A stretch of DNA of 64,000 bases. Source: Calothrix anomala FACHB-343. GTDB lineage: Bacteria; Cyanobacteriota; Cyanobacteriia; Cyanobacteriales; Nostocaceae. The stretch's first letter is position 1. Every line of letters begins with the position of its first letter. The notes beneath the pieces were generated by a model, which was not told the origin of the DNA, did no database searches, and saw only the letters and a list, made by a program, of their open reading frames with translations. Made by a program: the position numbers and the translations under genes. Shown one piece after another: positions 1 to 64,000 of this stretch. The stretch lies in assembly GCF_014696435.1 (NCBI RefSeq), contig NZ_JACJQG010000013.1:62001-126000 (forward strand), in the 5' to 3' direction.

Positions 1-1
1 A

Positions 2-94
2 GAATACTTACCTAAATTCTGGCAATTAGTACCACCTTCTGAGGCTGATGGCCCGGAAGCTAATCCCCAAATTAAACAATTGAGTGCAGTTTAA
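2..94 (+). CDS. glsF: C-terminal tail of an upstream gene, probably ferredoxin-dependent glutamate synthase (partial)
   Basis: The window opens inside a reading frame that encodes 30 residues and stops at TAA 92-94. The tail contains FWQLVPPSEADGPEA, which resembles the extreme C-terminus of plant and cyanobacterial ferredoxin-dependent glutamate synthase (remembered family feature, not searched). That enzyme makes two glutamates from glutamine and 2-oxoglutarate using reduced ferredoxin. Only the tail is present, so no catalytic motif can be checked and the name is tentative. A strong terminator hairpin follows 44 bases downstream, which supports this being the true end of the gene. Confidence 0.5.
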   Translation, partial: EYLPKFWQLVPPSEADGPEANPQIKQLSAV

Positions 95-137
95 GGATTG
101 AGTTTGTAGTCAGGACTAAGTTTCTGGCTACATTAAA

Positions 138-185
138 AAGGGACACAGGTAATTAAATTTATCTGTGTCCCTTGATTTTTTATTT
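138..185 (+). terminator. Rho-independent terminator of the upstream gene
   Basis: An 11-bp perfect stem (AAGGGACACAG at 138-148 with CTGTGTCCCTT at 163-173) can extend by two further pairs. It has a loop of about 10 bases and is followed by a T-rich tract (GATTTTTTATTTT). It lies 44 bases after the stop codon of the partial gene. Confidence 0.85.
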
Positions 186-458
186 TGGATTTATGCAGAT
201 TTGTGAGAAATCTCTAGGGTTTTATTTGGTTTGCAGAATTAACTACAGATTGTTTTCACCCTAAGATCATGATTTCAAAATCAAATAGTAACTCAATGGC
301 TAATTGAGGTTTGAAATTTAAACGCAAAGAGGCGCAAAGGGAAGAGCAGAGGTACGCAGAGAATTAATGAAAGTTGTAATTAGCTAAATAAGGTCAAGAG
401 ATTGTAACCAATGACAAATGACAATTGTACAGACGCGATTCATCGCGTCTCTGAGCAA
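186..458. other. Intergenic DNA with dispersed repeats
   Basis: No reading frame stands out. It holds a CGCAAAG/CGCAGAG-type dispersed repeat (about 319-363) and a perfect 9-bp-arm palindrome, AGACGCGAT at 431-439 facing ATCGCGTCT at 442-450, next to the stop of the deacetylase. The palindrome recurs near 17118 and 39883, each time beside an AATTGTAC-like sequence, so it is a dispersed repeat that may also act as a terminator. Confidence 0.6.
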
Positions 459-1367
459 TCACTTTTTATTTGCTGCTATTTTTTGTTCTTTCTCTTGCAT
501 TTCTAAGAGTTCTGGAACAGTGACAAAGCTGTAGCCTTCTTTGCGGAAGTTTTCAATTATAGTTGGTAAAGCTGCTACGGTTTGGGAACGATTACCACCG
601 CCATCATGTAAGAGTACAATTCCACCAGGTTTAGCGGTTCTAAAGACATTATTGACTAAGTTTGGCACAGAGGGGCGCGAATAATCTTTAGAGTCAGAAG
701 ACCACATGATAATAGCGTATTTGCTATTTCTGGCGTAAGCCGCTACACCATTGCGCATATTGCCTCCTGGTGGGCGAAATAAGTTAGTTTTCACCCCTGT
801 CAGTTGATAAATTAAGCTAGTGGTATTCTCAATTTCATAAGCCGCAGTTTGGGGATTCATGTGATGATACCAGTGATGCCAAGTATGGTTGGCGATCGTG
901 TGACCCTCAGCTACTACTCGCTTTGTTAAATCGGGAAAATTTTTGACGTTCTGTCCAACGACAAAAAATGTCCCCTTGATATCATTCTTTTTTAAGATAT
1001 CTAGTACTTGTGCAGTGCTTTCCGGCCAAGGGCCATCATCAAAAGTCAGCGCAATCACTTTCTTATCTGGACTGAGTTTCGCTGATTCAATGGTTGCACC
1101 GAGAAAACTTTGTGGTACAGCATAAGCAAAACCTTTAGCTGAAGCTTGTTTTTGCCAACTTGTCAGCATCGTGCTTCTTAAACCTTCAATTCGCGCCTGA
1201 GTCCCAGCTTTAGCAGATGTAGCGATTTCATTTATACTCTGCTGACTCTGTGCTTCTGAGGTATTCGGTTTAACAAGCAACATCAAGCCCAGACTAAAAC
1301 TACTGACTAAAGCAACCAGCGCAATTAATAGTCCTTGCGGCCAAAAAAACGACTTATGATTTTCCAC
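459..1367 (-). CDS. Membrane-anchored polysaccharide deacetylase (NodB / carbohydrate esterase 4 family)
   Basis: This 302-residue protein has one N-terminal hydrophobic segment (residues about 11-32), a linker rich in Ser/Gln/Ala, then a NodB domain from about residue 100 to 290. The canonical motifs are present: TFDDGP (108-113), the metal-binding HTWHH (161-165), RPPGG (198-202) and LLHDGG (252-257). The family removes N- or O-acetyl groups from glycans such as peptidoglycan or exopolysaccharide. The anchor places the catalytic domain outside the cytoplasmic membrane. The exact substrate cannot be read from sequence. It is a single-gene unit; the next 1.4 kb upstream holds no gene. A polyprenyl or cell-wall glycan role would fit the glycosyltransferase cluster that begins 1.5 kb away, but that is inference. 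Confidence 0.9.
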   Translation of the reverse strand: MENHKSFFWPQGLLIALVALVSSFSLGLMLLVKPNTSEAQSQQSINEIATSAKAGTQARIEGLRSTMLTSWQKQASAKGFAYAVPQSFLGATIESAKLSPDKKVIALTFDDGPWPESTAQVLDILKKNDIKGTFFVVGQNVKNFPDLTKRVVAEGHTIANHTWHHWYHHMNPQTAAYEIENTTSLIYQLTGVKTNLFRPPGGNMRNGVAAYARNSKYAIIMWSSDSKDYSRPSVPNLVNNVFRTAKPGGIVLLHDGGGNRSQTVAALPTIIENFRKEGYSFVTVPELLEMQEKEQKIAANKK

Positions 1368-2833
1368 TTCATAGCTCCTTCAAGGGTCAAACCATCAAAC
1401 ACGTACATGGCAGTACGTTACCAGATATCTTTTTACACAATTAGATACAGTAATAATTACTGCTATTCTTGAAATTTTTAATCAAGATTAACAGAAATTT
1501 CGTGATTAGTCATATATGTAAAAAATTACAATGAAATCCAGGTTCTCTAGTTTCCAGAAAACCGATACATACACGATATTAGGTAATTATGTCAACTCAT
1601 AAATACCTAAGGCTTTGAACTTGCATTCATCATAATTAGTCAGCACAATTAGTCAACAGTAAAACTAGGTAATTTACTGCAACTTATGCAAATTATGTTA
1701 GTAACAGAACTAAATTGTCCGAGACCTCTTGCTTATTATTTGATAAATTAGGAAACCATTGACCTATACTGAACTTAGGCTGATTAATTCCCTAAGTTTT
1801 GGCAAATCTATCAGCTAACTAATTAGCTTGTTTAGAAATATCTAAGCAAAAGCATTGTACTAATTATTCAGTTTTGTTAGACGACTAGGTATATTGTACT
1901 GTTGACAGTTGATTTTTCTTTTTTAAGAAAAAGTTAAATTTTCAACTAGTAAACGATTAACCTTATCTTCCATAGAGTAGAGAGACTATATTGACTAAGA
2001 TATAGTTTCCCATCGATCAAGCTAATTGAGTAGTTAATTTAGATACTCTTTAGTGTTTGACCAACCAAAATGTCATTGGTATTTGATTTCTCAGGGTGGA
2101 AATAATACCTTAACACTACTTAAATTATTAAGCCATGATTTAGTTGGTGCCAATAGCAAACAATTATTAGAGCTACCCAAATCAAACTAAATTATTTATT
2201 ACCATAAACAATATTCATTAGTCAGCATTTATTTTAATAAATACAATACTTTTTTAACCGCATATTTACTGAGATTTAATTTTAAATTTGGCTGATATTA
2301 TAGCATGTTTTGATAAAAATCAATATAAATTCTATGGCAACTGAAAAATAGAGGATTACACTCTTGACTAGTACATCTGTTAATTTCGCAAAGTTCAAAT
2401 AGCTAGACGGTGTCAGCGTTTCGTTGATTGACAATGGGTAGCTGACTGACGCAACTGCTGTAGTTGAAGCTTCTACATTTGAATAAAAATAGCGATCGCC
2501 AAATGTGAAAAGTCTAATACAGCACTCAGTATTATGCTGACATATATGGCAATCTTATCTGAGTTGTGAAAATATTTTCTTATTGAACCGCCAATTACGC
2601 CAAGTACGCCAAGGGTAAGAGGAAAAACTGAGAGTTTGTAAATCTTACCAATGATTTAGGACTACTATAGAGAGCAACTTTTAGTCAACTGCATCAACTA
2701 GGCAAGCTGCATAATAAGATTAACTCTAGGAATAACATTCAGAGAATTCATCTACACTCCAATATGATATTGTCAGTTGCAATCATAAAATATCATCTTT
2801 TTAGGGTTTAAACTTAACTGATATAAATAAACT
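1368..2833. other. Long AT-rich intergenic region (about 1.5 kb)
   Basis: I see no credible reading frame, tRNA or terminator here. It separates the divergently transcribed deacetylase and glycosyltransferase cluster. Near its right end (about 2547-2669) lies a degenerate copy of a short element that is better preserved at 42767-42887. The rest is AT-rich and stop-rich in all frames. Confidence 0.6.
2547..2669. repeat. Degenerate copy of a TA-type short inverted-repeat element
   Basis: GCAATCTTATCTGAGTTGTG and the following bases, then GAACCGCCAATTACGCC, CCAAGTACGCCAAG and ATGATTTAGGA, appear in the same order as in the element at 42767-42887. The right end (TTAGGACTACTAT) no longer matches the left end well, so this copy is decayed. 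Confidence 0.6.
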
Positions 2834-5269
2834 ATGAATTATTCAATTACTCGGTTTAAAAAAGATTATTTAATACTATTTTTAATATGGTTTATCGGAT
2901 TAATTATAGATAGATTATGGTTTTTGCTAGATGAATCCATTCCATCTTACGATCAAAGCGCCCATTTAACCACAGCATTACATCATTATAGAATTTTTCA
3001 GAATATCCACATTTTCTCAGGTGATTGGTGGCTATCTCTGTGGAAGCTCACGCCAAGTTATCGCGCTCCTTTTGTCTATATTTGTACAGTACCGTTTTTT
3101 TTCTTATTTGGTAAAGGTTACGATCAAGCGAGTTTAGTTAATTTAATATATAGCGCTGTAATTATAATTTCAGTCTATCATTTAGCTAATTATTTATTTA
3201 AAAGTTCAAAGATAGGTATCACCGCAAGTTTATTTTGCCTATTATTCCCCATTTTGGGAATTATGCGGACGGATTATTTATTAGATTATGGTTTAACGGC
3301 AATTGTTACCCTTACTTTCACTATCTTAACGATTTGGCAAGATTATGCTCGTGGTTTTAAATCTTGGCTATTAACCCTAGCTTTGGGATTGGGTATTGGG
3401 TTAATCATGCTAGCAAAACCGACAGGGTTTATTTTTATTTTAATTCCTGCTGTTTTGATATTAATCAGCTTTATTCGCCAGCGTAAATATATTAAGCTGC
3501 TGCAAACTGGGTTATCTTTAATTACAGCTTGGTTAATTTGTGGCTCTTGGTATAGTTTAAATTGGTTAACGATTATTACCTCTGCAATCAATGCGAATAA
3601 TGTTGGTAAAAATGAGGGAGATCCACCAGTGACTACGATTGCTGGTTGGTTAGTTTATCCGCAAATGTTACCGGAAACTGTTGGGTTTCCAATATTATTT
3701 GTGAGTATGGGGATTTTATTGGTTTATGTAATTAACTATAAATTTGCGCATCAGGAAGTTAGAGAGCAAAGAATTACATCAGGTATAAATTGGTTAATCA
3801 TTTACTTATTCAGTAGCTATATTATTTGTTCTCTGGGGACAAATAAAGATGTGCGATTTATTTTACCTTTATTTCCGATAATTGCCTTAATTTTAGCTTA
3901 CTGGTTTAATTTAATAGATAACAAAAATTTTGATAAAGTTAGATTGATAGCGATTGGGTTAAGTGGGATAATTTTACTTAATAATTTATTTCCTTTACCG
4001 ATAATTCAAGCATGGGGAGGAAAACATTTACCCAGTGATGAGGGTAAAAAATATCCTCTAGCGCAGTTAATCGATAAAATTAATCAAACTAATCCATATC
4101 TCAGATCAACTTTAGGGGTAATTCCTGTATCTACATCCCAAGTTAATGAATTTACTTTAGATTATTTTGGTACCTTAGCCGATTTTCGCGTCTATGGTAG
4201 AAAAGTGACGATGAAATTATCCCAAGTAGAACAAGATTTAAAATACTTTCCTTGGTATGTAACTAAAGATAATGAACCAGATGAAGCAGGAGAACGGGGA
4301 GAAACGAAACGCAAATTTAAAGCTTTAGTAGAATCCGATCCAAATTTAAAATTACAGGCTGATTGGGTATTACCTAGTGGAGATAAATTAAGATTATATA
4401 AAAGAGTGAATCCTGATGTAGTCGTTGAGAAATTAAATAATGGTAATTCGGGAATTAATTTACAGCCAGTAATCAGTAATAATCATTTATTAGTCGGACA
4501 AAGTAACCCAGTTAGTTATCAAATAACTGGTGACTGGGATGATTTGCAAAATGGCTTATTACTCTTAAAATGGCAGCATGATAAATCATCTTGGTATCAC
4601 GATCGCGCTATTGGCTTGGGTAATTTATATTGTGGTGTTAAATGTCATCCCCAAGGAAGTTTTCAGGTAACTGAGAATATCTCTACATTCATTCCTCAAG
4701 GATTAGCATTGGGAGAATATCAACTTTCTGCTGAGTATTTAGATAGAAGAACTGGTAAAGTGACACCTTTAAATATTCCGCCAACTATTGTAAATGTCAC
4801 AAATAAAGGAAAAATAGACAAAGCACCAGCTTTAGATTTAGTTTCTCAGATGTCACAATTAGCATTAGAATTACAACAGGGCAAGTTAGATAATATCTTT
4901 GTGCAGATAGATAACTTCAATCAATACGATCCTACGCAAGATTATTTAAAACAAATTGAATTAGCCGCTAATTATCGACTGCAAACCGAACCAAGTAACC
5001 GCAATTGGCGCTATACTCTAGTGTTGGCAGAACTTTTACAGCGCCAAGTTCCAGAATTAATCGCAAATTTGACAGAATTAACTAAATATGATGCAAAAAA
5101 TCCCTATGTGTGGCTGTATTTAGCTTTTGTTTATTTATACGATTTTCAACCGAGACAAGCAGAACCCAAATTAGCGATCGCAGAAAAATTAAACCCCAAT
5201 ATTCCGGAACTAAAAACTTTAAAAACAGTAACAAATATTATGAGATTTTTACCAATAATTCATTTTTAA
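2834..5269 (+). CDS. Polytopic GT-C-type glycosyltransferase with long soluble C-terminal domain
   Basis: This 811-residue protein starts with about 12 hydrophobic segments (residues about 12-400). The first extracytoplasmic loop carries DESIPSYDQSAH (33-44), in the place where PMT/ArnT-type (GT39/GT83) enzymes keep their acidic catalytic residues. These enzymes move sugars from a polyprenyl-phosphate donor to acceptors outside the membrane. Residues about 400-811 are soluble; the end looks TPR-like (YVWLYLAFVYLYDFQPRQAEPKLA region). It is much longer than the usual 500-550 residues because of this extra domain. The next gene starts 2 bases after its stop, so the two are surely co-transcribed. 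The substrate is unknown. Confidence 0.8.
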   Translation: MNYSITRFKKDYLILFLIWFIGLIIDRLWFLLDESIPSYDQSAHLTTALHHYRIFQNIHIFSGDWWLSLWKLTPSYRAPFVYICTVPFFFLFGKGYDQASLVNLIYSAVIIISVYHLANYLFKSSKIGITASLFCLLFPILGIMRTDYLLDYGLTAIVTLTFTILTIWQDYARGFKSWLLTLALGLGIGLIMLAKPTGFIFILIPAVLILISFIRQRKYIKLLQTGLSLITAWLICGSWYSLNWLTIITSAINANNVGKNEGDPPVTTIAGWLVYPQMLPETVGFPILFVSMGILLVYVINYKFAHQEVREQRITSGINWLIIYLFSSYIICSLGTNKDVRFILPLFPIIALILAYWFNLIDNKNFDKVRLIAIGLSGIILLNNLFPLPIIQAWGGKHLPSDEGKKYPLAQLIDKINQTNPYLRSTLGVIPVSTSQVNEFTLDYFGTLADFRVYGRKVTMKLSQVEQDLKYFPWYVTKDNEPDEAGERGETKRKFKALVESDPNLKLQADWVLPSGDKLRLYKRVNPDVVVEKLNNGNSGINLQPVISNNHLLVGQSNPVSYQITGDWDDLQNGLLLLKWQHDKSSWYHDRAIGLGNLYCGVKCHPQGSFQVTENISTFIPQGLALGEYQLSAEYLDRRTGKVTPLNIPPTIVNVTNKGKIDKAPALDLVSQMSQLALELQQGKLDNIFVQIDNFNQYDPTQDYLKQIELAANYRLQTEPSNRNWRYTLVLAELLQRQVPELIANLTELTKYDAKNPYVWLYLAFVYLYDFQPRQAEPKLAIAEKLNPNIPELKTLKTVTNIMRFLPIIHF

Positions 5270-5271
5270 AT

Positions 5272-6813
5272 ATGCGCCCATTCACAGATAAAGAATGGTT
5301 AATCAGCTTGCTAGTGGCTTCTCTAGTTTTGTGGCTGATATTTTTAGGTAATCTACCCTTAAGAGATTGGGATGAAGGTACTTATGCAATCGTCGCTAGA
5401 GAAATTTACCGCAATGGTAATTGGTTGTATAACACACTTCATGGAGAACCATTTTTATTAAAACCACCCTTAATGCAGTGGTTAATTGCACTGTGCTACC
5501 ACATTGGCGGAGTACAAGAATTTACTACTCGCTTTCCTGGGGCTGTATTAACAGCTTTGGGAGTACCTTTACTTTACTTAGTAGGGCGTTTGGTGTTTCT
5601 ACAAAGCCTACCAGCTTTATTTGCAGCTTTAGTATATCTGACAATGTTGCCAGTGGTGCGTCATGGCAGATTAGCAATGTTAGATGGAATGACGATTTCG
5701 TTTTTTCTTCTATTATTATTTTGTCTATTAAAGGCGCGTCATAATCAAAAGTATGCTTTAGGAATAGGTTTCTGTTTAGGATTAATTACTCTCACCAAAG
5801 GATTATTAGTTTTAGTTTTAGGAGGAATTGCGGGATTATTTATTATAGTAAATAGGCAATTTAGTTTATTTAAAACCCCCTATTTATGGCTGGGAATGTT
5901 ATTAGGAAATGCACCTGCGATCGCGTGGTATTATCTCCAATGGCAACATTACGGCGATTTCTTCTTAAAAGTGCATTTTCAAGCCCAAGCTTTAGATAGA
6001 CTAGGACAAGCTGTAGAAGGTAATACTGGCCCTGTTTGGTACTATTTAATTGAAATAATTAAATATGGCTTTCCCTGGCTATTATTCTTACCCGGAGGTT
6101 TATATTTAAGTTGGCAAAAACGTCAGACTGCTTGGGGTAGTTTAATTCTCATTGGTACAATTGTTTATTTAGGCATTATTTCTGTGATGCGAACTAAACT
6201 ACCTTGGTATGTAATGCCTATATACCCCTTTTTAGCTTTAGCAATTGGAGCGAAATTAAGCAATATTTGGCAACAGCAAGCTAAATTTAAAGGTAAATTT
6301 TTAACTGTATTCTTTGCATTTCTCTCGGTTGTCGGCTTGGGAGGCTGCGTCTACTTTATAATTGCTGAACCCCAGCCAACATTAATTGTTATGAGTATTG
6401 TTTTGGCAATTAGCATGGGTGTAACTGCGTGGCTAATTCAACAGCGTAACCGTTACTTTATTCCAGTTTTATTGTCTGGAATGTATTTAGTTTTAGCGCT
6501 GTTTGTGAGTTCAAAATCTTGGGTTTGGGAGTTAAACGAAGCTTTTCCAGTTAAGCCAGTAGGTGCATTAATTAGAGCTAATGTACCAGCCGGAACACAA
6601 ATTTATACTTCTTTTGCTTATAGTCGCCCCAGCTTAGATTTTTATAGCGATTGTCAAGTGACTGCTGCGAATGTGCAAGTTTTGCAACAAATGGTAGAGA
6701 AAAAATCTTATTTATTGTTAGACGATCTAACTTTGCAGAAGATAAATTTATCTAAGAGTAGAATACTTGGTAAATCTGAAAACTTTACTCTAGTTTCGCC
6801 ATTAATTAACTAG
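5272..6813 (+). CDS. ArnT-like glycosyltransferase (GT39/GT83, integral membrane)
   Basis: The 513-residue protein has about 11 membrane segments. RDWDEGTYA (31-39) and the later KPPLMQW match the ArnT/PMT signature, in which the first-loop Asp/Glu acts in lipid-linked sugar transfer. The start chosen is ATG 5272, two bases after the stop of the upstream glycosyltransferase. A longer frame opens at 5110 but would run 160 bases into the upstream gene and lacks family resemblance there. The gene converges on the next gene with only 2 bases between the stops. The donor is presumably an undecaprenyl-phosphate sugar; the acceptor (lipid, protein or glycan) is unknown. Confidence 0.85.
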   Translation: MRPFTDKEWLISLLVASLVLWLIFLGNLPLRDWDEGTYAIVAREIYRNGNWLYNTLHGEPFLLKPPLMQWLIALCYHIGGVQEFTTRFPGAVLTALGVPLLYLVGRLVFLQSLPALFAALVYLTMLPVVRHGRLAMLDGMTISFFLLLLFCLLKARHNQKYALGIGFCLGLITLTKGLLVLVLGGIAGLFIIVNRQFSLFKTPYLWLGMLLGNAPAIAWYYLQWQHYGDFFLKVHFQAQALDRLGQAVEGNTGPVWYYLIEIIKYGFPWLLFLPGGLYLSWQKRQTAWGSLILIGTIVYLGIISVMRTKLPWYVMPIYPFLALAIGAKLSNIWQQQAKFKGKFLTVFFAFLSVVGLGGCVYFIIAEPQPTLIVMSIVLAISMGVTAWLIQQRNRYFIPVLLSGMYLVLALFVSSKSWVWELNEAFPVKPVGALIRANVPAGTQIYTSFAYSRPSLDFYSDCQVTAANVQVLQQMVEKKSYLLLDDLTLQKINLSKSRILGKSENFTLVSPLIN

Positions 6814-6815
6814 CC

Positions 6816-8081
6816 TCATGCTATCCACTGATTTTGGGCAAAGCGGAGAGAAAAAGTGACTAACAGAATGGCGAAAAAGCCTAAAATTGTGTATCCCCAT
6901 CGCGGATAACGAGCTAGTAATAAACCGAATGCGATCGCTAGTGATACAATCGCGTAAGTATAGCGTTCAGCAGAAGCGGTGATTCCAGTGTTAAAAATTA
7001 AGGCGTAGGAACAAAACCCATAAATAACTGTAACTAAAGGAATTTTAGCTCGTGAAAACCACAACAAATAAACACCACCAAAAATTAGTACGCTTTTAAC
7101 TAATTCATCCCCTACTAATATCCAAAGCAATAACCATAAAATACATAACCCATAGTGGAATTTAATAGAACCCAAATAAACACGGAAGTGCCATAATAAA
7201 TAAGCAATAACCAGAATGATTAAAAGTATTATTGGATGCCAGGGATCTTGAATATAAGCATATCTGGTATTAGCTTTTCCTATCGTAATTTCCATTAGCA
7301 TCTTTAGCCACCCTTGCCAAGCAAAACCGGCTGAATCACGCCATCCTTTCTGTGCGTGAATGAAAGCCAAAGCATCACCAAATTGAATTTGACAATAAAG
7401 ACTGTAAAAAACTACACCTAGCCCAACAGCCAAACTGGCAATATAAGCTGTTATTCCCCGACGTTCTTTCCAACTCACAAACAGAAAAGCAGGTATGAGT
7501 GCAATTCCCGGTAATCTAACTGCTGTTGATAACGCTCCCCAAAAACCTGCCCAGATATGTTGTTTTTTATCAAAAGCTATTAAAGCAGCTGTGCTGCATA
7601 ATAAAAATAGCCCTTCTGTATAAATTACAGTTCCGAAAATGGAATAAGGACACCAAGCTAAAACAGCTATTGACCACCTTGATGTACTTTTACCGTAACG
7701 CTCTTTTATCCAAAAGTAAAGTATAGTCAAGGTTAGTGAAAATGCCAAGTTATTTACTAAAGTTCCAGCAATTTCAAAAGTTAAACCCATGCTCATAACT
7801 GCACGGCATAGCAAGGGAAACAATGGAAAAAATGCAGTATAATATTGCTTTTTTTCCAGGGAATATTCATAACCAGAAGTGGCAATTGTTTTGTAAAATT
7901 GGCTATCCCAAGCAAAGAAAACATCCCAACCAAATTTAATATCAACTTCAGGTGATGAATTTGAAGATAATGGGACAATTACTAACATAGCAATGGCTAT
8001 TATTAGCCTCGTAGCTAGCCAGATTGTTATAGGAAACAATAATAATTTAGGATGTTGAATAATATTTTTAATTTGGTTCAT
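6816..8081 (-). CDS. Gpi18-related (PIG-V-like) membrane mannosyltransferase, copy 1
   Basis: This 421-residue polytopic protein resembles the bacterial proteins related to eukaryotic Gpi18/PIG-V mannosyltransferase. The signature is the first-loop WDVFFAWDSQFY, followed by YTAFFPLFPLLCR and a conserved stretch around VNNLAF. These use a polyprenyl-phosphate sugar on the outer face of the membrane. The neighbouring gene (8137-9402) has the same length and is clearly homologous throughout (shared RLIIAIAML, VNNLAF, ALAFIHAQK, NTGITASAERY), so the pair arose by tandem duplication. It converges with the ArnT-like gene. No sugar specificity can be assigned. Confidence 0.8.
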   Translation of the reverse strand: MNQIKNIIQHPKLLLFPITIWLATRLIIAIAMLVIVPLSSNSSPEVDIKFGWDVFFAWDSQFYKTIATSGYEYSLEKKQYYTAFFPLFPLLCRAVMSMGLTFEIAGTLVNNLAFSLTLTILYFWIKERYGKSTSRWSIAVLAWCPYSIFGTVIYTEGLFLLCSTAALIAFDKKQHIWAGFWGALSTAVRLPGIALIPAFLFVSWKERRGITAYIASLAVGLGVVFYSLYCQIQFGDALAFIHAQKGWRDSAGFAWQGWLKMLMEITIGKANTRYAYIQDPWHPIILLIILVIAYLLWHFRVYLGSIKFHYGLCILWLLLWILVGDELVKSVLIFGGVYLLWFSRAKIPLVTVIYGFCSYALIFNTGITASAERYTYAIVSLAIAFGLLLARYPRWGYTILGFFAILLVTFSLRFAQNQWIA

Positions 8082-8136
8082 ACTGTCAGATTTATAGAGT
8101 ATTTAACTCATTTATTAGCTTTATTTAATTATAAAT

Positions 8137-9402
8137 TTAAGCAACCCAAAGATTACGGGCAAATCGCACAGAGAAATGTGCTAACAAAATAGCAAAGAAA
8201 TACATCAGTGGGTATCCCCAACGAGGATAACGAGCTAGTAATAAACCGAATGCCATTGACAGAGATATAATACCGTAAGCGTAGCGTTCAGCAGAAGCTG
8301 TAATCCCAGTATTTAAAATTAAGGCTAATGAAGCAAATCCATAGATGAGGGTAACTAAAGGAATTTCATCCCGTGAAATCCATAGTAAATAAATACCACC
8401 AAAAACCATTGTGAGAATAAATAATTCATCACCTGTTAATAACCACATCAGTAAACATAATAAATAGATTCCATAACGGAATTGTTTTTTACCCAGACGC
8501 AAACGAAAACGCCATAATAATAAGCTACTTATCAGAATAACGAGAAAAAATAAGGGATGCCAAATATCTTGAATATAGCCAGATTTCCAATTAGTAAACC
8601 CGACTGTAATTTGCATCAACATTCTCCACCAACCCTCCCAAGCAAAACCTTTTGCATCACCGCGCCATGCTTTTTGTGCATGAATAAAAGCCAAAGCATC
8701 ACCGAATTTAAATTGGCAATATAAGCTATAAAAAAATATACCTAAGCCAGTAGTTAAACTGGCAAGATAGGCTTTGATTCCTCTATTCTCTTTCCAAGAG
8801 ATAAATAGAAAAGCTGGTATCAGTGCAACTCCAGGTACTCGCGTTGCTGTAGATAATAGTCCCCAAAATGCTGTCCAAATATATTGCTTTTTATGAAAAG
8901 CTCTTAAGGCAGATGTGGTACATAGTAAAAATAAGCCTTCAGCGTAAATTACAGTTCCATATAGGGAATAAGGACACCATGCTAAAGTAGCTGTTATCCA
9001 TCGCGCTGTGGTTTTACCATAAAGCTCCTCGCTCCAAAAATAAACTATTGTTAATGCAGCTAAAAAAGCTAAGTTATTCACCAATGTACTTGCTACTTTA
9101 AAAGGCAAGCCGATGTTCATTAAAAGACGACTTAATAATGGAAATAAAGGGAAAAATGCAACTGTATGAATTTCTTTAACTTCTGGAGAAAAATCATAAC
9201 CATAAGTCACTATTTTCTCATACCAAGTGCTATCCCAAGCAGCGAAAACATCCCAGCTAAAAGTTGCTGGAACCCCAGTTGATGGAGTTGGTAGTAATGG
9301 AGCAATTAATAACATCGCAATGGCAATGATAAGTCTACTAGACAGCCACATTGCTAAGGGAAAGTAGAAATTATAATTAATAATATTTTTAATTGTATGC
9401 AT
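8137..9402 (-). CDS. Gpi18-related (PIG-V-like) membrane mannosyltransferase, copy 2
   Basis: This is the second of a tandem pair, also 421 residues. The first-loop motif reads WDVFAAWDSTWYEK; VAFFPLFPLLSR, the VNNLAF stretch and WCPYSLYGTVIYAEGLF all have counterparts in copy 1. It lies 55 bases upstream of copy 1 on the same strand, so the two are likely one transcript. Both copies keep the acidic first-loop residue, so both could be active with different acceptors. This gene and its partner lie between other GT-C enzymes, which supports a surface-glycan role. The function beyond family level is inferred. Confidence 0.8.
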   Translation of the reverse strand: MHTIKNIINYNFYFPLAMWLSSRLIIAIAMLLIAPLLPTPSTGVPATFSWDVFAAWDSTWYEKIVTYGYDFSPEVKEIHTVAFFPLFPLLSRLLMNIGLPFKVASTLVNNLAFLAALTIVYFWSEELYGKTTARWITATLAWCPYSLYGTVIYAEGLFLLCTTSALRAFHKKQYIWTAFWGLLSTATRVPGVALIPAFLFISWKENRGIKAYLASLTTGLGIFFYSLYCQFKFGDALAFIHAQKAWRGDAKGFAWEGWWRMLMQITVGFTNWKSGYIQDIWHPLFFLVILISSLLLWRFRLRLGKKQFRYGIYLLCLLMWLLTGDELFILTMVFGGIYLLWISRDEIPLVTLIYGFASLALILNTGITASAERYAYGIISLSMAFGLLLARYPRWGYPLMYFFAILLAHFSVRFARNLWVA

Positions 9403-9506
9403 ATTATTGCAATAAACTGATTAGTGAGTTGAGCATGATCCACCATAGCGAGATTTTGGTAGACATTGCTCATACGACAGAGATCGCATTGATTTATTCT
9501 GAAAAT

Positions 9507-11060
9507 TTATGATGTCTGGGAAACTGAATATAAGTGATATCGTTCATCAGAATTAAAAGCTCTTGTAAACTCCTTGACTGGAGTAATTTTTAATTGAGAA
9601 TTATTAGCTTCTAATTGCTTATTTAAAATTAACAATATTGGTTCCGATTGGGTTTTAATTATTTGGCTTAATTGGTTAAGGATTGCTGCATGATCGACTT
9701 CTTGGCGTTGGGTGGTAAATAAAACGAAGCTACCTAATCGTTGAATTTCAGGATAATAAATTTTGCGATTGATATAACCAGCAATTGGGGACATTGTATA
9801 ATCAGGACTACCGATAATAAATACATCCTTTAATTTATCTTTGTACTCTGCTTTGAGATAAGTTGCTGTTTCTCGACTTGCAGAAAAAGGAAGAATTATA
9901 TCGCGGCTAAATGTGAATATTCCTCCTAGCATTTGTGCGTATAACATAAACATTATTACTAGAGGATGATAAGGCTTTGTCCATTTGATAGCTTTGATGA
10001 TATAAGTTCTGAGATGAGGACGAAAAACTTGCAGAAATAAAGATGATTTAGAGTAATATTTACTCAGCCATAGACAGACAATCAACAAAGTGTATAAATG
10101 TCCATAATGACGAGGCGCTCCCAGAAATTTTACGTAGGTAAAAGCAAGTATGGCAATAGTTCCAAATGTGTAAAGAAAGAAAATAATTGGTTTTCTAATA
10201 AATAAGACAGCGAAGAAACCAATAAAAGCTAATGAAATTAGAGAAAATACAATGAGGCTTATTTGTTGAGATTCTCCAGGAACTAAAATAATGATATAAC
10301 TATTCCAAACTCGAATTAGAGTTTTGATTAAGTGGTTAAAGTTAAAATTCAAGACAAAACCTGATAAACCCCCCGCCAATTTACTATCTTGAGGAGGAAT
10401 CAGTTGGATTAAGGAAAGGATAATTCCGGAACAAGCAATTAAAAAACTGAAAACTATATCAATTTTTTTGGCTAAAATGATTTGATTTAAAGGTTTTTGC
10501 AGAATATAGTCTAATACCAGAGTTGTAGTTAGTACAATGGATAATACTAAACAATAAGCGTTGGAGTTGGCTAGGAAGAATAAAACAATGGACAGTTTCA
10601 GATATGTCTGCTTACGGCTAGCATAGAGGGTGCAGAATAAAAGACAAAATAATAATCCGATCGCGTAGTTTCTACTAATTAGTAAATACTCATACAATGG
10701 AAAATATCCTAAACAATATAAGACTTTTTGTAAGTAACTGAATGGGGAATAACGAGTAAATAAATAAACTGATGTGGTGGCTAAACATAGATGAAAAATT
10801 TGCATAATTATAGGATTATTTATAATTTGCTTTAAAATAGCTAAACATATATACCAAACAAAGGGATGTCCTTCATAATGAATGTTATAAAAGAGTTCGG
10901 ATAATGATTGGCTATCTCTGACAATCAGCCAAACGTTTAATTCATCACGCCACATAGCATGATTTAATATTGCTGGTAAGCCGATTAAAAAGAAAAAAAT
11001 AGTAACAGTATTGCTAAATGAATGAGAATTTTGAGTAATCTTGTTCAGAAAAACATTCAT
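9507..11060 (-). CDS. Polytopic GT-C-like membrane glycosyltransferase
   Basis: This is a 517-residue protein with about 11 hydrophobic segments. The first extracytoplasmic loop has HAMWRDELNVWL (residues about 34-45), an acidic pair in the position typical of GT-C enzymes, and later HYEGHPFVWY. I do not recognise a precise subfamily; it is more divergent than its neighbours. It lies 104 bases upstream of the Gpi18-like pair on the same strand, so the three may form one operon. The C-terminal 100 residues are soluble and probably periplasmic. The assignment rests on topology, the DE motif and context. Confidence 0.65.
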   Translation of the reverse strand: MNVFLNKITQNSHSFSNTVTIFFFLIGLPAILNHAMWRDELNVWLIVRDSQSLSELFYNIHYEGHPFVWYICLAILKQIINNPIIMQIFHLCLATTSVYLFTRYSPFSYLQKVLYCLGYFPLYEYLLISRNYAIGLLFCLLFCTLYASRKQTYLKLSIVLFFLANSNAYCLVLSIVLTTTLVLDYILQKPLNQIILAKKIDIVFSFLIACSGIILSLIQLIPPQDSKLAGGLSGFVLNFNFNHLIKTLIRVWNSYIIILVPGESQQISLIVFSLISLAFIGFFAVLFIRKPIIFFLYTFGTIAILAFTYVKFLGAPRHYGHLYTLLIVCLWLSKYYSKSSLFLQVFRPHLRTYIIKAIKWTKPYHPLVIMFMLYAQMLGGIFTFSRDIILPFSASRETATYLKAEYKDKLKDVFIIGSPDYTMSPIAGYINRKIYYPEIQRLGSFVLFTTQRQEVDHAAILNQLSQIIKTQSEPILLILNKQLEANNSQLKITPVKEFTRAFNSDERYHLYSVSQTS

Positions 11061-11406
11061 AGTATAGGTAAATTGCTTAATTTAATTTACAGAAAATTAA
11101 AAATTTAATTTTGAAGATAGTAAATCACTATCGCACACAATTTTAATTGTGAGAAAATGGGGGTAAATAATGTGAAAATAGCATGGCTATAAATTTGCCA
11201 GTTGTTCTCAAAAATTTTGGCGATTTTAATACTGATAAGCAGGCACAATTATAAAAGGCGATCGCGTCTTAGGGAAAGATGCTCAAAGGCACAATACCAT
11301 AAACTAGACCATTAATTGAGATTAATCTAGAGCGATCGCCCAATTCATGATTTGGTCTCAATTCAGCGTGACGCAAGCAGGATAACATTTTTGTATACAG
11401 CAGCAA
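11061..11406. other. Divergent intergenic region between two glycosyltransferase genes
   Basis: The region separates genes read in opposite directions and must hold both promoters. It is AT-rich with two HIP1-type GCGATCGC sites. I cannot assign -35/-10 boxes with confidence. Confidence 0.5.
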
Positions 11407-12897
11407 ATGAATAGCAAATTGAAGTTAAACACGCTCTTATGTAGCATTCTGATTTTACTTGCCTTACTGCTGCGCGTTGGCTGCGCGTTGGCTTTTCCCA
11501 ATATTTTTTGGGCGGATGAAATATTCCAGACTCAGGAACCCGCCCACCGCCTCGCTTTTGGTCATGGGATAATTACCTGGGAATTTAGAGATGGTATCAG
11601 ATCGTGGATTTTTCCTGCCCTGTTAGCAGCGATTATGCGCCTGACTGCTTGGCTGGGAGATGGTTCTACAGGTTATGTGACTGGCGTAAATATTTTTTTG
11701 TCTCTGCTGTCTTTAACGACGATAGTTGTTGCTTTTCTTTGGGGATATCGCACAGGGGGTTTATTAACAGCTGTCATCACGGCGGGTATTTGCAGCGTTT
11801 GGTATGAATTTGTCTACTTTGCACCCAAGGCTTTTAATGAGGTAGTAGCCACTCATCTTTTTCTCCCAGGCGTTTACCTTGGCGTTCATGGAAAGTGGTT
11901 TCAGCCTCGAACTCGCCTATTTTTAGCAGGTTGTTTGTGTGGGTGCGCTTTAGGTTTACGAATTCAATTAATAACGGCTGTAGCTGTTGCATTGTTATAT
12001 ATTTGTTGGCACAAAGATTGGCAAGAAAGAACTATTACTATGATGGCTGGTATTATCGGCCCTTTACTGATTTTTGGGCTGGTTGATGCTTTTACTTGGT
12101 CTTACCCTTTTCAATCTTTTTGGAAACATTTTTGGATTAATATTATTGAAAACAGAAGTCATATTTATGGGGTTTCTCCTTGGTATGAATATTTCGTATT
12201 CATGTTGAAAAGCTGGTCTTTTTTTATTGTGCCGATCGCACTTTTAGCAATTATCGGTAGTTTTCAGAGTCCCATTTTGGCATGGTTAGCGATCGCAGTT
12301 ATCTTAATTCACAGTCTCCCAGCACATAAAGAATACCGTTTTATTTATACCGCCTTGCCCTTAATCTTGATGTTAGCTGGCTTAGGAACCTCACAGGTAG
12401 TCAAATTCTGGCTGTTAAAATGGCGATCGCATCAGGCAAAATTCGTAGCAGTATCGTTATGCTTGATACTTTGGGCTTCTACTTCTGCGGTATTGGCTGG
12501 CAGATTTAACCTTTATACAGAATTAAGCTGGCAAATGCTGTGGAATAATCGGGGATGGACGCACTGGAATGCAGAATCTGGTAATTTGCAAGCTTTACAA
12601 AAATTAAGTCAGGAAAAAACAGTTTGTGGTGTCGGTCTTTGGGGTATTCATTGGGCATTATCTGGCGGCTATACTTACCTACATCAAGATGTGCCAATGT
12701 TTTTGATGGACAACAATAAGGAATTTGAGACGCAGAAACAAAACTTTAATTATCTGGTTGCTAACATCCCCATTCAGCAACCAGGCTATTCATCGCAGCA
12801 TTGTTGGGGAAATACTTGTATTTATCAGCGAGAAGGTGATTGTCAGCCAGTCAGAAGCGATCGCATTAACCAAGTGATTCAACAAACTGGAGGATAG
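11407..12897 (+). CDS. GT22-like (Alg9/PIG-B type) membrane mannosyltransferase
   Basis: This 496-residue polytopic protein has the sequence NIFWADEIFQTQEPAHRLAFG (starting near residue 32) in its first loop. It matches the HPDE-x-FQ-x-x-E signature of GT22 alpha-mannosyltransferases, with His/Pro replaced by Trp/Ala. AHKEYRF later in the protein is also typical of this family (HKE/RF motif). Such enzymes take mannose from a polyprenyl-phosphate donor. The start is ATG 11407; no strong ribosome binding site is visible. It is the last member of a six-gene glycosyltransferase cluster and is transcribed away from the other minus-strand members. Confidence 0.8.
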   Translation: MNSKLKLNTLLCSILILLALLLRVGCALAFPNIFWADEIFQTQEPAHRLAFGHGIITWEFRDGIRSWIFPALLAAIMRLTAWLGDGSTGYVTGVNIFLSLLSLTTIVVAFLWGYRTGGLLTAVITAGICSVWYEFVYFAPKAFNEVVATHLFLPGVYLGVHGKWFQPRTRLFLAGCLCGCALGLRIQLITAVAVALLYICWHKDWQERTITMMAGIIGPLLIFGLVDAFTWSYPFQSFWKHFWINIIENRSHIYGVSPWYEYFVFMLKSWSFFIVPIALLAIIGSFQSPILAWLAIAVILIHSLPAHKEYRFIYTALPLILMLAGLGTSQVVKFWLLKWRSHQAKFVAVSLCLILWASTSAVLAGRFNLYTELSWQMLWNNRGWTHWNAESGNLQALQKLSQEKTVCGVGLWGIHWALSGGYTYLHQDVPMFLMDNNKEFETQKQNFNYLVANIPIQQPGYSSQHCWGNTCIYQREGDCQPVRSDRINQVIQQTGG

Positions 12898-13066
12898 GGA
12901 ATCAACCTAATCCTATTTGATATGGGAACAAAAAGGACAAGGGAGACAGGGAGGACAAGGGGGACAAGGAAGATAGAGAAATGCGATCGCTAGTTTCTCA
13001 AATTTGCTTTGTTGAAGGATACCTCAGCAATTTATAGTGAGAGTTGTCTATAAATATTAAACAATT
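12898..13066. other. Short intergenic with GGACAAGG repeats, upstream of dxr
   Basis: Several near-copies of GGACAAGG occur between 12935 and 12975, followed by a HIP1-like site. The same kind of repeat occurs at about 14308-14358, 39835-39867 and 41708-41779. Confidence 0.5.
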
Positions 13067-14263
13067 GTGAAAGCGATTACTCTTGTTGGTTCCACCGGCT
13101 CTATTGGTACTCAGACTTTAGATATTGTCTCTCAGTACCCGGATCAATTTCGGATTGTTGGATTAGCAGCAGGAAGCAATGTAGAAATGTTAGCTGCTCA
13201 AATTCGGCAATTTAGACCGCAGATAGCAGCTATATGTGTAGAAGATAAATTGTCAGCGCTGCAAGAAGCAATCAAAGACCTCGATCCCCAACCAATTCTT
13301 CTGGCTGGTGAAGCGGGAGTGATTGAAGTTGCGCGTTATGGTGAAGCGGAAACTGTTGTTACTGGAATCGTTGGTTGTGCGGGATTACTCCCCACTATCG
13401 CTGCTATTGAAGCTGGTAAAGATATTGCTTTAGCAAATAAAGAAACTCTCATTGCTGGGGGGCCTGTAGTTTTACCTTTAGTAGAAAAACATGGCGTTAA
13501 ATTATTACCAGCCGATTCCGAACATTCCGCAATTTTTCAATGTCTTCAAGGCGTTCCTAAAGGCGGATTAAGAAAGATTTTGTTAACTGCTTCTGGCGGT
13601 GCGTTTCGAGATTGGGAAGTAGAAAGATTAGCAGAAGTCACAGTTGCAGATGCGCTGAAACATCCTAATTGGTCAATGGGGCGTAAAATTACTGTAGATT
13701 CTGCAACTTTAATGAATAAGGGTTTGGAAGTAATTGAAGCGCATTTTCTCTTTGGTATGGATTATGACCAAATTGAGATTGTTATCCATCCCCAAAGCAT
13801 TATTCATTCCTTAATTGAACTGCAAGATACTTCAGTTTTAGCCCAACTCGGCTGGCCGGATATGCGCTTACCTTTATTGTATGCTTTATCTTGGCCCGAT
13901 CGCATTTACACCGACTGGGAACGCTTAGATTTAGTTAAAGCTGGTAATTTAACCTTCCGCGAACCAGACCATAAAAAGTATCCTTGTATGCAACTAGCTT
14001 ATGCAGCCGGTCGCGCTGGCGGTTCCATGCCTGCTGTATTAAATGCTGCCAATGAGCAAGCAGTGGCTTTATTTTTAGAAGAAAAAATTCGCTTTTTAGA
14101 TATACCCCGTTGTATTGAATGGGTGTGCGATCGCCATCAAAATGATAATTTACAAAATCCCTCTTTAGATGACATTTTGACAGCCGATAAATGGGCAAGA
14201 CAAGAAGTTTTAACAGCAACTGAAAATCTCGCCAGTTCTGCCAAAGTAATTTCCTTGAGATAG
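13067..14263 (+). CDS. dxr: 1-deoxy-D-xylulose 5-phosphate reductoisomerase
   Basis: Dxr converts 1-deoxy-D-xylulose 5-phosphate to 2-C-methyl-D-erythritol 4-phosphate with NADPH, the first committed step of the MEP isoprenoid pathway, which cyanobacteria need for carotenoids, phytol and quinones. The 398-residue length is typical. The NADPH-binding GSTGSIG is at residues 8-14. The active-site stretches [32 protein letters not shown] and [19 protein letters not shown] are all intact. The start is GTG 13067, since the family begins with [14 protein letters not shown]-like sequence. It stands alone with its own terminator at 14271. Confidence 0.97.
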
Positions 14264-14270
14264 ATGAATA

Positions 14271-14307
14271 AACCCAACAAATATTGGCTTTTGTTGGGTT
14301 TTAATTT
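14271..14307 (+). terminator. Terminator hairpin of dxr
   Basis: A perfect 10-bp stem, AACCCAACAA (14271-14280) with TTGTTGGGTT (14291-14300), has a 10-base loop and is followed by TTAATTT. It starts 7 bases after the dxr stop. The stem sequence is the same GTTGGGTT motif found in the dispersed inverted-repeat family elsewhere in the window. Confidence 0.7.
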
Positions 14308-14374
14308 AAGGACAAGGAGGACAAGGGAAGGGGGACAATGGGGACAAGGAGGATAAGGGTTATCGCATCTCTAA

Positions 14375-14410
14375 CAAATGACAAATGACAAATGACAAAT
14401 GACCAATGAC
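14375..14410. repeat. Tandem heptamer repeat (AAATGAC type)
   Basis: About five consecutive 7-bp units (CAAATGA register), the last degenerate, lie just past the 3' end of the antiporter gene. This is a member of the short tandemly repeated heptamers typical of Nostocales. Confidence 0.9.
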
Positions 14411-14416
14411 TATTAA

Positions 14417-15976
14417 CTATTGACCTTTTTGCAAAACTTCCTGAAGCATCGGCGCAAGGTCTTTACTTAATCGACCAGATTTGACAAATTCTGCATATGT
14501 GTCTGCCTCAATCGCAAAAAGTTCTTCGCGGAACTGTTCTAATGTAAAGTCTTGCAGATTTGGATACTCTTTTTGTAACTTGTCTATTTCTATTTGTAAA
14601 TTTCCAATTTCACCTTTAATTAGTGCCTCTTGATAACGGTAAAATTCGAGATTGATACCAGGACGGCTATCTGTATTTAAGTGTTGTAGCACTCGCTCTA
14701 AAGCTACATGACGAGCAGTCAATTCTAAATAGCGATCGCGTAAAGGAGCATCGCCTAAAAGATTCAACTTTTGCAGCAAAGGTTTAATCGTTAATCCTTG
14801 AACTAACAAAGTAAATAAAACCACACCAAATACTGTAGCAATGATTGTTTCCCGTTCTGGTAATATTGTCGGTACGCTTAACGCTAAGGCAATAGAAACC
14901 GAACCGCGCAATCCACCCCACCACAAAATAGTTTGGTCAGGTAAACAAATTTCTGAATTAGTTAACTTAGTACTTAAATTACTAAGTAGATAAATCGCAA
15001 TGAAACGCATAAAAATCATCGCTGCCACTGTGATAGCAATGATATGTAAATTTTCTGCTAAACCTGTAAAGTGAATTTGGTCGCCAATCAACAAAAAGAC
15101 GATTGAGTTGACAAAAAAAGCTAAAAATTCCCAAAATTCAGAAACTATAATGCGGGTGCGGGGATTCATCCCAATTCGAGAACCAAAGTTACCTAAAATC
15201 AAGCCTGTGGTAACAACTCCAATTACTCCCGAACCACCCAAATCTTCTGTAATTAAGTAAGTAGCGTAAGCGGAAACCAACGTCAGAGATTGTTCTACCA
15301 TTGGTAAATCAAAGCGTTGGGTGAGGTAGGAAATGCCAAACCCAATTAAACCTCCTACCGCTACACCAATACCAACAACTGTAAATAATTGCAGCAAAAT
15401 TGCCTGGAATCCTAATTGAGCATTTCCTAAAGGTAAGGCGACTAAAACACCAAAGGCAACTACTGCCATGCCATCATTAAATAAGCTTTCACCTTCCATC
15501 AAAGTCACAAGTCGGCTACTCACACCTAATTCTCGAAATAAAGCAGTTACAGAAACCGGATCGGTAGCTGATAAACTTGCGCCAATAAGCAAAGCCGTAG
15601 TTAATGATAGTCCAGCAAATTGATTTAGACCTATTGCTACCCCGACGATAGAAATAACTACTCCCAAAACTGCATATAAGCAAATTGGTAGGAAATCTCG
15701 CTTCAAGTCCAACCATTTTAAATTCCATGCGGCTTCAAATAACAAAGGTGGTAAAAAAATTAACAGAATTAATTCTGGAGATAGATTGACTAAGTGGATA
15801 TCCACAAATGCCAAACCTAATCCAACAATTACGAGGAGTAAAGTATAAGGAATATGGCGAAACCAACTAAATATTTGTGGTAAGGTTGCTACCCCTAAAG
15901 AGACTGAAAGTACTAAGAGAAATTGCTTTATATTAGCCGCAATGACTTGTTCCGCAATTGCTGGTTCAAGCATCAT
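14417..15976 (-). CDS. CPA1-family Na+/H+ antiporter (NhaP-like)
   Basis: This 519-residue protein has about 12 membrane segments and exchanges Na+ (or K+) for H+ across a membrane. The CPA1 signatures are clear: LLFEAAWNL in an early helix, SATDPVSVTALFRELG and GESLFNDGMA, with the paired acidic residues that bind the cation. WWGGLRGSVSIALALSVP is the conserved arginine-containing helix. The C-terminal 110 residues are a soluble, charged cytoplasmic tail with coiled-coil character. Two Met codons start the frame (15976 and 15973). It diverges from the DUF389 gene 126 bases away. Confidence 0.93.
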   Translation of the reverse strand: MMLEPAIAEQVIAANIKQFLLVLSVSLGVATLPQIFSWFRHIPYTLLLVIVGLGLAFVDIHLVNLSPELILLIFLPPLLFEAAWNLKWLDLKRDFLPICLYAVLGVVISIVGVAIGLNQFAGLSLTTALLIGASLSATDPVSVTALFRELGVSSRLVTLMEGESLFNDGMAVVAFGVLVALPLGNAQLGFQAILLQLFTVVGIGVAVGGLIGFGISYLTQRFDLPMVEQSLTLVSAYATYLITEDLGGSGVIGVVTTGLILGNFGSRIGMNPRTRIIVSEFWEFLAFFVNSIVFLLIGDQIHFTGLAENLHIIAITVAAMIFMRFIAIYLLSNLSTKLTNSEICLPDQTILWWGGLRGSVSIALALSVPTILPERETIIATVFGVVLFTLLVQGLTIKPLLQKLNLLGDAPLRDRYLELTARHVALERVLQHLNTDSRPGINLEFYRYQEALIKGEIGNLQIEIDKLQKEYPNLQDFTLEQFREELFAIEADTYAEFVKSGRLSKDLAPMLQEVLQKGQ

Positions 15977-16102
15977 AAAGAGAATCCTGGTAATGTCTTT
16001 TACTTACTCTGCATCTGACTATTTCTAGATGACATCAGCCAAATATGGGATTTTAAATAATCAATAGGTCAAAATTTAGTCAAAATTCACAAATCAAGGA
16101 GG

Positions 16103-17104
16103 ATGGTCTTGGGTAATAACATTCGAGACCGCTTTAAAAATTTCCGTCGCCGAGGTTCTCAACCAGAGCAACTCCAACAAATACAAACAGATTTGCTGGC
16201 GGAATCGACCTTAGACCCATCCTATATAACTTTAATTGTGGGTTCCTGCGCGATCGCCACTTTTGGTTTATTGTCTAACAGTACTGCCGTAATTATCGGT
16301 GCCATGATTATTGCACCTCTGATGTTACCTATTCGGGGATTAGCCTTTGGTGCTTTGGAAGGTAATGTGATTCTCTTTCGCAAAGGTGTGATTGCTGTAG
16401 TAGTAGGAACATTTATAGCCGTAGTCATGGCTTATACGCTAGGTCTACTCGTTGCTATACCCAGCTACGGTAGTGAAGTGCTAGCCCGTTCCGAACCTAC
16501 CCTATTAGATTTAGGTATTGCCGTCGTAGCTGGTGGTATTAGTGGCTACGCAAAAATTCAGCCAAAAATTTCTGGTAGTGTGGCAGGAACTGCGATCGCA
16601 GTAGCGCTCATGCCTCCCATCTGTGTGATTGGTTTAGGCTTGGCACAAGGAAACTGGTCATTAAGTATCGGGGCGACTCTGCTTTATTTAACTAACTTAC
16701 TCGGCATTACCCTATCCTGTATGCTGACATTCTTAGTCGCAGGATACACATCTTTATCACGGGCACGCCGCCCCCTACTGTGGACATTAGCTTTAACTGC
16801 AGTTTTGCTCATTCCTTTAGGTGTCAGCTTTGCTCGACTGGTGCGACAAGGAGAATTAGAAATGAGCTTACGCCGAGCATTATTAAATCGAACCGTCACC
16901 TTTCAACGCTTACGCTTAATCAACAGTAATACCAACTGGCTAGCCAATCCGCCAGAAGTCCGTTTAATTGTCCGCGCCCAAGAACCAGTCACACCCCGAC
17001 AAGTGCAGTTATTAGAAAATTTCATTGAGCGAGAAATGGGTCAGCCCTTCACCCTCATATTTGAAGTCGGTCAAGTAGAAGAAGTTCGCTCTAATAGTCA
17101 ATAA
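16103..17104 (+). CDS. DUF389 family membrane protein
   Basis: The 333-residue protein has a short basic N-terminus, then six or so membrane segments forming a DUF389 domain (residues about 30-240). SNSTAVIIGAMIIAPLMLPIRG is the hallmark stretch. The soluble C-terminus is about 90 residues. The family is widespread but its function is not established. A perfect AAGGAGG ends at 16102, directly touching ATG 16103, which is too close to work. TTG 16109 in the same frame sits 6 bases from AAGGAGG and is probably the true start, giving MGNNIRDRF and 331 residues. The ATG is kept here as the conventional call. Confidence 0.85.
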   Translation: MVLGNNIRDRFKNFRRRGSQPEQLQQIQTDLLAESTLDPSYITLIVGSCAIATFGLLSNSTAVIIGAMIIAPLMLPIRGLAFGALEGNVILFRKGVIAVVVGTFIAVVMAYTLGLLVAIPSYGSEVLARSEPTLLDLGIAVVAGGISGYAKIQPKISGSVAGTAIAVALMPPICVIGLGLAQGNWSLSIGATLLYLTNLLGITLSCMLTFLVAGYTSLSRARRPLLWTLALTAVLLIPLGVSFARLVRQGELEMSLRRALLNRTVTFQRLRLINSNTNWLANPPEVRLIVRAQEPVTPRQVQLLENFIEREMGQPFTLIFEVGQVEEVRSNSQ

Positions 17105-17117
17105 TCAATGGTCAGAG

Positions 17118-17133
17118 ACGCGATTAATCGCGT
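17118..17133. repeat. Dispersed palindrome, possible terminator of the DUF389 gene
   Basis: ACGCGAT (17118-17124) faces ATCGCGT (17127-17133) and is followed by TTGTACAATTTTTATT, so transcription from the DUF389 gene could end here. The same palindrome occurs at 431-450 and 39883-39902. Confidence 0.6.
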
Positions 17134-17159
17134 TTGTACAATTTTTATTGGAAAAAGTT

Positions 17160-17290
17160 AGGTTTAAAACCTCGCCCCTAGTGGGCGAAAAAATCCTTGT
17201 TTCGCGCTTGTTGGTAGAAACCCCAACGCCAGTTCTCTCAAGTCGGGACACCCGCCCACGAGACTGGCTCCCCCTTGTGGGTGGCTGTCT
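17160..17290. repeat. Structured repeat region, possibly IS200/IS605-derived
   Basis: The start (GGTTTAAAACCTCGCCCC, with hairpin CGCCCCTAGTGGGCG) resembles the sequence upstream of tnpB at 55331-55358. Inside lies a palindromic unit at 17228-17268 whose arms GCCAGT/ACTGGC and inner CGGG/CCCG stem match the architecture of units at 54508-54572 and 56576-56616. This may be a transposase-less remnant. The boundaries are uncertain. Confidence 0.4.
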
Positions 17291-17325
17291 TTAATTTTGA
17301 ATTTTGAATTTTGAATTTTGAATTG
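17291..17325. repeat. Tandem heptamer repeat (TTTTGAA type)
   Basis: Four to five consecutive TTTTGAA units. The same repeat occurs at 49930-49962. Confidence 0.9.
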
Positions 17326-17368
17326 ATTCATTTGTTTGCTTTATTGCCCAATGCCCCATGCCCATTCT

Positions 17369-20300
17369 CTAAACTTCCTGCTCAATTCTGTAATTCTGCT
17401 GTTGATATTGTGCCATCAACTTTTTAACTTGAGCCGCCACAAGGGGGTGTTTATCTTTTTGCAGTTGAGGTAGGAGTTTGATGATAAAACGGTGTGATAC
17501 TACACTCAGATATGCGATCGCGGCTTCTCTGACAAAACCTGTGGGATGGCGCAAAGCAATCATAATTTCTGGGATTGTCAAGCGAATTTGGCTGACTTTG
17601 GCAAAATGAAAACAGCAAGCTAAACACCAATCAGAGAGAAAATTCGAGATCATCAATAACTGTCGCAGGCGATCGCTAATTGATAATTGTTGATATTCAA
17701 CTAATCCTGAGGCTGTCAACAGATAAAGTTTTTCTTCATAGGAGCGCCGATCTAAAATATTCAGCAACAAAGATTTACAGGAAAGATTCACCGTGTGATC
17801 GAGAATTTCCAAACCTCGCGCTAAGTCGATACTTGAATCAGAGCGAATATTAAAGGCTGCTGCTTGCATCTTGTCTGGAGAATACAATAACTTCAGTAAC
17901 AGTAATAATCTTTCTTTTACATCTATTTCTAACTCTAGAAGTGCGCGTTGCAGTAACTCAAAAACTTCTTTTGCTTGCTGGTTAGTAATAGTTTGCAGTA
18001 ATGTAAAGTCGATGTAAGCTGCATAAATACTGCCTAAAAATTTGAGTTCCTCCTTAATTAAATTTTCTACTCTACTTTCATAAAATTTATCCTCTAAGCT
18101 TTTAATTTCTGGTTGTTTATGTATTTTTAATAAGCTGCGCAGAATATGAATTCTGCTAGAACCCCAAGATTGTTCTAAGTTTTGCCATAAACAATCCACA
18201 GCTTCCGAAGTACCTATTTGGGCAATGGTACGCCAAGCATATACACGTACTAGTTCAGGTTTGTAAATATTGGTAGCTAGATCCAACAGCATTTCTATGG
18301 CTTCATTTTCTAGCTGTACTAAAGCACGCATTGCTGTGTTACGGGTGGATTTATAGTAAAGTGCCCCTAAGAGTGCCGAATAATATTCTTCTAACTTAGT
18401 AGCTGCGATCATGTCCAAGACAGCACAACGTACTCGTAAAGACTCATCTTGCAATAAATGGGGGATATGAACTCGTAAGGCTTGTAAATAAACGGCTTCT
18501 CTTAAAGCTTTAACTCCATTCACCCGTTCTCGTTCGTTTTTGTGAGTCAGCATTCGCCGCATAGCTTTAGTCGCCGCAACTTTTTGCATTGGCGTTCCTT
18601 GACGTAGGAGTAAGGCGGCTGCGGTGGCGCGGATCAGTGAATGTTGTCGGGGGTGGAGATACTCTTCTAATAAGCTTAAATTGGGATGTGGTTCGGCTAG
18701 CCAAACGTAGCGCAAAGCCAAAGCAAACACCTCTGGTGTCACATTATCTTCAGACTGTTCTAATAAAGGACGAACATAGGGTAAATAAATCGGTTGCGCC
18801 TCAGCCATGAGCATAACTTCTAAGCTTTGGCATTGTAAGTCCGGCGGTAATTTTACTAGTAAGGGTGCTAAAACTTCTACCGCACCATGCAAATCAATTT
18901 GGGCTAAAAGTTCAATACAAGAACGTTTATCTGCTAAACTCCCCTTTTCGCCTAAAGCCTTAACTACTCCTTGTTGAAATACTCGTAAACCCACATTTGC
19001 AGCACTGAGTTCGCCTCTGTCTGCACTGAACACGAGTAAGTCTACATAGCGCGATCGCAGTAACATCACTACTTTTAAACAAATCGCAGCTACGATTACT
19101 GTTTCCAGAATAAACACCCATTTTTTTAAATCTTCTGGGACATAGCGATCGCAAAAGATTAAAGTCACAAAAATTACTACTCCGGCAAAACCTGTAGCGA
19201 TCGCTTCTGCCGTTCCCCCCGATAATATTTGTGTGCGATTGCGAATTCTTTCGGGAATTGGTTGGTAAAGTGCCGGGCCGCTACTCATAATAAAGGTGTA
19301 GCGCAAAAGTTCATCGCAGAATTTGAGAATTACTAACCCCCAGAAAAAGTTGGGTAATTCCACACCAGTAATCACATTGAAAAAGGTGATTCCGGCGGGA
19401 ATTAAACAACCTACAGTAATTGGTAACAGTGCGGCGGCAAAAAATACACCTAAGCGTTCAATGAGGCGGCTAGAAATAAACCACTGTGTCATTAACTCAC
19501 ACAGTCCGACGATACCGCCAAATAATCCCAAAAAGCTAGCTAAGTCTTTTTCACCAAAATTAGATTTCAACTCGCGCAGATATTGAAAGTCTATCAGCAA
19601 GCCAATCACTTGCAAAAGACCAACAAAGCCAAATAGCAGCCAGATATAACGTCTGAGTGGTACTTCTAGACGGCGGTGTCTAGCGGTTGCTTCTTGAAAA
19701 TTGAGCTTTTGTGGCGCATCGGGAAAGGCTTCGCGATAGTGATGACTGAGGTAAAAGAGAATGCCTGTACCAAAAATAATCAATACACAAGCAATAATAA
19801 TGACTTTATTCAGCTTGGCGAATGCTAATAGCCAAGGTAAACTAAAGCCACTGATTACATCAGCTACTAATAAACCGCTACTCACCAGTGGATAGGTGCG
19901 CTTAATCTCACGAATATTAAATAATTGATTAGCTACGATTGAAGTATTCAGATCGTTGACTACATACAGTGCGTCTACCCACAGCCGCATTAAAAAGACA
20001 AGAATAATTGTCCAGTAAGAAATTTGTATTCCCGAATGCAAGAATACTAATATGAGTAATGGCGTCACCATACAAGGTGCGATCGCCACAATTACCCAGC
20101 GCAAGGGAAAAATCTTTTGTAACCCGGAGTATAAAAAAACCAATCCAAAACCCAGGGCGGCACTAGCCATATACACCAAAGGTAAAGGATTAGCACCATA
20201 TTCATCTAAAAATAACGCTACTGTACTGTCTTCCGCCCATCGTAATCCTACAGATACGATTGTATAAAAAACAAACATTAGCCATGTCCGTTCAGTCTCC

Positions 20301-20380
20301 TCAGGCCGAAGATTCAACCAATGTAGCAGCCGAGACGGAATGCCTTTATTTGCAGTTAACCAGGTATGTTTTAGTTCCAT
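17369..20380 (-). CDS. NTT/MFS-like membrane transporter fused to a HEAT-repeat domain
   Basis: The 1003-residue protein has two parts. Residues about 30-440 carry 12 hydrophobic segments resembling the ATP/ADP translocase-type (NTT/Tlc) branch of the MFS fold. Residues about 440-1000 are soluble and built of HEAT-like helical repeats (for example LRVRCAVLDMIAA, TRNTAMRALVQLENEAIE, ELVRVYAWRTIAQIG, GFVREAAIAYLSVV). Proteins of this layout occur in cyanobacteria, but the transported substrate is not known. HEAT repeats usually hold partner proteins, so a sensing or scaffold role is possible. It is a single gene; infC lies upstream on the same strand, 323 bases away with a hairpin between. Confidence 0.75.
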   Translation of the reverse strand: MELKHTWLTANKGIPSRLLHWLNLRPEETERTWLMFVFYTIVSVGLRWAEDSTVALFLDEYGANPLPLVYMASAALGFGLVFLYSGLQKIFPLRWVIVAIAPCMVTPLLILVFLHSGIQISYWTIILVFLMRLWVDALYVVNDLNTSIVANQLFNIREIKRTYPLVSSGLLVADVISGFSLPWLLAFAKLNKVIIIACVLIIFGTGILFYLSHHYREAFPDAPQKLNFQEATARHRRLEVPLRRYIWLLFGFVGLLQVIGLLIDFQYLRELKSNFGEKDLASFLGLFGGIVGLCELMTQWFISSRLIERLGVFFAAALLPITVGCLIPAGITFFNVITGVELPNFFWGLVILKFCDELLRYTFIMSSGPALYQPIPERIRNRTQILSGGTAEAIATGFAGVVIFVTLIFCDRYVPEDLKKWVFILETVIVAAICLKVVMLLRSRYVDLLVFSADRGELSAANVGLRVFQQGVVKALGEKGSLADKRSCIELLAQIDLHGAVEVLAPLLVKLPPDLQCQSLEVMLMAEAQPIYLPYVRPLLEQSEDNVTPEVFALALRYVWLAEPHPNLSLLEEYLHPRQHSLIRATAAALLLRQGTPMQKVAATKAMRRMLTHKNERERVNGVKALREAVYLQALRVHIPHLLQDESLRVRCAVLDMIAATKLEEYYSALLGALYYKSTRNTAMRALVQLENEAIEMLLDLATNIYKPELVRVYAWRTIAQIGTSEAVDCLWQNLEQSWGSSRIHILRSLLKIHKQPEIKSLEDKFYESRVENLIKEELKFLGSIYAAYIDFTLLQTITNQQAKEVFELLQRALLELEIDVKERLLLLLKLLYSPDKMQAAAFNIRSDSSIDLARGLEILDHTVNLSCKSLLLNILDRRSYEEKLYLLTASGLVEYQQLSISDRLRQLLMISNFLSDWCLACCFHFAKVSQIRLTIPEIMIALRHPTGFVREAAIAYLSVVSHRFIIKLLPQLQKDKHPLVAAQVKKLMAQYQQQNYRIEQEV

Positions 20381-20426
20381 TCAGCTTTTTTTCTGGTATT
20401 TGTACTGTGCATTGGGCATTGGGCAT

Positions 20427-20461
20427 AAAAAGTCAAAAGTCAAAAGTCAAAAGTCAAAAAT
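20427..20461. repeat. Tandem heptamer repeat (AAAAGTC type)
   Basis: Four consecutive AAAAGTC units upstream of the HEAT-repeat transporter gene. Its reverse complement forms the repeat at 22924-22952. Confidence 0.9.
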
Positions 20462-20571
20462 ATTTCTGAATGCGTGAATTTTGAATTTTGAATTGATTTT
20501 GTCCCCCTTCCCTTGTCCCCTAGCCCCTAAATAAAAGGGATTGTCACAGAACTTACCTAGAAATGGCAAAA

Positions 20572-20616
20572 GTCCTGAACAACTGAGTATTATTTTTCCC
20601 TCTCAGCGTTCAGGAC
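20572..20616 (-). terminator. Hairpin downstream of infC, probable terminator
   Basis: GTCCTGAAC (20572-20580) pairs with GTTCAGGAC (20608-20616), and CTGAG (20583-20587) with CTCAG (20602-20606). On the minus strand it lies about 90 bases after the infC stop and is followed by a short T run (ACTTTTGCC). The stem is strong but the U-tract is weak. Confidence 0.55.
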
Positions 20617-20703
20617 TATCATGTTTTCAGAAATTCCGCCGACTTGGATATCGGCTTTAAGTCTTCAATTAAGGTTTACAATTCTGGCAGCGAATAAGGA
20701 ACA

Positions 20704-21237
20704 TTACTTTTTCGGAGAAATCAGCATCATCATGTTCCTTCCTTCTTTTTTCGGTGCTTGTTGCACCTCGCCAAATGGCTCTAAATCAGTCGCCATTCGC
20801 TTGAGTAAATCTTCTGCTAAGTCACTGTGCTGAATTTCCCGACCCCGGAACATCACAGTAGCCTTAACTTTATCCCCATCCTTGAGAAAGCGTTCTGCTT
20901 GTTTGACGCGCACATTATAGTCGTGTTCTTCTATTTTGTAGCGCATCTTCACTTCCTTGACATCAGCTGTGTGCTGCTTCTTCCGGGCTTCCCGCGCCTT
21001 CTTCTCTTGTTCAAACTTGTATTTCCCGTAGTCCATAATCCGGCAAACTGGCGGATCGGCTTTATCACTTAGCAGCACTAAATCTAACTCTTTTTCTTCA
21101 GCTAGCTGAAGTGCTTCGTGCGGGGGCATAATTCCCAATTGAGCACCATCAGTGTCAATAACACGAATTTTCGGGAAGCGAATACGTTCGTTAATTTGGG
21201 GCAGATCGCGAGTTCGTTTTTTCTCAATCACAGGCAT
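20704..21237 (-). CDS. infC: Translation initiation factor IF-3
   Basis: IF-3 binds the 30S subunit, keeps it apart from 50S and checks start codon-initiator tRNA pairing. The 177 residues include the N-terminal [14 protein letters not shown], the linker [17 protein letters not shown], and the C-terminal domain with [16 protein letters not shown] and [13 protein letters not shown], all diagnostic. ATG 21235-21237 is used as the start. Bacterial infC often starts at ATT; an in-frame ATT lies at codon 4, so a slightly shorter product is possible. It is a single-gene unit here, without rpmI/rplT next to it. Confidence 0.96.
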
Positions 21238-21600
21238 TATGATTCGTGGGAGCTCTTTGTTAAGAATTTGGCTTGGTTTTGATTGGCTGAGTTTTTGATT
21301 GATTTGCCTCAGGATAAAGTACTAAAATAGCTGAGGACTTAAAAATGAGCCTTACAGTTATAGCTTAACTAATCCATAAGGTGGTTGTGATTTAGTCTGT
21401 ATTTGTCATTCTACTCAGTCTGAGAGAATTTCTCGAAAATTGTTAATCTAAATTACACAACCTAGACAAGCATTAAGTATTGTATCAATCAGTTAACAAC
21501 TAATTGACATTTAGTTTTACAACTATATTTCCAGAATAGCAATATTACAGATAAAATACCTGGTTACCAATAAAATGTAATATTTTATACAAAAATTAAC

Positions 21601-21663
21601 ATTGGTCATTAGTCATTGGTCATTGGTCAATAGTCAATAGTCAATAGTCATTGGTTATTAGTC
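21601..21663. repeat. Tandem heptamer repeat (ATTGGTC / AATAGTC)
   Basis: About nine 7-bp units with drift between ATTGGTC, ATTAGTC and AATAGTC. Confidence 0.85.
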
Positions 21664-21705
21664 TCCCTTCCCTTGTCCTCCTTGTCCCTCTTCCCTTATC
21701 CATCT

Positions 21706-21783
21706 GCGTAGGTTGGGTTGAGGCTCTGCGAAACCCAACATTTCCAGGGGTTTGTTGGGTTTACACAAGGTAAGCCCAACCTT
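21706..21783. repeat. GTTGGGTT inverted-repeat element, incomplete copy
   Basis: The inner AAACCCAACA / TGTTGGGTTT hairpin and the outer GTAGGTTGGG / CCCAACCT arms are present. The terminal CAATACGGTTCAGTTA repeats found at 28043, 32434 and 54416 are absent. Confidence 0.7.
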
Positions 21784-21866
21784 ATATCTTAGAAGAAGTG
21801 GTAGACCGTATTGGCTTTTAAGATGGAAAGGAAGAGGATTTCCAAATTCAAAAACGGGAGGCAGGT

Positions 21867-22820
21867 GTGACAGTTGGGATAAACTGGCAACAGAGGGTTG
21901 GTAATCAGAGAGACTGGATTTGGCGAGGTTGGCAAACCCGCTATACTTATATCCGCTCTGCCCAAAATCAACAAAAGACTGTACCTTTAATTTTGTTGCA
22001 TGGCTTTGGTGCTTCTATTGGTCATTGGCGACACAATTTAGAAGTATTGGCAGAACACCACACAGTCTATGCTCTAGATATGCTGGGTTTTGGTGCGTCA
22101 GAAAAAGCCGCAGCGAACTACAGCGTAGAATTGTGGGTAGAACAGGTATATGACTTTTGGAAAGCTTTTATTCGTCAACCAGTCATATTAATTGGTAATT
22201 CTAATGGTTCGCTCATATCTTTAGCTGCTGCCGCCACTCATCCGGATATGGTGCAAGGTATAGTTATGATGAGCTTGCCTGACCCTACATTAGAGCAAGA
22301 AGCAATTCCGGCTGCAATGCGACCGATTTTAATGCCAATTATCACCACCATTAAAAAGATCGTCGCTTCCCCAATGGTGCTAAAACCTGTGTTTAATTTT
22401 GTGCGTCAACCCAGTGTATTACGCCGTTGGGCTAGTCTTGCCTATGCTAATCCAGAAGCGATTACCGATGAATTAATAGATATTTTAGCCGGGCCGCCAC
22501 AAGATAGAGGTTCTGCTCGTGCTTTTAGCGCCTTATTTAGAGCGGCTATGGGTGTGAACTTTAGCCCTAGTGTCAAGACTATGTTGCCAAATTTAACAAT
22601 TCCCATGCTTTTGATTTGGGGACAAAAAGACCGATTTGTGCCGCCAATACTTGCTAATCAATTTGCGCAATACAATGAGAAATTGCAAGTACTCAACTTA
22701 GAAAATGTGGGTCATTGCCCCCATGATGAAAGTCCAGAGGAAGTAAACCAGGCTATTTTAAATTGGATTAATCAATGTCTTGAAGCTAGTGAAAAGCTTG
22801 TGACTTTGCCTAATCAGTAA
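21867..22820 (+). CDS. Alpha/beta-fold hydrolase
   Basis: This 317-residue protein has a complete alpha/beta-hydrolase layout: oxyanion-hole HGFG (45-48), nucleophile elbow GNSNG with Ser112, the acid in WGQKDRF, and His in GHCPHDESP near the C-terminus. The GNSNGS elbow is typical of a plant/cyanobacterial group that includes pheophytinase-like and other chloroplast hydrolases, so an ester substrate such as a chlorophyll derivative is possible but not shown. The start is GTG 21867, preceded by GGGAGG. It is a single-gene unit. Confidence 0.85.
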   Translation: MTVGINWQQRVGNQRDWIWRGWQTRYTYIRSAQNQQKTVPLILLHGFGASIGHWRHNLEVLAEHHTVYALDMLGFGASEKAAANYSVELWVEQVYDFWKAFIRQPVILIGNSNGSLISLAAAATHPDMVQGIVMMSLPDPTLEQEAIPAAMRPILMPIITTIKKIVASPMVLKPVFNFVRQPSVLRRWASLAYANPEAITDELIDILAGPPQDRGSARAFSALFRAAMGVNFSPSVKTMLPNLTIPMLLIWGQKDRFVPPILANQFAQYNEKLQVLNLENVGHCPHDESPEEVNQAILNWINQCLEASEKLVTLPNQ

Positions 22821-22923
22821 TTCTGCTTTAGTTAGAACTTGAGTTTTGATATCAAGCCCATAGTACAACAAGGCCTAAATAAAGCTACCATTTGAAACAG
22901 TCACAAGCCTTGATTTATTAAGC

Positions 22924-22952
22924 TTTTGACTTTTGACTTTTGACTTTTGACT
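22924..22952. repeat. Tandem heptamer repeat (CTTTTGA type)
   Basis: Four consecutive CTTTTGA units between the hydrolase and the BON-domain gene. Confidence 0.9.
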
Positions 22953-22966
22953 TCCCCATAGCGGTA

Positions 22967-23353
22967 CTAGCCTATGGTTACTTGGTTGGTTTCCACACCT
23001 GTAGCACCATTAACTGAACGGGCGACAGAAACCATGCGAGTGAGAATTTCTTGGCTAGGTACTTTACCTTTGAGTACTACAGTTCCTCCTGTTTGAGCAA
23101 CCCACAGGGTATTAATATCATCCAGTTGAGCATCTTGATCAAAAGCTAGCGCTACTCGCTTGGCTAAACCACTTTGATCGTATTCTCCGTTTAATCCTAA
23201 ACGTTCTGGGGGAATAGATTGGGTAGTAGTAGAACCAGCAGTAGTTTCTGGTGCAAAGGTTGCATTAGAACCTTGTGGTACAGCTTGGGGAGTAGGGTTT
23301 ACTTCTGCGTTTTGTGGTTTTTCTAATCCAAATAATCTTTTGAGCCAACCCAT
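22967..23353 (-). CDS. BON-domain protein
   Basis: The 128-residue protein starts MGWLKRLFGLEK, followed by a low-complexity Pro/Thr/Gln linker (residues 13-50). It ends with a single BON domain (about 60-128: GLAKRVALAFDQDAQL, GTVVLKGKVPSQE, GATGVETNQVTI). BON domains bind phospholipid or ligands and often occur in envelope proteins. There is no obvious signal peptide; the N-terminal amphipathic stretch might touch the membrane. It converges on the alpha/beta hydrolase and diverges from ilvN. The exact role is unknown. Confidence 0.8.
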   Translation of the reverse strand: MGWLKRLFGLEKPQNAEVNPTPQAVPQGSNATFAPETTAGSTTTQSIPPERLGLNGEYDQSGLAKRVALAFDQDAQLDDINTLWVAQTGGTVVLKGKVPSQEILTRMVSVARSVNGATGVETNQVTIG

Positions 23354-23629
23354 AAAATCTTGTCTCCTATCAGAATTGCTTACAATCTGAGGATAAAATT
23401 CTTAGCGACTGTTGACATCTGCCAGTAAAAAGATATGTATTGTTAGGAGTTTATGCTTGCAGGATGATTTGTGGGCAATTTAAACTCAAGCTAAAAGTTT
23501 AATCAGTGCTGTCTTAAGTTTAAAATTAGAGATCATATTTATTTAGAAATTTAGTAGGCAGTACTTGTAGGGCAAGCATTAGCTAATGTTTTTATTAGTC
23601 AAATGAAGCCTGAGCCTGTGTTGGCAAAC

Positions 23630-24151
23630 ATGAAACATACCCTTTCAGTTCTGGTAGAAGATGAGGCGGGTGTTCTGTCCCGCATTTCGAGTTTATTTGC
23701 CCGTCGCGGTTTTAATATAGAAAGCCTTGCTGTTGGCCCGGCTGAACAGGGAGGCGTTTCCCGAATCACGATGGTGGTACCTGGTGACGATCGCGTGATT
23801 GAACAGCTGACCAAACAATTATACAAGCTGGTCAATGTCCTGAAGGTGCAGGATATTACAGAAACTCCCTGCGTTGAACGAGAATTGATGCTTGTCAAGG
23901 TGAATGCTACTAGCAGCAACCGCTCAGAAGTGATCGAATTATCTCAGATTTTTCGGGCGCGAGTGGTAGATGTGGCGGAAGATTCGCTGACGCTGGAGGT
24001 AGTGGGCGATCCTGGGAAGTTGGTGGCGATTGTGCAGGTGCTACAGAAGTTTGGGCTGAGGGAAATAGCCCGCACTGGTAAAATTTCTCTAACCCGTGAA
24101 TCGGGTGTGAATACTGAATTGCTGAAATCTTTGGAAGCAAAGGTGAGTTAG
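23630..24151 (+). CDS. ilvN: Acetolactate synthase regulatory (small) subunit
   Basis: This is the small subunit of acetohydroxyacid synthase, the first common enzyme of valine, leucine and isoleucine synthesis. It binds valine through its ACT domain and stimulates the catalytic IlvB subunit. The family start [20 protein letters not shown], with the ACT core [11 protein letters not shown], is plain. The second half (ERELMLVKV to the end) is the C-terminal domain. ATG 23630 gives 173 residues and matches the family start. An in-frame ATG at 23603 would add nine unusual residues. No ilvB is in the window, which is normal in cyanobacteria where the subunits are unlinked. Confidence 0.95.
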
Positions 24152-24264
24152 CATCATTAAACAGATTGGCGATAGACGCAATCTTGTCATGAGTTTGTAA
24201 TATCTACGTCAAAACCATGTGTCATATTGAATTTGGTATTTGGTTACAAAATGCTTTGATTTCG

Positions 24265-24312
24265 GTTAGAGGTGGGTTTGCCTACCTTTAACTGAATTTT
24301 TTCTTTTTTAGG
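24265..24312 (+). terminator. Rho-independent terminator downstream of ilvN
   Basis: A 12-bp stem (GTTAGAGGTGGG at 24265-24276 with CCTACCTTTAAC at 24281-24292, two G-T pairs) has a TTTG loop and is followed by GAATTTTTTCTTTTTT. Confidence 0.85.
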
Positions 24313-24387
24313 GTTTAGCCAAGCTTTATCAGTTATTTTCTGCCAAGAACCAGATTTATCCTGCTATTTTTGCCATGTGATACCATT

Positions 24388-26544
24388 TCACTTGAGATAA
24401 ATCAGCAAGTTTAATCCGGGGATGGTACGGGAAAGCGTCCACAGTACTAAGGTGATATACAGTAAACCCAAGCTCCACTGATACCAACCAAGTGTAGCAA
24501 TTATGCTCGGTAAATGCTCATCTCGCATCCGAATATCGTTAAAGCCTAACCGTACTAAGTTATTCAAGCTAAAGTCATAATAGTTCAGCCAGTTCCAGCG
24601 CCGATCCCATAAAAGATGCATATAGCGATCGCGGAATGTGGGATTTCGGGGAATGACAGGTAAGCGTCCAATTAGTAATCGTAGCTGGCGAAAGGTACCA
24701 TCTTCTGTGAAGTAAGAAACCTCTAATAAGTCGTGATATCGCCCTTGTTGATACAGTCGCATTAGTAATATTACTGGTACGGGGACAATAATCGTTAACA
24801 GACATCCTAGAGTTAGCCAAGGTTGTTCTGCACTGCGAAAAATGGCTAATAAGCTGAAAAATTCTAAGCTGGTAAAACTTACTAATATAGAAATAGTTTC
24901 GTAATATGTAGGGATAATTGGTGTAGGACGCAGACGACGATAGCGATCCACAAGCCAAAATATTAAGCCAAAAAAGGCGATCGCAACACCACCAACGCCA
25001 AAAGCGAGCCAAATATTTGTACCATAGCCACTCAGTAGCAGTAGTAAAGTTAACGCTAACCAACTCCAAGCTAGGAGTAACCAGCTACCTAATGATAGAG
25101 GTTCGCTGACAATCAAGCGATCGCGTACTTGGTTATAGGTATCTAAATCAATGTCTCCTAAAGTCAGTAATTCACTGCTGTTACGAAATAATTTAACTTG
25201 ACGGCGTTGAGCGATCGCTTCTGCTTGCTTGGCAGTAAAACCTAATCGCTTTAAACTAGCTAAAGGAGCCTTATTAATATTTGTAGACAGCAAACGATGG
25301 CTTAACTCCCGCAGTCGCAATCGCTGTTTTGTATACTCCAGTTGATTAGCATCAGCAATTTGCTGTTGCTGACGGAAATTTTGTCCTAAATTACGTAATA
25401 CATTCTGATTTCCTTGCAAAGTCGGGACGCAAAATCTCTTACCAATTTCACCAGAATTACCTAAAATCTTGGCTTGATTCGAGTTAAAACTCAAACCAGC
25501 CACAGTTAAAAAAGCATCTTGAGCAAAATTTGCATCGCTAAAATCTGCCAAGTTGAGAATACTAGCACCTTGCAAACTCACCGATTGATCGAATTGGGCT
25601 TCGCGAAAAATCACCGCTTGATCGAATGTCGCATCTGTTAATAAAAGAAACCCATCAAAATTTGCTTTAGTAAACTGTGCTTGTCCGAAAAAATGCACAT
25701 CAGACAAATCCGTACTTCCCAACCATTGCACAGCATTAAATTTCGCCAATTGTTTAAAATTTGCCAGCTTAAAATTTGCAGCACCTAAAAATACACTATG
25801 TTGAAATTCAGCAGTTTCTTGAAATTGAACTTGCTTAAAACTAGCTTTATTAAAAAAAATACTTTCCTGAAAATTACTTAAATGTCGAAAAATCGCACCA
25901 TTAAAGCTGACATCACGACTGAATCGAGTTTCATTCCAGTGTGTATGCTGAGTAAAAATTGCACCTTGAGCATCTACAGATTGTAAAAAGAAGATATTAG
26001 GAAACCAAACTTCACCATTAAACCGAGTTTGTATTAGCGTTAAAGAACCTCGAAATACTGTAATTTCACTAGCTGCTGCTTGCGTCTCTAAAAGCGAACG
26101 GCAATCTTTAGAATTAGGTAAACCAACAGCGAGAGATTGCAAACAAACTAGGCGTAAACTTTCCAATTGTTCTTTTTCAGTTGGGGTAAAAATTGGCGCT
26201 ATCTCTTGAGCATAAAGGGGAGTCCTTAAACCTAAATCGCTCCCCAGAAAATCCCCCTGAATCAGAGAATAACTCAGATCTAAACCTAAAGAATTGGCAC
26301 GGTTTTTTTGTAATTCTTTCCGCAGCAATTGGTAAAAATTATCACGGAAGCTGGCATTTTCTGGACGTAAATCAATCACCATCTGCCGTAAATCTACGGT
26401 TAAATTACCTTCGCGGAGTATTGGTGTCTTTAACCGTTCTTGTAATAACTCCATAGTTAAAGGTGTACGCTGAATTGAAGTTTGAACTGCAAAAGCTGGT
26501 AGAGGAAATAAAAATAGAATAATTAATAAAACGCAAAGAAACAT
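24388..26544 (-). CDS. Secreted/membrane pentapeptide-repeat protein with an internal helix-hairpin-helix segment
   Basis: With start ATG 26544 the protein has 718 residues and a textbook signal peptide (MFLCVLLIILFLFPLPAFA). Numbering from an upstream TTG at 26649, residues about 200-385 form loose pentapeptide (A/N/F-x-x-x-F) repeats such as GAIFRHLSNFQESIF. Residues about 458-512 resemble a ComEA-type helix-hairpin-helix pair (INKAPLASLKRLGFTAKQA, then FRNSSELLTLGDIDL). Five membrane segments follow (about 523-750). The 35 residues between TTG 26649 and ATG 26544 are encoded by a dispersed ACGCAAAG/CGCAGAG repeat and are probably not translated. The stop of the oxidoreductase upstream touches the TTG. 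The function is unknown. Confidence 0.75.
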   Translation of the reverse strand: MFLCVLLIILFLFPLPAFAVQTSIQRTPLTMELLQERLKTPILREGNLTVDLRQMVIDLRPENASFRDNFYQLLRKELQKNRANSLGLDLSYSLIQGDFLGSDLGLRTPLYAQEIAPIFTPTEKEQLESLRLVCLQSLAVGLPNSKDCRSLLETQAAASEITVFRGSLTLIQTRFNGEVWFPNIFFLQSVDAQGAIFTQHTHWNETRFSRDVSFNGAIFRHLSNFQESIFFNKASFKQVQFQETAEFQHSVFLGAANFKLANFKQLAKFNAVQWLGSTDLSDVHFFGQAQFTKANFDGFLLLTDATFDQAVIFREAQFDQSVSLQGASILNLADFSDANFAQDAFLTVAGLSFNSNQAKILGNSGEIGKRFCVPTLQGNQNVLRNLGQNFRQQQQIADANQLEYTKQRLRLRELSHRLLSTNINKAPLASLKRLGFTAKQAEAIAQRRQVKLFRNSSELLTLGDIDLDTYNQVRDRLIVSEPLSLGSWLLLAWSWLALTLLLLLSGYGTNIWLAFGVGGVAIAFFGLIFWLVDRYRRLRPTPIIPTYYETISILVSFTSLEFFSLLAIFRSAEQPWLTLGCLLTIIVPVPVILLMRLYQQGRYHDLLEVSYFTEDGTFRQLRLLIGRLPVIPRNPTFRDRYMHLLWDRRWNWLNYYDFSLNNLVRLGFNDIRMRDEHLPSIIATLGWYQWSLGLLYITLVLWTLSRTIPGLNLLIYLK

Positions 26545-26630
26545 AGGAAAAAGCGCAGAGGATCGCAGAGAAAATACTTTGCGTACCTTTGCGTATAACC
26601 TTTGCGTACCTTTGCGTTTCCCAAATAACT
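26530..26630. repeat. Dispersed ACGCAAAG/CGCAGAG repeat at the 5' end of the pentapeptide gene
   Basis: Repeated CTTTGCGTACCTTTGCGTA units and AGCGCAGAGGATCGCAGAG make up the DNA between the oxidoreductase stop and the likely true start of the pentapeptide protein. Related repeats lie at about 319-363, 61918-62042 and 63634-63705. Confidence 0.8.
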
Positions 26631-26649
26631 TACTCAAACTGTTTTTCAA

Positions 26650-27657
26650 TCATTCATCGCCAATCAGCAGAACAATTTTACCTGTGATAGAACCACTTTC
26701 AAGTAATTGATGAGCTTTTGCTGCTTCTGCTAAAGGAAATTTGTGACTGACATGAATTTTTAGCTTACCTTCATCAATCCAAGTTGCGCATTGTTGGAGA
26801 ATTTCGGCGTGATGCTGCAATCCTTCCACCATTCCTTGTAACATCGGTGTTAACATCAGTTCCAAACCGATGCGGAGGTTACGCATTCTCGCTGCTTTCC
26901 ACACAGTATTGGCATCTGGTTCTAAGATTGTCACAATATCGCCATATACACGCACTGCGGGGAAGGTTTTGTGAAAGGTTTCGCCGCCAATAGTATCAAA
27001 GGCTAAGTCTACACCTTCGCCACCAGTCCAATCTAAAGCGGCTTGTACAAAGTCAGTTTGTTGATAAAATATTACTTCGTCAGCACCTAATTGTTTGACA
27101 AAGTTCGCTTTCTCTTGAGAACTGACAGTAGTGGCGACATTCGCACCTTTGAGTTTAGCTAATTGAATGGCGACATGGCCGACGCCACCAGCACCAGCGT
27201 GAATTAATACGTTTTCTTTGGGTTCTAAACGTCCCCTTTCATATAAAGCTTCCCAAGCGGTGATGAGTACTAAAGGTGCGGCTGCGGCTTCTGCAAAAGA
27301 TACGGAAGCAGGTTTATGTGCTACAAATAGCTCATCAACAATAGTATATTCCGCATAATTACCTTGATGTCCGCCTAAACCGCCATAGCAAAAATAGACT
27401 GCATCGCCTGGGCGAAAGCGCTGTACCCCAGCACCAACGGCTTCTACAACACCTGCACCATCACATCCGAGAATGGCGGGCATTTGTTCGGGGTAGAATG
27501 TACCGCGTTGACGCAGTTTTGTATCGATAGGATTTATACCAGCTGCTACCAAGCGTATTAAAAGTTCAGTATCTCCGACAGGAACAGCAGGGTTTGTCAC
27601 TTGTTGTATTTGCAGCACGTCAGGGCTTCCGGCTGCTGTCATTAAGACTGCTTTCAT
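26650..27657 (-). CDS. Zinc-binding-dehydrogenase-like quinone oxidoreductase (MDR superfamily)
   Basis: This 335-residue MDR protein has the N-terminal GroES-like part (GINPIDTKLRQRG, PAILGCDGAGVVEAVG) and a nucleotide-binding domain with HAGAGGVGHVAIQLAKLKGA. It lacks the cysteine/histidine set of catalytic-zinc alcohol dehydrogenases and looks like the NADPH:quinone reductase branch. The likely reaction is NADPH-dependent reduction of quinones or reactive carbonyls in the cytoplasm. The start ATG 27657 fits the family (MKAVLMTAAGSPDVLQ). The DNA immediately upstream is a structured repeat, so no normal ribosome binding site is visible. The next gene follows at once on the same strand. Confidence 0.88.
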   Translation of the reverse strand: MKAVLMTAAGSPDVLQIQQVTNPAVPVGDTELLIRLVAAGINPIDTKLRQRGTFYPEQMPAILGCDGAGVVEAVGAGVQRFRPGDAVYFCYGGLGGHQGNYAEYTIVDELFVAHKPASVSFAEAAAAPLVLITAWEALYERGRLEPKENVLIHAGAGGVGHVAIQLAKLKGANVATTVSSQEKANFVKQLGADEVIFYQQTDFVQAALDWTGGEGVDLAFDTIGGETFHKTFPAVRVYGDIVTILEPDANTVWKAARMRNLRIGLELMLTPMLQGMVEGLQHHAEILQQCATWIDEGKLKIHVSHKFPLAEAAKAHQLLESGSITGKIVLLIGDE

Positions 27658-27660
27658 CAG

Positions 27661-27960
27661 AAAAATGGGTAGAAACCCCGTCCTATAAGGACGGCTTTAC
27701 AAGCCCCTTACGGGGACTGGTTTTTAAATGGCGATAAGCCCAGGAAACCAGCAAAACCCGTTTAAGTCCCTTCCCGCAACACAGATAAGATGTCCTGTCT
27801 AACAGCACCTAACCAATTAGGCTTGCAGATAGTCCAGACTAGGGAAGTATCTGGAAGTGCGTACCAACCTGTGTCTCAATGCGGTATTCACCTCTTGCGT
27901 TGCCTAAATTGGTTTAGACAATCCTCACCCTTCAAGGGTGAGGTTGGTGAAGGCTGAAGC
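27661..27960 (-). mobile_element. Transposase-less structured element, possibly an IS200/IS605 end or omega-RNA-like remnant
   Basis: Read on the minus strand, it begins near the hairpin CCTCACCCTTGAAGGGTGAGG-like sequence (27924-27944) and ends with the hairpin CCGTCCTTATAGGACGG and GGTTTCTACCC, right before the ATG of the oxidoreductase. Such CGTCCTTATAGGACGGGG ends resemble the terminal hairpin after tnpB at about 56681-56697. There is no reading frame inside. The exact borders and the family are uncertain. Confidence 0.4.
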
Positions 27961-28032
27961 TAGATGCACAATCATTTGCCACTTTAGCTTATCAGCATGA
28001 AGGACGATCGCGCGTAAACACAAAGAGCGATC

Positions 28033-28188
28033 GCTTTAAGGACAATACGGTTCAGTTATGGATAAATGTAGGTTGGGTTGAACGAAGTGAAACCCAACAA
28101 AGCGCCGAAAATGTTGGGTTTCGTTCCTCAACCCAACCTACGCCAAATCAGTTTTTTGACGCTAACTGAACCGTATTGGCTTTAAGGA
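28033..28188. mobile_element. MITE-like element, copy 1 (136 bp) with perfect 10-bp target duplication
   Basis: The terminal inverted repeats CAATACGGTTCAGTTA (28043-28058) and TAACTGAACCGTATTG (28163-28178) are perfect over 16 bp. Inside are nested arms GTAGGTTGGGTTGA / TCAACCCAACCTAC and a AAACCCAACA / TGTTGGGTTT hairpin. Both sides carry GCTTTAAGGA (28033-28042 and 28179-28188). There is no coding capacity, so it would need a transposase in trans. The right duplication overlaps the stop codon of the 193-residue gene. Confidence 0.9.
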
Positions 28189-28763
28189 TGGATCTGTGAT
28201 TGAATTTGCTGTGTACTTTGCAATGGTGCATCTGGATTGCGGGTAAGTGCAGTGACTGTAACGCCTAACGCAGACAGCGCCACAATACAAAACCCAGCTA
28301 GCCATCTCACTTGCTGACGTAAATAGTTGATTTCTCGGTTCATGCGCTCTACTTCTAGCTGAGAATATGGGTTAGCTGGTGAAGTTTCTACAGCGATTTC
28401 TTGCGGTAAATTTGTGGGATCTTCAAAAGCAATTTTTGTTTCTAGCCAGTCAGTAATTAACTGCGGACAATTTTTTTGGAACCAATGCCATGCAATTACT
28501 CTGAATACAGGTTTAGACACTCTGGCAATTAATTTGATTGTCCGGTTTAAAGGACGAAAGCGCAACCTGCGGTTAATTAAGTTAACTGAGCCAATATCAT
28601 ATAAACAATCAATAATCAGCTTAATAGTTGCTTCTTCACTATTAGCTAAATTTTGTAATAAAAGGTTAACATCTTGCATTCTTTGAGCAGCAAGACGCTG
28701 ATGGGCTAAGTTCTCTGGAGATATAACAGTTTGAGGTAGATGATTGCTAGGAACTATGGTCAT
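28182..28763 (-). CDS. Conserved hypothetical protein with C-terminal membrane segment
   Basis: I do not recognise this 193-residue protein. The N-terminal 130 residues are predicted helical and soluble (QRMQDVNLLLQNLANSEEATI, then basic INRRLRFRPLNRTIKL). A short coiled-coil-like stretch follows (LEVERMNREINYLRQQVRW, about 135-153), then one membrane helix (FCIVALSALGVTVTAL, about 157-172) and a short polar tail. The layout is that of a tail-anchored cytoplasmic-facing protein. It is a single gene. A MITE-like element has inserted so close to its end that the target duplication covers the stop codon; the reading frame is preserved. Confidence 0.6.
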   Translation of the reverse strand: MTIVPSNHLPQTVISPENLAHQRLAAQRMQDVNLLLQNLANSEEATIKLIIDCLYDIGSVNLINRRLRFRPLNRTIKLIARVSKPVFRVIAWHWFQKNCPQLITDWLETKIAFEDPTNLPQEIAVETSPANPYSQLEVERMNREINYLRQQVRWLAGFCIVALSALGVTVTALTRNPDAPLQSTQQIQSQIHP

Positions 28764-29592
28764 ACTGGTATATGAAAATTCTCAAATCTTAAAGGTGAGT
28801 GTTTTAAAAGAGCAATTTTAACCGCAATAACTAAAAATATATAACTTAATTTCTGTTTTCTATATCTGTAATAAGATGTAATTTAATAAGTTTTTAAATT
28901 ATTTGGAATAAGATAAATTCATATATTGGGAAAACCTTTATTAGAGATTGATTTACAGCTTAATTTTATTTATAACAATCAAAACTAACAACAACAAATT
29001 TCATCAATGGCAATTAATTACTTTATATATAAGTTTCAAGCAATGTAAACAGTTATATGAACAACTGTACTCCTATCACTGATAAATATTCAAGATGCGG
29101 CAGAAAAGATATATCTAACGGTAAGAAAATCTGGTATTGATGACAGGCTAATACTTTGGATAGAAAGAGTTTTAATCCTATGGTAGACGTTTATCAAAAA
29201 AGCAAAAGTTATTCTTAGTCAAAGTTACCTCGACGTATAGCAAACCGTCGTGGGGGTTTTTACGAGGGTAAAGAATTACTGTATCTATCTGTATCTATAA
29301 AGCTGATGCAATCAGCATTCGCCAAGCTCATACTCAAAACACAAATTTTTCAGAAGATGAAGATAATTATGAATCTAGCGAGAATCTTCATGTTGTTTAA
29401 ATATGCCTGAAAACTGCTGAGGCTTTTTCTTAATCCCATATATTTCCATGTTTTTCGACTTTTGCCACAATCGGGCAAGGTATTAATGTGTGGTGCTTAC
29501 CAAGACTGAGTTTAGTAACAGATTGAGTCGTTAACGGCGTTGTTGGCAATCTATTAACCACAAAAATCTAGAGCCTATAAGGAAAAATAATC
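28764..29592. other. Intergenic region (829 bp) upstream of the WGxxGxxG gene
   Basis: Mostly AT-rich and stop-rich. A stretch at about 29271-29400 looks like the eroded end of a gene (listed separately). AAGGAAAAATAATC just before ATG 29593 is the probable ribosome binding region of the next gene. I see no tRNA or clear promoter. Confidence 0.5.
29271..29400 (+). pseudogene. Possible remnant of a small DUF4242-like gene
   Basis: A frame without a start codon reads CIYKADAISIRQAHTQ, then an acidic tail, and stops at TAA 29398-29400. The pattern resembles the CLYEAPDAEAVR-x-AH core of DUF4242 (nickel-binding-like) proteins. The frame is closed by TAA 5' of this stretch, and a tandem 10-bp duplication (CTGTATCTAT twice, about 29280-29299) sits at the point where the frame is lost. 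The match is short, so this is tentative. Confidence 0.3.
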
Positions 29593-30480
29593 ATGAGGCC
29601 TTTGAATTTATCCAAATTTGTTTTGGCTGGTATCTTTGCTCTCAGTTTTGTTGCTGTACCCTTATCTATATCAGTTTCTGCTCAATCCGGTTCTTCTGGT
29701 GGTAGTGGTTCCTCTGGTGGCAGTACTGGTGGTACAGGCACTACGGGTACTAGTGGTACAGGCACTACTGGCACAGGCACTACTGGCACTGGTACAACTG
29801 GCACTGGTACTAGTGGCACAGGAACTACAGGTACAGGCACTACAGGCACTGGTGGTAGTGGTACAACAGGTACAGGCACTACAGGTACAGGCACTACTGG
29901 CACTGGTACAACTGGTACTGGTACTACAGGTACTGGTAGTAGTGGTACAACAGGTACAGGCACTACAGGTACAGGTACTACAGATTTCGGCGGAACTGGT
30001 ACTACAGGTACAGGCAGTGGCGGTACAACTGGTACGGGCACTAGTGGCACAGGTTCTACAGGTATTGGCGGTAGTGGTAGCACAGGTACAGGTTCTACAG
30101 GTACTGGTGGTACTACGGGTACAGGTTCTACAGGTACAGGTACTACAGATTTTGGTGGTACAGGCACAGGTACTACAGGTACAGGTACTACAGATTTTGG
30201 TGGTACAGGCACAGGTACTAGTGGTACAGGCACTACAGGTACTGACTCGACAGGTACGGGTACTAGTGGTACAGGCACTACAGGTACTGACTCGACAGGT
30301 ACGACTACAGGTAACCCTTCGTTGCGAGGAACCAGTGATGTCAGAAGCGATCGCGGTAATGATTGGGGTTGGTTAGGATTGCTAGGTTTGGCAGGTTTAG
30401 CGGGTTTAGCGCGTAATCGCAAAACTCCTCGCGCTTATCAAGATCCTAATCAAGTCACGGGTTCAGGCACAAGATATTAA
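29593..30480 (+). CDS. Low-complexity Gly/Thr-rich WGxxGxxG-type secreted protein
   Basis: This 295-residue protein begins with a signal peptide (residues 1-31, ending SVSAQ). About 200 residues follow that are almost only Gly, Thr and Ser in GTGTT repeats with scattered DFGG. The end is WGWLGLLGLAGLAGLARNR, which fits the WGxxGxxG C-terminal motif: a short hydrophobic helix after a charged spacer, followed by basic residues. This layout suggests a surface protein anchored by its C-terminus, by analogy with PEP-CTERM-type sorting. Because the DNA is a repeat of multiples of three bases, two other frames are also open (29618-30376 plus; 29682-30422 minus). The signal peptide and C-terminal motif identify this frame as the real one. 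Confidence 0.8.
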   Translation: MRPLNLSKFVLAGIFALSFVAVPLSISVSAQSGSSGGSGSSGGSTGGTGTTGTSGTGTTGTGTTGTGTTGTGTSGTGTTGTGTTGTGGSGTTGTGTTGTGTTGTGTTGTGTTGTGSSGTTGTGTTGTGTTDFGGTGTTGTGSGGTTGTGTSGTGSTGIGGSGSTGTGSTGTGGTTGTGSTGTGTTDFGGTGTGTTGTGTTDFGGTGTGTSGTGTTGTDSTGTGTSGTGTTGTDSTGTTTGNPSLRGTSDVRSDRGNDWGWLGLLGLAGLAGLARNRKTPRAYQDPNQVTGSGTRY

Positions 30481-30482
30481 GT

Positions 30483-30531
30483 GTCATTAGTCATTAGTCA
30501 TTAGTCATTAGTCATTTGTCATTTGTCATTG
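30483..30531. repeat. Tandem heptamer repeat (ATTAGTC / ATTTGTC)
   Basis: Seven 7-bp units immediately downstream of the WGxxGxxG gene: ATTAGTC four times, then ATTTGTC-type variants. Confidence 0.9.
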
Positions 30532-30554
30532 GTAATTCGTAAGGGGTTCAAGCC

Positions 30555-30731
30555 TATTTACGGGGAGCATCCCAATTTTGACGCAATACCCTAGAAGGGT
30601 ATTGCTATACCAACAAAGCCTGCCTTCGCAGGCTATCAAACTTTTAGCCTGCGAAGGCAGGCTTCGTATTTCTAGCCCCACCCTTATAGGGTGAGGGCGT
30701 TTTTGCACATTTGGGATGCTCCCTATTTACG
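30555..30731. mobile_element. 161-bp inverted-repeat element with perfect 8-bp target duplication
   Basis: GGGAGCATCCCAA (30563-30575) faces TTGGGATGCTCCC (30711-30723), a perfect 13-bp terminal repeat. TATTTACG flanks both ends (30555-30562 and 30724-30731). Inside are three short hairpins: AATACCC/GGGTATT, GCCTGC/GCAGGC (twice) and CACCC/GGGTG. There is no reading frame of note. It is a non-autonomous mobile element. Confidence 0.88.
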
Positions 30732-30847
30732 TAAAGTACATAGTTTGGTGCAATTACCGATTTACCTATCAAAATTAATCCCACGCCTTACCTGCAAGGT
30801 AAACGTGGGATTAATTGATGATGCAGCTAAAGAATTAGGCTTTTTGA

Positions 30848-32212
30848 TTAAGTTTCAGTTTCAAAAAGCGAAATATCAGCTATATTAGGACACCAATTTT
30901 CAGGTATTGTTAGGTTTTCTGGTAAAAGAGTAGTGCGATCGCCAAAAGCTAACTCTAGCTGTTGTGATTCTAAATTTTCACATCTTGTCATATCTGCGCC
31001 AAAAACTCTCGCTTTCTGGAGAATAGCCTGATTTAAGTTCGTACCAGTGAGGATTGTTTGCTCTAGATTGGCTTCATAGAAATTGGCTTGTTCTAAGTTA
31101 GCCTCATAGAGGTTAGCTTGTTGTAGATTAGCTGTACTGAACAATACACCTTCTAAATTGGCACCAATCATTTTTGCGCCTTGCAAGTTACTCCCAATCA
31201 AATTTGCGCCAAAAAGGTTACTTCCTTCTAAATTTGCTCCTTCTAGGTTAGTATCGCAAAGAATAGCTGCTTCTAAATTAGCATTTTCAAGTATCGCATC
31301 TTGCAAGTCAGCATCATACAACATTGCGCCTTGCAAATCCGCTTCGCACATTACAGCCTTAGATAAATTCACTTTTCGCAAAACTGCTTCTTGTAAATTT
31401 GCTTCTGTGAGTGTTGCTTTTCTCAAGTTAGCTTCGTAAAGAACTGCTCCACAAAGATTGGCGTCTGCTAAGTTGGCGCTTGATAGATTGGCTCCAATCA
31501 AATTTACCCATTGTAAATTGGCTCCAATTAATATGGCTCCACCTAAGTTAGCGTCCATTAAATCAGCGCCACTGATATCAATATCGCGTAAATCTAATTT
31601 ATGATTTGCCAAATCGTTTAATGTATTGCGTCTGCCAATGACAGTCAAGGCTGTTTGAATATCTGTAGGGATTTTTTTCGCTAAATTTTCTTCAATATCA
31701 GCATTTATCGGGGAATTTTCGCGGATAAAAGCAGCGAGGATTTCCATAATTGTCCAATGATATTTTGGACAATCTCTGGCAATTCTTTCTAAAACATAAA
31801 TTGCAGCAAAACGTGTTTCTATTTGACTGCTACCTAAATGTGCGATCGCTTCTGAAAATCGTTTGGCAATTAATTCTTCTGGATTTACTGGTGGAGAAAT
31901 TACCTGGCTGTTGATGATTTGCTTACGCTCCATAATTTCGGAAAAGGTTTTTGATAATACAGTCTGACCGATTGCTAAAGAAAGTTTTGAGGTATAGTAC
32001 GTATGAATGCTAAGTACTATGCCCCAAGCCACCAGAGAAATTAAAGTGATTATTTGCAGAAATATGGCAATTTCTTGAGTGATGGAAAATGCCGGAAAAA
32101 TCGCCAAAGCGCTAATAATTAAAGATATGCCCAGAAATAATATAGCAGGAGTATATATATACCAAGTATTAAGTCTATCTATATTGAATAAAGACGTATC
32201 AGGAGTCTTCAT
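30848..32212 (-). CDS. Membrane-anchored pentapeptide-repeat protein (first of three)
   Basis: This 454-residue protein has two membrane helices (about 17-40 and 45-68), then a helical module with YVLERIARDCPKYHWTIMEI and AAFIRENSP, and the linker TDIQTALTVIGRRN. About 200 residues of A(D/N)Lxx pentapeptides follow (about 215-420), which fold as a right-handed quadrilateral beta-helix. The same module order occurs in the genes at 32923 and 34561. The repeat domain should lie in the cytoplasm. Pentapeptide proteins are abundant in cyanobacteria and mostly of unknown function. The gene is preceded by 710 bases with a MITE-like insertion. Confidence 0.85.
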   Translation of the reverse strand: MKTPDTSLFNIDRLNTWYIYTPAILFLGISLIISALAIFPAFSITQEIAIFLQIITLISLVAWGIVLSIHTYYTSKLSLAIGQTVLSKTFSEIMERKQIINSQVISPPVNPEELIAKRFSEAIAHLGSSQIETRFAAIYVLERIARDCPKYHWTIMEILAAFIRENSPINADIEENLAKKIPTDIQTALTVIGRRNTLNDLANHKLDLRDIDISGADLMDANLGGAILIGANLQWVNLIGANLSSANLADANLCGAVLYEANLRKATLTEANLQEAVLRKVNLSKAVMCEADLQGAMLYDADLQDAILENANLEAAILCDTNLEGANLEGSNLFGANLIGSNLQGAKMIGANLEGVLFSTANLQQANLYEANLEQANFYEANLEQTILTGTNLNQAILQKARVFGADMTRCENLESQQLELAFGDRTTLLPENLTIPENWCPNIADISLFETET

Positions 32213-32922
32213 TGCTGAATTTTTATGTAATTTGGCTTATCCATACTATTATTTGTTGATCCCTTTTAGTACAGTAAATACACTGACTTAATTAATCAAT
32301 AAATTTGTTCGCCTAAAAATCTCTATGGATTTACTTAGCACCATAATAATTACTGTAATTAGGCGCAATCAAAAACCCTACAAATTTTCAGAAGCTATTA
32401 TTGAGGGTTTGCCGATTCAGATTATTCATAAATCAATACGGTTCAGTTAAGAATAATTGTAGTAGCGTGACAAGGTTAAAAAGTTGGGTTCAAACAATCT
32501 AGAAAATCTACCAATAATAAATATAGTCTCTGATTATTCAACCCAACAAATTAAGCTTGCCGCGCTAGTAGGTTGGGTAGAGCGATAGCGAAACCCAACA
32601 TTAAAGGGGCTTTGTTGGGTTTCGTTCCTCAACCCAACCTACATCTTTTCAGGTTTTTGATGCTAACTGAACCGTATTGATTCATAAATACCATATATGG
32701 GATAAAATTTGCATATCCTCTGTAGACTTAGTTGTGCGATCGCATTCATGAAATCTGTAAATTTAGCTCGTCATCAGGTCTACAGTTATGAATTATGCAA
32801 CAATAAACTGCGAATTACAAAATCAGCATAAATTTTGCGATGCAGCAACAAGTGCGATCGCTAAAATAGCCAATAACAGCAAAAATATGCCAAAAACTTG
32901 GCATAAATTATTTATTTTGACT
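32213..32922. other. Intergenic region (710 bp) with a MITE-like insertion
   Basis: Apart from the element at 32424-32689, no gene or terminator is visible. It separates two related pentapeptide genes on the same strand. Confidence 0.6.
32424..32689. mobile_element. MITE-like element, copy 2 (246 bp) with perfect 10-bp target duplication
   Basis: The terminal repeats CAATACGGTTCAGTTA (32434-32449) and TAACTGAACCGTATTG (32664-32679) are identical to copy 1. ATTCATAAAT flanks both sides (32424-32433 and 32680-32689). The right half carries the same GTAGGTTGGG / AAACCCAACA / TGTTGGGTTT core as copy 1. About 110 additional bases, including a second GTTGGGTT/AACCCAAC pair, lie in the left half. 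There is no coding capacity. Confidence 0.9.
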
Positions 32923-34392
32923 TTAACTAGATTGCCGCCAATGTGTAGGCGCTTCTACATCATCCGGTAGGCGAGTTGTGCGATCGCCTAAAGCTGTTGT
33001 AATTTGTTGTAATTCTAAATTCTTCACCCCTGTCAAAATCGCTCCGGCTAATTTGACATCACAAAAGTTTGTCTCGAAGAGGTTAGCACCCATCAAATTT
33101 GCGCCGTGGAGATTAGCTTCATAGAGAACGGCTTGAGAAAGGTTAGCGCCTATCAGGTTGGCTTGATGTAAGTCAGCCTCAGCCAAGCTAGCTTCGGAAA
33201 GGTTAGCAAAGTAAATTTCTGTTTGTTGCAGTTTTGCTGCATTTAAGTTAGCGCCTTGAAGATTGGCTCCATTTAAGTTAGCGCCTTGGAGGTTTGCGCC
33301 AATTAACCCTGTTAGCTGTAAGTTAGCTTTACCCAACTTTGCACCTTGCAAGTTAGCTAGAAATAACTTGGCGGCGGAGAGATTGGCAACTTTTAAGGTA
33401 GCTTGTTGTAAATTCGCTTTATACAGGTTGGCTCCTTGCAAGTTAGCTGCACGCAGACTTGCGCTTGTGAGGTTAGCACCCCGCAGGTTAGCACTAGACA
33501 AATTAGCGCGATTTAAGTTAGCCCAAGCCAGATTTGCTCCCCGTAAATTAGCTTTAAGTAAATTAGCTTCATACAAAATTGCGCCAAAAAGTTTAGCTCC
33601 AGCCATATCCGCACCAACTAAAACCGCACCGCGCAAATCTGCACCAGATAAGTCACACCCCCGTAAATCAAAATTTTCTAAGTTAGCTCCTTGTAAGTCG
33701 GCTTGTCTAATATCTGTATTGCGTAAGTTGATTTTTTGGTTTTCTCTATCTTCCAAATAATTACGCCTACCAATGACTGTCAAGGCTACTTGAATATCGG
33801 TGCGGATTTTGGGTAATTCGTATGGGGTATTTACTTCAATTTGTGGTGTGCGATGATTGTCTTTTTTGTACTTATCAAAATCTAGAGGTGCAACGTTTTC
33901 CTCACGCATGAGTTCGTGGTGATGGATAGGTGCATTTTCGCGCACAAAAGCAGTGAGAATTTCTATAATTGTCCAATGTTCTCTAGGAAATTCCTGGGCG
34001 ACTCTTTCCAGAGCATAAATTGCTCCTGTACGGGTTTCACTTTTCTCATGCCCTAGCTGGGCAATAGCTGTCATAAAGCGTTCGGCTGTTAACCGCTCTT
34101 GGGAGAGTTTAGCATTTTGAATTGCTAGTTCGATGTTTTTTTCAGCCGCGATCGCACTTTTTTCTAAAGCTTGGGCACGCTTGGCTCCATAATATGCATT
34201 CACCAACAATGCCAAGCCTAAAAAAATCATTGCTAAGGTTCCTAAGGCTTGAATTCCATATTGTATTTGTTGTGGAATTGATAATTGCCGAATATTTGAC
34301 AATGTAAAGAAAATCACAGTCAATAACAGCACAAATATCACTGCGATCGCTATCAACCAATTTAACAGTAAGCCTGTCTTGTTAGCAGACAT
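32923..34392 (-). CDS. Membrane-anchored pentapeptide-repeat protein (second of three)
   Basis: This 489-residue paralogue of the 454-residue protein has two N-terminal membrane helices (about 10-30 and 45-68) and a charged coiled-coil-like stretch. The shared module follows (AIYALERVAQEFPREHWTIIE, ILTAFVRENAP, TDIQVALTVIGRRNYLEDR), then more than 40 pentapeptides, A(D/N)LxG being the commonest (about 225-470). It differs from copy one by an insert of about 30 residues (HHHELMREENVAPLD onward) between the helical module and the linker. It is transcribed in the same direction as the flanking pentapeptide genes, but gaps of 170-700 bases argue for separate promoters. Confidence 0.85.
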   Translation of the reverse strand: MSANKTGLLLNWLIAIAVIFVLLLTVIFFTLSNIRQLSIPQQIQYGIQALGTLAMIFLGLALLVNAYYGAKRAQALEKSAIAAEKNIELAIQNAKLSQERLTAERFMTAIAQLGHEKSETRTGAIYALERVAQEFPREHWTIIEILTAFVRENAPIHHHELMREENVAPLDFDKYKKDNHRTPQIEVNTPYELPKIRTDIQVALTVIGRRNYLEDRENQKINLRNTDIRQADLQGANLENFDLRGCDLSGADLRGAVLVGADMAGAKLFGAILYEANLLKANLRGANLAWANLNRANLSSANLRGANLTSASLRAANLQGANLYKANLQQATLKVANLSAAKLFLANLQGAKLGKANLQLTGLIGANLQGANLNGANLQGANLNAAKLQQTEIYFANLSEASLAEADLHQANLIGANLSQAVLYEANLHGANLMGANLFETNFCDVKLAGAILTGVKNLELQQITTALGDRTTRLPDDVEAPTHWRQSS

Positions 34393-34560
34393 TGCCCAAA
34401 TATTCCTCGTTACTCAGGATTATTACTTATATTCGGAGGGTAAACAGTATAGCATATTGCAAGCCATTTGCATATATCCCCCAAGGTTGAGTTTTTTGCT
34501 TTCCATGTCATTAGTCAGTAGGGGCGGGGTTTCCCCGCCCTTGTGCGAGTTTCAATTTTA

Positions 34561-35322
34561 CTATTTGCTTGAGATATCAACATCAGAAAATTTTGCCTCT
34601 CTCAAGTTAGCTCCATTGAGGATAGTATCTTTAAGAATTACCCCATCTAACTTTGCTAAATATAGGTTTGCTTGATTTAAATTGGCTCCAGAAAGGTTTG
34701 CGCCGGAGAGATTCGCCGCACTTAAAATTGCTTCTTTGAGGTTAGCACCAGCGAGATTTGCGCCGGAAAGATTCGCCGCAGTTAGAATGGCTCCATGCAA
34801 ATTAGCACTACATAAATCTGCGCCAGAAAGATTAGTTTGATAAAGGTTTGTCATTTCAAAATTAGCTCCGGAGAGTTTAGCACCCCTAATATCTATGTGG
34901 CTTAAATCTAGTAGTTCAATTTCTCTATCTTGTTGAGTATTTCTGTTAGCTAGCACTGATAAAGCTGCTTGAATATCAGCACGAATTGTTGATAATGGGT
35001 TGTCTTGTATTTGGATATGAGTCTCTTGGGCGGCATTATTGCGAATAAAATTTGTTAGCGCTGCCATAATTTTTCTATGTAATTTTGGATCGGCTTGCGC
35101 CATTGTGGCTAAATCATCAAAGACAGCTAGATTAATTTCTCTATTTTGGCGTTCTAGTTGTTCAATTGCTTGGTTTAAACTTTGGATATAAGAATATTGA
35201 TTAATATTTTCTAATTTATTTTTATTAGCAAATAGCGCTTGATAGATTTTGTCTAATAAAGATATATTTCTCTTATTATTGTTTCTTACCGTATTATAAG
35301 CATCTATAATTACTTTTAACAT
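34561..35322 (-). CDS. Soluble pentapeptide-repeat protein (third of three)
   Basis: This 253-residue relative of the two preceding proteins lacks the membrane helices. The helical module is recognisable but divergent (LATMAQADPKLHRKIMAAL, TNFIRNNAAQ, IRADIQAALSVLANRN), followed by about 20 pentapeptides (about 148-250). The N-terminal 80 residues are polar and helical. It may be a truncated or ancestral form of the family. It lies 168 bases upstream of the second copy. The ATG at 35322 is the only reasonable start. Confidence 0.8.
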   Translation of the reverse strand: MLKVIIDAYNTVRNNNKRNISLLDKIYQALFANKNKLENINQYSYIQSLNQAIEQLERQNREINLAVFDDLATMAQADPKLHRKIMAALTNFIRNNAAQETHIQIQDNPLSTIRADIQAALSVLANRNTQQDREIELLDLSHIDIRGAKLSGANFEMTNLYQTNLSGADLCSANLHGAILTAANLSGANLAGANLKEAILSAANLSGANLSGANLNQANLYLAKLDGVILKDTILNGANLREAKFSDVDISSK

Positions 35323-35528
35323 ACATCTAGTTAATTTTAATAATTTAGATATTTGTCACCAAAAAAGTCATACACTTTATCTGTAAGTATATCACTAGGA
35401 CATATAAGTAATCTTGCTAACTTAGATTTAGAAATAATCAGTAATATATATTAGCCAGAGAAATTAATTGTTTCAGGGATTTATCTATTCACAATAGATA
35501 ATGTAACAGAATTAGGGAAAATCATCAG

Positions 35529-36701
35529 ATGCCGCCAGAAAAATCAGCGAAATCGAAAAATTTGGTCTTAGTAGGAGGGGGCCATTCCCATGCAATTGTG
35601 CTGAGGATGTTAGGGATGAAACCTTTAGCTGGAGTGGGTTTAACTTTAATTAGTCCAAATTCAGATACTCCTTATTCGGGGATGCTTCCGGGACACATTG
35701 CTGGTTTTTACAACCATGATGAATGTCATATTGATTTACAACGATTAACTCAATTTGCACAAGCACAGTTTTATGTTGACCGAGCGATTAATCTAGATTT
35801 GCAAAATAAAAAAGTAATTTGTGCGAATCATCCTGCTGTAGATTTTGATGTACTGTCTGTTGATATTGGCAGTACTCCCGCAAAAATATCTGTATCCGAT
35901 GCAGCAGAATGTGTTGTTCCCGCTAAACCTGTTTCCGAACTACTTAAACACTGGTATCAATTATTGAAAACTGTAGAAGCAAATCCGCAAAAACCGCTAA
36001 GAATAGCGATCGCAGGTGGTGGTGCAGGTGGTGTAGAATTGGCGCTGTCGATGGAAGCACAGTTAAAGCGCATTTTATCACCATCAGCGATGCTAGAGGT
36101 TCATTTATTCCAGCGCGATCGCCAATTAATGTCCAAGCATCATTATTCAGTCCAGCGTCTAGTACAGCAAATTCTCACCCAACGGGGTATAAAACTTTAT
36201 TTAGGCGAAACTGTGACTCAAGTTACACCCCTTGCACAGACAGGAAATCAACAGACATTACAAGTTAAATGTGAGTCGGGATTAACCGTAGATTGTGACA
36301 AAATTTTTTGGGTAACCCAAGCTGCTGCACCTGATTGGTTAAAATCTACAGGACTAAGAACTGATGACCAAGGCTTTATTTTAGTAGGAGATACTTTACA
36401 ATCTCTGTCTCACCCTGATGTGTTCGCGGCTGGTGATATTGCCACAATGATCGATCATCCCCGTCCTAAAGCTGGGGTATTTGCTGTCAGACAAGGTAAG
36501 CCTTTGTATGAGAATTTGCGACGGTATTTGTTAGGTAAACCTCTCAAAGCCTATGTACCGCAGAAACAATACCTAAGTTTAATTGGTACAGGAGATAAAA
36601 GTGCGATCGCCACAAGAGGTGCATTCACGTTACCACCCAATAAATTATTGTGGTATTGGAAAGATTGGCTAGATCGTCGTTTTATGGAACGCTTTAATTA
36701 A
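35529..36701 (+). CDS. FAD/NAD(P)-dependent oxidoreductase of the SelD-N-terminal type, lacking the SelD half
   Basis: This 390-residue flavoprotein begins LVLVGGGHSHAIVLRMLGM, an FAD Rossmann motif with the HSHA signature of the oxidoreductase that in many cyanobacteria is fused in front of selenide, water dikinase (SelD). YSGMLPGHIAGFY and a second nucleotide motif IAIAGGGAGGVELAL support this. The DVFAAGDIA motif near residue 300 closes the FAD site. Here the gene stops where SelD would begin (WKDWLDRRFMERF), and no SelD coding sequence follows. It resembles type II NADH dehydrogenases and could pass electrons to quinones. The TVP38-like gene follows 77 bases later. Confidence 0.82.
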   Translation: MPPEKSAKSKNLVLVGGGHSHAIVLRMLGMKPLAGVGLTLISPNSDTPYSGMLPGHIAGFYNHDECHIDLQRLTQFAQAQFYVDRAINLDLQNKKVICANHPAVDFDVLSVDIGSTPAKISVSDAAECVVPAKPVSELLKHWYQLLKTVEANPQKPLRIAIAGGGAGGVELALSMEAQLKRILSPSAMLEVHLFQRDRQLMSKHHYSVQRLVQQILTQRGIKLYLGETVTQVTPLAQTGNQQTLQVKCESGLTVDCDKIFWVTQAAAPDWLKSTGLRTDDQGFILVGDTLQSLSHPDVFAAGDIATMIDHPRPKAGVFAVRQGKPLYENLRRYLLGKPLKAYVPQKQYLSLIGTGDKSAIATRGAFTLPPNKLLWYWKDWLDRRFMERFN

Positions 36702-36778
36702 GAATTGGGGAACTCAAAACCCTGATGAATAAAAGGTAACTGAACTATGAAAGATAAATTATTAGGATTAATTGATTA

Positions 36779-37441
36779 ATGTTTAATTTTAAAACTAGTT
36801 TTATCTTATTATTTATTATTTGTGTGGTAGCGACTGCACTCACAGCCTATTGTTTAGGGGGAATTAGTCCGGATTTAATTAAATCTTGGTTGAAAAACTC
36901 TGGTATTTGGGCACCTGTAACTTATGTAATTATCTATGTCGTCGCCACCATTTTAGTATTACCTTCCACCGCCCTGAATTTAACCGGGGGTGCGATTTTC
37001 GGCCCTTGGCTGGGGACATGTTGGACAAGTACAGGGGCAATTGTCGCCGCGATCGCTGCTTTTATTTTTGCCCGGACAATTGGATATAATGCGGTAGCCA
37101 AAAGACTAGCAGGGCGTTGGCAAGCGATTGACGCTGAAATTAGGCAAGGCGGAGTCTATTATATGTTTGCCATTCGTTTATTACCGATAATGCCCTACGG
37201 TTTGGTTAACTTCGCAGCTGGGTTATCATCAGTCAGCTTTAAAGATTACCTCATCGGCACTATTTTAGGGACTGTACCGTCAGTATTACCATTTGTTTTA
37301 CTGGGTAGTTCTGGCTTAAAAGCAATCCGTACCGGCGAAGTTATGCCACTTGTGGGCGCTTTAGCCTTACTAGGAATGCTAGTGGCTGGCTCTACTTGGT
37401 ATCGTCGTCGTCGCCGTTTTCCCTTTCATCGCAAACGTTAA
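36779..37441 (+). CDS. TVP38/TMEM64 (VTT domain) family membrane protein
   Basis: This 220-residue protein has about six hydrophobic segments. The conserved VTT core GGAIFGPWLGT, FIFARTIGYN, RLLPIMPYGLVNFAAGLS and GTVPSVLPFVLLGSSG is complete, including the RLLP and GTxP motifs. The family is related to DedA and eukaryotic TMEM41B/VMP1, some of which move lipids between membrane leaflets. It lies 7 bases upstream of a polyprenyl-phosphate glycosyltransferase, so a role in handling lipid-linked sugars is a reasonable inference. It ends in a very basic tail (RRRRRFPFHRKR). Confidence 0.88.
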   Translation: MFNFKTSFILLFIICVVATALTAYCLGGISPDLIKSWLKNSGIWAPVTYVIIYVVATILVLPSTALNLTGGAIFGPWLGTCWTSTGAIVAAIAAFIFARTIGYNAVAKRLAGRWQAIDAEIRQGGVYYMFAIRLLPIMPYGLVNFAAGLSSVSFKDYLIGTILGTVPSVLPFVLLGSSGLKAIRTGEVMPLVGALALLGMLVAGSTWYRRRRRFPFHRKR

Positions 37442-37448
37442 GTAAATC

Positions 37449-38432
37449 ATGCTACCTAAATATTCTTTTATCGTCCCGATTTATAACGAAGAAGAAACCA
37501 TCCAAGAAATGTATCGCCGCATTTCCCAAGTCATGAATCGCATGGATGGCGAGGTAGAGTTATGTTTAGTGAATGATGGTAGCCGCGATCGCTCTTTACA
37601 AATGATGCGAGAATTACATCAAAAAGATCCGCGCGTGGTTTACTTAAGTTTGGCGCGAAATTTTGGACATCAAATTGCTGTGACGGCTGGGCTAAATTTT
37701 GTTCGCGGCAAAGTAATTGTCATTTTAGATGCCGATTTACAAGATCCGCCCGAATTAATTCCCGACATGGTAGAAAAATGGCGACAAGGATATAAAATTG
37801 TCTACGCCCAACGCATCCAACGCCGTCAAGAAGGGTGGTTTAAACGTTTCACCGCCTATGCTTTTTACCGCATTCTCAAAAATCTGGCAGATGTTGATAT
37901 CCCCACAGACACAGGGGATTTTTGTTTATTAGATCGTCAAGTTGTCGATGTTCTTAATGCTATGCCAGAACGCAATCGTTATATTCGCGGATTGCGGGCT
38001 TGGGTGGGTTTTAATCAAATAGCAATTAAATTTGAACGCGATCCGCGCTTTGCCGGTGAAGTGAAATATACATTTCGCAAATCTTTAGCATTGGCAATTA
38101 ATGGATTAGTTTCCTTTTCTAAAGTTCCCTTACAACTTTCTACTTATATGGGATTTTTCGCCGCCCTACTTTCACTATTCATGTGTGTAATGGTGTTATA
38201 CTGGCGACTTGTTCAGCCCCATTCTTCCCTCACGGGAATGGCTATTATTTTGATGGCTATTTTCTTTATTGGTGGCGTACAACTATTTAGTATTGGAATT
38301 TTGGGTGAATATATTGGGCGGATTTATGAAGAAGTAAAACAACGTCCGCTTTATACCCTAGCAGAAGTAGCCGGTTTTTATGAGGATTATGCCGAACGCC
38401 AAAAATCCATGAGTATGGTAGACGAGAAATAG
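37449..38432 (+). CDS. DPM1/GtrB-type polyprenyl-phosphate glycosyltransferase (GT2)
   Basis: The 327-residue protein has a GT-A catalytic domain with [10 protein letters not shown] (9-18), VNDGSRD (41-47) and DADLQDPPE, plus [13 protein letters not shown] near residue 175. Two C-terminal membrane helices (about 230-255 and 265-290) follow. The family transfers a sugar from a nucleotide donor to undecaprenyl or dolichyl phosphate on the cytoplasmic face. The product is the usual donor of GT-C enzymes such as those at 2.8-12.9 kb. The ATG lies 7 bases after the TVP38 stop, so the two are one operon. Confidence 0.92.
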
Positions 38433-38578
38433 TTGTAACCAGCACAGCAAATTTCCCCGCGATGATGAGAAAATCGCCCCATTTTGTTAATCAAAATTTA
38501 AGAGCATATAACTACTTGGAATCTTGATCCTTATGTGGTCAAATAAAGATGATTCCCAAAATATATCGTTGCTCATCC

Positions 38579-39823
38579 ATGAAAAACTCTGCTGCGCTGA
38601 CAACTACATTTTGTATTACCTTAAGTTTGCTGCTAACAGCCTGTAATGGTGGTAACAGTGCTAATAATGGAGGAACTTCTACACCAACTCAGACTACAAC
38701 TAACAATCAATCAACAACAAATACATCAGGCGTAATTCCCATTGGTATTGCCTTTGCACAAACTAGTAACGTAGCATTACTAGGGCAAGAACAAGTAGCT
38801 GGCGCAAAAATTGCCGAGAAGTATTTCAACGATAAAGGTGGTATTAATGGTACGCCAATTAAACTAGTGTTTCAAGACACTAGCGGTGATGAAAATGGTG
38901 CAATTAACGCTTTTCAAACCTTAATTAATAAAGATAAAGTCGTCGGGATTGTGGGGCCGACTTTATCACAACAAGCTTTTAGTGCAGACCCTGTAGCTGA
39001 TCGTGCTAAAGTACCTGTATTAGCAGCGTCTAATACCGCAGATAAAATTCCCGAAATTGGCGATTACATAGCGCGAATTTCTGCACCTAGTTCTGTAGTT
39101 GCGCCTAATTCTGTCAAAGCTGCACTCAAGCTCAATCCTAACATTAAAAGAGTGGCGGTTTTCTTTGCCCAAAATGATTCTTATAGTAAATCAGAAACCG
39201 ACATCTTTCAGAAAACTGTGAAGGATCAGAATTTGGAATTAGTCACAGTTCAAAAGTTCCAAACTAGCGATACAGATTTTCAAACCCAAGCTACCAATGC
39301 AATTAACCTGAAAGCAGATTTAGTGATTATTTCCGGTTTAGCTGCTGATGGTGGTAACTTAGTCAGACAATTACGAGAACTCGGTTATAAAGGTTTAATT
39401 GTCGGTGGTAACGGGCTGAATACTTCCAACATTTTCCCAGTATGTAAAGCATTATGCGATGGTGTATTAATTGCCCAAGCTTACAGTCCAGAACATCCTG
39501 GTGAGATTAATTCAACATTTCGTAAAACCTATAGCGAACAATTTAAAAAAGAACCGCCACAATTTACAGCCCAAGCTTTTACAGCAGTTCAAGTTTATGT
39601 CGAAGCACTCCAAGCATTAGATAAAAAAACTAAAGTTAATACCTTAGCTCTACCACAATTGCGCAATGAATTAAATAAACAGATACTAGCAGGGAAATAT
39701 AATACACCCTTAGGTGAAATTGCTTTTACCCCCGTTGGTGAAGTCATCCAAAAAGATTTTTATGTAGCGCAAATCAAAATGGATAAAGATGGTAGCCAAG
39801 GTAAATTTACATTTTTAAAATGA
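38579..39823 (+). CDS. Substrate-binding lipoprotein of a branched-chain/neutral amino acid ABC importer
   Basis: ATG 38579 gives 414 residues with a lipoprotein signal whose lipobox LTAC has Cys22. An in-frame ATG at 38549 would add ten residues before the signal. The mature part is a Leu/Ile/Val-type periplasmic binding fold (GIAFAQTSNVALLGQEQVAGA, YFNDKGGINGTPIKLVFQDTS, GIVGPTLSQQA). It is followed in order by two permeases and two ATPases. In cyanobacteria such systems (for example NatBCDAE) take up neutral amino acids; the ligand here cannot be told from sequence. The gene starts the operon. Confidence 0.92.
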   Translation: MKNSAALTTTFCITLSLLLTACNGGNSANNGGTSTPTQTTTNNQSTTNTSGVIPIGIAFAQTSNVALLGQEQVAGAKIAEKYFNDKGGINGTPIKLVFQDTSGDENGAINAFQTLINKDKVVGIVGPTLSQQAFSADPVADRAKVPVLAASNTADKIPEIGDYIARISAPSSVVAPNSVKAALKLNPNIKRVAVFFAQNDSYSKSETDIFQKTVKDQNLELVTVQKFQTSDTDFQTQATNAINLKADLVIISGLAADGGNLVRQLRELGYKGLIVGGNGLNTSNIFPVCKALCDGVLIAQAYSPEHPGEINSTFRKTYSEQFKKEPPQFTAQAFTAVQVYVEALQALDKKTKVNTLALPQLRNELNKQILAGKYNTPLGEIAFTPVGEVIQKDFYVAQIKMDKDGSQGKFTFLK

Positions 39824-39882
39824 CGTAGATTAGGGAGATAAGGGAAGGGAAGGGGGACAAGGAGGACAAATGAAAATTGTAC

Positions 39883-39902
39883 AGACGCGATGAATCGCGT
39901 CT
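39883..39902. repeat. Dispersed palindrome between importer genes
   Basis: AGACGCGAT (39883-39891) faces ATCGCGTCT (39894-39902), preceded by AATTGTAC. Same family as 431-450 and 17118-17133. Confidence 0.7.
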
Positions 39903-39907
39903 CTATT

Positions 39908-39951
39908 GACAAATGACAAATGACAAATGACAAATGACAAATGACAAATGA
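39908..39951. repeat. Tandem heptamer repeat that contains the permease start codon
   Basis: Six ATG trinucleotides at exact 7-base spacing (39913, 39920, 39927, 39934, 39941, 39948) lie within TGACAAA units. The last ATG is the start codon of the permease gene. Confidence 0.9.
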
Positions 39952-40898
39952 CATTTACCTTATTTTTGCAACAATTTTTAAACGGGCTATCTATTGGTAG
40001 CGTTTATGCAATTTTCGCCTTAGGATACACTCTGGTGTACTCCATTTTAGGCATCATTAATTTAGCGCATGGAGCAGTATTTACTCTGGGTGCATATTTT
40101 ACTTATGCACTCATGGGTGGTAGTTTTGGCTTCAATGGTTTGCTAGCTAATGCCACTCTACCGATAAAATTACCATTTGCGATCGCCTTATTTTTAGGTA
40201 GCTGCTTGGCGGGATTGGTGGGGATAGCAATGGAACGCATCGCTTTTCAACCCCTACGCCGTAAAGGATCAGATCCTTTATTAACTGTAGTTTCTAGCTT
40301 GGGCGTAGCGGTAGTTATCGTTAACCTGATCCAATATCTAGTTGGTGCAGAAAGTTATACCTTTCCTTCTAATGCTTACGGGAATTTACCACCCTCAATA
40401 AACTTTGGTACTCCTGAAAGCCCGATTCCTATACGCAGCGTGCAAATCGTGATTTTTGCGGTTTCTGTGGTATTTGTGGCAATTCTTACCTATTTTATTA
40501 ACGGTACTAAATATGGTAAAGCCATGCAAGCGATCGCCGAAGACGCAACCACCGCCAGTTTATTAGGAATTAACACCGATGGCTTTATCGTCCTGACATT
40601 TTTCATCAGCAGTTTCTTAGCCGGATTAGCCGGTACTTTAGTTGCTTCTAGCGTCAGTATCGCCGGGCCTTATTTTGGTATCGCCTTTGGTTTAAGAGGG
40701 TTAGCAGTCATCGTCTTAGGCGGTTTAGGAAGTATTCCCGGTGCGGTATTAGGCGGTTTACTCATTGGCTTAGTCGAAGCATTCGTCCCCGGCGAATACT
40801 CCGGTTACAAAGACGCCGTAGCATTTGCCATTTTATTTGTCATGCTATTAGTTAGACCCCAAGGTTTACTAGGACGCAGGTTTATTCAGAAGGTTTAG
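39948..40898 (+). CDS. livH: Branched-chain amino acid ABC importer permease, LivH type
   Basis: This 316-residue inner-membrane permease has about eight helices. The family signature SVYAIFALGYTLVYSILGIINLAHGAVF at the N-terminus and AGLAGTLVAS, GLRGLAVIVLGGLGSIPGAVLGG near residue 240 are intact. It forms the translocation pore together with the LivM-type permease. The ATG is the last of six ATGs in a 7-bp tandem repeat, and there is no Shine-Dalgarno sequence upstream. The family name is given at superfamily level only. Confidence 0.93.
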   Translation: MTFTLFLQQFLNGLSIGSVYAIFALGYTLVYSILGIINLAHGAVFTLGAYFTYALMGGSFGFNGLLANATLPIKLPFAIALFLGSCLAGLVGIAMERIAFQPLRRKGSDPLLTVVSSLGVAVVIVNLIQYLVGAESYTFPSNAYGNLPPSINFGTPESPIPIRSVQIVIFAVSVVFVAILTYFINGTKYGKAMQAIAEDATTASLLGINTDGFIVLTFFISSFLAGLAGTLVASSVSIAGPYFGIAFGLRGLAVIVLGGLGSIPGAVLGGLLIGLVEAFVPGEYSGYKDAVAFAILFVMLLVRPQGLLGRRFIQKV

Positions 40899-40905
40899 AG
40901 ACTGT

Positions 40906-41508
40906 ATGACAACATTTACTAAACAGAAATTAACTTTTTATCAGTTTCTTGAACAGTGCCCAGAGGAAGGTTTTTATGAATTAGTGAATGGAGAAATTGT
41001 TGAAGTACGAGCTACGAGAAATCATGATGATGTCGCTGATTTTATGGCTGACTCTTTCAAGGATGAAATTAAACGTTTTAATCTGAATTATGTCGTTAAT
41101 AACACAGCAGTAATTAAAACAATCACTGCTGAAGGCGTAGAACAAGGACGCAAGCCTGATGTCAGTGTCATAGATAAGGATATATGGCGCTCAAATCGTA
41201 CTGCTTACTCTGCACTGGAAGAATCGATTCAATTAGCTGTAGAAGTGACATCAACTAATTGGGAAGATGACTATATTGATAAATTAGACGAATATCAACG
41301 TTTAGGCATCAAAGAATATTGGATCGTCGATTATTTAGCAATAGGGTTAAGAGAATATTTAGGTAATCCCAAAGTTCCGACTGTATTTGTTTTTGTATTA
41401 GACAGTAATGGAAGATATCAACGCCATCAATTTCGAGGTGCTGAACGAATCATATCGCCAACTTTTCCAGAATTAACATTAACAGCAGAGCAAATATTAA
41501 CAGCTTAA
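40906..41508 (+). CDS. Uma2 family (DUF820) PD-(D/E)xK-type putative endonuclease
   Basis: This 200-residue Uma2 protein has a restriction-endonuclease-like fold. Candidate catalytic residues are Asp85 (KPDVSV), Glu113 (AVEVTS) and Lys126 (DYIDKLDEY), followed by the typical YQRLGIKEYWIVD. Uma2 proteins are very numerous in cyanobacteria, and their biological role is not established. This one starts 7 bases after the permease stop and sits between two permease genes of the same importer, so it is probably co-transcribed with them. Nothing in the sequence links it to transport. Confidence 0.88.
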   Translation: MTTFTKQKLTFYQFLEQCPEEGFYELVNGEIVEVRATRNHDDVADFMADSFKDEIKRFNLNYVVNNTAVIKTITAEGVEQGRKPDVSVIDKDIWRSNRTAYSALEESIQLAVEVTSTNWEDDYIDKLDEYQRLGIKEYWIVDYLAIGLREYLGNPKVPTVFVFVLDSNGRYQRHQFRGAERIISPTFPELTLTAEQILTA

Positions 41509-41556
41509 GCCTAAGATTTATTAGGAATTATGATAATAATGCATTCGCAATGCGGC

Positions 41557-41693
41557 AGGACTTACGCAAAATCATCAAAAACCTTAATTTATTGAACCGC
41601 CAAGACGCCAAGAACGCCTTCTCTGCGAGAGGCTTCCGCCAACGCGCAGCGTCTCCCCTTGGGAGAAGAATTCGTAGAGTGTGTGTAAATCCT
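41557..41693. repeat. Inverted-repeat element with AGGACTTACGCA-type ends
   Basis: The left end AGGACTTACGCAAAA (41557-41571) and the right end TGTGTAAATCCT (41682-41693) are an imperfect inverted repeat. Inside are GAACCGCCAAGACGCC-type repeat DNA and GAGGCTTCCGCCAACGCGCA-type repeat DNA. No clear target duplication. A related, shorter copy lies at 49751-49845. Confidence 0.5.
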
Positions 41694-41787
41694 ATGATAA
41701 TTAGATAAGGGAATTAAGGGGAGACAAGGAGGATAAGGAGGACAAGGAAGATAAGGGAAGGGAAGGGGGACAAGGAGGAAAAATAAC

Positions 41788-41821
41788 AAATGACTATTGA
41801 CTATTGACTATTGACTAATGA
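41788..41821. repeat. Tandem heptamer repeat ending on the second permease start
   Basis: AATGACT, then TATTGACT-type units (CTATTGA register) run into TAATGAC, whose ATG at 41818 starts the LivM-type permease. Confidence 0.9.
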
Positions 41822-42747
41822 CTGAATTTATTTCTACTTACGGTTCGCTAATAGTCTCTATGGTATTAGGGGCTTTATTGGGGCTATCCCTTTACTTACC
41901 ATTAATGACAGGACAACTATCTTTAGCAAGCCCCGGATTTTATGCTCTAGGTGGTTATATTGCCGCAATTTTATCAACAACAGTCTTTAAATCTGATAGT
42001 AGTTCATTTTCGATTTGGCTGTTGTTAATCGAGATGATAATTGCTGGTATAATTTCTGGATTATTGGGTATTGCTGTAGGAATTCCCGCTTTAAGATTGC
42101 GGGGAATTTATTTAGCGATCGCAACTATTGCTTTTGTCGAAGTTTTGCGCGTTATCTCCCTCAATTTAGAAATTACAGGCGGTGCTGTGGGGATTTTTGG
42201 TATTCCCCAACCCTTCCAAAACCAAATCGAATATTTATGGATTGCTTTACCATTACTCATCATTTCAATGGTGTTATTTTATCGTCTAGAACGCATTCGC
42301 GTAGGCAGAGCATTTACTGCAATTCGAGAAGATGAACTAGCCGCCGGTGCAATGGGAATTAACCCCACATACTATAAAGTTTTAGCTTTTACATTAGGGG
42401 CTATTCTTGCAGGGGTAGTTGGTGCAATTAGCGCCCATTTTCTCAATACCTGGAATGCTCGCCAAGGGACATTTGATGCGAGTATTATCTACTTAACTTT
42501 TGTCTTAATTGGCGGTTCGAGAACGTTTTTAGGTTCAGTTGTGGGCGGAATGGTATTTACAGCTTTACCCGAAATCTTGCGCAGTCTAGCCGATACAGGC
42601 GGATTACCTTTGTGGTTAGCGCAATTTTTACGAGATGGGAGATTAATTATTTTTGGCGTGCTAATTGTTATCGGAACCATCTTTTTCCCTCAAGGATTAG
42701 TCACACCAGATATTTTTAAGCAGCGCAAAATTAAAAGTAGATCCTAA
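41818..42747 (+). CDS. livM: Branched-chain amino acid ABC importer permease, LivM type
   Basis: This 309-residue permease has about nine helices. Family stretches include YLPLMTGQLSLASPGFYALGGY, GIPALRLRGIYLAIATIAFVEV and the cytoplasmic EAA-like loop RVGRAFTAIREDELAAGAMGIN, which contacts the ATPase. It pairs with the LivH-type subunit. A 309-base gap after the Uma2 stop carries an inverted-repeat element, purine-rich repeats and a heptamer array that ends on the ATG. No Shine-Dalgarno is visible. Confidence 0.93.
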   Translation: MTEFISTYGSLIVSMVLGALLGLSLYLPLMTGQLSLASPGFYALGGYIAAILSTTVFKSDSSSFSIWLLLIEMIIAGIISGLLGIAVGIPALRLRGIYLAIATIAFVEVLRVISLNLEITGGAVGIFGIPQPFQNQIEYLWIALPLLIISMVLFYRLERIRVGRAFTAIREDELAAGAMGINPTYYKVLAFTLGAILAGVVGAISAHFLNTWNARQGTFDASIIYLTFVLIGGSRTFLGSVVGGMVFTALPEILRSLADTGGLPLWLAQFLRDGRLIIFGVLIVIGTIFFPQGLVTPDIFKQRKIKSRS

Positions 42748-42766
42748 TTTAATATTTGAATTACTA

Positions 42767-42887
42767 TAGCAATCCTATCTGAGTTGTGAAAATATTTTTT
42801 TTGATGAACCGCCAAGACGCCAAGTACGCCAAGGTTCAGAGAAGAAGCTGAGAGTTAGCAAATTTCACAAATGATTTAGGATTGCTA
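42767..42887. mobile_element. TA-type short inverted-repeat element
   Basis: TAGCAATCCTA (42767-42777) and TAGGATTGCTA (42877-42887) are perfect 11-bp terminal repeats. Beyond them CTGAGTTGTGAAAAT and ATTTCACAAATGAT-type sequences extend the match imperfectly. The outermost TA on both sides may be a TA target duplication. The core contains GAACCGCCAAGACGCC. A decayed copy lies at 2547-2669. Confidence 0.65.
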
Positions 42888-42922
42888 CATTTCCTAGTCA
42901 CTAGCCCCTAGCCCCTAGAAAT

Positions 42923-43696
42923 ATGGATAACAATTCTATTGTCTTAGAAGCAAAATCATTAACACGCCGCTTTGGTGGTTTAGTGGCTGTAAATAATGTC
43001 TCTTTCGCAGTCCAAAAACATGAAATTTTTGGATTAATCGGCCCTAATGGTGCAGGAAAAACCACATTATTTAATTTAATTACTGCTTTAATTCCCCCTT
43101 CTGAGGGACAATTAATTTATCAAGGTCAAGATATATCCCAATTACGTCCCCATAAAATTGCAGCTTTAGGAATTGCCCGCACTTTTCAAAACATTCGCTT
43201 ATTCGGTGAATTATCAGCTTTAGAAAATGTGATTATTGGCGGGCATTTGCATACTAATAGTGGTATGATTACAGGAGTTCTAGGATTGCCACCAGCGCCT
43301 AGTGAAGAATCTAAAAGTCGCAAAAAAGCTTTAGATTTATTAGAGATGGTGGGATTGAGCGATCGCACTCAAGAAAAAGCCAAGAACTTTGCTTACGGCG
43401 ATCAGCGTCGCTTAGAAATCGCCCGCGCCTTAGCCTTAGAACCGCAAATTTTGCTCCTCGATGAACCCGCAGCAGGGATGAACCCCAGCGAAAAACAGCA
43501 ACTCAGCGATTTTATCCGCAGTCTTAGGGAACGCTTTAACTTAACGATTATCTTGATTGAGCATCATGTACCCTTAGTTATGGGATTATGCGATCGCATT
43601 GCTGTTTTGGATTTTGGACAATTAATTGCTTTGGGTAAACCTGCTGTTGTCAGAGACGATCCAGCCGTAATCGCAGCTTATTTGGGAAGTGGATGA
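42923..43696 (+). CDS. livG: Branched-chain amino acid ABC importer ATPase, LivG type
   Basis: This 257-residue ATPase has Walker A GPNGAGKTT (residues about 38-46), Q-loop ARTFQNIRLF, a signature region with AYGDQRRLEIARAL in place of LSGGQ, Walker B ILLLDEPAAGMN, and the switch histidine in LIEHH. AYGDQRR is normal for LivG-type subunits. It couples ATP hydrolysis to import through the LivH/LivM pair. The LivF-type ATPase follows 15 bases downstream. Confidence 0.95.
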   Translation: MDNNSIVLEAKSLTRRFGGLVAVNNVSFAVQKHEIFGLIGPNGAGKTTLFNLITALIPPSEGQLIYQGQDISQLRPHKIAALGIARTFQNIRLFGELSALENVIIGGHLHTNSGMITGVLGLPPAPSEESKSRKKALDLLEMVGLSDRTQEKAKNFAYGDQRRLEIARALALEPQILLLDEPAAGMNPSEKQQLSDFIRSLRERFNLTIILIEHHVPLVMGLCDRIAVLDFGQLIALGKPAVVRDDPAVIAAYLGSG

Positions 43697-43711
43697 GGAA
43701 TTAAACCGCCG

Positions 43712-44461
43712 ATGAACGCCGATGAACGCCAAGATTTAATTAGTAAAGAAGATTTTACGATTTTAGATGTTCAAGACCTAGATGTAAATTATGGCGGTAT
43801 TCAAGCCTTAAAAAAAATTAATTTAATTATTAAAAAAGGTGAAGTAGTCACTTTAATTGGTGCTAACGGTGCTGGTAAAACTACCACACTCCGCGCTATC
43901 TCGAAAATAGTTTATCCCAAAAGCGGGGCGATTTTTTATAGTGGTAAGAATATCACGCGCCGTCCAGCTTACGAAGTAGTAAAACTAGGTATCGCCCATT
44001 CTCCTGAAGGAAGGAGAGTATTAGCCAGACAAACAGTTTTAGATAATTTATTATTAGGCGCTTATATTCGTAACGATCGAGAACAAATTAAAGCAGATTT
44101 AGAACAGCAATATCAGCTATTTCCCCGGTTAGCTCAAAGACGCCATCAACTAGCCGGAACCCTCAGTGGTGGGGAACAACAAATGTTAGCGATCGCGCGT
44201 GCTTTAATGAGTAAACCCCAACTCCTACTTTTAGACGAACCTAGCTTAGGTTTAGCACCCGCGATCGTCCGGGAAATCTTTACTATTATTGAAAATCTCC
44301 GCGCTACCGGCGTAACAATTTTATTAGTCGAACAAAACGCAAATTTAGCTTTACAAATTGCTGATCGAGGATATGTTTTAGAAGCTGGTGCTATTACTTT
44401 AACAGGTGCAGCATCGGAATTAATTACCGATGAGCGAGTGAAAAAAGCTTATTTGGGATAA
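43712..44461 (+). CDS. livF: Branched-chain amino acid ABC importer ATPase, LivF type
   Basis: This 249-residue ATPase has Walker A GANGAGKTT (about 49-57), LSGGEQQMLAIARAL and Walker B LLLLDEPSLGLAP, ending in the LivF-type LTGAASELITDERVKKAYLG. The first 15 residues (MNADERQDLISKEDF) precede the family start; a small direct repeat, GCCGATGAAC twice, spans this start. It forms a heterodimer with the LivG-type subunit. The importer is complete with this gene. Confidence 0.95.
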   Translation: MNADERQDLISKEDFTILDVQDLDVNYGGIQALKKINLIIKKGEVVTLIGANGAGKTTTLRAISKIVYPKSGAIFYSGKNITRRPAYEVVKLGIAHSPEGRRVLARQTVLDNLLLGAYIRNDREQIKADLEQQYQLFPRLAQRRHQLAGTLSGGEQQMLAIARALMSKPQLLLLDEPSLGLAPAIVREIFTIIENLRATGVTILLVEQNANLALQIADRGYVLEAGAITLTGAASELITDERVKKAYLG

Positions 44462-44492
44462 CTGAATTAAATGAAGAAATAGGGTGGGATAT

Positions 44493-45056
44493 ATGGTACA
44501 GTTACCAACCAAACCTCTAACTTTAGAAGAATTTTTAAAACTGCCGGAAACTAAGCCAGCTAGTGAATATATCAATGGGCATATTATTCAAAAACCTATG
44601 CCACAAGGAAAACATAGTAGGCTTAGATGTCAGTTATTTAGTACTATTAATGCTTTAGCTGAAACTCAAAAAATTGCCCTAGCCTTTCCAGAATTGCGTT
44701 GTACCTTTGGCGGACGTTCAATTGTCCCTGATGTCGCGGTGTTTGCTTGGGAAAGAATTCCTGTAGATGCAAATGGCGATGTGACGAATGTTTTTGAAAC
44801 TTATCCAGATTGGACAATTGAAATCCTCTCACCTGAACAAAGTCAGACTAAAGTCACCGGAAATATTTTACATTGTCTAAAGTATGGTACTAGCTTAGGT
44901 TGGCTGATTGACCCAGATGAAAAATCTGTTATAGTTTATCCACCAAAACAACAACCAGAACTTTTACAAGCAGAACAGGAAATTTTACCAGTTCCCGATT
45001 TAGTGAGTAACCTGCAATTAACTGTAGGACAATTATTTGCATGGTTAAAATTATAA
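44493..45056 (+). CDS. Uma2 family (DUF820) putative endonuclease, second copy
   Basis: This 187-residue protein starts at ATG 44493, matching the usual LTLEEFLKLPETKPASEYI opening of this subgroup. An in-frame GTG at 44484 adds only three residues. Counting from that GTG, Asp83 (VPDVAVF), Glu113 (TIEILSP) and Lys123 (SQTKVT) are the likely PD-(D/E)xK residues, and GWLIDPDEK follows. It belongs to a different Uma2 subgroup from the one at 40906, so the two are not a recent duplication. It lies 31 bases after the importer's last ATPase gene. Confidence 0.88.
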   Translation: MVQLPTKPLTLEEFLKLPETKPASEYINGHIIQKPMPQGKHSRLRCQLFSTINALAETQKIALAFPELRCTFGGRSIVPDVAVFAWERIPVDANGDVTNVFETYPDWTIEILSPEQSQTKVTGNILHCLKYGTSLGWLIDPDEKSVIVYPPKQQPELLQAEQEILPVPDLVSNLQLTVGQLFAWLKL

Positions 45057-45076
45057 GCTAATGCAAAACTAGACAA

Positions 45077-45150
45077 TTGTAGGTTGGGCTTACCGTGTGT
45101 AAAGCCAACAAACCCCCCAAATGTTGGGTTTTGTGACTCAATCAAACATA
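45077..45150. repeat. GTTGGGTT inverted-repeat element, incomplete copy
   Basis: TTGTAGGTTGGGC, AAGCCAACA and TGTTGGGTTTTGTGACTCAA correspond to the inner parts of the MITE-like family. The outer CAATACGG ends are missing. Confidence 0.6.
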
Positions 45151-45162
45151 CGCAGCTTAATC

Positions 45163-45594
45163 ATGACTAAAAAAGTAATTAAAAATCAAATTCTAGGTGA
45201 ATTAACTTGGCATAATGATTTTGATTGGTGGAAGGGTAAAATTGAAATTACTCCAGGGAATATTATTAGTTTGAGCGTTGATAGTGAGAATATAGAAATA
45301 CCATCTGTTAGCGAACTTACTTGTCATTCTTTCACCCGAATTAAACAACAAGAAGTCAACCTTCGGCGTTGTACAGCTAACCAGCTTATCGACCTGTACA
45401 ATAAAAGCTGGAATAATGATGATGAGATTGACTGTCCAACTTTCATGAATTTGATCAAACTCGAAGCAGTCCATTTAAATTCTGATGGTAGCGCTACCTT
45501 GTATTATGAGGATGGCGGTTTATTTGGCGGACATGTAATTGTTGTCTCGATTGATTGTGATGGAATTTTTGAGGATGCAGATATTGCAGGTTAA
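45163..45594 (+). CDS. Small hypothetical protein, DUF2262/DUF6985-like
   Basis: From ATG 45163 the protein has 143 residues. The upstream 42 bases of open frame belong to a dispersed repeat, so the first in-frame Met at 45121 is unlikely to be used. LGELTWHNDFDWWKGKI near the start and YYEDGGLFGGHVIVVSID with a final ADIAG resemble the DUF2262/DUF6985 group of small proteins, some of which are found among immunity proteins. No toxin gene is adjacent. The family call is from memory of the pattern and is tentative. Confidence 0.6.
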   Translation: MTKKVIKNQILGELTWHNDFDWWKGKIEITPGNIISLSVDSENIEIPSVSELTCHSFTRIKQQEVNLRRCTANQLIDLYNKSWNNDDEIDCPTFMNLIKLEAVHLNSDGSATLYYEDGGLFGGHVIVVSIDCDGIFEDADIAG

Positions 45595-45703
45595 TACTGC
45601 TAAACATGTAAAATAAAAAATTTTTTAACATATATAGATTTAGCTAGATAGATTAGGACATCAAGCTAAAATAAAACCCTGACAATCAAAGGCTTTTAAG
45701 TCT

Positions 45704-45753
45704 GTCAACAGTCAACAGTCAACAGTCAACAGTCAACAGTCAACAGTCAACAG
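45704..45753. repeat. Tandem heptamer repeat (GTCAACA type)
   Basis: Seven exact consecutive GTCAACA units, the most regular heptamer array in the window. Confidence 0.95.
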
Positions 45754-45765
45754 CTATAAATAGGC

Positions 45766-45798
45766 AATGCCCACCATTTTATATCTTTGGTGGGCATT
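45766..45798 (-). terminator. Hairpin terminator at the end of the aquaporin gene
   Basis: AATGCCCACCA (45766-45776) and TGGTGGGCATT (45788-45798) form a perfect 11-bp stem with an 11-base AT-rich loop, 26 bases past the aquaporin stop. It has no strong U-tract on either strand. Confidence 0.55.
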
Positions 45799-45824
45799 AT
45801 AAATAATATTGTGTTTGAAAATTG

Positions 45825-46595
45825 CTATTTCAACTGCAATTCTGCTTCGCCTACAACAGGTTCGCCTGATTCACCTAATACTCGTGAATAGAAAGATCCA
45901 GCTAAGATTGCACCTAAAATAGGCGCAATCCAAAACATCCAAACTTGGCGAAACATTTCTACCCCAGCAAACAGTGCAGGGCCAGTAGTACGCGCAGGAT
46001 TTACTGATGTATTAGTGATGGGAATACTGACTAAATGAATCAAAGTTAGCGCTAAACCAATAGCAATCGGTGCAAATCCTTTAGGCGCACGGCCATCAGT
46101 TGAACCTAAAATTACTATTAAAAAGATGAAGGTGAGTACAACTTCTGTGATGAAGCAAGCAAATATTGAATAACCACCGGGAGAATGTTCTGCAAAACCA
46201 TTTGTTGCTAATGGATTCGAGCCAGAAAGTGTAAAGCCTGGTTTACCACTGGCGATTAAATAAATTAACCCTGCGGCGAAAATTGCGCCTAATACTTGAG
46301 AAATAATATATGGCAGTAATTCGGAGCCGGGAAACCGTCTTCCTGCCCACAAACCAAATGATACAGCCGGGTTAAGATGACAACCAGAAATATGACCAAT
46401 CGCATAGGCCATAATCAAAACTGTCAGTCCAAATGCTAGAGACACACCTAAAAAACCAATTCCCAATTCATTGGCTTTAGCATCAGGAAATGCTGCTGCA
46501 AAAACAGCACTTCCGCATCCACCAAGAACTAGCACCAATGTTCCGAGAAATTCCGCAAGACAACGGGTAAACAGGGGTATCATTTTTTTATCCAT
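45825..46595 (-). CDS. aqpZ: Aquaporin / glycerol facilitator family protein (AqpZ-like)
   Basis: This 256-residue channel has six helices and both pore motifs: NPA in [15 protein letters not shown] and in [15 protein letters not shown]. His and Arg at the selectivity filter ([15 protein letters not shown]) are as in water-selective AqpZ. It would move water, and perhaps small neutral solutes, across the cytoplasmic membrane. A short polar C-terminus ([12 protein letters not shown]) follows. The hairpin at 45766 lies just downstream. It is a single-gene unit. Confidence 0.94.
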
Positions 46596-47087
46596 ACTCT
46601 CCTCAGTTTCAATTTACGCTGTCATCTTTCCAGATTTTTAATCTTTAATTTTTTTTTAATTTTATACAATTGTTTATATTATTGATATCAATTTGTATAC
46701 TGCTATTTATTTACTAGCTAGTTTCTCAATATTTAGAAACATATGTAAGGTGAGAATTGCTAACCCTACATATAAGGAGATTTTTTGGATTAAATTAGCT
46801 AGCTAGAGTTAATTTATCAATATTTCTTAATAATCTAAATTGTTAAATTAATTTGCACTCCCATGAGCAATAAAATACCCTTGAAATGATTAATATTGCT
46901 TGATACACAAGGAATTTTTATTACTGACTTACCAAGTTTCTCAACATGAGAAATAATCTTAGATGCCCTACTCTCACAAGAATTATTTAACAAAACATTA
47001 CAATATTTATAATATATTTGGATTTGTAGCCCAGTTTTTGGGTGTCTATTACTGTAGCGAATTGTATTCCCCTGAACAATTAAAACC
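46596..47087. other. Divergent intergenic region (492 bp)
   Basis: It is AT-rich and holds the promoters of the aquaporin and histidine phosphatase genes. A minus-strand frame of 84 codons (46835-47089) has no recognisable features and overlaps the phosphatase start, so I do not call it. Confidence 0.5.
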
Positions 47088-47735
47088 ATGAGTCAAATTA
47101 TCTGGATCGCCAGACACGCCAACCGCCTTGACTTTGTCAACCCCGATTGGTTTCTCACTGCTGAACGCCGCTACGATCCACCTTTATCAGAGGATGGTTT
47201 CATTCAAGCCAAGCAGCTAGCTAATCGCCTCAAAACAGAAAAAATCAGTCATATTTTTGCCTCTCCCTTTCTCCGCACCGTGCAAACGGCTAATGCAGTG
47301 GCTCAAGCCCTAGATTTACCGATTAAGCTAGAAACTGGGTTAAGTGAATGGTTAAATCCTGCTTGGATGACAGAAGAACCAGAAAGGCTTTCCACATCAG
47401 CGTTAGCAGAATTATTTCCCAGAATTGATATCAGTTATACCGCGCGCATTGCTGCCAAATATCCAGAAACACATGAACAAGTCAGAGGACGTTCGGGACA
47501 AACAGCTAGATGTCTGGCTACAGAATTCTACCCGGAGAATATCCTGTTAGTAGCACATGGCGCTTCTGTACTGGGTGCGGCGATGGGATTAGCCGGAGAA
47601 GTTGCAAAAACGGAAGTGAAGGCTTCTTTATGTTCTTTAGTCAAAGTGGTGCTGCAAGACTCAGAATGGTTACTAGAACTTAAGGGAGATACTTCTCATC
47701 TAGTGGAGGTAGAGGAAGTAGTTCGATTTGTTTAA
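47088..47735 (+). CDS. Histidine phosphatase superfamily protein
   Basis: The 215-residue protein starts MSQIIWIARHANRLDF, where His10 is the phospho-accepting histidine of the RHG-type motif (here RHA). FASPFLRTVQTA carries the conserved arginine, and LLVAHGAS the second catalytic histidine. RYDPPLSEDGFIQA fits the UBASH3/STS-like branch rather than phosphoglycerate mutase proper. The substrate is unknown. The gene lies 86 bases upstream of glucokinase on the same strand, so a sugar-phosphate link is possible but unproven. Confidence 0.88.
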   Translation: MSQIIWIARHANRLDFVNPDWFLTAERRYDPPLSEDGFIQAKQLANRLKTEKISHIFASPFLRTVQTANAVAQALDLPIKLETGLSEWLNPAWMTEEPERLSTSALAELFPRIDISYTARIAAKYPETHEQVRGRSGQTARCLATEFYPENILLVAHGASVLGAAMGLAGEVAKTEVKASLCSLVKVVLQDSEWLLELKGDTSHLVEVEEVVRFV

Positions 47736-47821
47736 ATCTCTGATAGAGATTTTGAATCTTGGCTTCCGCTAATCTAGATATTGCTATGGACTGAGAATTC
47801 ACTCTATTACTGATAAGTTTT

Positions 47822-48874
47822 ATGACATTACTACTAGCGGGAGACATCGGCGGTACAAAAACTATTCTGCGGTTAACGGAAACCACAGACTCACCGGGAA
47901 TCAATGAAACCTCAGACTCCCATCTGTTACGCAATATTTATGAGGAAAGTTTTCACAGTCAAGACTTTCCTGATTTAGTACCGATAGTCCAGCAGTTTTT
48001 AACTAAAGCCAAAGCCGCAACACCAGAAAAAGCTTGCTTTGCGATCGCGGGGCCAGTGGTGAAGAATACTGCTAAGTTGACCAATTTGGCTTGGTATTTA
48101 GATAGCGAACGTCTACAGCAAGAATTAGGGATTGGTTCTGTTTCCCTGATCAATGACTTTACAGCGATTGGTCACGGTATTTTTGGTTTAAACAACAAAC
48201 ATCTGCTGACTTTACAAGCAGGAAAACCCAAATCGGAAGCACCGATTGCGATTATTGGTGCGGGAACTGGCTTAGGACAAGGCTTTTTAATTAAGCAAGG
48301 ACAACATTATCAAGTCTTTCCTTCTGAGGGTGGACATGCAGATTTTGCACCGCGTACCGAGTTAGAGTTTCGGTTGATGAAATACCTGCTAGATAAACAT
48401 GATATCCAGCGCGTTTCTGTAGAAAGAGTTGTGTCTGGTCAAGGTATTATCTCTATTTACCAGTTTTTGCGGGATCAAAAAATTGCGACGGAATCACCAG
48501 ATATCGCCAATATTGTCAGAGTGTGGGAACAAGAGGCAGGAAAATTAGAGAAAAGCGTCGATCCCAATGCAATTATTGGCACAGCTGCACTTCAAGGACG
48601 CGATCGCCTTTCTCAACAAACCATGCAGCTATTTGTCGAACTTTATGGTGCAGAAGCGGGAAATTTAGCGATTAAACTCCTACCTTATGGCGGATTATAT
48701 GTTGCTGGTGGTATTGCTCCCAAAATCTTGCCGTTAATCCAAGAGGGTAGTTTTCTGTTAAACTTCACCCAAAAAGGTAGAATGCGTTCCCTCCTCGAAG
48801 AAATACCGGTGTATATTATCCTCAACCAACAAGTAGGGCTAATTGGTGCTGCTTTGTATGCTGCTAGGTTATAA
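47822..48874 (+). CDS. glk: Glucokinase
   Basis: The enzyme phosphorylates glucose to glucose 6-phosphate with ATP. The 350-residue protein has the phosphate-binding GDIGGTKT (7-14), the sugar-binding LINDFTAIGHGI, the adenosine-binding IGAGTGLGQG, and the SEGGHADFAP motif of the bacterial glucokinase (PF02685-type) family. YVAGGIAPKILP near the C-terminus is also typical. In cyanobacteria it feeds glucose from glycogen breakdown or uptake into the oxidative pentose phosphate route. The next gene follows 42 bases later. Confidence 0.95.
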   Translation: MTLLLAGDIGGTKTILRLTETTDSPGINETSDSHLLRNIYEESFHSQDFPDLVPIVQQFLTKAKAATPEKACFAIAGPVVKNTAKLTNLAWYLDSERLQQELGIGSVSLINDFTAIGHGIFGLNNKHLLTLQAGKPKSEAPIAIIGAGTGLGQGFLIKQGQHYQVFPSEGGHADFAPRTELEFRLMKYLLDKHDIQRVSVERVVSGQGIISIYQFLRDQKIATESPDIANIVRVWEQEAGKLEKSVDPNAIIGTAALQGRDRLSQQTMQLFVELYGAEAGNLAIKLLPYGGLYVAGGIAPKILPLIQEGSFLLNFTQKGRMRSLLEEIPVYIILNQQVGLIGAALYAARL

Positions 48875-48916
48875 CAGCTAGCATCGGTGATATTAGCATC
48901 ATCAAAAGCAAAATCT

Positions 48917-49525
48917 ATGACAATTAAACTTTTATTGCCCTTACTTGCTGCCACACTTGTATGTGGCGGATCTTTATTGGTAGAAGCAGTTCAACCTAAA
49001 CCAAAAGTTACTTCAACTCCGGCTAAAACCAAAGTTAATCAACCAGTCCAGCCCAAATGGAAGTTGTTTACTGGCCCCGATGGACGTTTTAGTGTTTTAA
49101 TGCCAGGAACCCCTAAAAGGAATACCCAAACCCAAAAAACCTACATGGGGGAAATCAATGTCGAATTATTTATTGCCCAACCACAAAAACAGGAAGTAGC
49201 TTATGTAGTGGCTTACAATGATTTTCCTTACAGTTATGGTCAAATGGCGAACCCCCAAACGGTACTGAATAACGCTAGAGATATCGCCTTAAAGACTACG
49301 AAAAGTAATTTAATTAGTCAGCGAGATATTCAGAGTACTAATGGTCATCCAGGTAAAGAAATTGAGTATGTAGACGCTGGGGGGAAATTCACCAAAAACA
49401 GAATGTATTTTGCTCAAGGGCGGTTGTATCAAGTAATGGCTGTAACTACCAAAAAACAACGCCCATCTTTAGTGAAAACCATCAATGGCTATTTAAATTC
49501 CTTCAATTTGGTTTTAAAAGCTTGA
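48917..49525 (+). CDS. Conserved secreted protein of unknown function
   Basis: From ATG 48917 the protein has 202 residues with a signal peptide (KLLLPLLAATLVCGGSLLVEA) and a Pro/Lys/Thr linker. It has a single domain starting WKLFTGPDGRFSVLMPGTP and ending YLNSFNLVLKA. The FSV-x-MPGTP opening is common in cyanobacterial exported proteins of unknown function. An earlier in-frame ATG (48887) would put ten polar residues ahead of the signal. It probably shares a transcript with glk, but no functional link is visible. Confidence 0.75.
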   Translation: MTIKLLLPLLAATLVCGGSLLVEAVQPKPKVTSTPAKTKVNQPVQPKWKLFTGPDGRFSVLMPGTPKRNTQTQKTYMGEINVELFIAQPQKQEVAYVVAYNDFPYSYGQMANPQTVLNNARDIALKTTKSNLISQRDIQSTNGHPGKEIEYVDAGGKFTKNRMYFAQGRLYQVMAVTTKKQRPSLVKTINGYLNSFNLVLKA

Positions 49526-49965
49526 ATTCAGTTCTCAGCTTTGAATGCAAGTTCAAGGCTGAGGCTGGGCATGGGGCATGGGGCATTGGGCATGGGAAGA
49601 TAAAGGATACAAATGACTAATGACTAATGACAGCCTCCGCCACTAATCTCTAATACCAATTCTCCAAAAGGAAGCAACAGATAATGACGGGGGACGCGGA
49701 GACAACGAGACGCGGAGATTAATGTGTAGCCAGATTTTAGAGAAAAGGTCAGGACTTACGCAAAATACCTTTGAAACTCTTATTTCTTCGTGTCCTTCGT
49801 GTCTTTGCGGTTCGATTCTTCCGTAGTTTGTGCGTAAGTTTTAAAGGTATAATTACACCAACTTATACCAATTTGAAAAAAGAATGCGATAGATACACAA
49901 CCTCAACGCTTTGTTCTGTCTGGATTCTTAATTTTGAATTTTGAATTTTGAATTTTGAATTGGTA
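49526..49965. other. Intergenic region (440 bp) with repeats
   Basis: It contains an inverted-repeat element with AGGACTTACGCA-type ends (about 49751-49845; the opposite end reads TGCGTAAGTTTT), GGGGCATGGGGCATTGGGCA-type repeat DNA near 49570, and the TTTTGAA heptamer array at 49930-49962. No gene is seen. Confidence 0.6.
49930..49962. repeat. Tandem heptamer repeat (TTTTGAA type)
   Basis: Four to five TTTTGAA units just beyond the stop codon of the hybrid kinase gene. Confidence 0.9.
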
Positions 49966-52900
49966 TTACTTATTTTTTGTTAGTGCGATAACCGCTTGAA
50001 CTAATTTTTCTGGATCTAATGGCTTGGTGAGGTGTCTGTGATAACCACTGTTTAAGGCGCGTTGGTAATCGTCAACTCTGGCATAGGCAGTAAGTGCGAT
50101 CGCGGGAATTTGTCCGCCTTTTTTGGGTGGTAAGGCGCGAATTTGTTGAATTAAGGTATAACCATCAACTTCCGGCATCCCAATATCACTAATTAAGATA
50201 TCTGCTGGGAAAAACTCTAGGGTTGCTAGAACTTCCGCCGCAGTGGTAACTGTGACAACTTCTGCACCATGTTGGGTAAGTAATACTGTTAAAAACTCAC
50301 GGGCATCGGTGTCATCATCGACTGCCAAGATGCGAATTCCTGATAAATCGAGTTTTTGGGCGAAAAAATCCTCTGTTGGCTGAATTTCTGGGACTAAATT
50401 GAGTAGGGGTAACTGGACTGTGAAAGTCGCGCCTAAGCCGATACCTGGACTATCAGCCGCGATCGCTCCACCATGTGCTTCTACTAACTGCCGGACTATA
50501 GCTAATCCTAGTCCTAATCCGCCATATTTGCGAGTGATGGAAGCATCTTCCTGGCGGAAGGATTCAAACAGATGGGGTAGAAAATCCGGGCTGATGCCTT
50601 TACCTGTATCTTTAACAATAATTTCTGCGCGATCGCTTACTTTTTGCAGTTTAATATCTACACGCCCACCATTAGGGGTGAATTTAATCGCATTAGACAG
50701 CAAATTCCAAATAATTTGTTGTAAGCGGGCAGCATCTCCTGGTACTTGCCCAATATTCGGTAATACCGGATGAATTGTAATAGATTTAGCTATGGCTGCT
50801 GTCTTTACTGTATCGATGGCAGCCGTAATAATAAAAGATAAATTCACCGATGTGAGATTTAGGCTGAGTTTGCCACGGAGAATTTTGGCAACATCGAGCA
50901 AATCGTCAATTAGCTGGGTTTGTAATTTAACGTTGCGTTCAATTGTCGCTAAGGCTTCAACAGTTTTGCTTTCATCTAACTTCCGCGATTGCAATAACTT
51001 TGTCCAGCCGAGAATCGGGTTGAGGGGCGATCGCAATTCATGGGAAAGTACGGCGAGAAATTCATCTTTGATGCGGTTGGCACGTTCGGCGGCTTCTCTG
51101 GCGGCTTGTTCTTGTTGTAGTAGCTTCTCTCGTTGGGCTTCGGCGCATTTTTGCTCGGTAATATCTAATACCGTACCAATGAAACGTAAGGGATGACCTG
51201 CGGCATCAAAATAGGTTTGCCCTTTGGCTCTGATCCAACGTTCAATGCCATCATTAATCCCGATTGTCCGATATTCCACATCATATTGACCACCAGTGGC
51301 TGGGTTAAAGGCAGCTTGGACTATTTGTTCTAAGCGATCGCGATCGTCGGGATGCAGCCCAGCAAAAAATACTTCTAAGCTGGTTTCGGCTTCTGGTGGT
51401 AAACCAAACATAGCTTTACAGCCGACATCCCAAATTAGTTGATTAGTGCTGATGTTCAAATCCCAAGTACCTAATTGGGCAGATTCAATCGCCATGCGCA
51501 GACGATCTTCGCTTTGACGCAGGGCGGCTTCTGATTGTTTGCGATCGGTAATATCAGCCAAGACACCAGGAAAGGCGATCGCTTTACCGTTGGCGTCATA
51601 TTCTACCCTTCCCCTAGCAATTACCCAGCGTTCTTGTTGCTCGGCGTTGATGATGCGGTATTCAACTACATAATCTTCTCGATAGGCGATGGCGCGTTTG
51701 ATGGCGGCGCTGACTAGCGGTAAATCTTCTGGATGAATGGCGTTGATAAATTGCTCAATTGGTAAGCCAGCCGCCGCACTTTCTGGATCGACGCCAAATA
51801 GATGGGCAGAACTGCGATCGGTGATGACGCGATTATCGGGGATATGCCAACGCCAAGTGTAAATTAACCCTGCTGCTAAAGCGGCTTCTAGTTGAATGTG
51901 AACTTCTTGCAGGGCGAGTTCGGCATGTTTGCGATCGGTAATATCCACAGCCGCACAGGTAATACCCACAATATTATTTTGAGCATCGCGGATGGGGTCG
52001 ATGGTTAAATCGTGGTAAGCAGTTTGCCGATCTTTTATTAGCTTGACTTCTTGCCGTAAACTTACACCTGTATCTAGCACCTGCTGCTTTAGCTGGGTAA
52101 GGTAAGCAGCTGTTTCTGGCGAGAGTAAATCTTGATCTTGTTTACCAATAACTTCCGCCACAGCAAAATCAAATGAGGGGTTGTAAATCCAGGTATAGCG
52201 GAGGTTGAGATCTTGGTTAAACAAGGTAATGGGCGTACTTTTTAAAGCCAGATTGAGTCTTTCTGTAGTTTGTTTCAGAGCAATTTCAGTTTCTCGTAAA
52301 TCGGTAATGTCAGTATTGGTACCAAACCAGCGCAAAACTTTACCCTGTTCATCAAGGACGGGAATCGCACGGGAGAGAAACCAGCGATACTCTCCATTTT
52401 GGCTGCGTAAAAGAAAGGTATCTTCCCAGCTTTCCCCTGTTTCCATTGAATGACGGAATTTTTTAACTACCCGTTCCTTATGTTGTGGGTGATGCACTTT
52501 TTGCCAACCCCAACCAAGCATTTCTTGGGGGGTTGTACCTGTATAGTCATACCAGCGTTTGTTGTACCAAAAAATCGCTCCCGTTTCGTCTGCCATCCAA
52601 GCAAACTGAGAAATGTTATCTGCTAAAGTGCGGAAGCGAGCTTCGCTTTCTGCTAGTTCCTGTTGAGCCAAGGTGAGATTGGTGATATCCATCACCGCTA
52701 CCCCTACCCCGATCGCTTCTCCACTGGGTAAACACACAGGATAGTGATTGGCGATGGTATGCCTAAATACACCGGGTCTGACCTCACCCCTGAACTCCAG
52801 ATTCAGGACTGGCTGTTGAGTTTCCATTACATTGAACAGTAAGGGAGCAAAATCAGGTGCCATTTGCGGCACAATATCCCATAAAGTTTTTCCTATATGC

Positions 52901-54276
52901 TCGCTTAAGGGTAAGCCATTGATTTTCGCTAGGGCTTCGTTACCATAAAGGAAGCGTAACTCCCGATCAAATAAAACTAAAACTGTCGGAGAAGCGGCAA
53001 TAAATGCTTGAAGGATAGCTTCGCTCCGCTCGTGATTTGCAATCTCATTGAGCAGTTGTTTTTCTAACTGCTTTTGATGGTCAATATCAGTAATTGTACC
53101 AATCCAACCTGTAATTTGACCTTGGCTGTCTTTTGTGGGAATGCCGCGACAGATGAACCAATGATACACCCCATCAACCCGGCGAATGCGATATTCAATT
53201 TCAAAGGGCTGGCCGTTGGCTACTGACTGACTCCACTTTTCCAAAGTGCGATCGCGTTCTTGGGGATGAACTTGATCAACCCCCGCCACTCCCATTGACT
53301 CGGCTGGACTCAAGCCAGTGTAATCATACCAGCGTTGATTCCAGTAATTCACTGCTCCGCTAGCATCGGCTGTCCACACCATTTGCGGCATAGCTTCCGC
53401 CAATTCTTGATAGCGTTGTTGGCTGGTTTTGAGTGCGGCTGCGGTTTGGTGACGTTCGGTAATATCGACAAAAGCACCAATACAACCCCGGATTTGCTGC
53501 TGTTCATCGCGCAAGGGAGTTGCATAAGCTAATATCTGGCAGACTGTACCATCAGCTAGCAGAATCTCAAATTCAGCATCACGCACATCTACACCCAATC
53601 TGGCGGCTATTTGCATTGGTAACTCTGCTGCTGGTACTTCCTTTCCATCGCGGAAAGTGCGGTAGGAAGGTTGTTCCTGTGGTGGTGAGCTTTTTGAGAC
53701 GTTCCTACTAGGTTCAACGCCAAGTAATTGGCGCAGATAAGCATTACTGTGCATTTGCAAACAGTCAGGATCGGTGGCGATCGCAATTCCTATAGGTATA
53801 ATCTCGAACAGGGTTTGCAGTTCCACCACTCGATTTGCCAAATCCCGATTTAATTGTTGAATTACCGCCTCAGCCTGTTTTTGCTGGGTTAAGTCTATGG
53901 CGATCGCATTTCTCACTGCTTGGCGTAAATCTTCCGGCGTCATTCTTTCTTTGACTAAATAATCCACCGCCCCATGTTTTAAAGCCCGCACTGCGATATC
54001 TGCATCGTCACGATCAATCACCACAATCGGCGGACAGCAATTGCCCATTTGGGCTTGCAATTGTTGAATCGCCGCACAACTTTCAGAATCGGGTGAGGAA
54101 AGAGCTAAAACAATGGCGTCAACAGATGGCGATCGCAACAGTAGATCAATTTGATGGCTATATTTCTCTTGAATAATTCTGTATGCAAAACTCCCATCTT
54201 GCTGTAGTTGATGCTCATAATCGCGATCGCTTTCCTCTGCATCAACAATTACCATCACAGTCCGATGAGTTGACAT
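49966..54276 (-). CDS. Multi-PAS hybrid sensor histidine kinase with degenerate N-terminal receiver
   Basis: The 1436-residue protein reads: receiver-like domain (1-125), seven PAS domains (about 150-1050; several with the typical WYDYTG and ITDRK/ITEQK PAC ends), HisKA with SHELRSPLNP (His near 1090), an HATPase domain (NLLSNAIKF, DTGKGI, GLGLGLAI), and a C-terminal receiver (VDDDTDAREFL, SDIGMPEVDG, TAYA, KPLDP). There are no membrane helices, so it is cytoplasmic. The N-terminal receiver has Ala58 where the phospho-accepting Asp should be (IVLALSSPD instead of the usual LLDYxLPD), so it probably cannot be phosphorylated. The signal is unknown. It is a single-gene unit. Confidence 0.92.
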   Translation of the reverse strand: MSTHRTVMVIVDAEESDRDYEHQLQQDGSFAYRIIQEKYSHQIDLLLRSPSVDAIVLALSSPDSESCAAIQQLQAQMGNCCPPIVVIDRDDADIAVRALKHGAVDYLVKERMTPEDLRQAVRNAIAIDLTQQKQAEAVIQQLNRDLANRVVELQTLFEIIPIGIAIATDPDCLQMHSNAYLRQLLGVEPSRNVSKSSPPQEQPSYRTFRDGKEVPAAELPMQIAARLGVDVRDAEFEILLADGTVCQILAYATPLRDEQQQIRGCIGAFVDITERHQTAAALKTSQQRYQELAEAMPQMVWTADASGAVNYWNQRWYDYTGLSPAESMGVAGVDQVHPQERDRTLEKWSQSVANGQPFEIEYRIRRVDGVYHWFICRGIPTKDSQGQITGWIGTITDIDHQKQLEKQLLNEIANHERSEAILQAFIAASPTVLVLFDRELRFLYGNEALAKINGLPLSEHIGKTLWDIVPQMAPDFAPLLFNVMETQQPVLNLEFRGEVRPGVFRHTIANHYPVCLPSGEAIGVGVAVMDITNLTLAQQELAESEARFRTLADNISQFAWMADETGAIFWYNKRWYDYTGTTPQEMLGWGWQKVHHPQHKERVVKKFRHSMETGESWEDTFLLRSQNGEYRWFLSRAIPVLDEQGKVLRWFGTNTDITDLRETEIALKQTTERLNLALKSTPITLFNQDLNLRYTWIYNPSFDFAVAEVIGKQDQDLLSPETAAYLTQLKQQVLDTGVSLRQEVKLIKDRQTAYHDLTIDPIRDAQNNIVGITCAAVDITDRKHAELALQEVHIQLEAALAAGLIYTWRWHIPDNRVITDRSSAHLFGVDPESAAAGLPIEQFINAIHPEDLPLVSAAIKRAIAYREDYVVEYRIINAEQQERWVIARGRVEYDANGKAIAFPGVLADITDRKQSEAALRQSEDRLRMAIESAQLGTWDLNISTNQLIWDVGCKAMFGLPPEAETSLEVFFAGLHPDDRDRLEQIVQAAFNPATGGQYDVEYRTIGINDGIERWIRAKGQTYFDAAGHPLRFIGTVLDITEQKCAEAQREKLLQQEQAAREAAERANRIKDEFLAVLSHELRSPLNPILGWTKLLQSRKLDESKTVEALATIERNVKLQTQLIDDLLDVAKILRGKLSLNLTSVNLSFIITAAIDTVKTAAIAKSITIHPVLPNIGQVPGDAARLQQIIWNLLSNAIKFTPNGGRVDIKLQKVSDRAEIIVKDTGKGISPDFLPHLFESFRQEDASITRKYGGLGLGLAIVRQLVEAHGGAIAADSPGIGLGATFTVQLPLLNLVPEIQPTEDFFAQKLDLSGIRILAVDDDTDAREFLTVLLTQHGAEVVTVTTAAEVLATLEFFPADILISDIGMPEVDGYTLIQQIRALPPKKGGQIPAIALTAYARVDDYQRALNSGYHRHLTKPLDPEKLVQAVIALTKNK

Positions 54277-54405
54277 ACTTATTCACCTAAATCCCATAGT
54301 TGATCAAAAATTGTCGCCATTGCTTTCCCGGTTTTGCGGCAGAGTAATTTAGTTATTTTTTATAGCTCCCCTAATTCTGCCAAATAGCTTGATGATTAGC
54401 ATGTC

Positions 54406-54631
54406 ATTGCGGATGCAATACTGCTCGGTTAAGGAAAATTGTAGGTTGGGTTGAGGCTCTGCGAAACCCAACAGAGCTAACCAAATGTTGGGTTTCGTTC
54501 CTCAAACGCCACTTGCTACCCTGCGGGAACGCCTCCGGCGAACAAGCCGGGAAACCCGTCCAACGCAGTGGCTCCCCAACATACGCGGGTTAAGGTTTTT
54601 GAGCTTAACCGAGCAGTATTGATTGCGGATG
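54406..54631. mobile_element. MITE-like element, copy 3 (206 bp) with perfect 10-bp target duplication
   Basis: The terminal repeats CAATACTGCTCGGTTA (54416-54431) and TAACCGAGCAGTATTG (54606-54621) are perfect to each other. They differ from copies 1 and 2 at matching positions in both arms. ATTGCGGATG flanks both sides (54406-54415 and 54622-54631). A smaller palindromic repeat (54508-54572) is nested in the right half of the core. Confidence 0.9.
54508..54572. repeat. Nested palindromic repeat inside MITE copy 3
   Basis: The arms GCCACTTGC (54508-54516) and GCAGTGGC (54565-54572) flank ACCCTGCGGGAACGCC-type repeat DNA and the inner hairpin CGGG-AAA-CCCG. The outer and inner stems match those at 56576-56616 and, with compensating changes, 17228-17268. 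Confidence 0.7.
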
Positions 54632-55416
54632 ATATCTGTTCTTGATCCCGCCATCGTGCTTGATCAAATGCCACATTTCCCGAATCAGCTTGCTAGTTGG
54701 CAATTCCTTAAATTTTAGAGCTACTTTTTGAGTTTTACAGTTCAATTTAGAATACATTTGTTTTTAATTACCTATTGCTTTGGATTCTATAGCAGATGCT
54801 ATGGGCGATCAAATCTCTCTCAGGATATAAGGAATTTTAAATTTTTTGTGCAACATTCCTACCTGTTTAACAAAGAATGATTTGCTCGACGCCGAAAAAA
54901 TTGCCGAATTTATACCAATTTAAATATTGTTTGCAATATATAAACTTCGTCCATGTTGAAACCTGGAGCGGGACGGAAAGCCCCCTACTACCAGCAGGGA
55001 GCAAGATGCTCCCACTACCCATGAAAAACTATGGTTCTCAAAATAGATATGGTTTAAAGTAATATTTGCCGCAGCCAAAAGTAACTATTAAAAGTATATG
55101 TAGGGTGGGCAATACATAGCAAAGGCATTTCCAGAAATAGTATGAGCCTCTGTGGTCTGCTGAAAAAAATCTGTAGGCGACGAAAATCGGGTTTATATAG
55201 GCAGAATTAATCCTAGCTGCACGCTGAACAATCACAATATTTAAATAACCAAAATTACGAAGCTGGCATACCTAACTTCGTTAAGAAATTGAGTATATTT
55301 TGTAGCGGAAATCATTTCCGAGTGTTATCGAAAAAATGGGTTTAAAACCCCGTACTTCTGGGACGTATTTATGTATTTTGTGTTAACATAAAGATGTGGT
55401 TAATTGGTCGATACCC

Positions 55417-56589
55417 ATGATTGTTTACGAGTTTAAAGTCAAAGGTAAAGACAAGCAATATCAAGCAATAGATGAGGCTATCCGCACATCACAATTCATC
55501 CAAAACAAATGCTTGCGCTATTGGATGGATAACGAAAAAGTAGGAAGATATGACCTCAATAAATACTGTGCTGTATTAGCTGCTGAGTTCATGATTGCTG
55601 ATGAATTAAACTCGATGGCTAGACAATCTGCGGCTGAACGTTCTTGGAGTGCAATAGCTCGATTTTACGATAACTGTAAGAAGAAGGTTAAGGGTAAAAA
55701 GGGTTTTCCGAAGTTTAAGAAAAACTGCCGTTCGGTTGAGTACAAGTCAACTGGATGGAAGCTTTCTGATACCAGGAAAGCCATAACCTTTTCAGACAAG
55801 AAAGGTATTGGAACCCTCAAGCTAAAAGGAACCTATGACCTTAATTACTATGACATCAAGCAAATTAAGCGTGTGCGGTTAGTGCGTCGTGCAGATGGGT
55901 ATTATGCCCAATTCGCAATTGATATCGATGTCAGGATAGAAAGTCAACCAACCAATCAGGTAGTTGGTATTGACTTGGGGTTAAAGTATTTCATTGCCGA
56001 CAATAAAGGTAATGTAGAACCATCACCCCAGTTCTACCGTAAATCGGAGAAACAGCTAAACCGAGCCAATCGTAAGAAGTCTAAAAAGTTCAGTCAGCAG
56101 AAGAAAAAAGCGCGCGCAAGGCAATCAAACAATTACCACAAAGCTAGAAATAGATATGCCCGGAAACATTTAAGGGTAAGTAGGCAACGAAAAGAGTATT
56201 GCAAGAGACTGGCATACTCCGTCATCCAATCTAACGATTTGGTAGTCTATGAAGATTTAAATGTCAAAGGGCTGGTAAAAAATCGACATCTAGCTAAATC
56301 AATTTCTGATGCTGGTTGGTACACTTTCCGCAGTTGGTTAGAGTATTTTGGTCACAAATATGGGAAGGTGACTGTTGCCGTGCCACCCCACAATACAAGC
56401 CAGAACTGCTCTAATTGTGGCAAGAAGGTGAAAAAATCTCTGTCCACCAGGACTCATGTTTGTCTTCATTGCGGATATACCGAAGACAGGGACATCAATG
56501 CAGCAATCAACATTTTGAGATTAGGACTCAGTACCGTGGGGCACACGGGAACTTACGCTACAGGAGATTTGCCACGCCACTTGCTTTAA
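55417..56589 (+). CDS. tnpB: TnpB, RNA-guided endonuclease of an IS200/IS605-family element
   Basis: Full-length TnpB, 390 residues from ATG 55417 (an upstream in-frame GTG at 55396 adds seven). Counting from that GTG, the RuvC residues are Asp193 (VVGIDLGLKYF), Glu286 (VVYEDLNVKGL) and the third Asp in EDRDINAA (364-366). A zinc finger CSNC-CLHC (338-341, 356-359) lies before the last one. Proteins of this family are RNA-guided DNA nucleases that use an RNA from the element's right end. There is no TnpA gene nearby, so this is a solo-tnpB (IS1341-type) element. All key residues are intact, and it could be active as a nuclease. Confidence 0.95.
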   Translation: MIVYEFKVKGKDKQYQAIDEAIRTSQFIQNKCLRYWMDNEKVGRYDLNKYCAVLAAEFMIADELNSMARQSAAERSWSAIARFYDNCKKKVKGKKGFPKFKKNCRSVEYKSTGWKLSDTRKAITFSDKKGIGTLKLKGTYDLNYYDIKQIKRVRLVRRADGYYAQFAIDIDVRIESQPTNQVVGIDLGLKYFIADNKGNVEPSPQFYRKSEKQLNRANRKKSKKFSQQKKKARARQSNNYHKARNRYARKHLRVSRQRKEYCKRLAYSVIQSNDLVVYEDLNVKGLVKNRHLAKSISDAGWYTFRSWLEYFGHKYGKVTVAVPPHNTSQNCSNCGKKVKKSLSTRTHVCLHCGYTEDRDINAAINILRLGLSTVGHTGTYATGDLPRHLL

Positions 56590-56705
56590 GCCGGGGAACC
56601 CGTCCAACGCAGTGGCTCCTCTTGGGCGATTGGTGTAAACCTGTCGTCTAATGGCGAGTCGTTGAATGTAGAATCCCCGCCCTTATAGGGCGGTGGAGTG
56701 TCAAA
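56540..56705 (+). ncRNA. Putative omega RNA (reRNA) scaffold and right end of the tnpB element
   Basis: The omega RNA of TnpB systems overlaps the 3' end of tnpB and runs to the element's right end. Here the region holds a palindromic unit (56576-56616) that overlaps the tnpB stop, and a terminal hairpin CCCCGCCCTTATAGGGCGGTGG (arms only: CCGCCC at 56682, GGGCGG at 56692), followed by AGTGTCAAA. Guide sequence would lie just outside the right end. Borders are inferred from this pattern. Confidence 0.5.
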
Positions 56706-56840
56706 TATCCTATGAGAGATATGTGCAGAAATAGCTCCTTTGATATATCTAGATAAGCCAATAGGAAAGCGGTAAACATCCCGCCCCGTTTTCCTCACCG
56801 TCCAAATTTGTGTGGAAGGGTTAAATAGCGGGTTTTACTG

Positions 56841-58514
56841 ATGAAAAAATTCCTAAAATACCTCAGTTTAGGTATATTATCAACAATTTTGACAGCAACA
56901 CCAGGATTAGGCGCTGAACGCATTAGTTTTTTTTACCCTCCTTTTGGAGAATTTTCTTTATCGGCTGAATCTTTGGAAAAATTTGCTAAAGAAGGCAAAA
57001 TCAATAGTGAATTAGCATTTTATGCCAGCCGTGCTACTCCCGAACAACTGGCACAATTAAGACAACTACTGCAACAAAAATTTGATATCAGTCCAGTTTT
57101 AGTGTCTCAGTTTACCTACTCACCTTTAGGTGAGGCGGTGGTGCGGCGTTTAGGAGAATTACTACTTACCGACTCTCGCCAAAATGGTTTTTATGCGATT
57201 CGTGCAGCTTTAATTCTCTCTGCTGCTTCACCAGAAGGGTTAAATGTGGTCAATTTGTTGCGTAAATACCCTAGCGACAGTTTGCGGTTGAATTTTTCTG
57301 AGGGATTACAGGTAGTTAATAGCTTGGTAGAGTTGGGTAGAGCTAAGGATCAAATTGTGGCCTTGATCAAACAACAAACGATCGCCCAAACTAATAATGC
57401 CACAGTTGACTTTGCCCAACAGCCAGATTTGCGATCGCCTGGGAATTTACCCTTTCAAATCACCAACCTCAAACTTAACGATAATTCCCGCAATCGCACT
57501 CTCCCAGTAGATATTTATTTACCCCAAGCATCAGCAGCTGCTACAGGAAATATTCAACCGCCCTTTCCCTTGGTTGTAATTTCTCATGGTGTTGCTTCCG
57601 ATCGTTATGCTTTTATATATTTAGCTGAACATTTAGCATCTCATGGATTTGCCGTTGCTGTCTTAGAACATCCTGGTAGTAACGCCGAACGCTTTCAGTT
57701 ATACTTTGCCGGTTTAGCAGGGCCACCAGAAGCCCAAGAATTTCTTAACCGACCTTTAGATGTTAAATTCGTACTCGATCAACTCCAGCAATTAGATAAA
57801 ACCAATCCCAATCTTCGAGGTAAAATCAACTTCCAGCAAATCGGCGCAATTGGTCATTCCTTCGGCGGTTATACTGTCATGGCTTTAGCTGGAGGTAAAA
57901 TTAACTTTGATAAACTGCGCGAAGATTGCAATCCTAATCGCACCTTGAATGTATCAGTATTTTTGCAATGTCGCGCTTTTGAGTTACCTGTCGCCAATTA
58001 TCCCCTGCAAGACGATCGCATTAAAGCTGTAATGGCGATTAATCCAATTGATAGTTCCGTCTTAGGCGAAGCAGGCGTCAGTCAAATTAAAGTCCCAACC
58101 ATGCTAGTAGCTGGTAGCGAAGATATCTTTGCCCCACCCATAGCAGAACAGATTTATCCCTTTACTTGGTTACCTAATCCCAATAAATACTTAGTCGTTA
58201 TTGAAAACGCTACACATTTTAGCGCGATCGCCGAACCTACAGCTAATAATAATGTCTTACCCGTACCAGAGGCGTTACTAGGGCCAAATCGTGCGCCAGC
58301 TTATTCTTATATCAAAGCTTTAAGCCTAGCTTTCCTAGAAACCCATCTTTTAAACCGCAGCGAATCCCGCACCTACTTGCAGCCAGCTTATGCTCAATAT
58401 ATTAGTCAAAGTCCACTTAATCTCAGCCTTATACAATCTTTAACCCCAGAACAGTTAAAACAAGCACTCAACGGCTTAGATCCCCAACCAACCACACCAG
58501 CACCCAAGCCCTAA
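56841..58514 (+). CDS. Secreted DUF1400 / alpha/beta-hydrolase fusion protein
   Basis: This 557-residue protein has a signal peptide (1-24, ending PGLGA) and a helical DUF1400 domain (about 25-180: YPPFGEFSLSAESLEKFAKEG, LRQLLQQKFDISPVLVSQF). An alpha/beta-hydrolase domain of the PAF-acetylhydrolase/chlorophyllase-like type follows (about 205-520). The oxyanion-hole HG is at 249-250, the nucleophile Ser340 is in GHSFGG, the acid lies in AGSEDIFAPP and the histidine in NATHFSAI. DUF1400-plus-hydrolase is a standard cyanobacterial layout. It probably acts on lipids or esters outside the cytoplasm. About 480 bases downstream the last 60 bases of this gene are repeated in degenerate form. Confidence 0.88.
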   Translation: MKKFLKYLSLGILSTILTATPGLGAERISFFYPPFGEFSLSAESLEKFAKEGKINSELAFYASRATPEQLAQLRQLLQQKFDISPVLVSQFTYSPLGEAVVRRLGELLLTDSRQNGFYAIRAALILSAASPEGLNVVNLLRKYPSDSLRLNFSEGLQVVNSLVELGRAKDQIVALIKQQTIAQTNNATVDFAQQPDLRSPGNLPFQITNLKLNDNSRNRTLPVDIYLPQASAAATGNIQPPFPLVVISHGVASDRYAFIYLAEHLASHGFAVAVLEHPGSNAERFQLYFAGLAGPPEAQEFLNRPLDVKFVLDQLQQLDKTNPNLRGKINFQQIGAIGHSFGGYTVMALAGGKINFDKLREDCNPNRTLNVSVFLQCRAFELPVANYPLQDDRIKAVMAINPIDSSVLGEAGVSQIKVPTMLVAGSEDIFAPPIAEQIYPFTWLPNPNKYLVVIENATHFSAIAEPTANNNVLPVPEALLGPNRAPAYSYIKALSLAFLETHLLNRSESRTYLQPAYAQYISQSPLNLSLIQSLTPEQLKQALNGLDPQPTTPAPKP

Positions 58515-58516
58515 TA

Positions 58517-58631
58517 CCGTTTCACTTTAAGTTTGATACAAATAGATTGCAGGGGGCAGGGAGCAGGGGGCAGGGGGCAGGGGGAAAGAATTAAAAACCA
58601 TTGGATTTGTATCAAGATTTTCGTGAAATGG
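58517..58631. mobile_element. Short inverted-repeat element with a G-rich core
   Basis: The ends ATACCGTTTCAC (58514-58525) and GTGAAATGGTAT (58623-58634) are inverted repeats with one mismatch. TTTGATACAAAT and ATTTGTATCAA form a second, inner pair. A TA on each side may be the target duplication. The core is GGGGGCAGGG-type DNA with five G-runs (58552-58584). Confidence 0.6.
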
Positions 58632-58664
58632 TATAAACGCCATCCATGACTGATGACCGAAAAT

Positions 58665-58962
58665 AAGTTTGGTTTAAACCAAACTTAATTTGACATCAGC
58701 ATTTGTTTAAATGACCGGAGCATTCATAAGTTTAGTTAAAGCAAACTTAATTTGACATCAGCATTTGTTTAAATGACTGGAGCATTCATAAGTTTAGTTA
58801 AAGCAAACTTAATTTGACATCAGCATTTGTTTAAATGACTGGAGCATTCATAAGTTTAATTAAACCAAACTTAATTTGACATCAGCATTTGTTGAAATGA
58901 CTGGAGCATTTGTAAGTTTGGTTTAGACCAAATTTAGTTTGACATCAGCATTTGTAAGTTTG
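58665..58962. repeat. 62-bp direct tandem repeat array, about five units
   Basis: TGACATCAGCATTTG begins at 58691, 58753, 58815, 58877 and 58940, a spacing of 62, 62, 62 and 63. Each unit has an AAGTTT...AAACTT palindrome (perfect 22-bp at 58665-58686), the hexamer pair CATTTG/AAATG, and TGGAGCATTCAT. The whole unit is conserved, so it is not a CRISPR array. Confidence 0.95.
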
Positions 58963-58975
58963 ATAGCAGCACCAG

Positions 58976-59050
58976 TAGTTAAAACAAGCACTCAATGGCA
59001 TGGCTTAGATCCCCAACCAACTGCACCAGCACCGAAGTCTATGCCGAGTC
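58976..59050 (+). pseudogene. Degenerate copy of the 3' end of the DUF1400 hydrolase gene
   Basis: AGTTAAAACAAGCACTCAA, then GGCTTAGATCCCCAACCAAC and CACCAGCACC, repeat the last 60 bases of the hydrolase (58450-58510). There are point changes and a 5-base ATGGC duplication. It has no start of its own. It looks like a relic of a tandem gene duplication, separated from the intact gene by the 62-bp array. Confidence 0.75.
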
Positions 59051-59221
59051 CATAGCCGTGAAATTGGGGAACAGGAAGACAAGGGGGACAAGTTGCGGGT
59101 TCCCAAGGCAATTGGGCGGCTTTGCACACACTTGGTTTAGTTCATCAAAGTATCCGTCCGTAGATAACAAGGAAGTTGAAAGCTATTCTTTATAATGACA
59201 TTTAGACTATGTTATTTATCT

Positions 59222-59446
59222 ATGTCTCAACTCCCTACTTTGCAAGCAATTATTGAGTCTGTGGAAGCTCTCTCTGAAGACGAGCAAGATATATTATTTG
59301 ACTTGATTTACAAACGCCGCATTGCTAAACGCCGCCAAGAAATTGCTCAGAACGCTAAGGTAACAATGGAAGCCGTCAGTAATGGCACTGCTCAGAGAAG
59401 TACCGCCACTGAACTGATGGCTAGTGTATTTGGGGATGAGGAATGA
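59222..59446 (+). CDS. Antitoxin of a type II toxin-antitoxin pair
   Basis: From ATG 59222 the protein has 74 residues (MSQLPTLQAIIESVEALSEDEQ onward). An in-frame ATG at 59195 adds nine less likely residues. The protein is acidic and helical at first (LSEDEQDILFDLIYKRR) with a short C-terminal tail (TELMASVFGDEE) that could wrap the toxin. It is a typical small cyanobacterial antitoxin found next to RelE/YafQ-type toxins. The last four bases overlap the toxin start (ATGA), so the two are translated together. As in other TA operons, it probably represses its own promoter, but no operator is recognisable. Confidence 0.75.
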   Translation: MSQLPTLQAIIESVEALSEDEQDILFDLIYKRRIAKRRQEIAQNAKVTMEAVSNGTAQRSTATELMASVFGDEE

Positions 59447-59727
59447 GGGCGTTAATTTTCGATGAAAGTTTTCGCCGTGCCCTGAAACGCCGTTGTAAAA
59501 ATCGTCCTCAACTTCAAGCCAAAGTTTTCACAACTCTAAGTCTGCTTGAGATTGATCCATTTTCCCCTAGCCTCAAAACCCACAAGCTGCAAGGCGAACT
59601 GAAAGATCTCTGGTCTTGCGCTGTGGAATATGACTTTCGGATTGTCTTTTATTTTCAAAAGTTTGAGGATATGGAAGAAGAGGCAATTGTCTTAGTTGAT
59701 GTAGGTACCCATGATGAAGTCTACTAA
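59443..59727 (+). CDS. RelE/YafQ-like type II toxin (mRNA interferase)
   Basis: This 94-residue protein has the RelE-fold pattern: FDESFRRALKRRCKNRPQLQAKV, then LEIDPFSPSLKTHKLQGELKDLWSC, EYDFRIVFYF and a C-terminal VDVGTHDEVY. The conserved H-x-L-x-G-x-L-x-x-x-W-S, R-x-x-F and G-x-H-D-E-V motif series matches YafQ-like toxins, which cut mRNA on the ribosome. The start codon overlaps the antitoxin stop. The proposed catalytic residues are intact, so it is probably functional. Confidence 0.85.
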   Translation: MRALIFDESFRRALKRRCKNRPQLQAKVFTTLSLLEIDPFSPSLKTHKLQGELKDLWSCAVEYDFRIVFYFQKFEDMEEEAIVLVDVGTHDEVY

Positions 59728-59741
59728 ATCTATTTACCCTC

Positions 59742-60320
59742 CTATTTATGGATTCCTAGATAAAACTGAAAATACGCACCCCAGTAAAATAAATTCACAG
59801 CTAATAATAGACCTTTACTGAAGTGCGATCGCATATTAGGAAATAGATAAATACTGGCGATTAATACTAAACAAATCTCTACGAAAGCGACGATCCCCCC
59901 GTAATGTCGGCGATCCCAGTAGGAAATGGGGCTAATAAAACGATAATCGCTCAACGGAAAAAAGTGCCGATGGGCGTCATCATGATGCACTGGTAAATCT
60001 AAAATTGAGTGCAATACCATACTGATAAACCCCATTTCTACAACTTGCCAATTTAAAAAATGGGCAATTATTACCCCGATTAATGCTAAAGGGATCGAGT
60101 GAAAAGTACTAATAATATTTTGCCAAAACGGCTGATAGTAAACTTCTGACCAAATTTGCTGTGACGGTAAACGATAGACAAACTTCATCAAGAAGTAGAA
60201 CAAAAATATTGGCACATCAGGCAAGATGGCACCGATGAAAATCGCGTGGCTTGCTTGATTGCGGATGTTTTGGCTGAAAACTACCAGATTGAGAATCGCA
60301 TGGCTAGGAGTATTCATCAC
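59742..60320 (-). CDS. DUF457-like polytopic membrane protein (putative metal-dependent hydrolase)
   Basis: This 192-residue protein has about four hydrophobic segments. The N-terminal TPSHAI plus a later ILPDVPIF and HSILDLPVHHDDAHRH resemble the DUF457/YdjM membrane-bound metal-dependent hydrolase family, whose histidine and aspartate residues could bind a metal. RFISPISYWDRRHYG is a well-conserved cyanobacterial signature in this group. The function is not established. It converges with the toxin-antitoxin pair (15 bases between stops). Confidence 0.65.
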   Translation of the reverse strand: MMNTPSHAILNLVVFSQNIRNQASHAIFIGAILPDVPIFLFYFLMKFVYRLPSQQIWSEVYYQPFWQNIISTFHSIPLALIGVIIAHFLNWQVVEMGFISMVLHSILDLPVHHDDAHRHFFPLSDYRFISPISYWDRRHYGGIVAFVEICLVLIASIYLFPNMRSHFSKGLLLAVNLFYWGAYFQFYLGIHK

Positions 60321-60874
60321 TGAAATTTAGTGAATTTGCTGACGACAATCGCTAATGGAATGTTTCCAAAAATTGATGTACGGTTAATATTTAAGCGATC
60401 GCGCAAATTGTAACAAATTTAGCTAAATCGCTGATTTTCTAGTATTAATGCCAGCAGTTTCTACTGATTGTCAGGAAATTTTTATATTATTTACCCAGTA
60501 TTAATAAAAACTTATCCCCAAAATTTCGCCTATATATATACTATTTGTAAACAAGTATTAAGAAATGCTTATTAATAAATGTTGCCATAACTTGATGAAA
60601 TTGTTAACGTGTGTATGACAGCGTTCTGGTTAATGCTTGGATTAAGGAGATTAAAAAACCTATGAGCTATATCCATGCAGCCAATTGTGCAAAGTCGTAA
60701 TTGTCAAACACCAAGAGAGAGATTTCTGCAGTTGGGAGGCTGACTATAAGGGATTTGTAGATTAACTCAGAAATTTCTCCTATCAAAGTTTTGATGTCAA
60801 TAAACATAACTAAATCGTCTTACCCTCCGGATGCGAGAACGCGGTAAGACTAAAGATTTTGGAGGTAAAAACTC
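60321..60874. other. Intergenic region (554 bp) upstream of the SDR gene
   Basis: It is AT-rich. A 12-codon frame with AAGGAG upstream (ATG 60661, MSYIHAANCAKS) might be a leader peptide. A hairpin GTCTTACC (60817-60824) / GGTAAGAC (60843-60850) lies in the SDR 5' region. There is no larger gene. Confidence 0.5.
60817..60850 (+). promoter_or_regulatory. 5'-UTR hairpin ahead of the SDR gene
   Basis: A perfect 8-bp stem with an 18-base loop ends 24 bases before ATG 60875. A strong GGAGGT ribosome binding site (60861-60866) lies between. There is no U-tract, so it is not a terminator; it could stabilise the mRNA or bind a regulator. Confidence 0.4.
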
Positions 60875-61759
60875 ATGAAGATTCAAGGTAAGGTAGCCCT
60901 GATTACCGGGGCTTCCCGTGGAATTGGGCGGGCGATCGCACTCGAATTAGCCCAACAAGGTATCAAGCGCGTGATACTATTGGCACGCGATCGCCAAAAA
61001 TTAGCCGCAGTCGCCGAAGAAATCGAAGCTATCGGCGCAGCAACCACCATCGTACCCATCGATTTAACCCAAGCGATTGAAGTAAATATCGCTGTAGCTC
61101 AACTATGGCGCGATTGCGGGGCAATTCATCTACTAATTAATTGTGCCGGAGTCGCTTACCAAACTCCATTTCTCCAATCGAAACTTCCTCAAGTTCAAGA
61201 AGAAATCTCCCTCAATTTATTAGGGATGTACAACCTCACCAGCCTGGTAGCGCGACGCATGGCGAACCACAGACAAGGAACAATTGTCAACGTCTCCAGC
61301 TTGATGGGGAAAATTGCTGCACCCACAATGGCGACTTATTCCGCCACCAAATTCGCCATTTTAGGATTTACTCAAGCCTTGCGCCAAGAACTAGCACCTT
61401 ACAACATTCAAGTGCAAGCATTATTACCTTCCCTCACCGATACAGACATGGTGCGCGGCTTTCAGTTATTTCGCTGGGTAATCCCCATGACACCCCAAGA
61501 AGTCGCCCAAACCTTTGTCGCAGGCTTGCAGAGAGACTCACCAGAAATTTTGGTAGGATGGCAAAGTCATCTCGCTGTATGGTGTCAACGCCTGACACCT
61601 TGGTTACTAGAACCAATTTTACAAATCGCAACACCGCCAGCCTTCAAACCCAAACAGCCGCAAAATATCCTGAGTGCGATCGCGCAAAAACTCAGCCTAA
61701 TTACCAGAGAATTACTCATATCCCGAAACATGGTATCTTTCGTCTCCGCCCGCAAGTAA
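60875..61759 (+). CDS. Short-chain dehydrogenase/reductase (SDR)
   Basis: This 294-residue classical SDR has the nucleotide site TGASRGIG (11-18), the NCAG motif (89-92; usually NNAG), catalytic Ser141/142 and the YSATK motif (Tyr155, Lys159). Arg residues around 38-42 (LARDRQK) suggest NADP(H). The C-terminal 50 residues beyond the SDR core (WCQRLTPWLLEPIL) are hydrophobic and could associate with membrane, as in SDRs that act on lipids. A strong GGAGGT ribosome binding site precedes the ATG. The substrate is unknown. It is a single-gene unit. Confidence 0.9.
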   Translation: MKIQGKVALITGASRGIGRAIALELAQQGIKRVILLARDRQKLAAVAEEIEAIGAATTIVPIDLTQAIEVNIAVAQLWRDCGAIHLLINCAGVAYQTPFLQSKLPQVQEEISLNLLGMYNLTSLVARRMANHRQGTIVNVSSLMGKIAAPTMATYSATKFAILGFTQALRQELAPYNIQVQALLPSLTDTDMVRGFQLFRWVIPMTPQEVAQTFVAGLQRDSPEILVGWQSHLAVWCQRLTPWLLEPILQIATPPAFKPKQPQNILSAIAQKLSLITRELLISRNMVSFVSARK

Positions 61760-62079
61760 CATAAGTAGGGGCACAACAAAGCTATTCTGCTTTTAAGTTG
61801 CACAATCTATCGTCAAGGCTGTTGACCGTTGACCGTTGACCGTTGACCGTTGACAGTCAACAACCCTTATTAATATGCAATTCAGATCCGCATTAGCCTA
61901 TGTTGTGCCCAAAATATCTCTCTTCTCTCTGTGTACTCTGCGCCTCTGCGGTTCAATCAATTATTTTTCAACCGCAGAGAACGCAGAGAACGCAGAGGAA
62001 AACATATTTTCTCCTCTTGGCGCTCTTGGCGTCTTGGCGGTTAAATAATCAAACCAACCTCATTGCGGAGCCACCAGAA
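61760..62079. other. Intergenic region with repeats between the SDR and GH57 genes
   Basis: It holds a GTTGACC heptamer array (61821-61862, ending in an inverted GTCAAC unit) and a CGCAGAGAACGCAGAGG-type dispersed repeat (about 61918-62042). The latter happens to keep the GH57 frame open upstream of its true start. Confidence 0.7.
61821..61862. repeat. Tandem heptamer repeat (GTTGACC) closing with an inverted unit
   Basis: Five GTTGACC units are followed by AGTCAACAAC, so the array ends with a short palindrome (GTTGAC/GTCAAC). Confidence 0.9.
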
Positions 62080-63579
62080 ATGCTGAAATTACCCGATAAT
62101 CTCCCCATTATCCCCGAAATCATCGATGGACTCCCCAATATTTCTGGTTGGGAAACAGAGGTTCTTTCCGTAGTCAACCACAACTCACCCGTATTTTTAC
62201 CAAAAACCAACCTGAGTTTAGATAATATTCAGTCCGGATTTGCGATCGCCTTACACATGCACCAGCCAACCATCCCTGCTGGCTATGATGGCGGACTAAT
62301 CAGCAATCTGCAATATATGTTTGAACATCAAGGTGAAGGCGATAACCACAACGCCGCACCTTTTGCCTATTGTTACAGCCGTATGGGCGATTTTATCCCC
62401 GAACTCGTCCATCAAGGTTGCAATCCCCGCGTCATGTTGGATTACTCTGGCAATCTGTTTTGGGGACTCAGACAAATGGGACGCAATGATATTATCAATA
62501 ATCTCAAACGCATCACTTGCGATCCCACCTATCAACCTTATGTAGAGTGGTTGGGGACAATGTGGAGTCATGCTGTAATTCCATCCACACCCATAGCAGA
62601 TATTAAATTACAAATTTTGGCATGGCAGCAACACTTCGCTGCAATTTTTGGTTGGGAAGCATTAGCGCGAGTCAAAGGCTTTTCTCCCCCAGAAATGCAC
62701 CTACCAAATCATCCCGATACTTTATTTGCATTTGTCAAAGCACTGAAAGAATGTGGCTATAAATGGCTATTAGTTCAAGAACATTCTGTAGAAACTATTA
62801 ACGGACAACCGCTAAGTTATAAACATTTACCACATCGTTTAATTGCGCGTAATTCTCAAGGCGAAACTATTAGTATTACTGCCTTAATTAAAACTCAAGG
62901 TTCAGATACTAAATTAGTCGGTCAGATGCAACCTTATTATGAAGCCAAAACTCTAAATAAACAACAATTAGGAGATGTATTAGTACCGCCAATTGTCAGC
63001 CAAATCGGCGATGGTGAAAATGGCGGCGTCATGATGAATGAATTTCCCAGTGCTTTTAAACAAGCTTGGGGGGATATGGTAAATCATGGCGGAGGTAAAA
63101 CAGGTGTCGTAGGATTTTGTGGTACAGAATATTTAGAATTAATTGAAGCGTCTGGCTGTAAACCAGAAGAATATACAGCTTGTCAGCCAGTCGGACAACA
63201 TTATATTTGGGAGCGAGTCGCATCAGATAATATCCAACCTGAAGGCGTTGAAAATGCCATTTTTGAATTAAAACAAACTAATCCTAATTTCCACATGGAT
63301 GGAGCTTCATGGACTAATCATATTAGTTGGATTAAGGGTTATGAAAATGTTTTGTCTCCTATGTATGAATTAAGTAGTTTATTTCACGATAAAGTCGATA
63401 CGTTATTAGTTGATTCTACAACTGCACCATCTTTAACTCAACAAGATAATTATCGCCAGTTACTATTAGATAATCTTCTCTTACAAACTAGTTGTTTTCG
63501 TTATTGGGGACAGGGTACTTGGACTGATTACGCCAAAGAAATTTATCGTCGTGGTGAAATTTTGTTAGATAAATTGTAA
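62080..63579 (+). CDS. Glycoside hydrolase family 57-like protein
   Basis: From ATG 62080 the protein has 499 residues and starts MLKLPDNLPIIPE; GGAG lies 8 bases upstream. An open frame reaches back to 61900, but those 60 codons are dispersed-repeat DNA. The GH57-type first motif ALHMHQP is clear, as are GFSPPEMHLPNHPD and further conserved acidic residues, fitting the (beta/alpha)7 barrel of amylase/glucanotransferase/branching enzymes. No signal peptide is seen, so it would act on cytoplasmic glycogen or maltodextrins. The exact catalytic specificity cannot be told from sequence alone. Confidence 0.85.
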   Translation: MLKLPDNLPIIPEIIDGLPNISGWETEVLSVVNHNSPVFLPKTNLSLDNIQSGFAIALHMHQPTIPAGYDGGLISNLQYMFEHQGEGDNHNAAPFAYCYSRMGDFIPELVHQGCNPRVMLDYSGNLFWGLRQMGRNDIINNLKRITCDPTYQPYVEWLGTMWSHAVIPSTPIADIKLQILAWQQHFAAIFGWEALARVKGFSPPEMHLPNHPDTLFAFVKALKECGYKWLLVQEHSVETINGQPLSYKHLPHRLIARNSQGETISITALIKTQGSDTKLVGQMQPYYEAKTLNKQQLGDVLVPPIVSQIGDGENGGVMMNEFPSAFKQAWGDMVNHGGGKTGVVGFCGTEYLELIEASGCKPEEYTACQPVGQHYIWERVASDNIQPEGVENAIFELKQTNPNFHMDGASWTNHISWIKGYENVLSPMYELSSLFHDKVDTLLVDSTTAPSLTQQDNYRQLLLDNLLLQTSCFRYWGQGTWTDYAKEIYRRGEILLDKL

Positions 63580-63797
63580 ATGTTCCTAACTGTAGGGGTG
63601 GGGTTGACTTGCGCTGATGATTTATACTTTTGTTAAACGCAAAGGTACGCTAAGGTTAACGCATTCGCCGTTAGGCGTTCCCGCAGGGTAGGTACGCAGA
63701 GTTTTTGAGGAGTTTAGGATTTTTGCTAAAGGTATATTGGTATGATTAAGGGTAAAATCACCAAATTTACTTTTAATCTTCAGAAAGAAATAACATT
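63580..63797. other. Short intergenic with dispersed repeats
   Basis: It contains AACGCAAAGGTACGCTAAGG and GGTACGCAGAG repeats with a nested CGCCGTTAGGCGTTCCCGCA unit (about 63663-63691). The reverse complement of that unit matches part of the insertion in MITE copy 3 (54516-54543). Confidence 0.6.
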
Positions 63798-64000
63798 ATG
63801 TTCAGGCAAAGGTGGCTGACTGGTTTAGGAATAACGGTACTACTATTACCATTAGTTGGCATTCACATAGGCGAAAAATATCTTAATATTTCTGCGTTAG
63901 CTACTGCAACAGCAGTTAAGATACCAAAAATTACAAGTAATTTAACAAATATTAATCAACATTTACTGCTGAATTACAAGCAGGAAAATTTAATTGCACA
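63798..64000 (+). CDS. Start of a membrane-anchored or secreted protein (partial)
   Basis: An ATG at 63798 opens a frame that runs off the window end (67 codons visible). It begins MFRQRWLTGLGITVLLLPLVG, a basic start followed by a hydrophobic helix, which fits a signal peptide or N-terminal anchor. The next residues are polar and Asn-rich (ITSNLTNINQHLLLNYKQEN). The family cannot be named from this part. It follows the GH57 gene by 218 bases of repeat DNA. Confidence 0.6.
   Translation, partial: MFRQRWLTGLGITVLLLPLVGIHIGEKYLNISALATATAVKIPKITSNLTNINQHLLLNYKQENLIA

Follow-up and report, generated by a model that had tools for sequence, protein, structure and literature searches.

What kind of element is the short inverted repeat found at positions 28033 to 28188 of the window (i.e., of the whole stretch of 64,000 nucleotides that was analysed), how would it have come to be there, and might it be moving still? 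The answer argued for here is that it is a real, mobile MITE of IS4 type with a REPIN as its core, that is, an element of an ordinary kind and of unusual build. Very probably, its ends are moved in trans; REPIN and ends probably were joined long ago, with the resulting composite now probably stranded in its host strain.

The element and its insertion site

Direct reading of the sequence gives an element of 136 bp, 28043 to 28178, with perfect 16-bp inverted ends. The left terminal inverted repeat, CAATACGGTTCAGTTA, occupies 28043 to 28058 on the plus strand and has the same letters as the ends of IS4-family elements of approximately 1.5 kb, while the right one, its reverse complement, occupies 28163 to 28178 on the minus strand. 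Exactly abutting these ends, at 28033 to 28042 and 28179 to 28188, are two identical 10-bp direct repeats, GCTTTAAGGA, the left of which was established both by direct reading and by the tally of duplications given below. An earlier note on this DNA had claimed perfect ends as well as a perfect abutting duplication, and both claims are confirmed. The nested arms which that note described likewise are present, but were described too short. That is, they are full REPs, GTAGGTTGGGTT...AACCCAAC, which extend beyond GTTGGGTT. The first GTAG-tagged REP, GTAGGTTGGGTTGAACGAAGTGAAACCCAAC, lies at 28068 to 28098 on the plus strand, and the second, GTAGGTTGGGTTGAGGAACGAAACCCAAC as read on the minus strand, lies inverted at 28113 to 28141 and pairs with the first. 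Two such REPs, inverted with respect to one another, make of the core a REPIN, which is something that the earlier note had overlooked.

Folded as RNA, the element forms a single long hairpin (−65.8 kcal/mol, z = −10.2). It holds no open reading frame of 80 or more amino acids and thus, as with MITEs generally, is short, non-coding and bounded by inverted ends. An Rfam scan of 27500 to 33000 returned zero matches at gathering scores. Within the window the end sequence is matched, at up to two mismatches, four times, versus a shuffle expectation of 0.08, with all four matches having 0 mismatches and being both ends of each of two copies. The second copy, of 246 bp, is found at 32434 to 32679, has the same 16-bp ends, and is flanked by 10-bp duplications at 32424 to 32433 (ATTCATAAAT) and 32680 to 32689. 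It carries a REP whose head is one letter off (32568 to 32599, plus strand) along with an inverted REP (32614 to 32642, minus strand).

Copy 2 is flanked by two long repeat proteins of A(D/N)LxxAxL type, pentapeptide-like by eye, at 30848 to 32212 and 32923 to 34392, and at 29593 to 30480 there is a Gly-Thr-Ser low-complexity repeat protein of 295 amino acids, the opposite strand of which also has long open frames. Adjoining the first copy, at 27654 to 27951, is a different repeat of approximately 298 bp, with copies that are 96 to 100% identical on contigs C61, C46 and C115. This repeat is absent from the corresponding site in the nearest relative (G001), and therefore is either a recent insertion or one that was lost in that relative.

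The first copy sits at the 3' end of a 193-codon open reading frame (28182 to 28763, minus strand), which received the insertion without loss. The right duplication covers, as had been claimed, the gene's end, i.e., the TAA stop (28182 to 28184), the last codon (CCT) and a single additional base. In two relatives that lack the element (G006 and G007) the gene terminates, by eye, in His-Pro-stop at the same position, and the insertion at the very end of this gene therefore left it intact, also as the earlier note had it. The strong hairpin which the element adds here, three bases beyond the stop codon, possibly affects mRNA ends or stability. G001 carries the same insertion and duplication at 28033 to 28188, at 95% identity, which makes this insertion older than the split between G001 and the host. 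Seven other relatives (G002 to G008) lack it, with spacers there that do not align. The comparison with empty sites in related strains that the earlier note had proposed thus gives no clean outcome at this exact position: seven relatives are without the insertion, but G001 is filled, and the unalignable spacers of the others provide no clean empty site.

Copies, duplications and the probable IS4-type partner

The genome-wide search for the 16-bp ends which the earlier note had recommended finds 48 exact ones (29 forward and 19 reverse) versus 0 for a reversed-pattern control. DNA matches to the element in the host genome number at least 75, as based on scoring 40 of 232 first-look candidates. 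Complete copies were taken, from among loci L001 to L080 plus the window, as those in which each end has at most three mismatches and both together at most four, over a length of 80 to 450 bp. There are 32 distinct ones, spanning 119 to 308 bp and consequently too short to encode a transposase of their own. The 10-bp duplication matches at all ten positions in 20 copies, at nine in 7, at eight in 1, at six in 2 and at three in 2, such that 27 of the 32 match at nine or more positions and five at eight or fewer. Copies lacking such duplications were what the earlier note would have counted against the element. The mean match is 0.90 at a length of 10, versus 0.23 to 0.36 at lengths of 5 to 9 and 11 to 15, and as only the length of 10 gives a high match the stagger is taken to be 10 bp. 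The target consensus of the 20 perfect duplications is NNTTATAANN.

The composite is not peculiar to this genome. A scan of genome contigs finds it in filamentous cyanobacteria in at least 111 stretches, with Nostoc, Scytonema, Brasilonema, Tolypothrix, Calothrix, Cylindrospermum and Mastigocoleus, presumably all of them Nostocales, among the matches listed. A. variabilis is absent among the 80 matches listed, an absence which carries little weight. These named stretches, selected because each has an end plus a REP, yielded 86 composites, with duplications matching at ten positions in 56, at nine in 14 (i.e., 70 of 86 at nine or more), and at eight or fewer in 16. Plasmid records matching the element number 33, with 32 of the matches covering less than 80% of its length, and no match for phage carriage of the element was found. 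Among very distant hosts, 25 Moraxella plasmid records (Moraxella bovis plasmids) match the REPIN core at approximately 79 to 81%.

Empty sites, too, point to movement. The flanks of 27 copies were joined, with 21 of these joined flanks then sent to G001, in a search that gave scores to the best 40 of 637 first-look candidates. Four of the 21 display a clean empty site there, that is, contiguous and with a single copy of the target: L011 (139/140 identical), L009, which is the window's copy 2 (127/138), L033 (126/140), and L017 (125/140, one base being gapped). Among the candidates scored, no clean empty site was found for the other 17, though with 40 of 637 scored these misses say little. Partial matches across the junction were seen with L005, L039 and L027, while L007 is filled. 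L026 gives two pieces with 238 bp between them, next to one of which lies an exact end, and L028 two pieces with 179 bp between them, both sites thus probably being filled in G001; L002 gives two pieces 1.5 kb apart. The ten remaining joined flanks gave either no match or a match to only one side or to a repeat. As separate observations, the duplication at L005 (G000 C24:109888-110023), TGTTATGAAT, spans an apparent start codon, such that this insertion may separate a gene from what lies upstream of it, and L002, L027, L028 and L044 hold, by eye, additional GC-rich palindromic inserts within their REP arms, making of them nested mosaics of 181 to 308 bp.

Copies of 119 to 308 bp, near-perfect duplications about 27 of 32 of them, and four precise empty sites in G001 together support the earlier note's suggestion of movement via a transposase supplied in trans. 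Its further suggestion, of an enzyme of IS4 type, is upheld by elements found elsewhere in the family. The way in is a locus in G008 (L104) at which one exact end accompanies a decayed transposase tail bearing the pattern Y..RW.VE...DE.K, which I take to be the IS4 signature. Within the family, 96 of 193 genomes have a match to a 97-residue fragment of this tail. Among 30 transposase loci that were read, 16 are framed on both sides by exact 16-bp ends, 1485 to 1541 bp apart, and a further three have exact ends 858 to 1032 bp apart. Ten of the 16 elements possess perfect 10-bp duplications (3 to 8 of 10 positions matching in the other six), these having, by eye, a TATA-like centre similar to that of the MITE's targets, and 11 of the 16 have an open reading frame of 381 to 423 codons. 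Three transposases were scanned, two from elements with exact ends (L134 and L124) and one from an element with ends differing at one position (L151). All three exceed the cut-off of NCBIfam NF033592, 'IS4 family transposase', and match both PF13006 (Nterm_IS4) and PF01609 (DDE_Tnp_1), with L134 doing so at 7.4e-60 to NF033592 and 1.1e-23 to PF13006. An IS4-family DDE transposase, made elsewhere, thus would be what cuts and pastes the 16-bp ends. Insertion would join these ends to TTATAA-like sites, with 10 bp duplicated in the process.

Whether the host still makes such an enzyme is a different matter. The earlier note had called for a full-length, transposase-encoding relative, but the host assembly, a draft of 144 contigs, yielded no intact transposase gene framed by these ends. 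A full-length transposase compared with the host matches only a 64-residue stretch, i.e., 184 bp of DNA at 85%, on contig C70, plus the two IS4-type genes L108 and L109. Since this relic is all that was found there of the IS4-type transposase gene, the composite probably is stranded in this strain. Other loci considered as partners were rejected: around six host loci with PF01609 matches there are scattered end matches with 4 to 5 mismatches, none of which frames the transposase, and inspection about the IS4-type host loci L108 and L109 revealed no inverted repeat resembling these ends. In the genus, the ends of the intact relative read from G001 depart from these at 3 of 16 positions, while the one relative read from G003 has a single end, with two mismatches, and no second end within four. 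Partner elements with exact ends have been seen only in other genera. As for sequence just interior to the ends, MITE and insertion sequence compare such that, on the right, 21 of 300 shuffles do as well, and on the left the likeness is no better than chance. For a descent of the MITE from the insertion sequence through internal deletion this is a weak signal.

The REPIN core and rival explanations

The REP pattern, GTAGGTTGGGTT N(2-22) AACCCAAC, occurs exactly 231 times in the host genome, versus 0 for the control, and two REP heads are present in 29 of the 32 complete copies, one head in 1, and none in 2. Y1_Tnp matches in the host number nine, three of which were scanned with NCBIfam. One of these, L119 (G000 C79:94422-94784), is a RAYT (NF047646, 2.2e-62), the locus of which holds six GTAGGTTGGGTT heads, to either side of the RAYT gene. 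Another, L118, barely passes NF047646 (81.9 bits, with a cut-off of 80), and no such REP was found at its locus. Between the MITE core and the REP pair next to L119, 67 of 93 aligned columns agree, with gaps counted. The REPIN thus is associated with a RAYT-type HUH transposase that the genome itself encodes, and by which it presumably would be acted upon.

How ends and core came together is suggested by their spacing. In the named loci, and in a scan that admitted only 5 to 30 bp between end and REP, this spacing is 8 to 9 bp in 85 of 139 junctions and 20 to 21 bp in 46 of 139. As it clusters at two values across genera, IS4-type ends and REPIN probably came together in the distant past, on one or a few occasions, and the composite since then would have spread as one unit through its IS4-type ends. 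Where both arms could be classed, their order is the usual one in 31 cases and reverse in 5 (1 of 32 own copies, 1 of 14 in the genus, and 3 of 89 in named loci, with many arms unclassed). Given so few reversals, core flip-flop as a regular switch was rejected. Elements in which the core runs opposite to the outer ends include L003 (G000 C7:17256-17391) and L084.

More tentatively, there may be in filamentous cyanobacteria a stable, doubly mobile class of elements, i.e., REPINs that HUH (RAYT) enzymes serve and that reside within DDE (IS4-type) ends, such that two unrelated enzymes could copy a single small DNA. The REPIN then would ride to new sites by way of IS4-type transposition and perhaps re-seed REPINs from there.

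A rival proposal is that the element is purely a REPIN or BIME, moved by the RAYT, with the 16-bp ends being passive flanks or else the mark of a preferred target. The core indeed is a standard REP dimer, and REPINs appear to be spreading by themselves as well: of the 100 REP places listed, out of 231, 68 are more than 320 bp both from every exact end and from each of the 42 element matches entered, with 32 lying within that distance of one or the other. The 10-bp duplications adjoin the outer ends, however, rather than the REPs, the empty sites are without ends and core together, and the same ends enclose, besides a DDE transposase gene, different cores within the genus (L086, L094, L103, L093 and L020, by eye). 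No duplications are known from HUH enzymes of the IS200/IS605 type. Movement by the RAYT alone therefore is very improbable indeed.

Somewhat less improbable, but still unlikely, is that transposition is long over and that copies have been kept and spread for a hairpin that serves the host, whether as a stabiliser of mRNA 3' ends or as a terminator near stop codons. The window's first copy, a very stable hairpin, lies just three bases beyond a stop codon; 2061 of 2491 pair positions are kept in 47 distinct 136-bp composites; and an intact partner was not found in the host genome. Stem conservation is nonetheless to be expected of any inverted-repeat transposon, and that most duplications still are readable, with some G001 sites empty, argues for mobility. 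Of greater standing is the idea that this is an already described MITE, Nezha, or a local version of it. Nezha reportedly was described in cyanobacteria by Zhou, Tran and Xu in 2008, and its hosts are said to be Anabaena variabilis and Nostoc PCC 7120. As with the present element, it is a cyanobacterial MITE with a proposed insertion-sequence partner, there ISNpu3-like elements (PMC3049150). Possibly the two are the same, which would be compatible with the preferred reading, i.e., an IS4-type MITE with a REPIN core, and would only make it less new.

Comparison with known systems

No new principle is involved, since MITEs of IS elements and REPINs both are well described. What is gained, rather, is the naming of a likely enzyme family and a target rule for a repeat that is scattered across many cyanobacterial genomes, along with a natural system in which to consider how one substrate can serve two unrelated transposition systems, and how a MITE lasts once its source of transposase is gone. 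In the open-licence literature searched, no description was found of the end sequence, of the REP arm sequence, or of the composite, nor of REP dimers being linked to ends of IS4 type, to a duplication of 10 bp and to a cognate RAYT.

In outline the composite nevertheless has precedent. GTAG-15 REP dimers within long palindromes have been reported from A. variabilis, a related cyanobacterium, where the dimers are set, as here, between inverted repeats of greater length (Di Nocera et al. 2013; PMC3733652). The enclosing consensus given there begins TATAGGA, unlike CAATACGGTTCAGTTA, and the passage on these dimers names neither a transposase nor a duplication. REPINs along with their RAYT transposases were described, with Nostoc punctiforme included, by Bertels and Rainey in 2011 (PMC3116915), and the likeness to their account is in the two inverted REPs forming a hairpin and in the presence, in the same genome, of a RAYT gene that has this REP to either side. 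The present element differs from those REPINs in that the REPIN here resides inside of DDE-transposon ends with target duplications. Anabaena sp. 90, also of the Nostocales, possesses 147 complete or partial MITEs, of which one sample group is described as having three sets of inverted repeats. They are reported as type II MITEs with no evident match to that genome's IS ends (PMC3542288).

The ends of the present element also bear comparison with the IS4 subgroup of the IS4 family. The partner elements are compared with that group, with mostly 10-bp duplications and with transposases having Nterm_IS4 and DDE_Tnp_1 domains, while the MITE, unlike members of the IS4 family, is without a transposase gene. 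The flanking repeat of E. coli IS4 in MG1655 is 12 bp, versus the 10 bp seen here. The left end of E. coli IS4 and that of the window copy are alike at 16 of 22 positions, and with the commoner form of the left end, CAATACGGTTCAGTTAAGGATAA (ending AAGGATAA), the likeness to E. coli IS4, TAATGCCGATCAGTTAAGGATCA, rises to 18 of 23.
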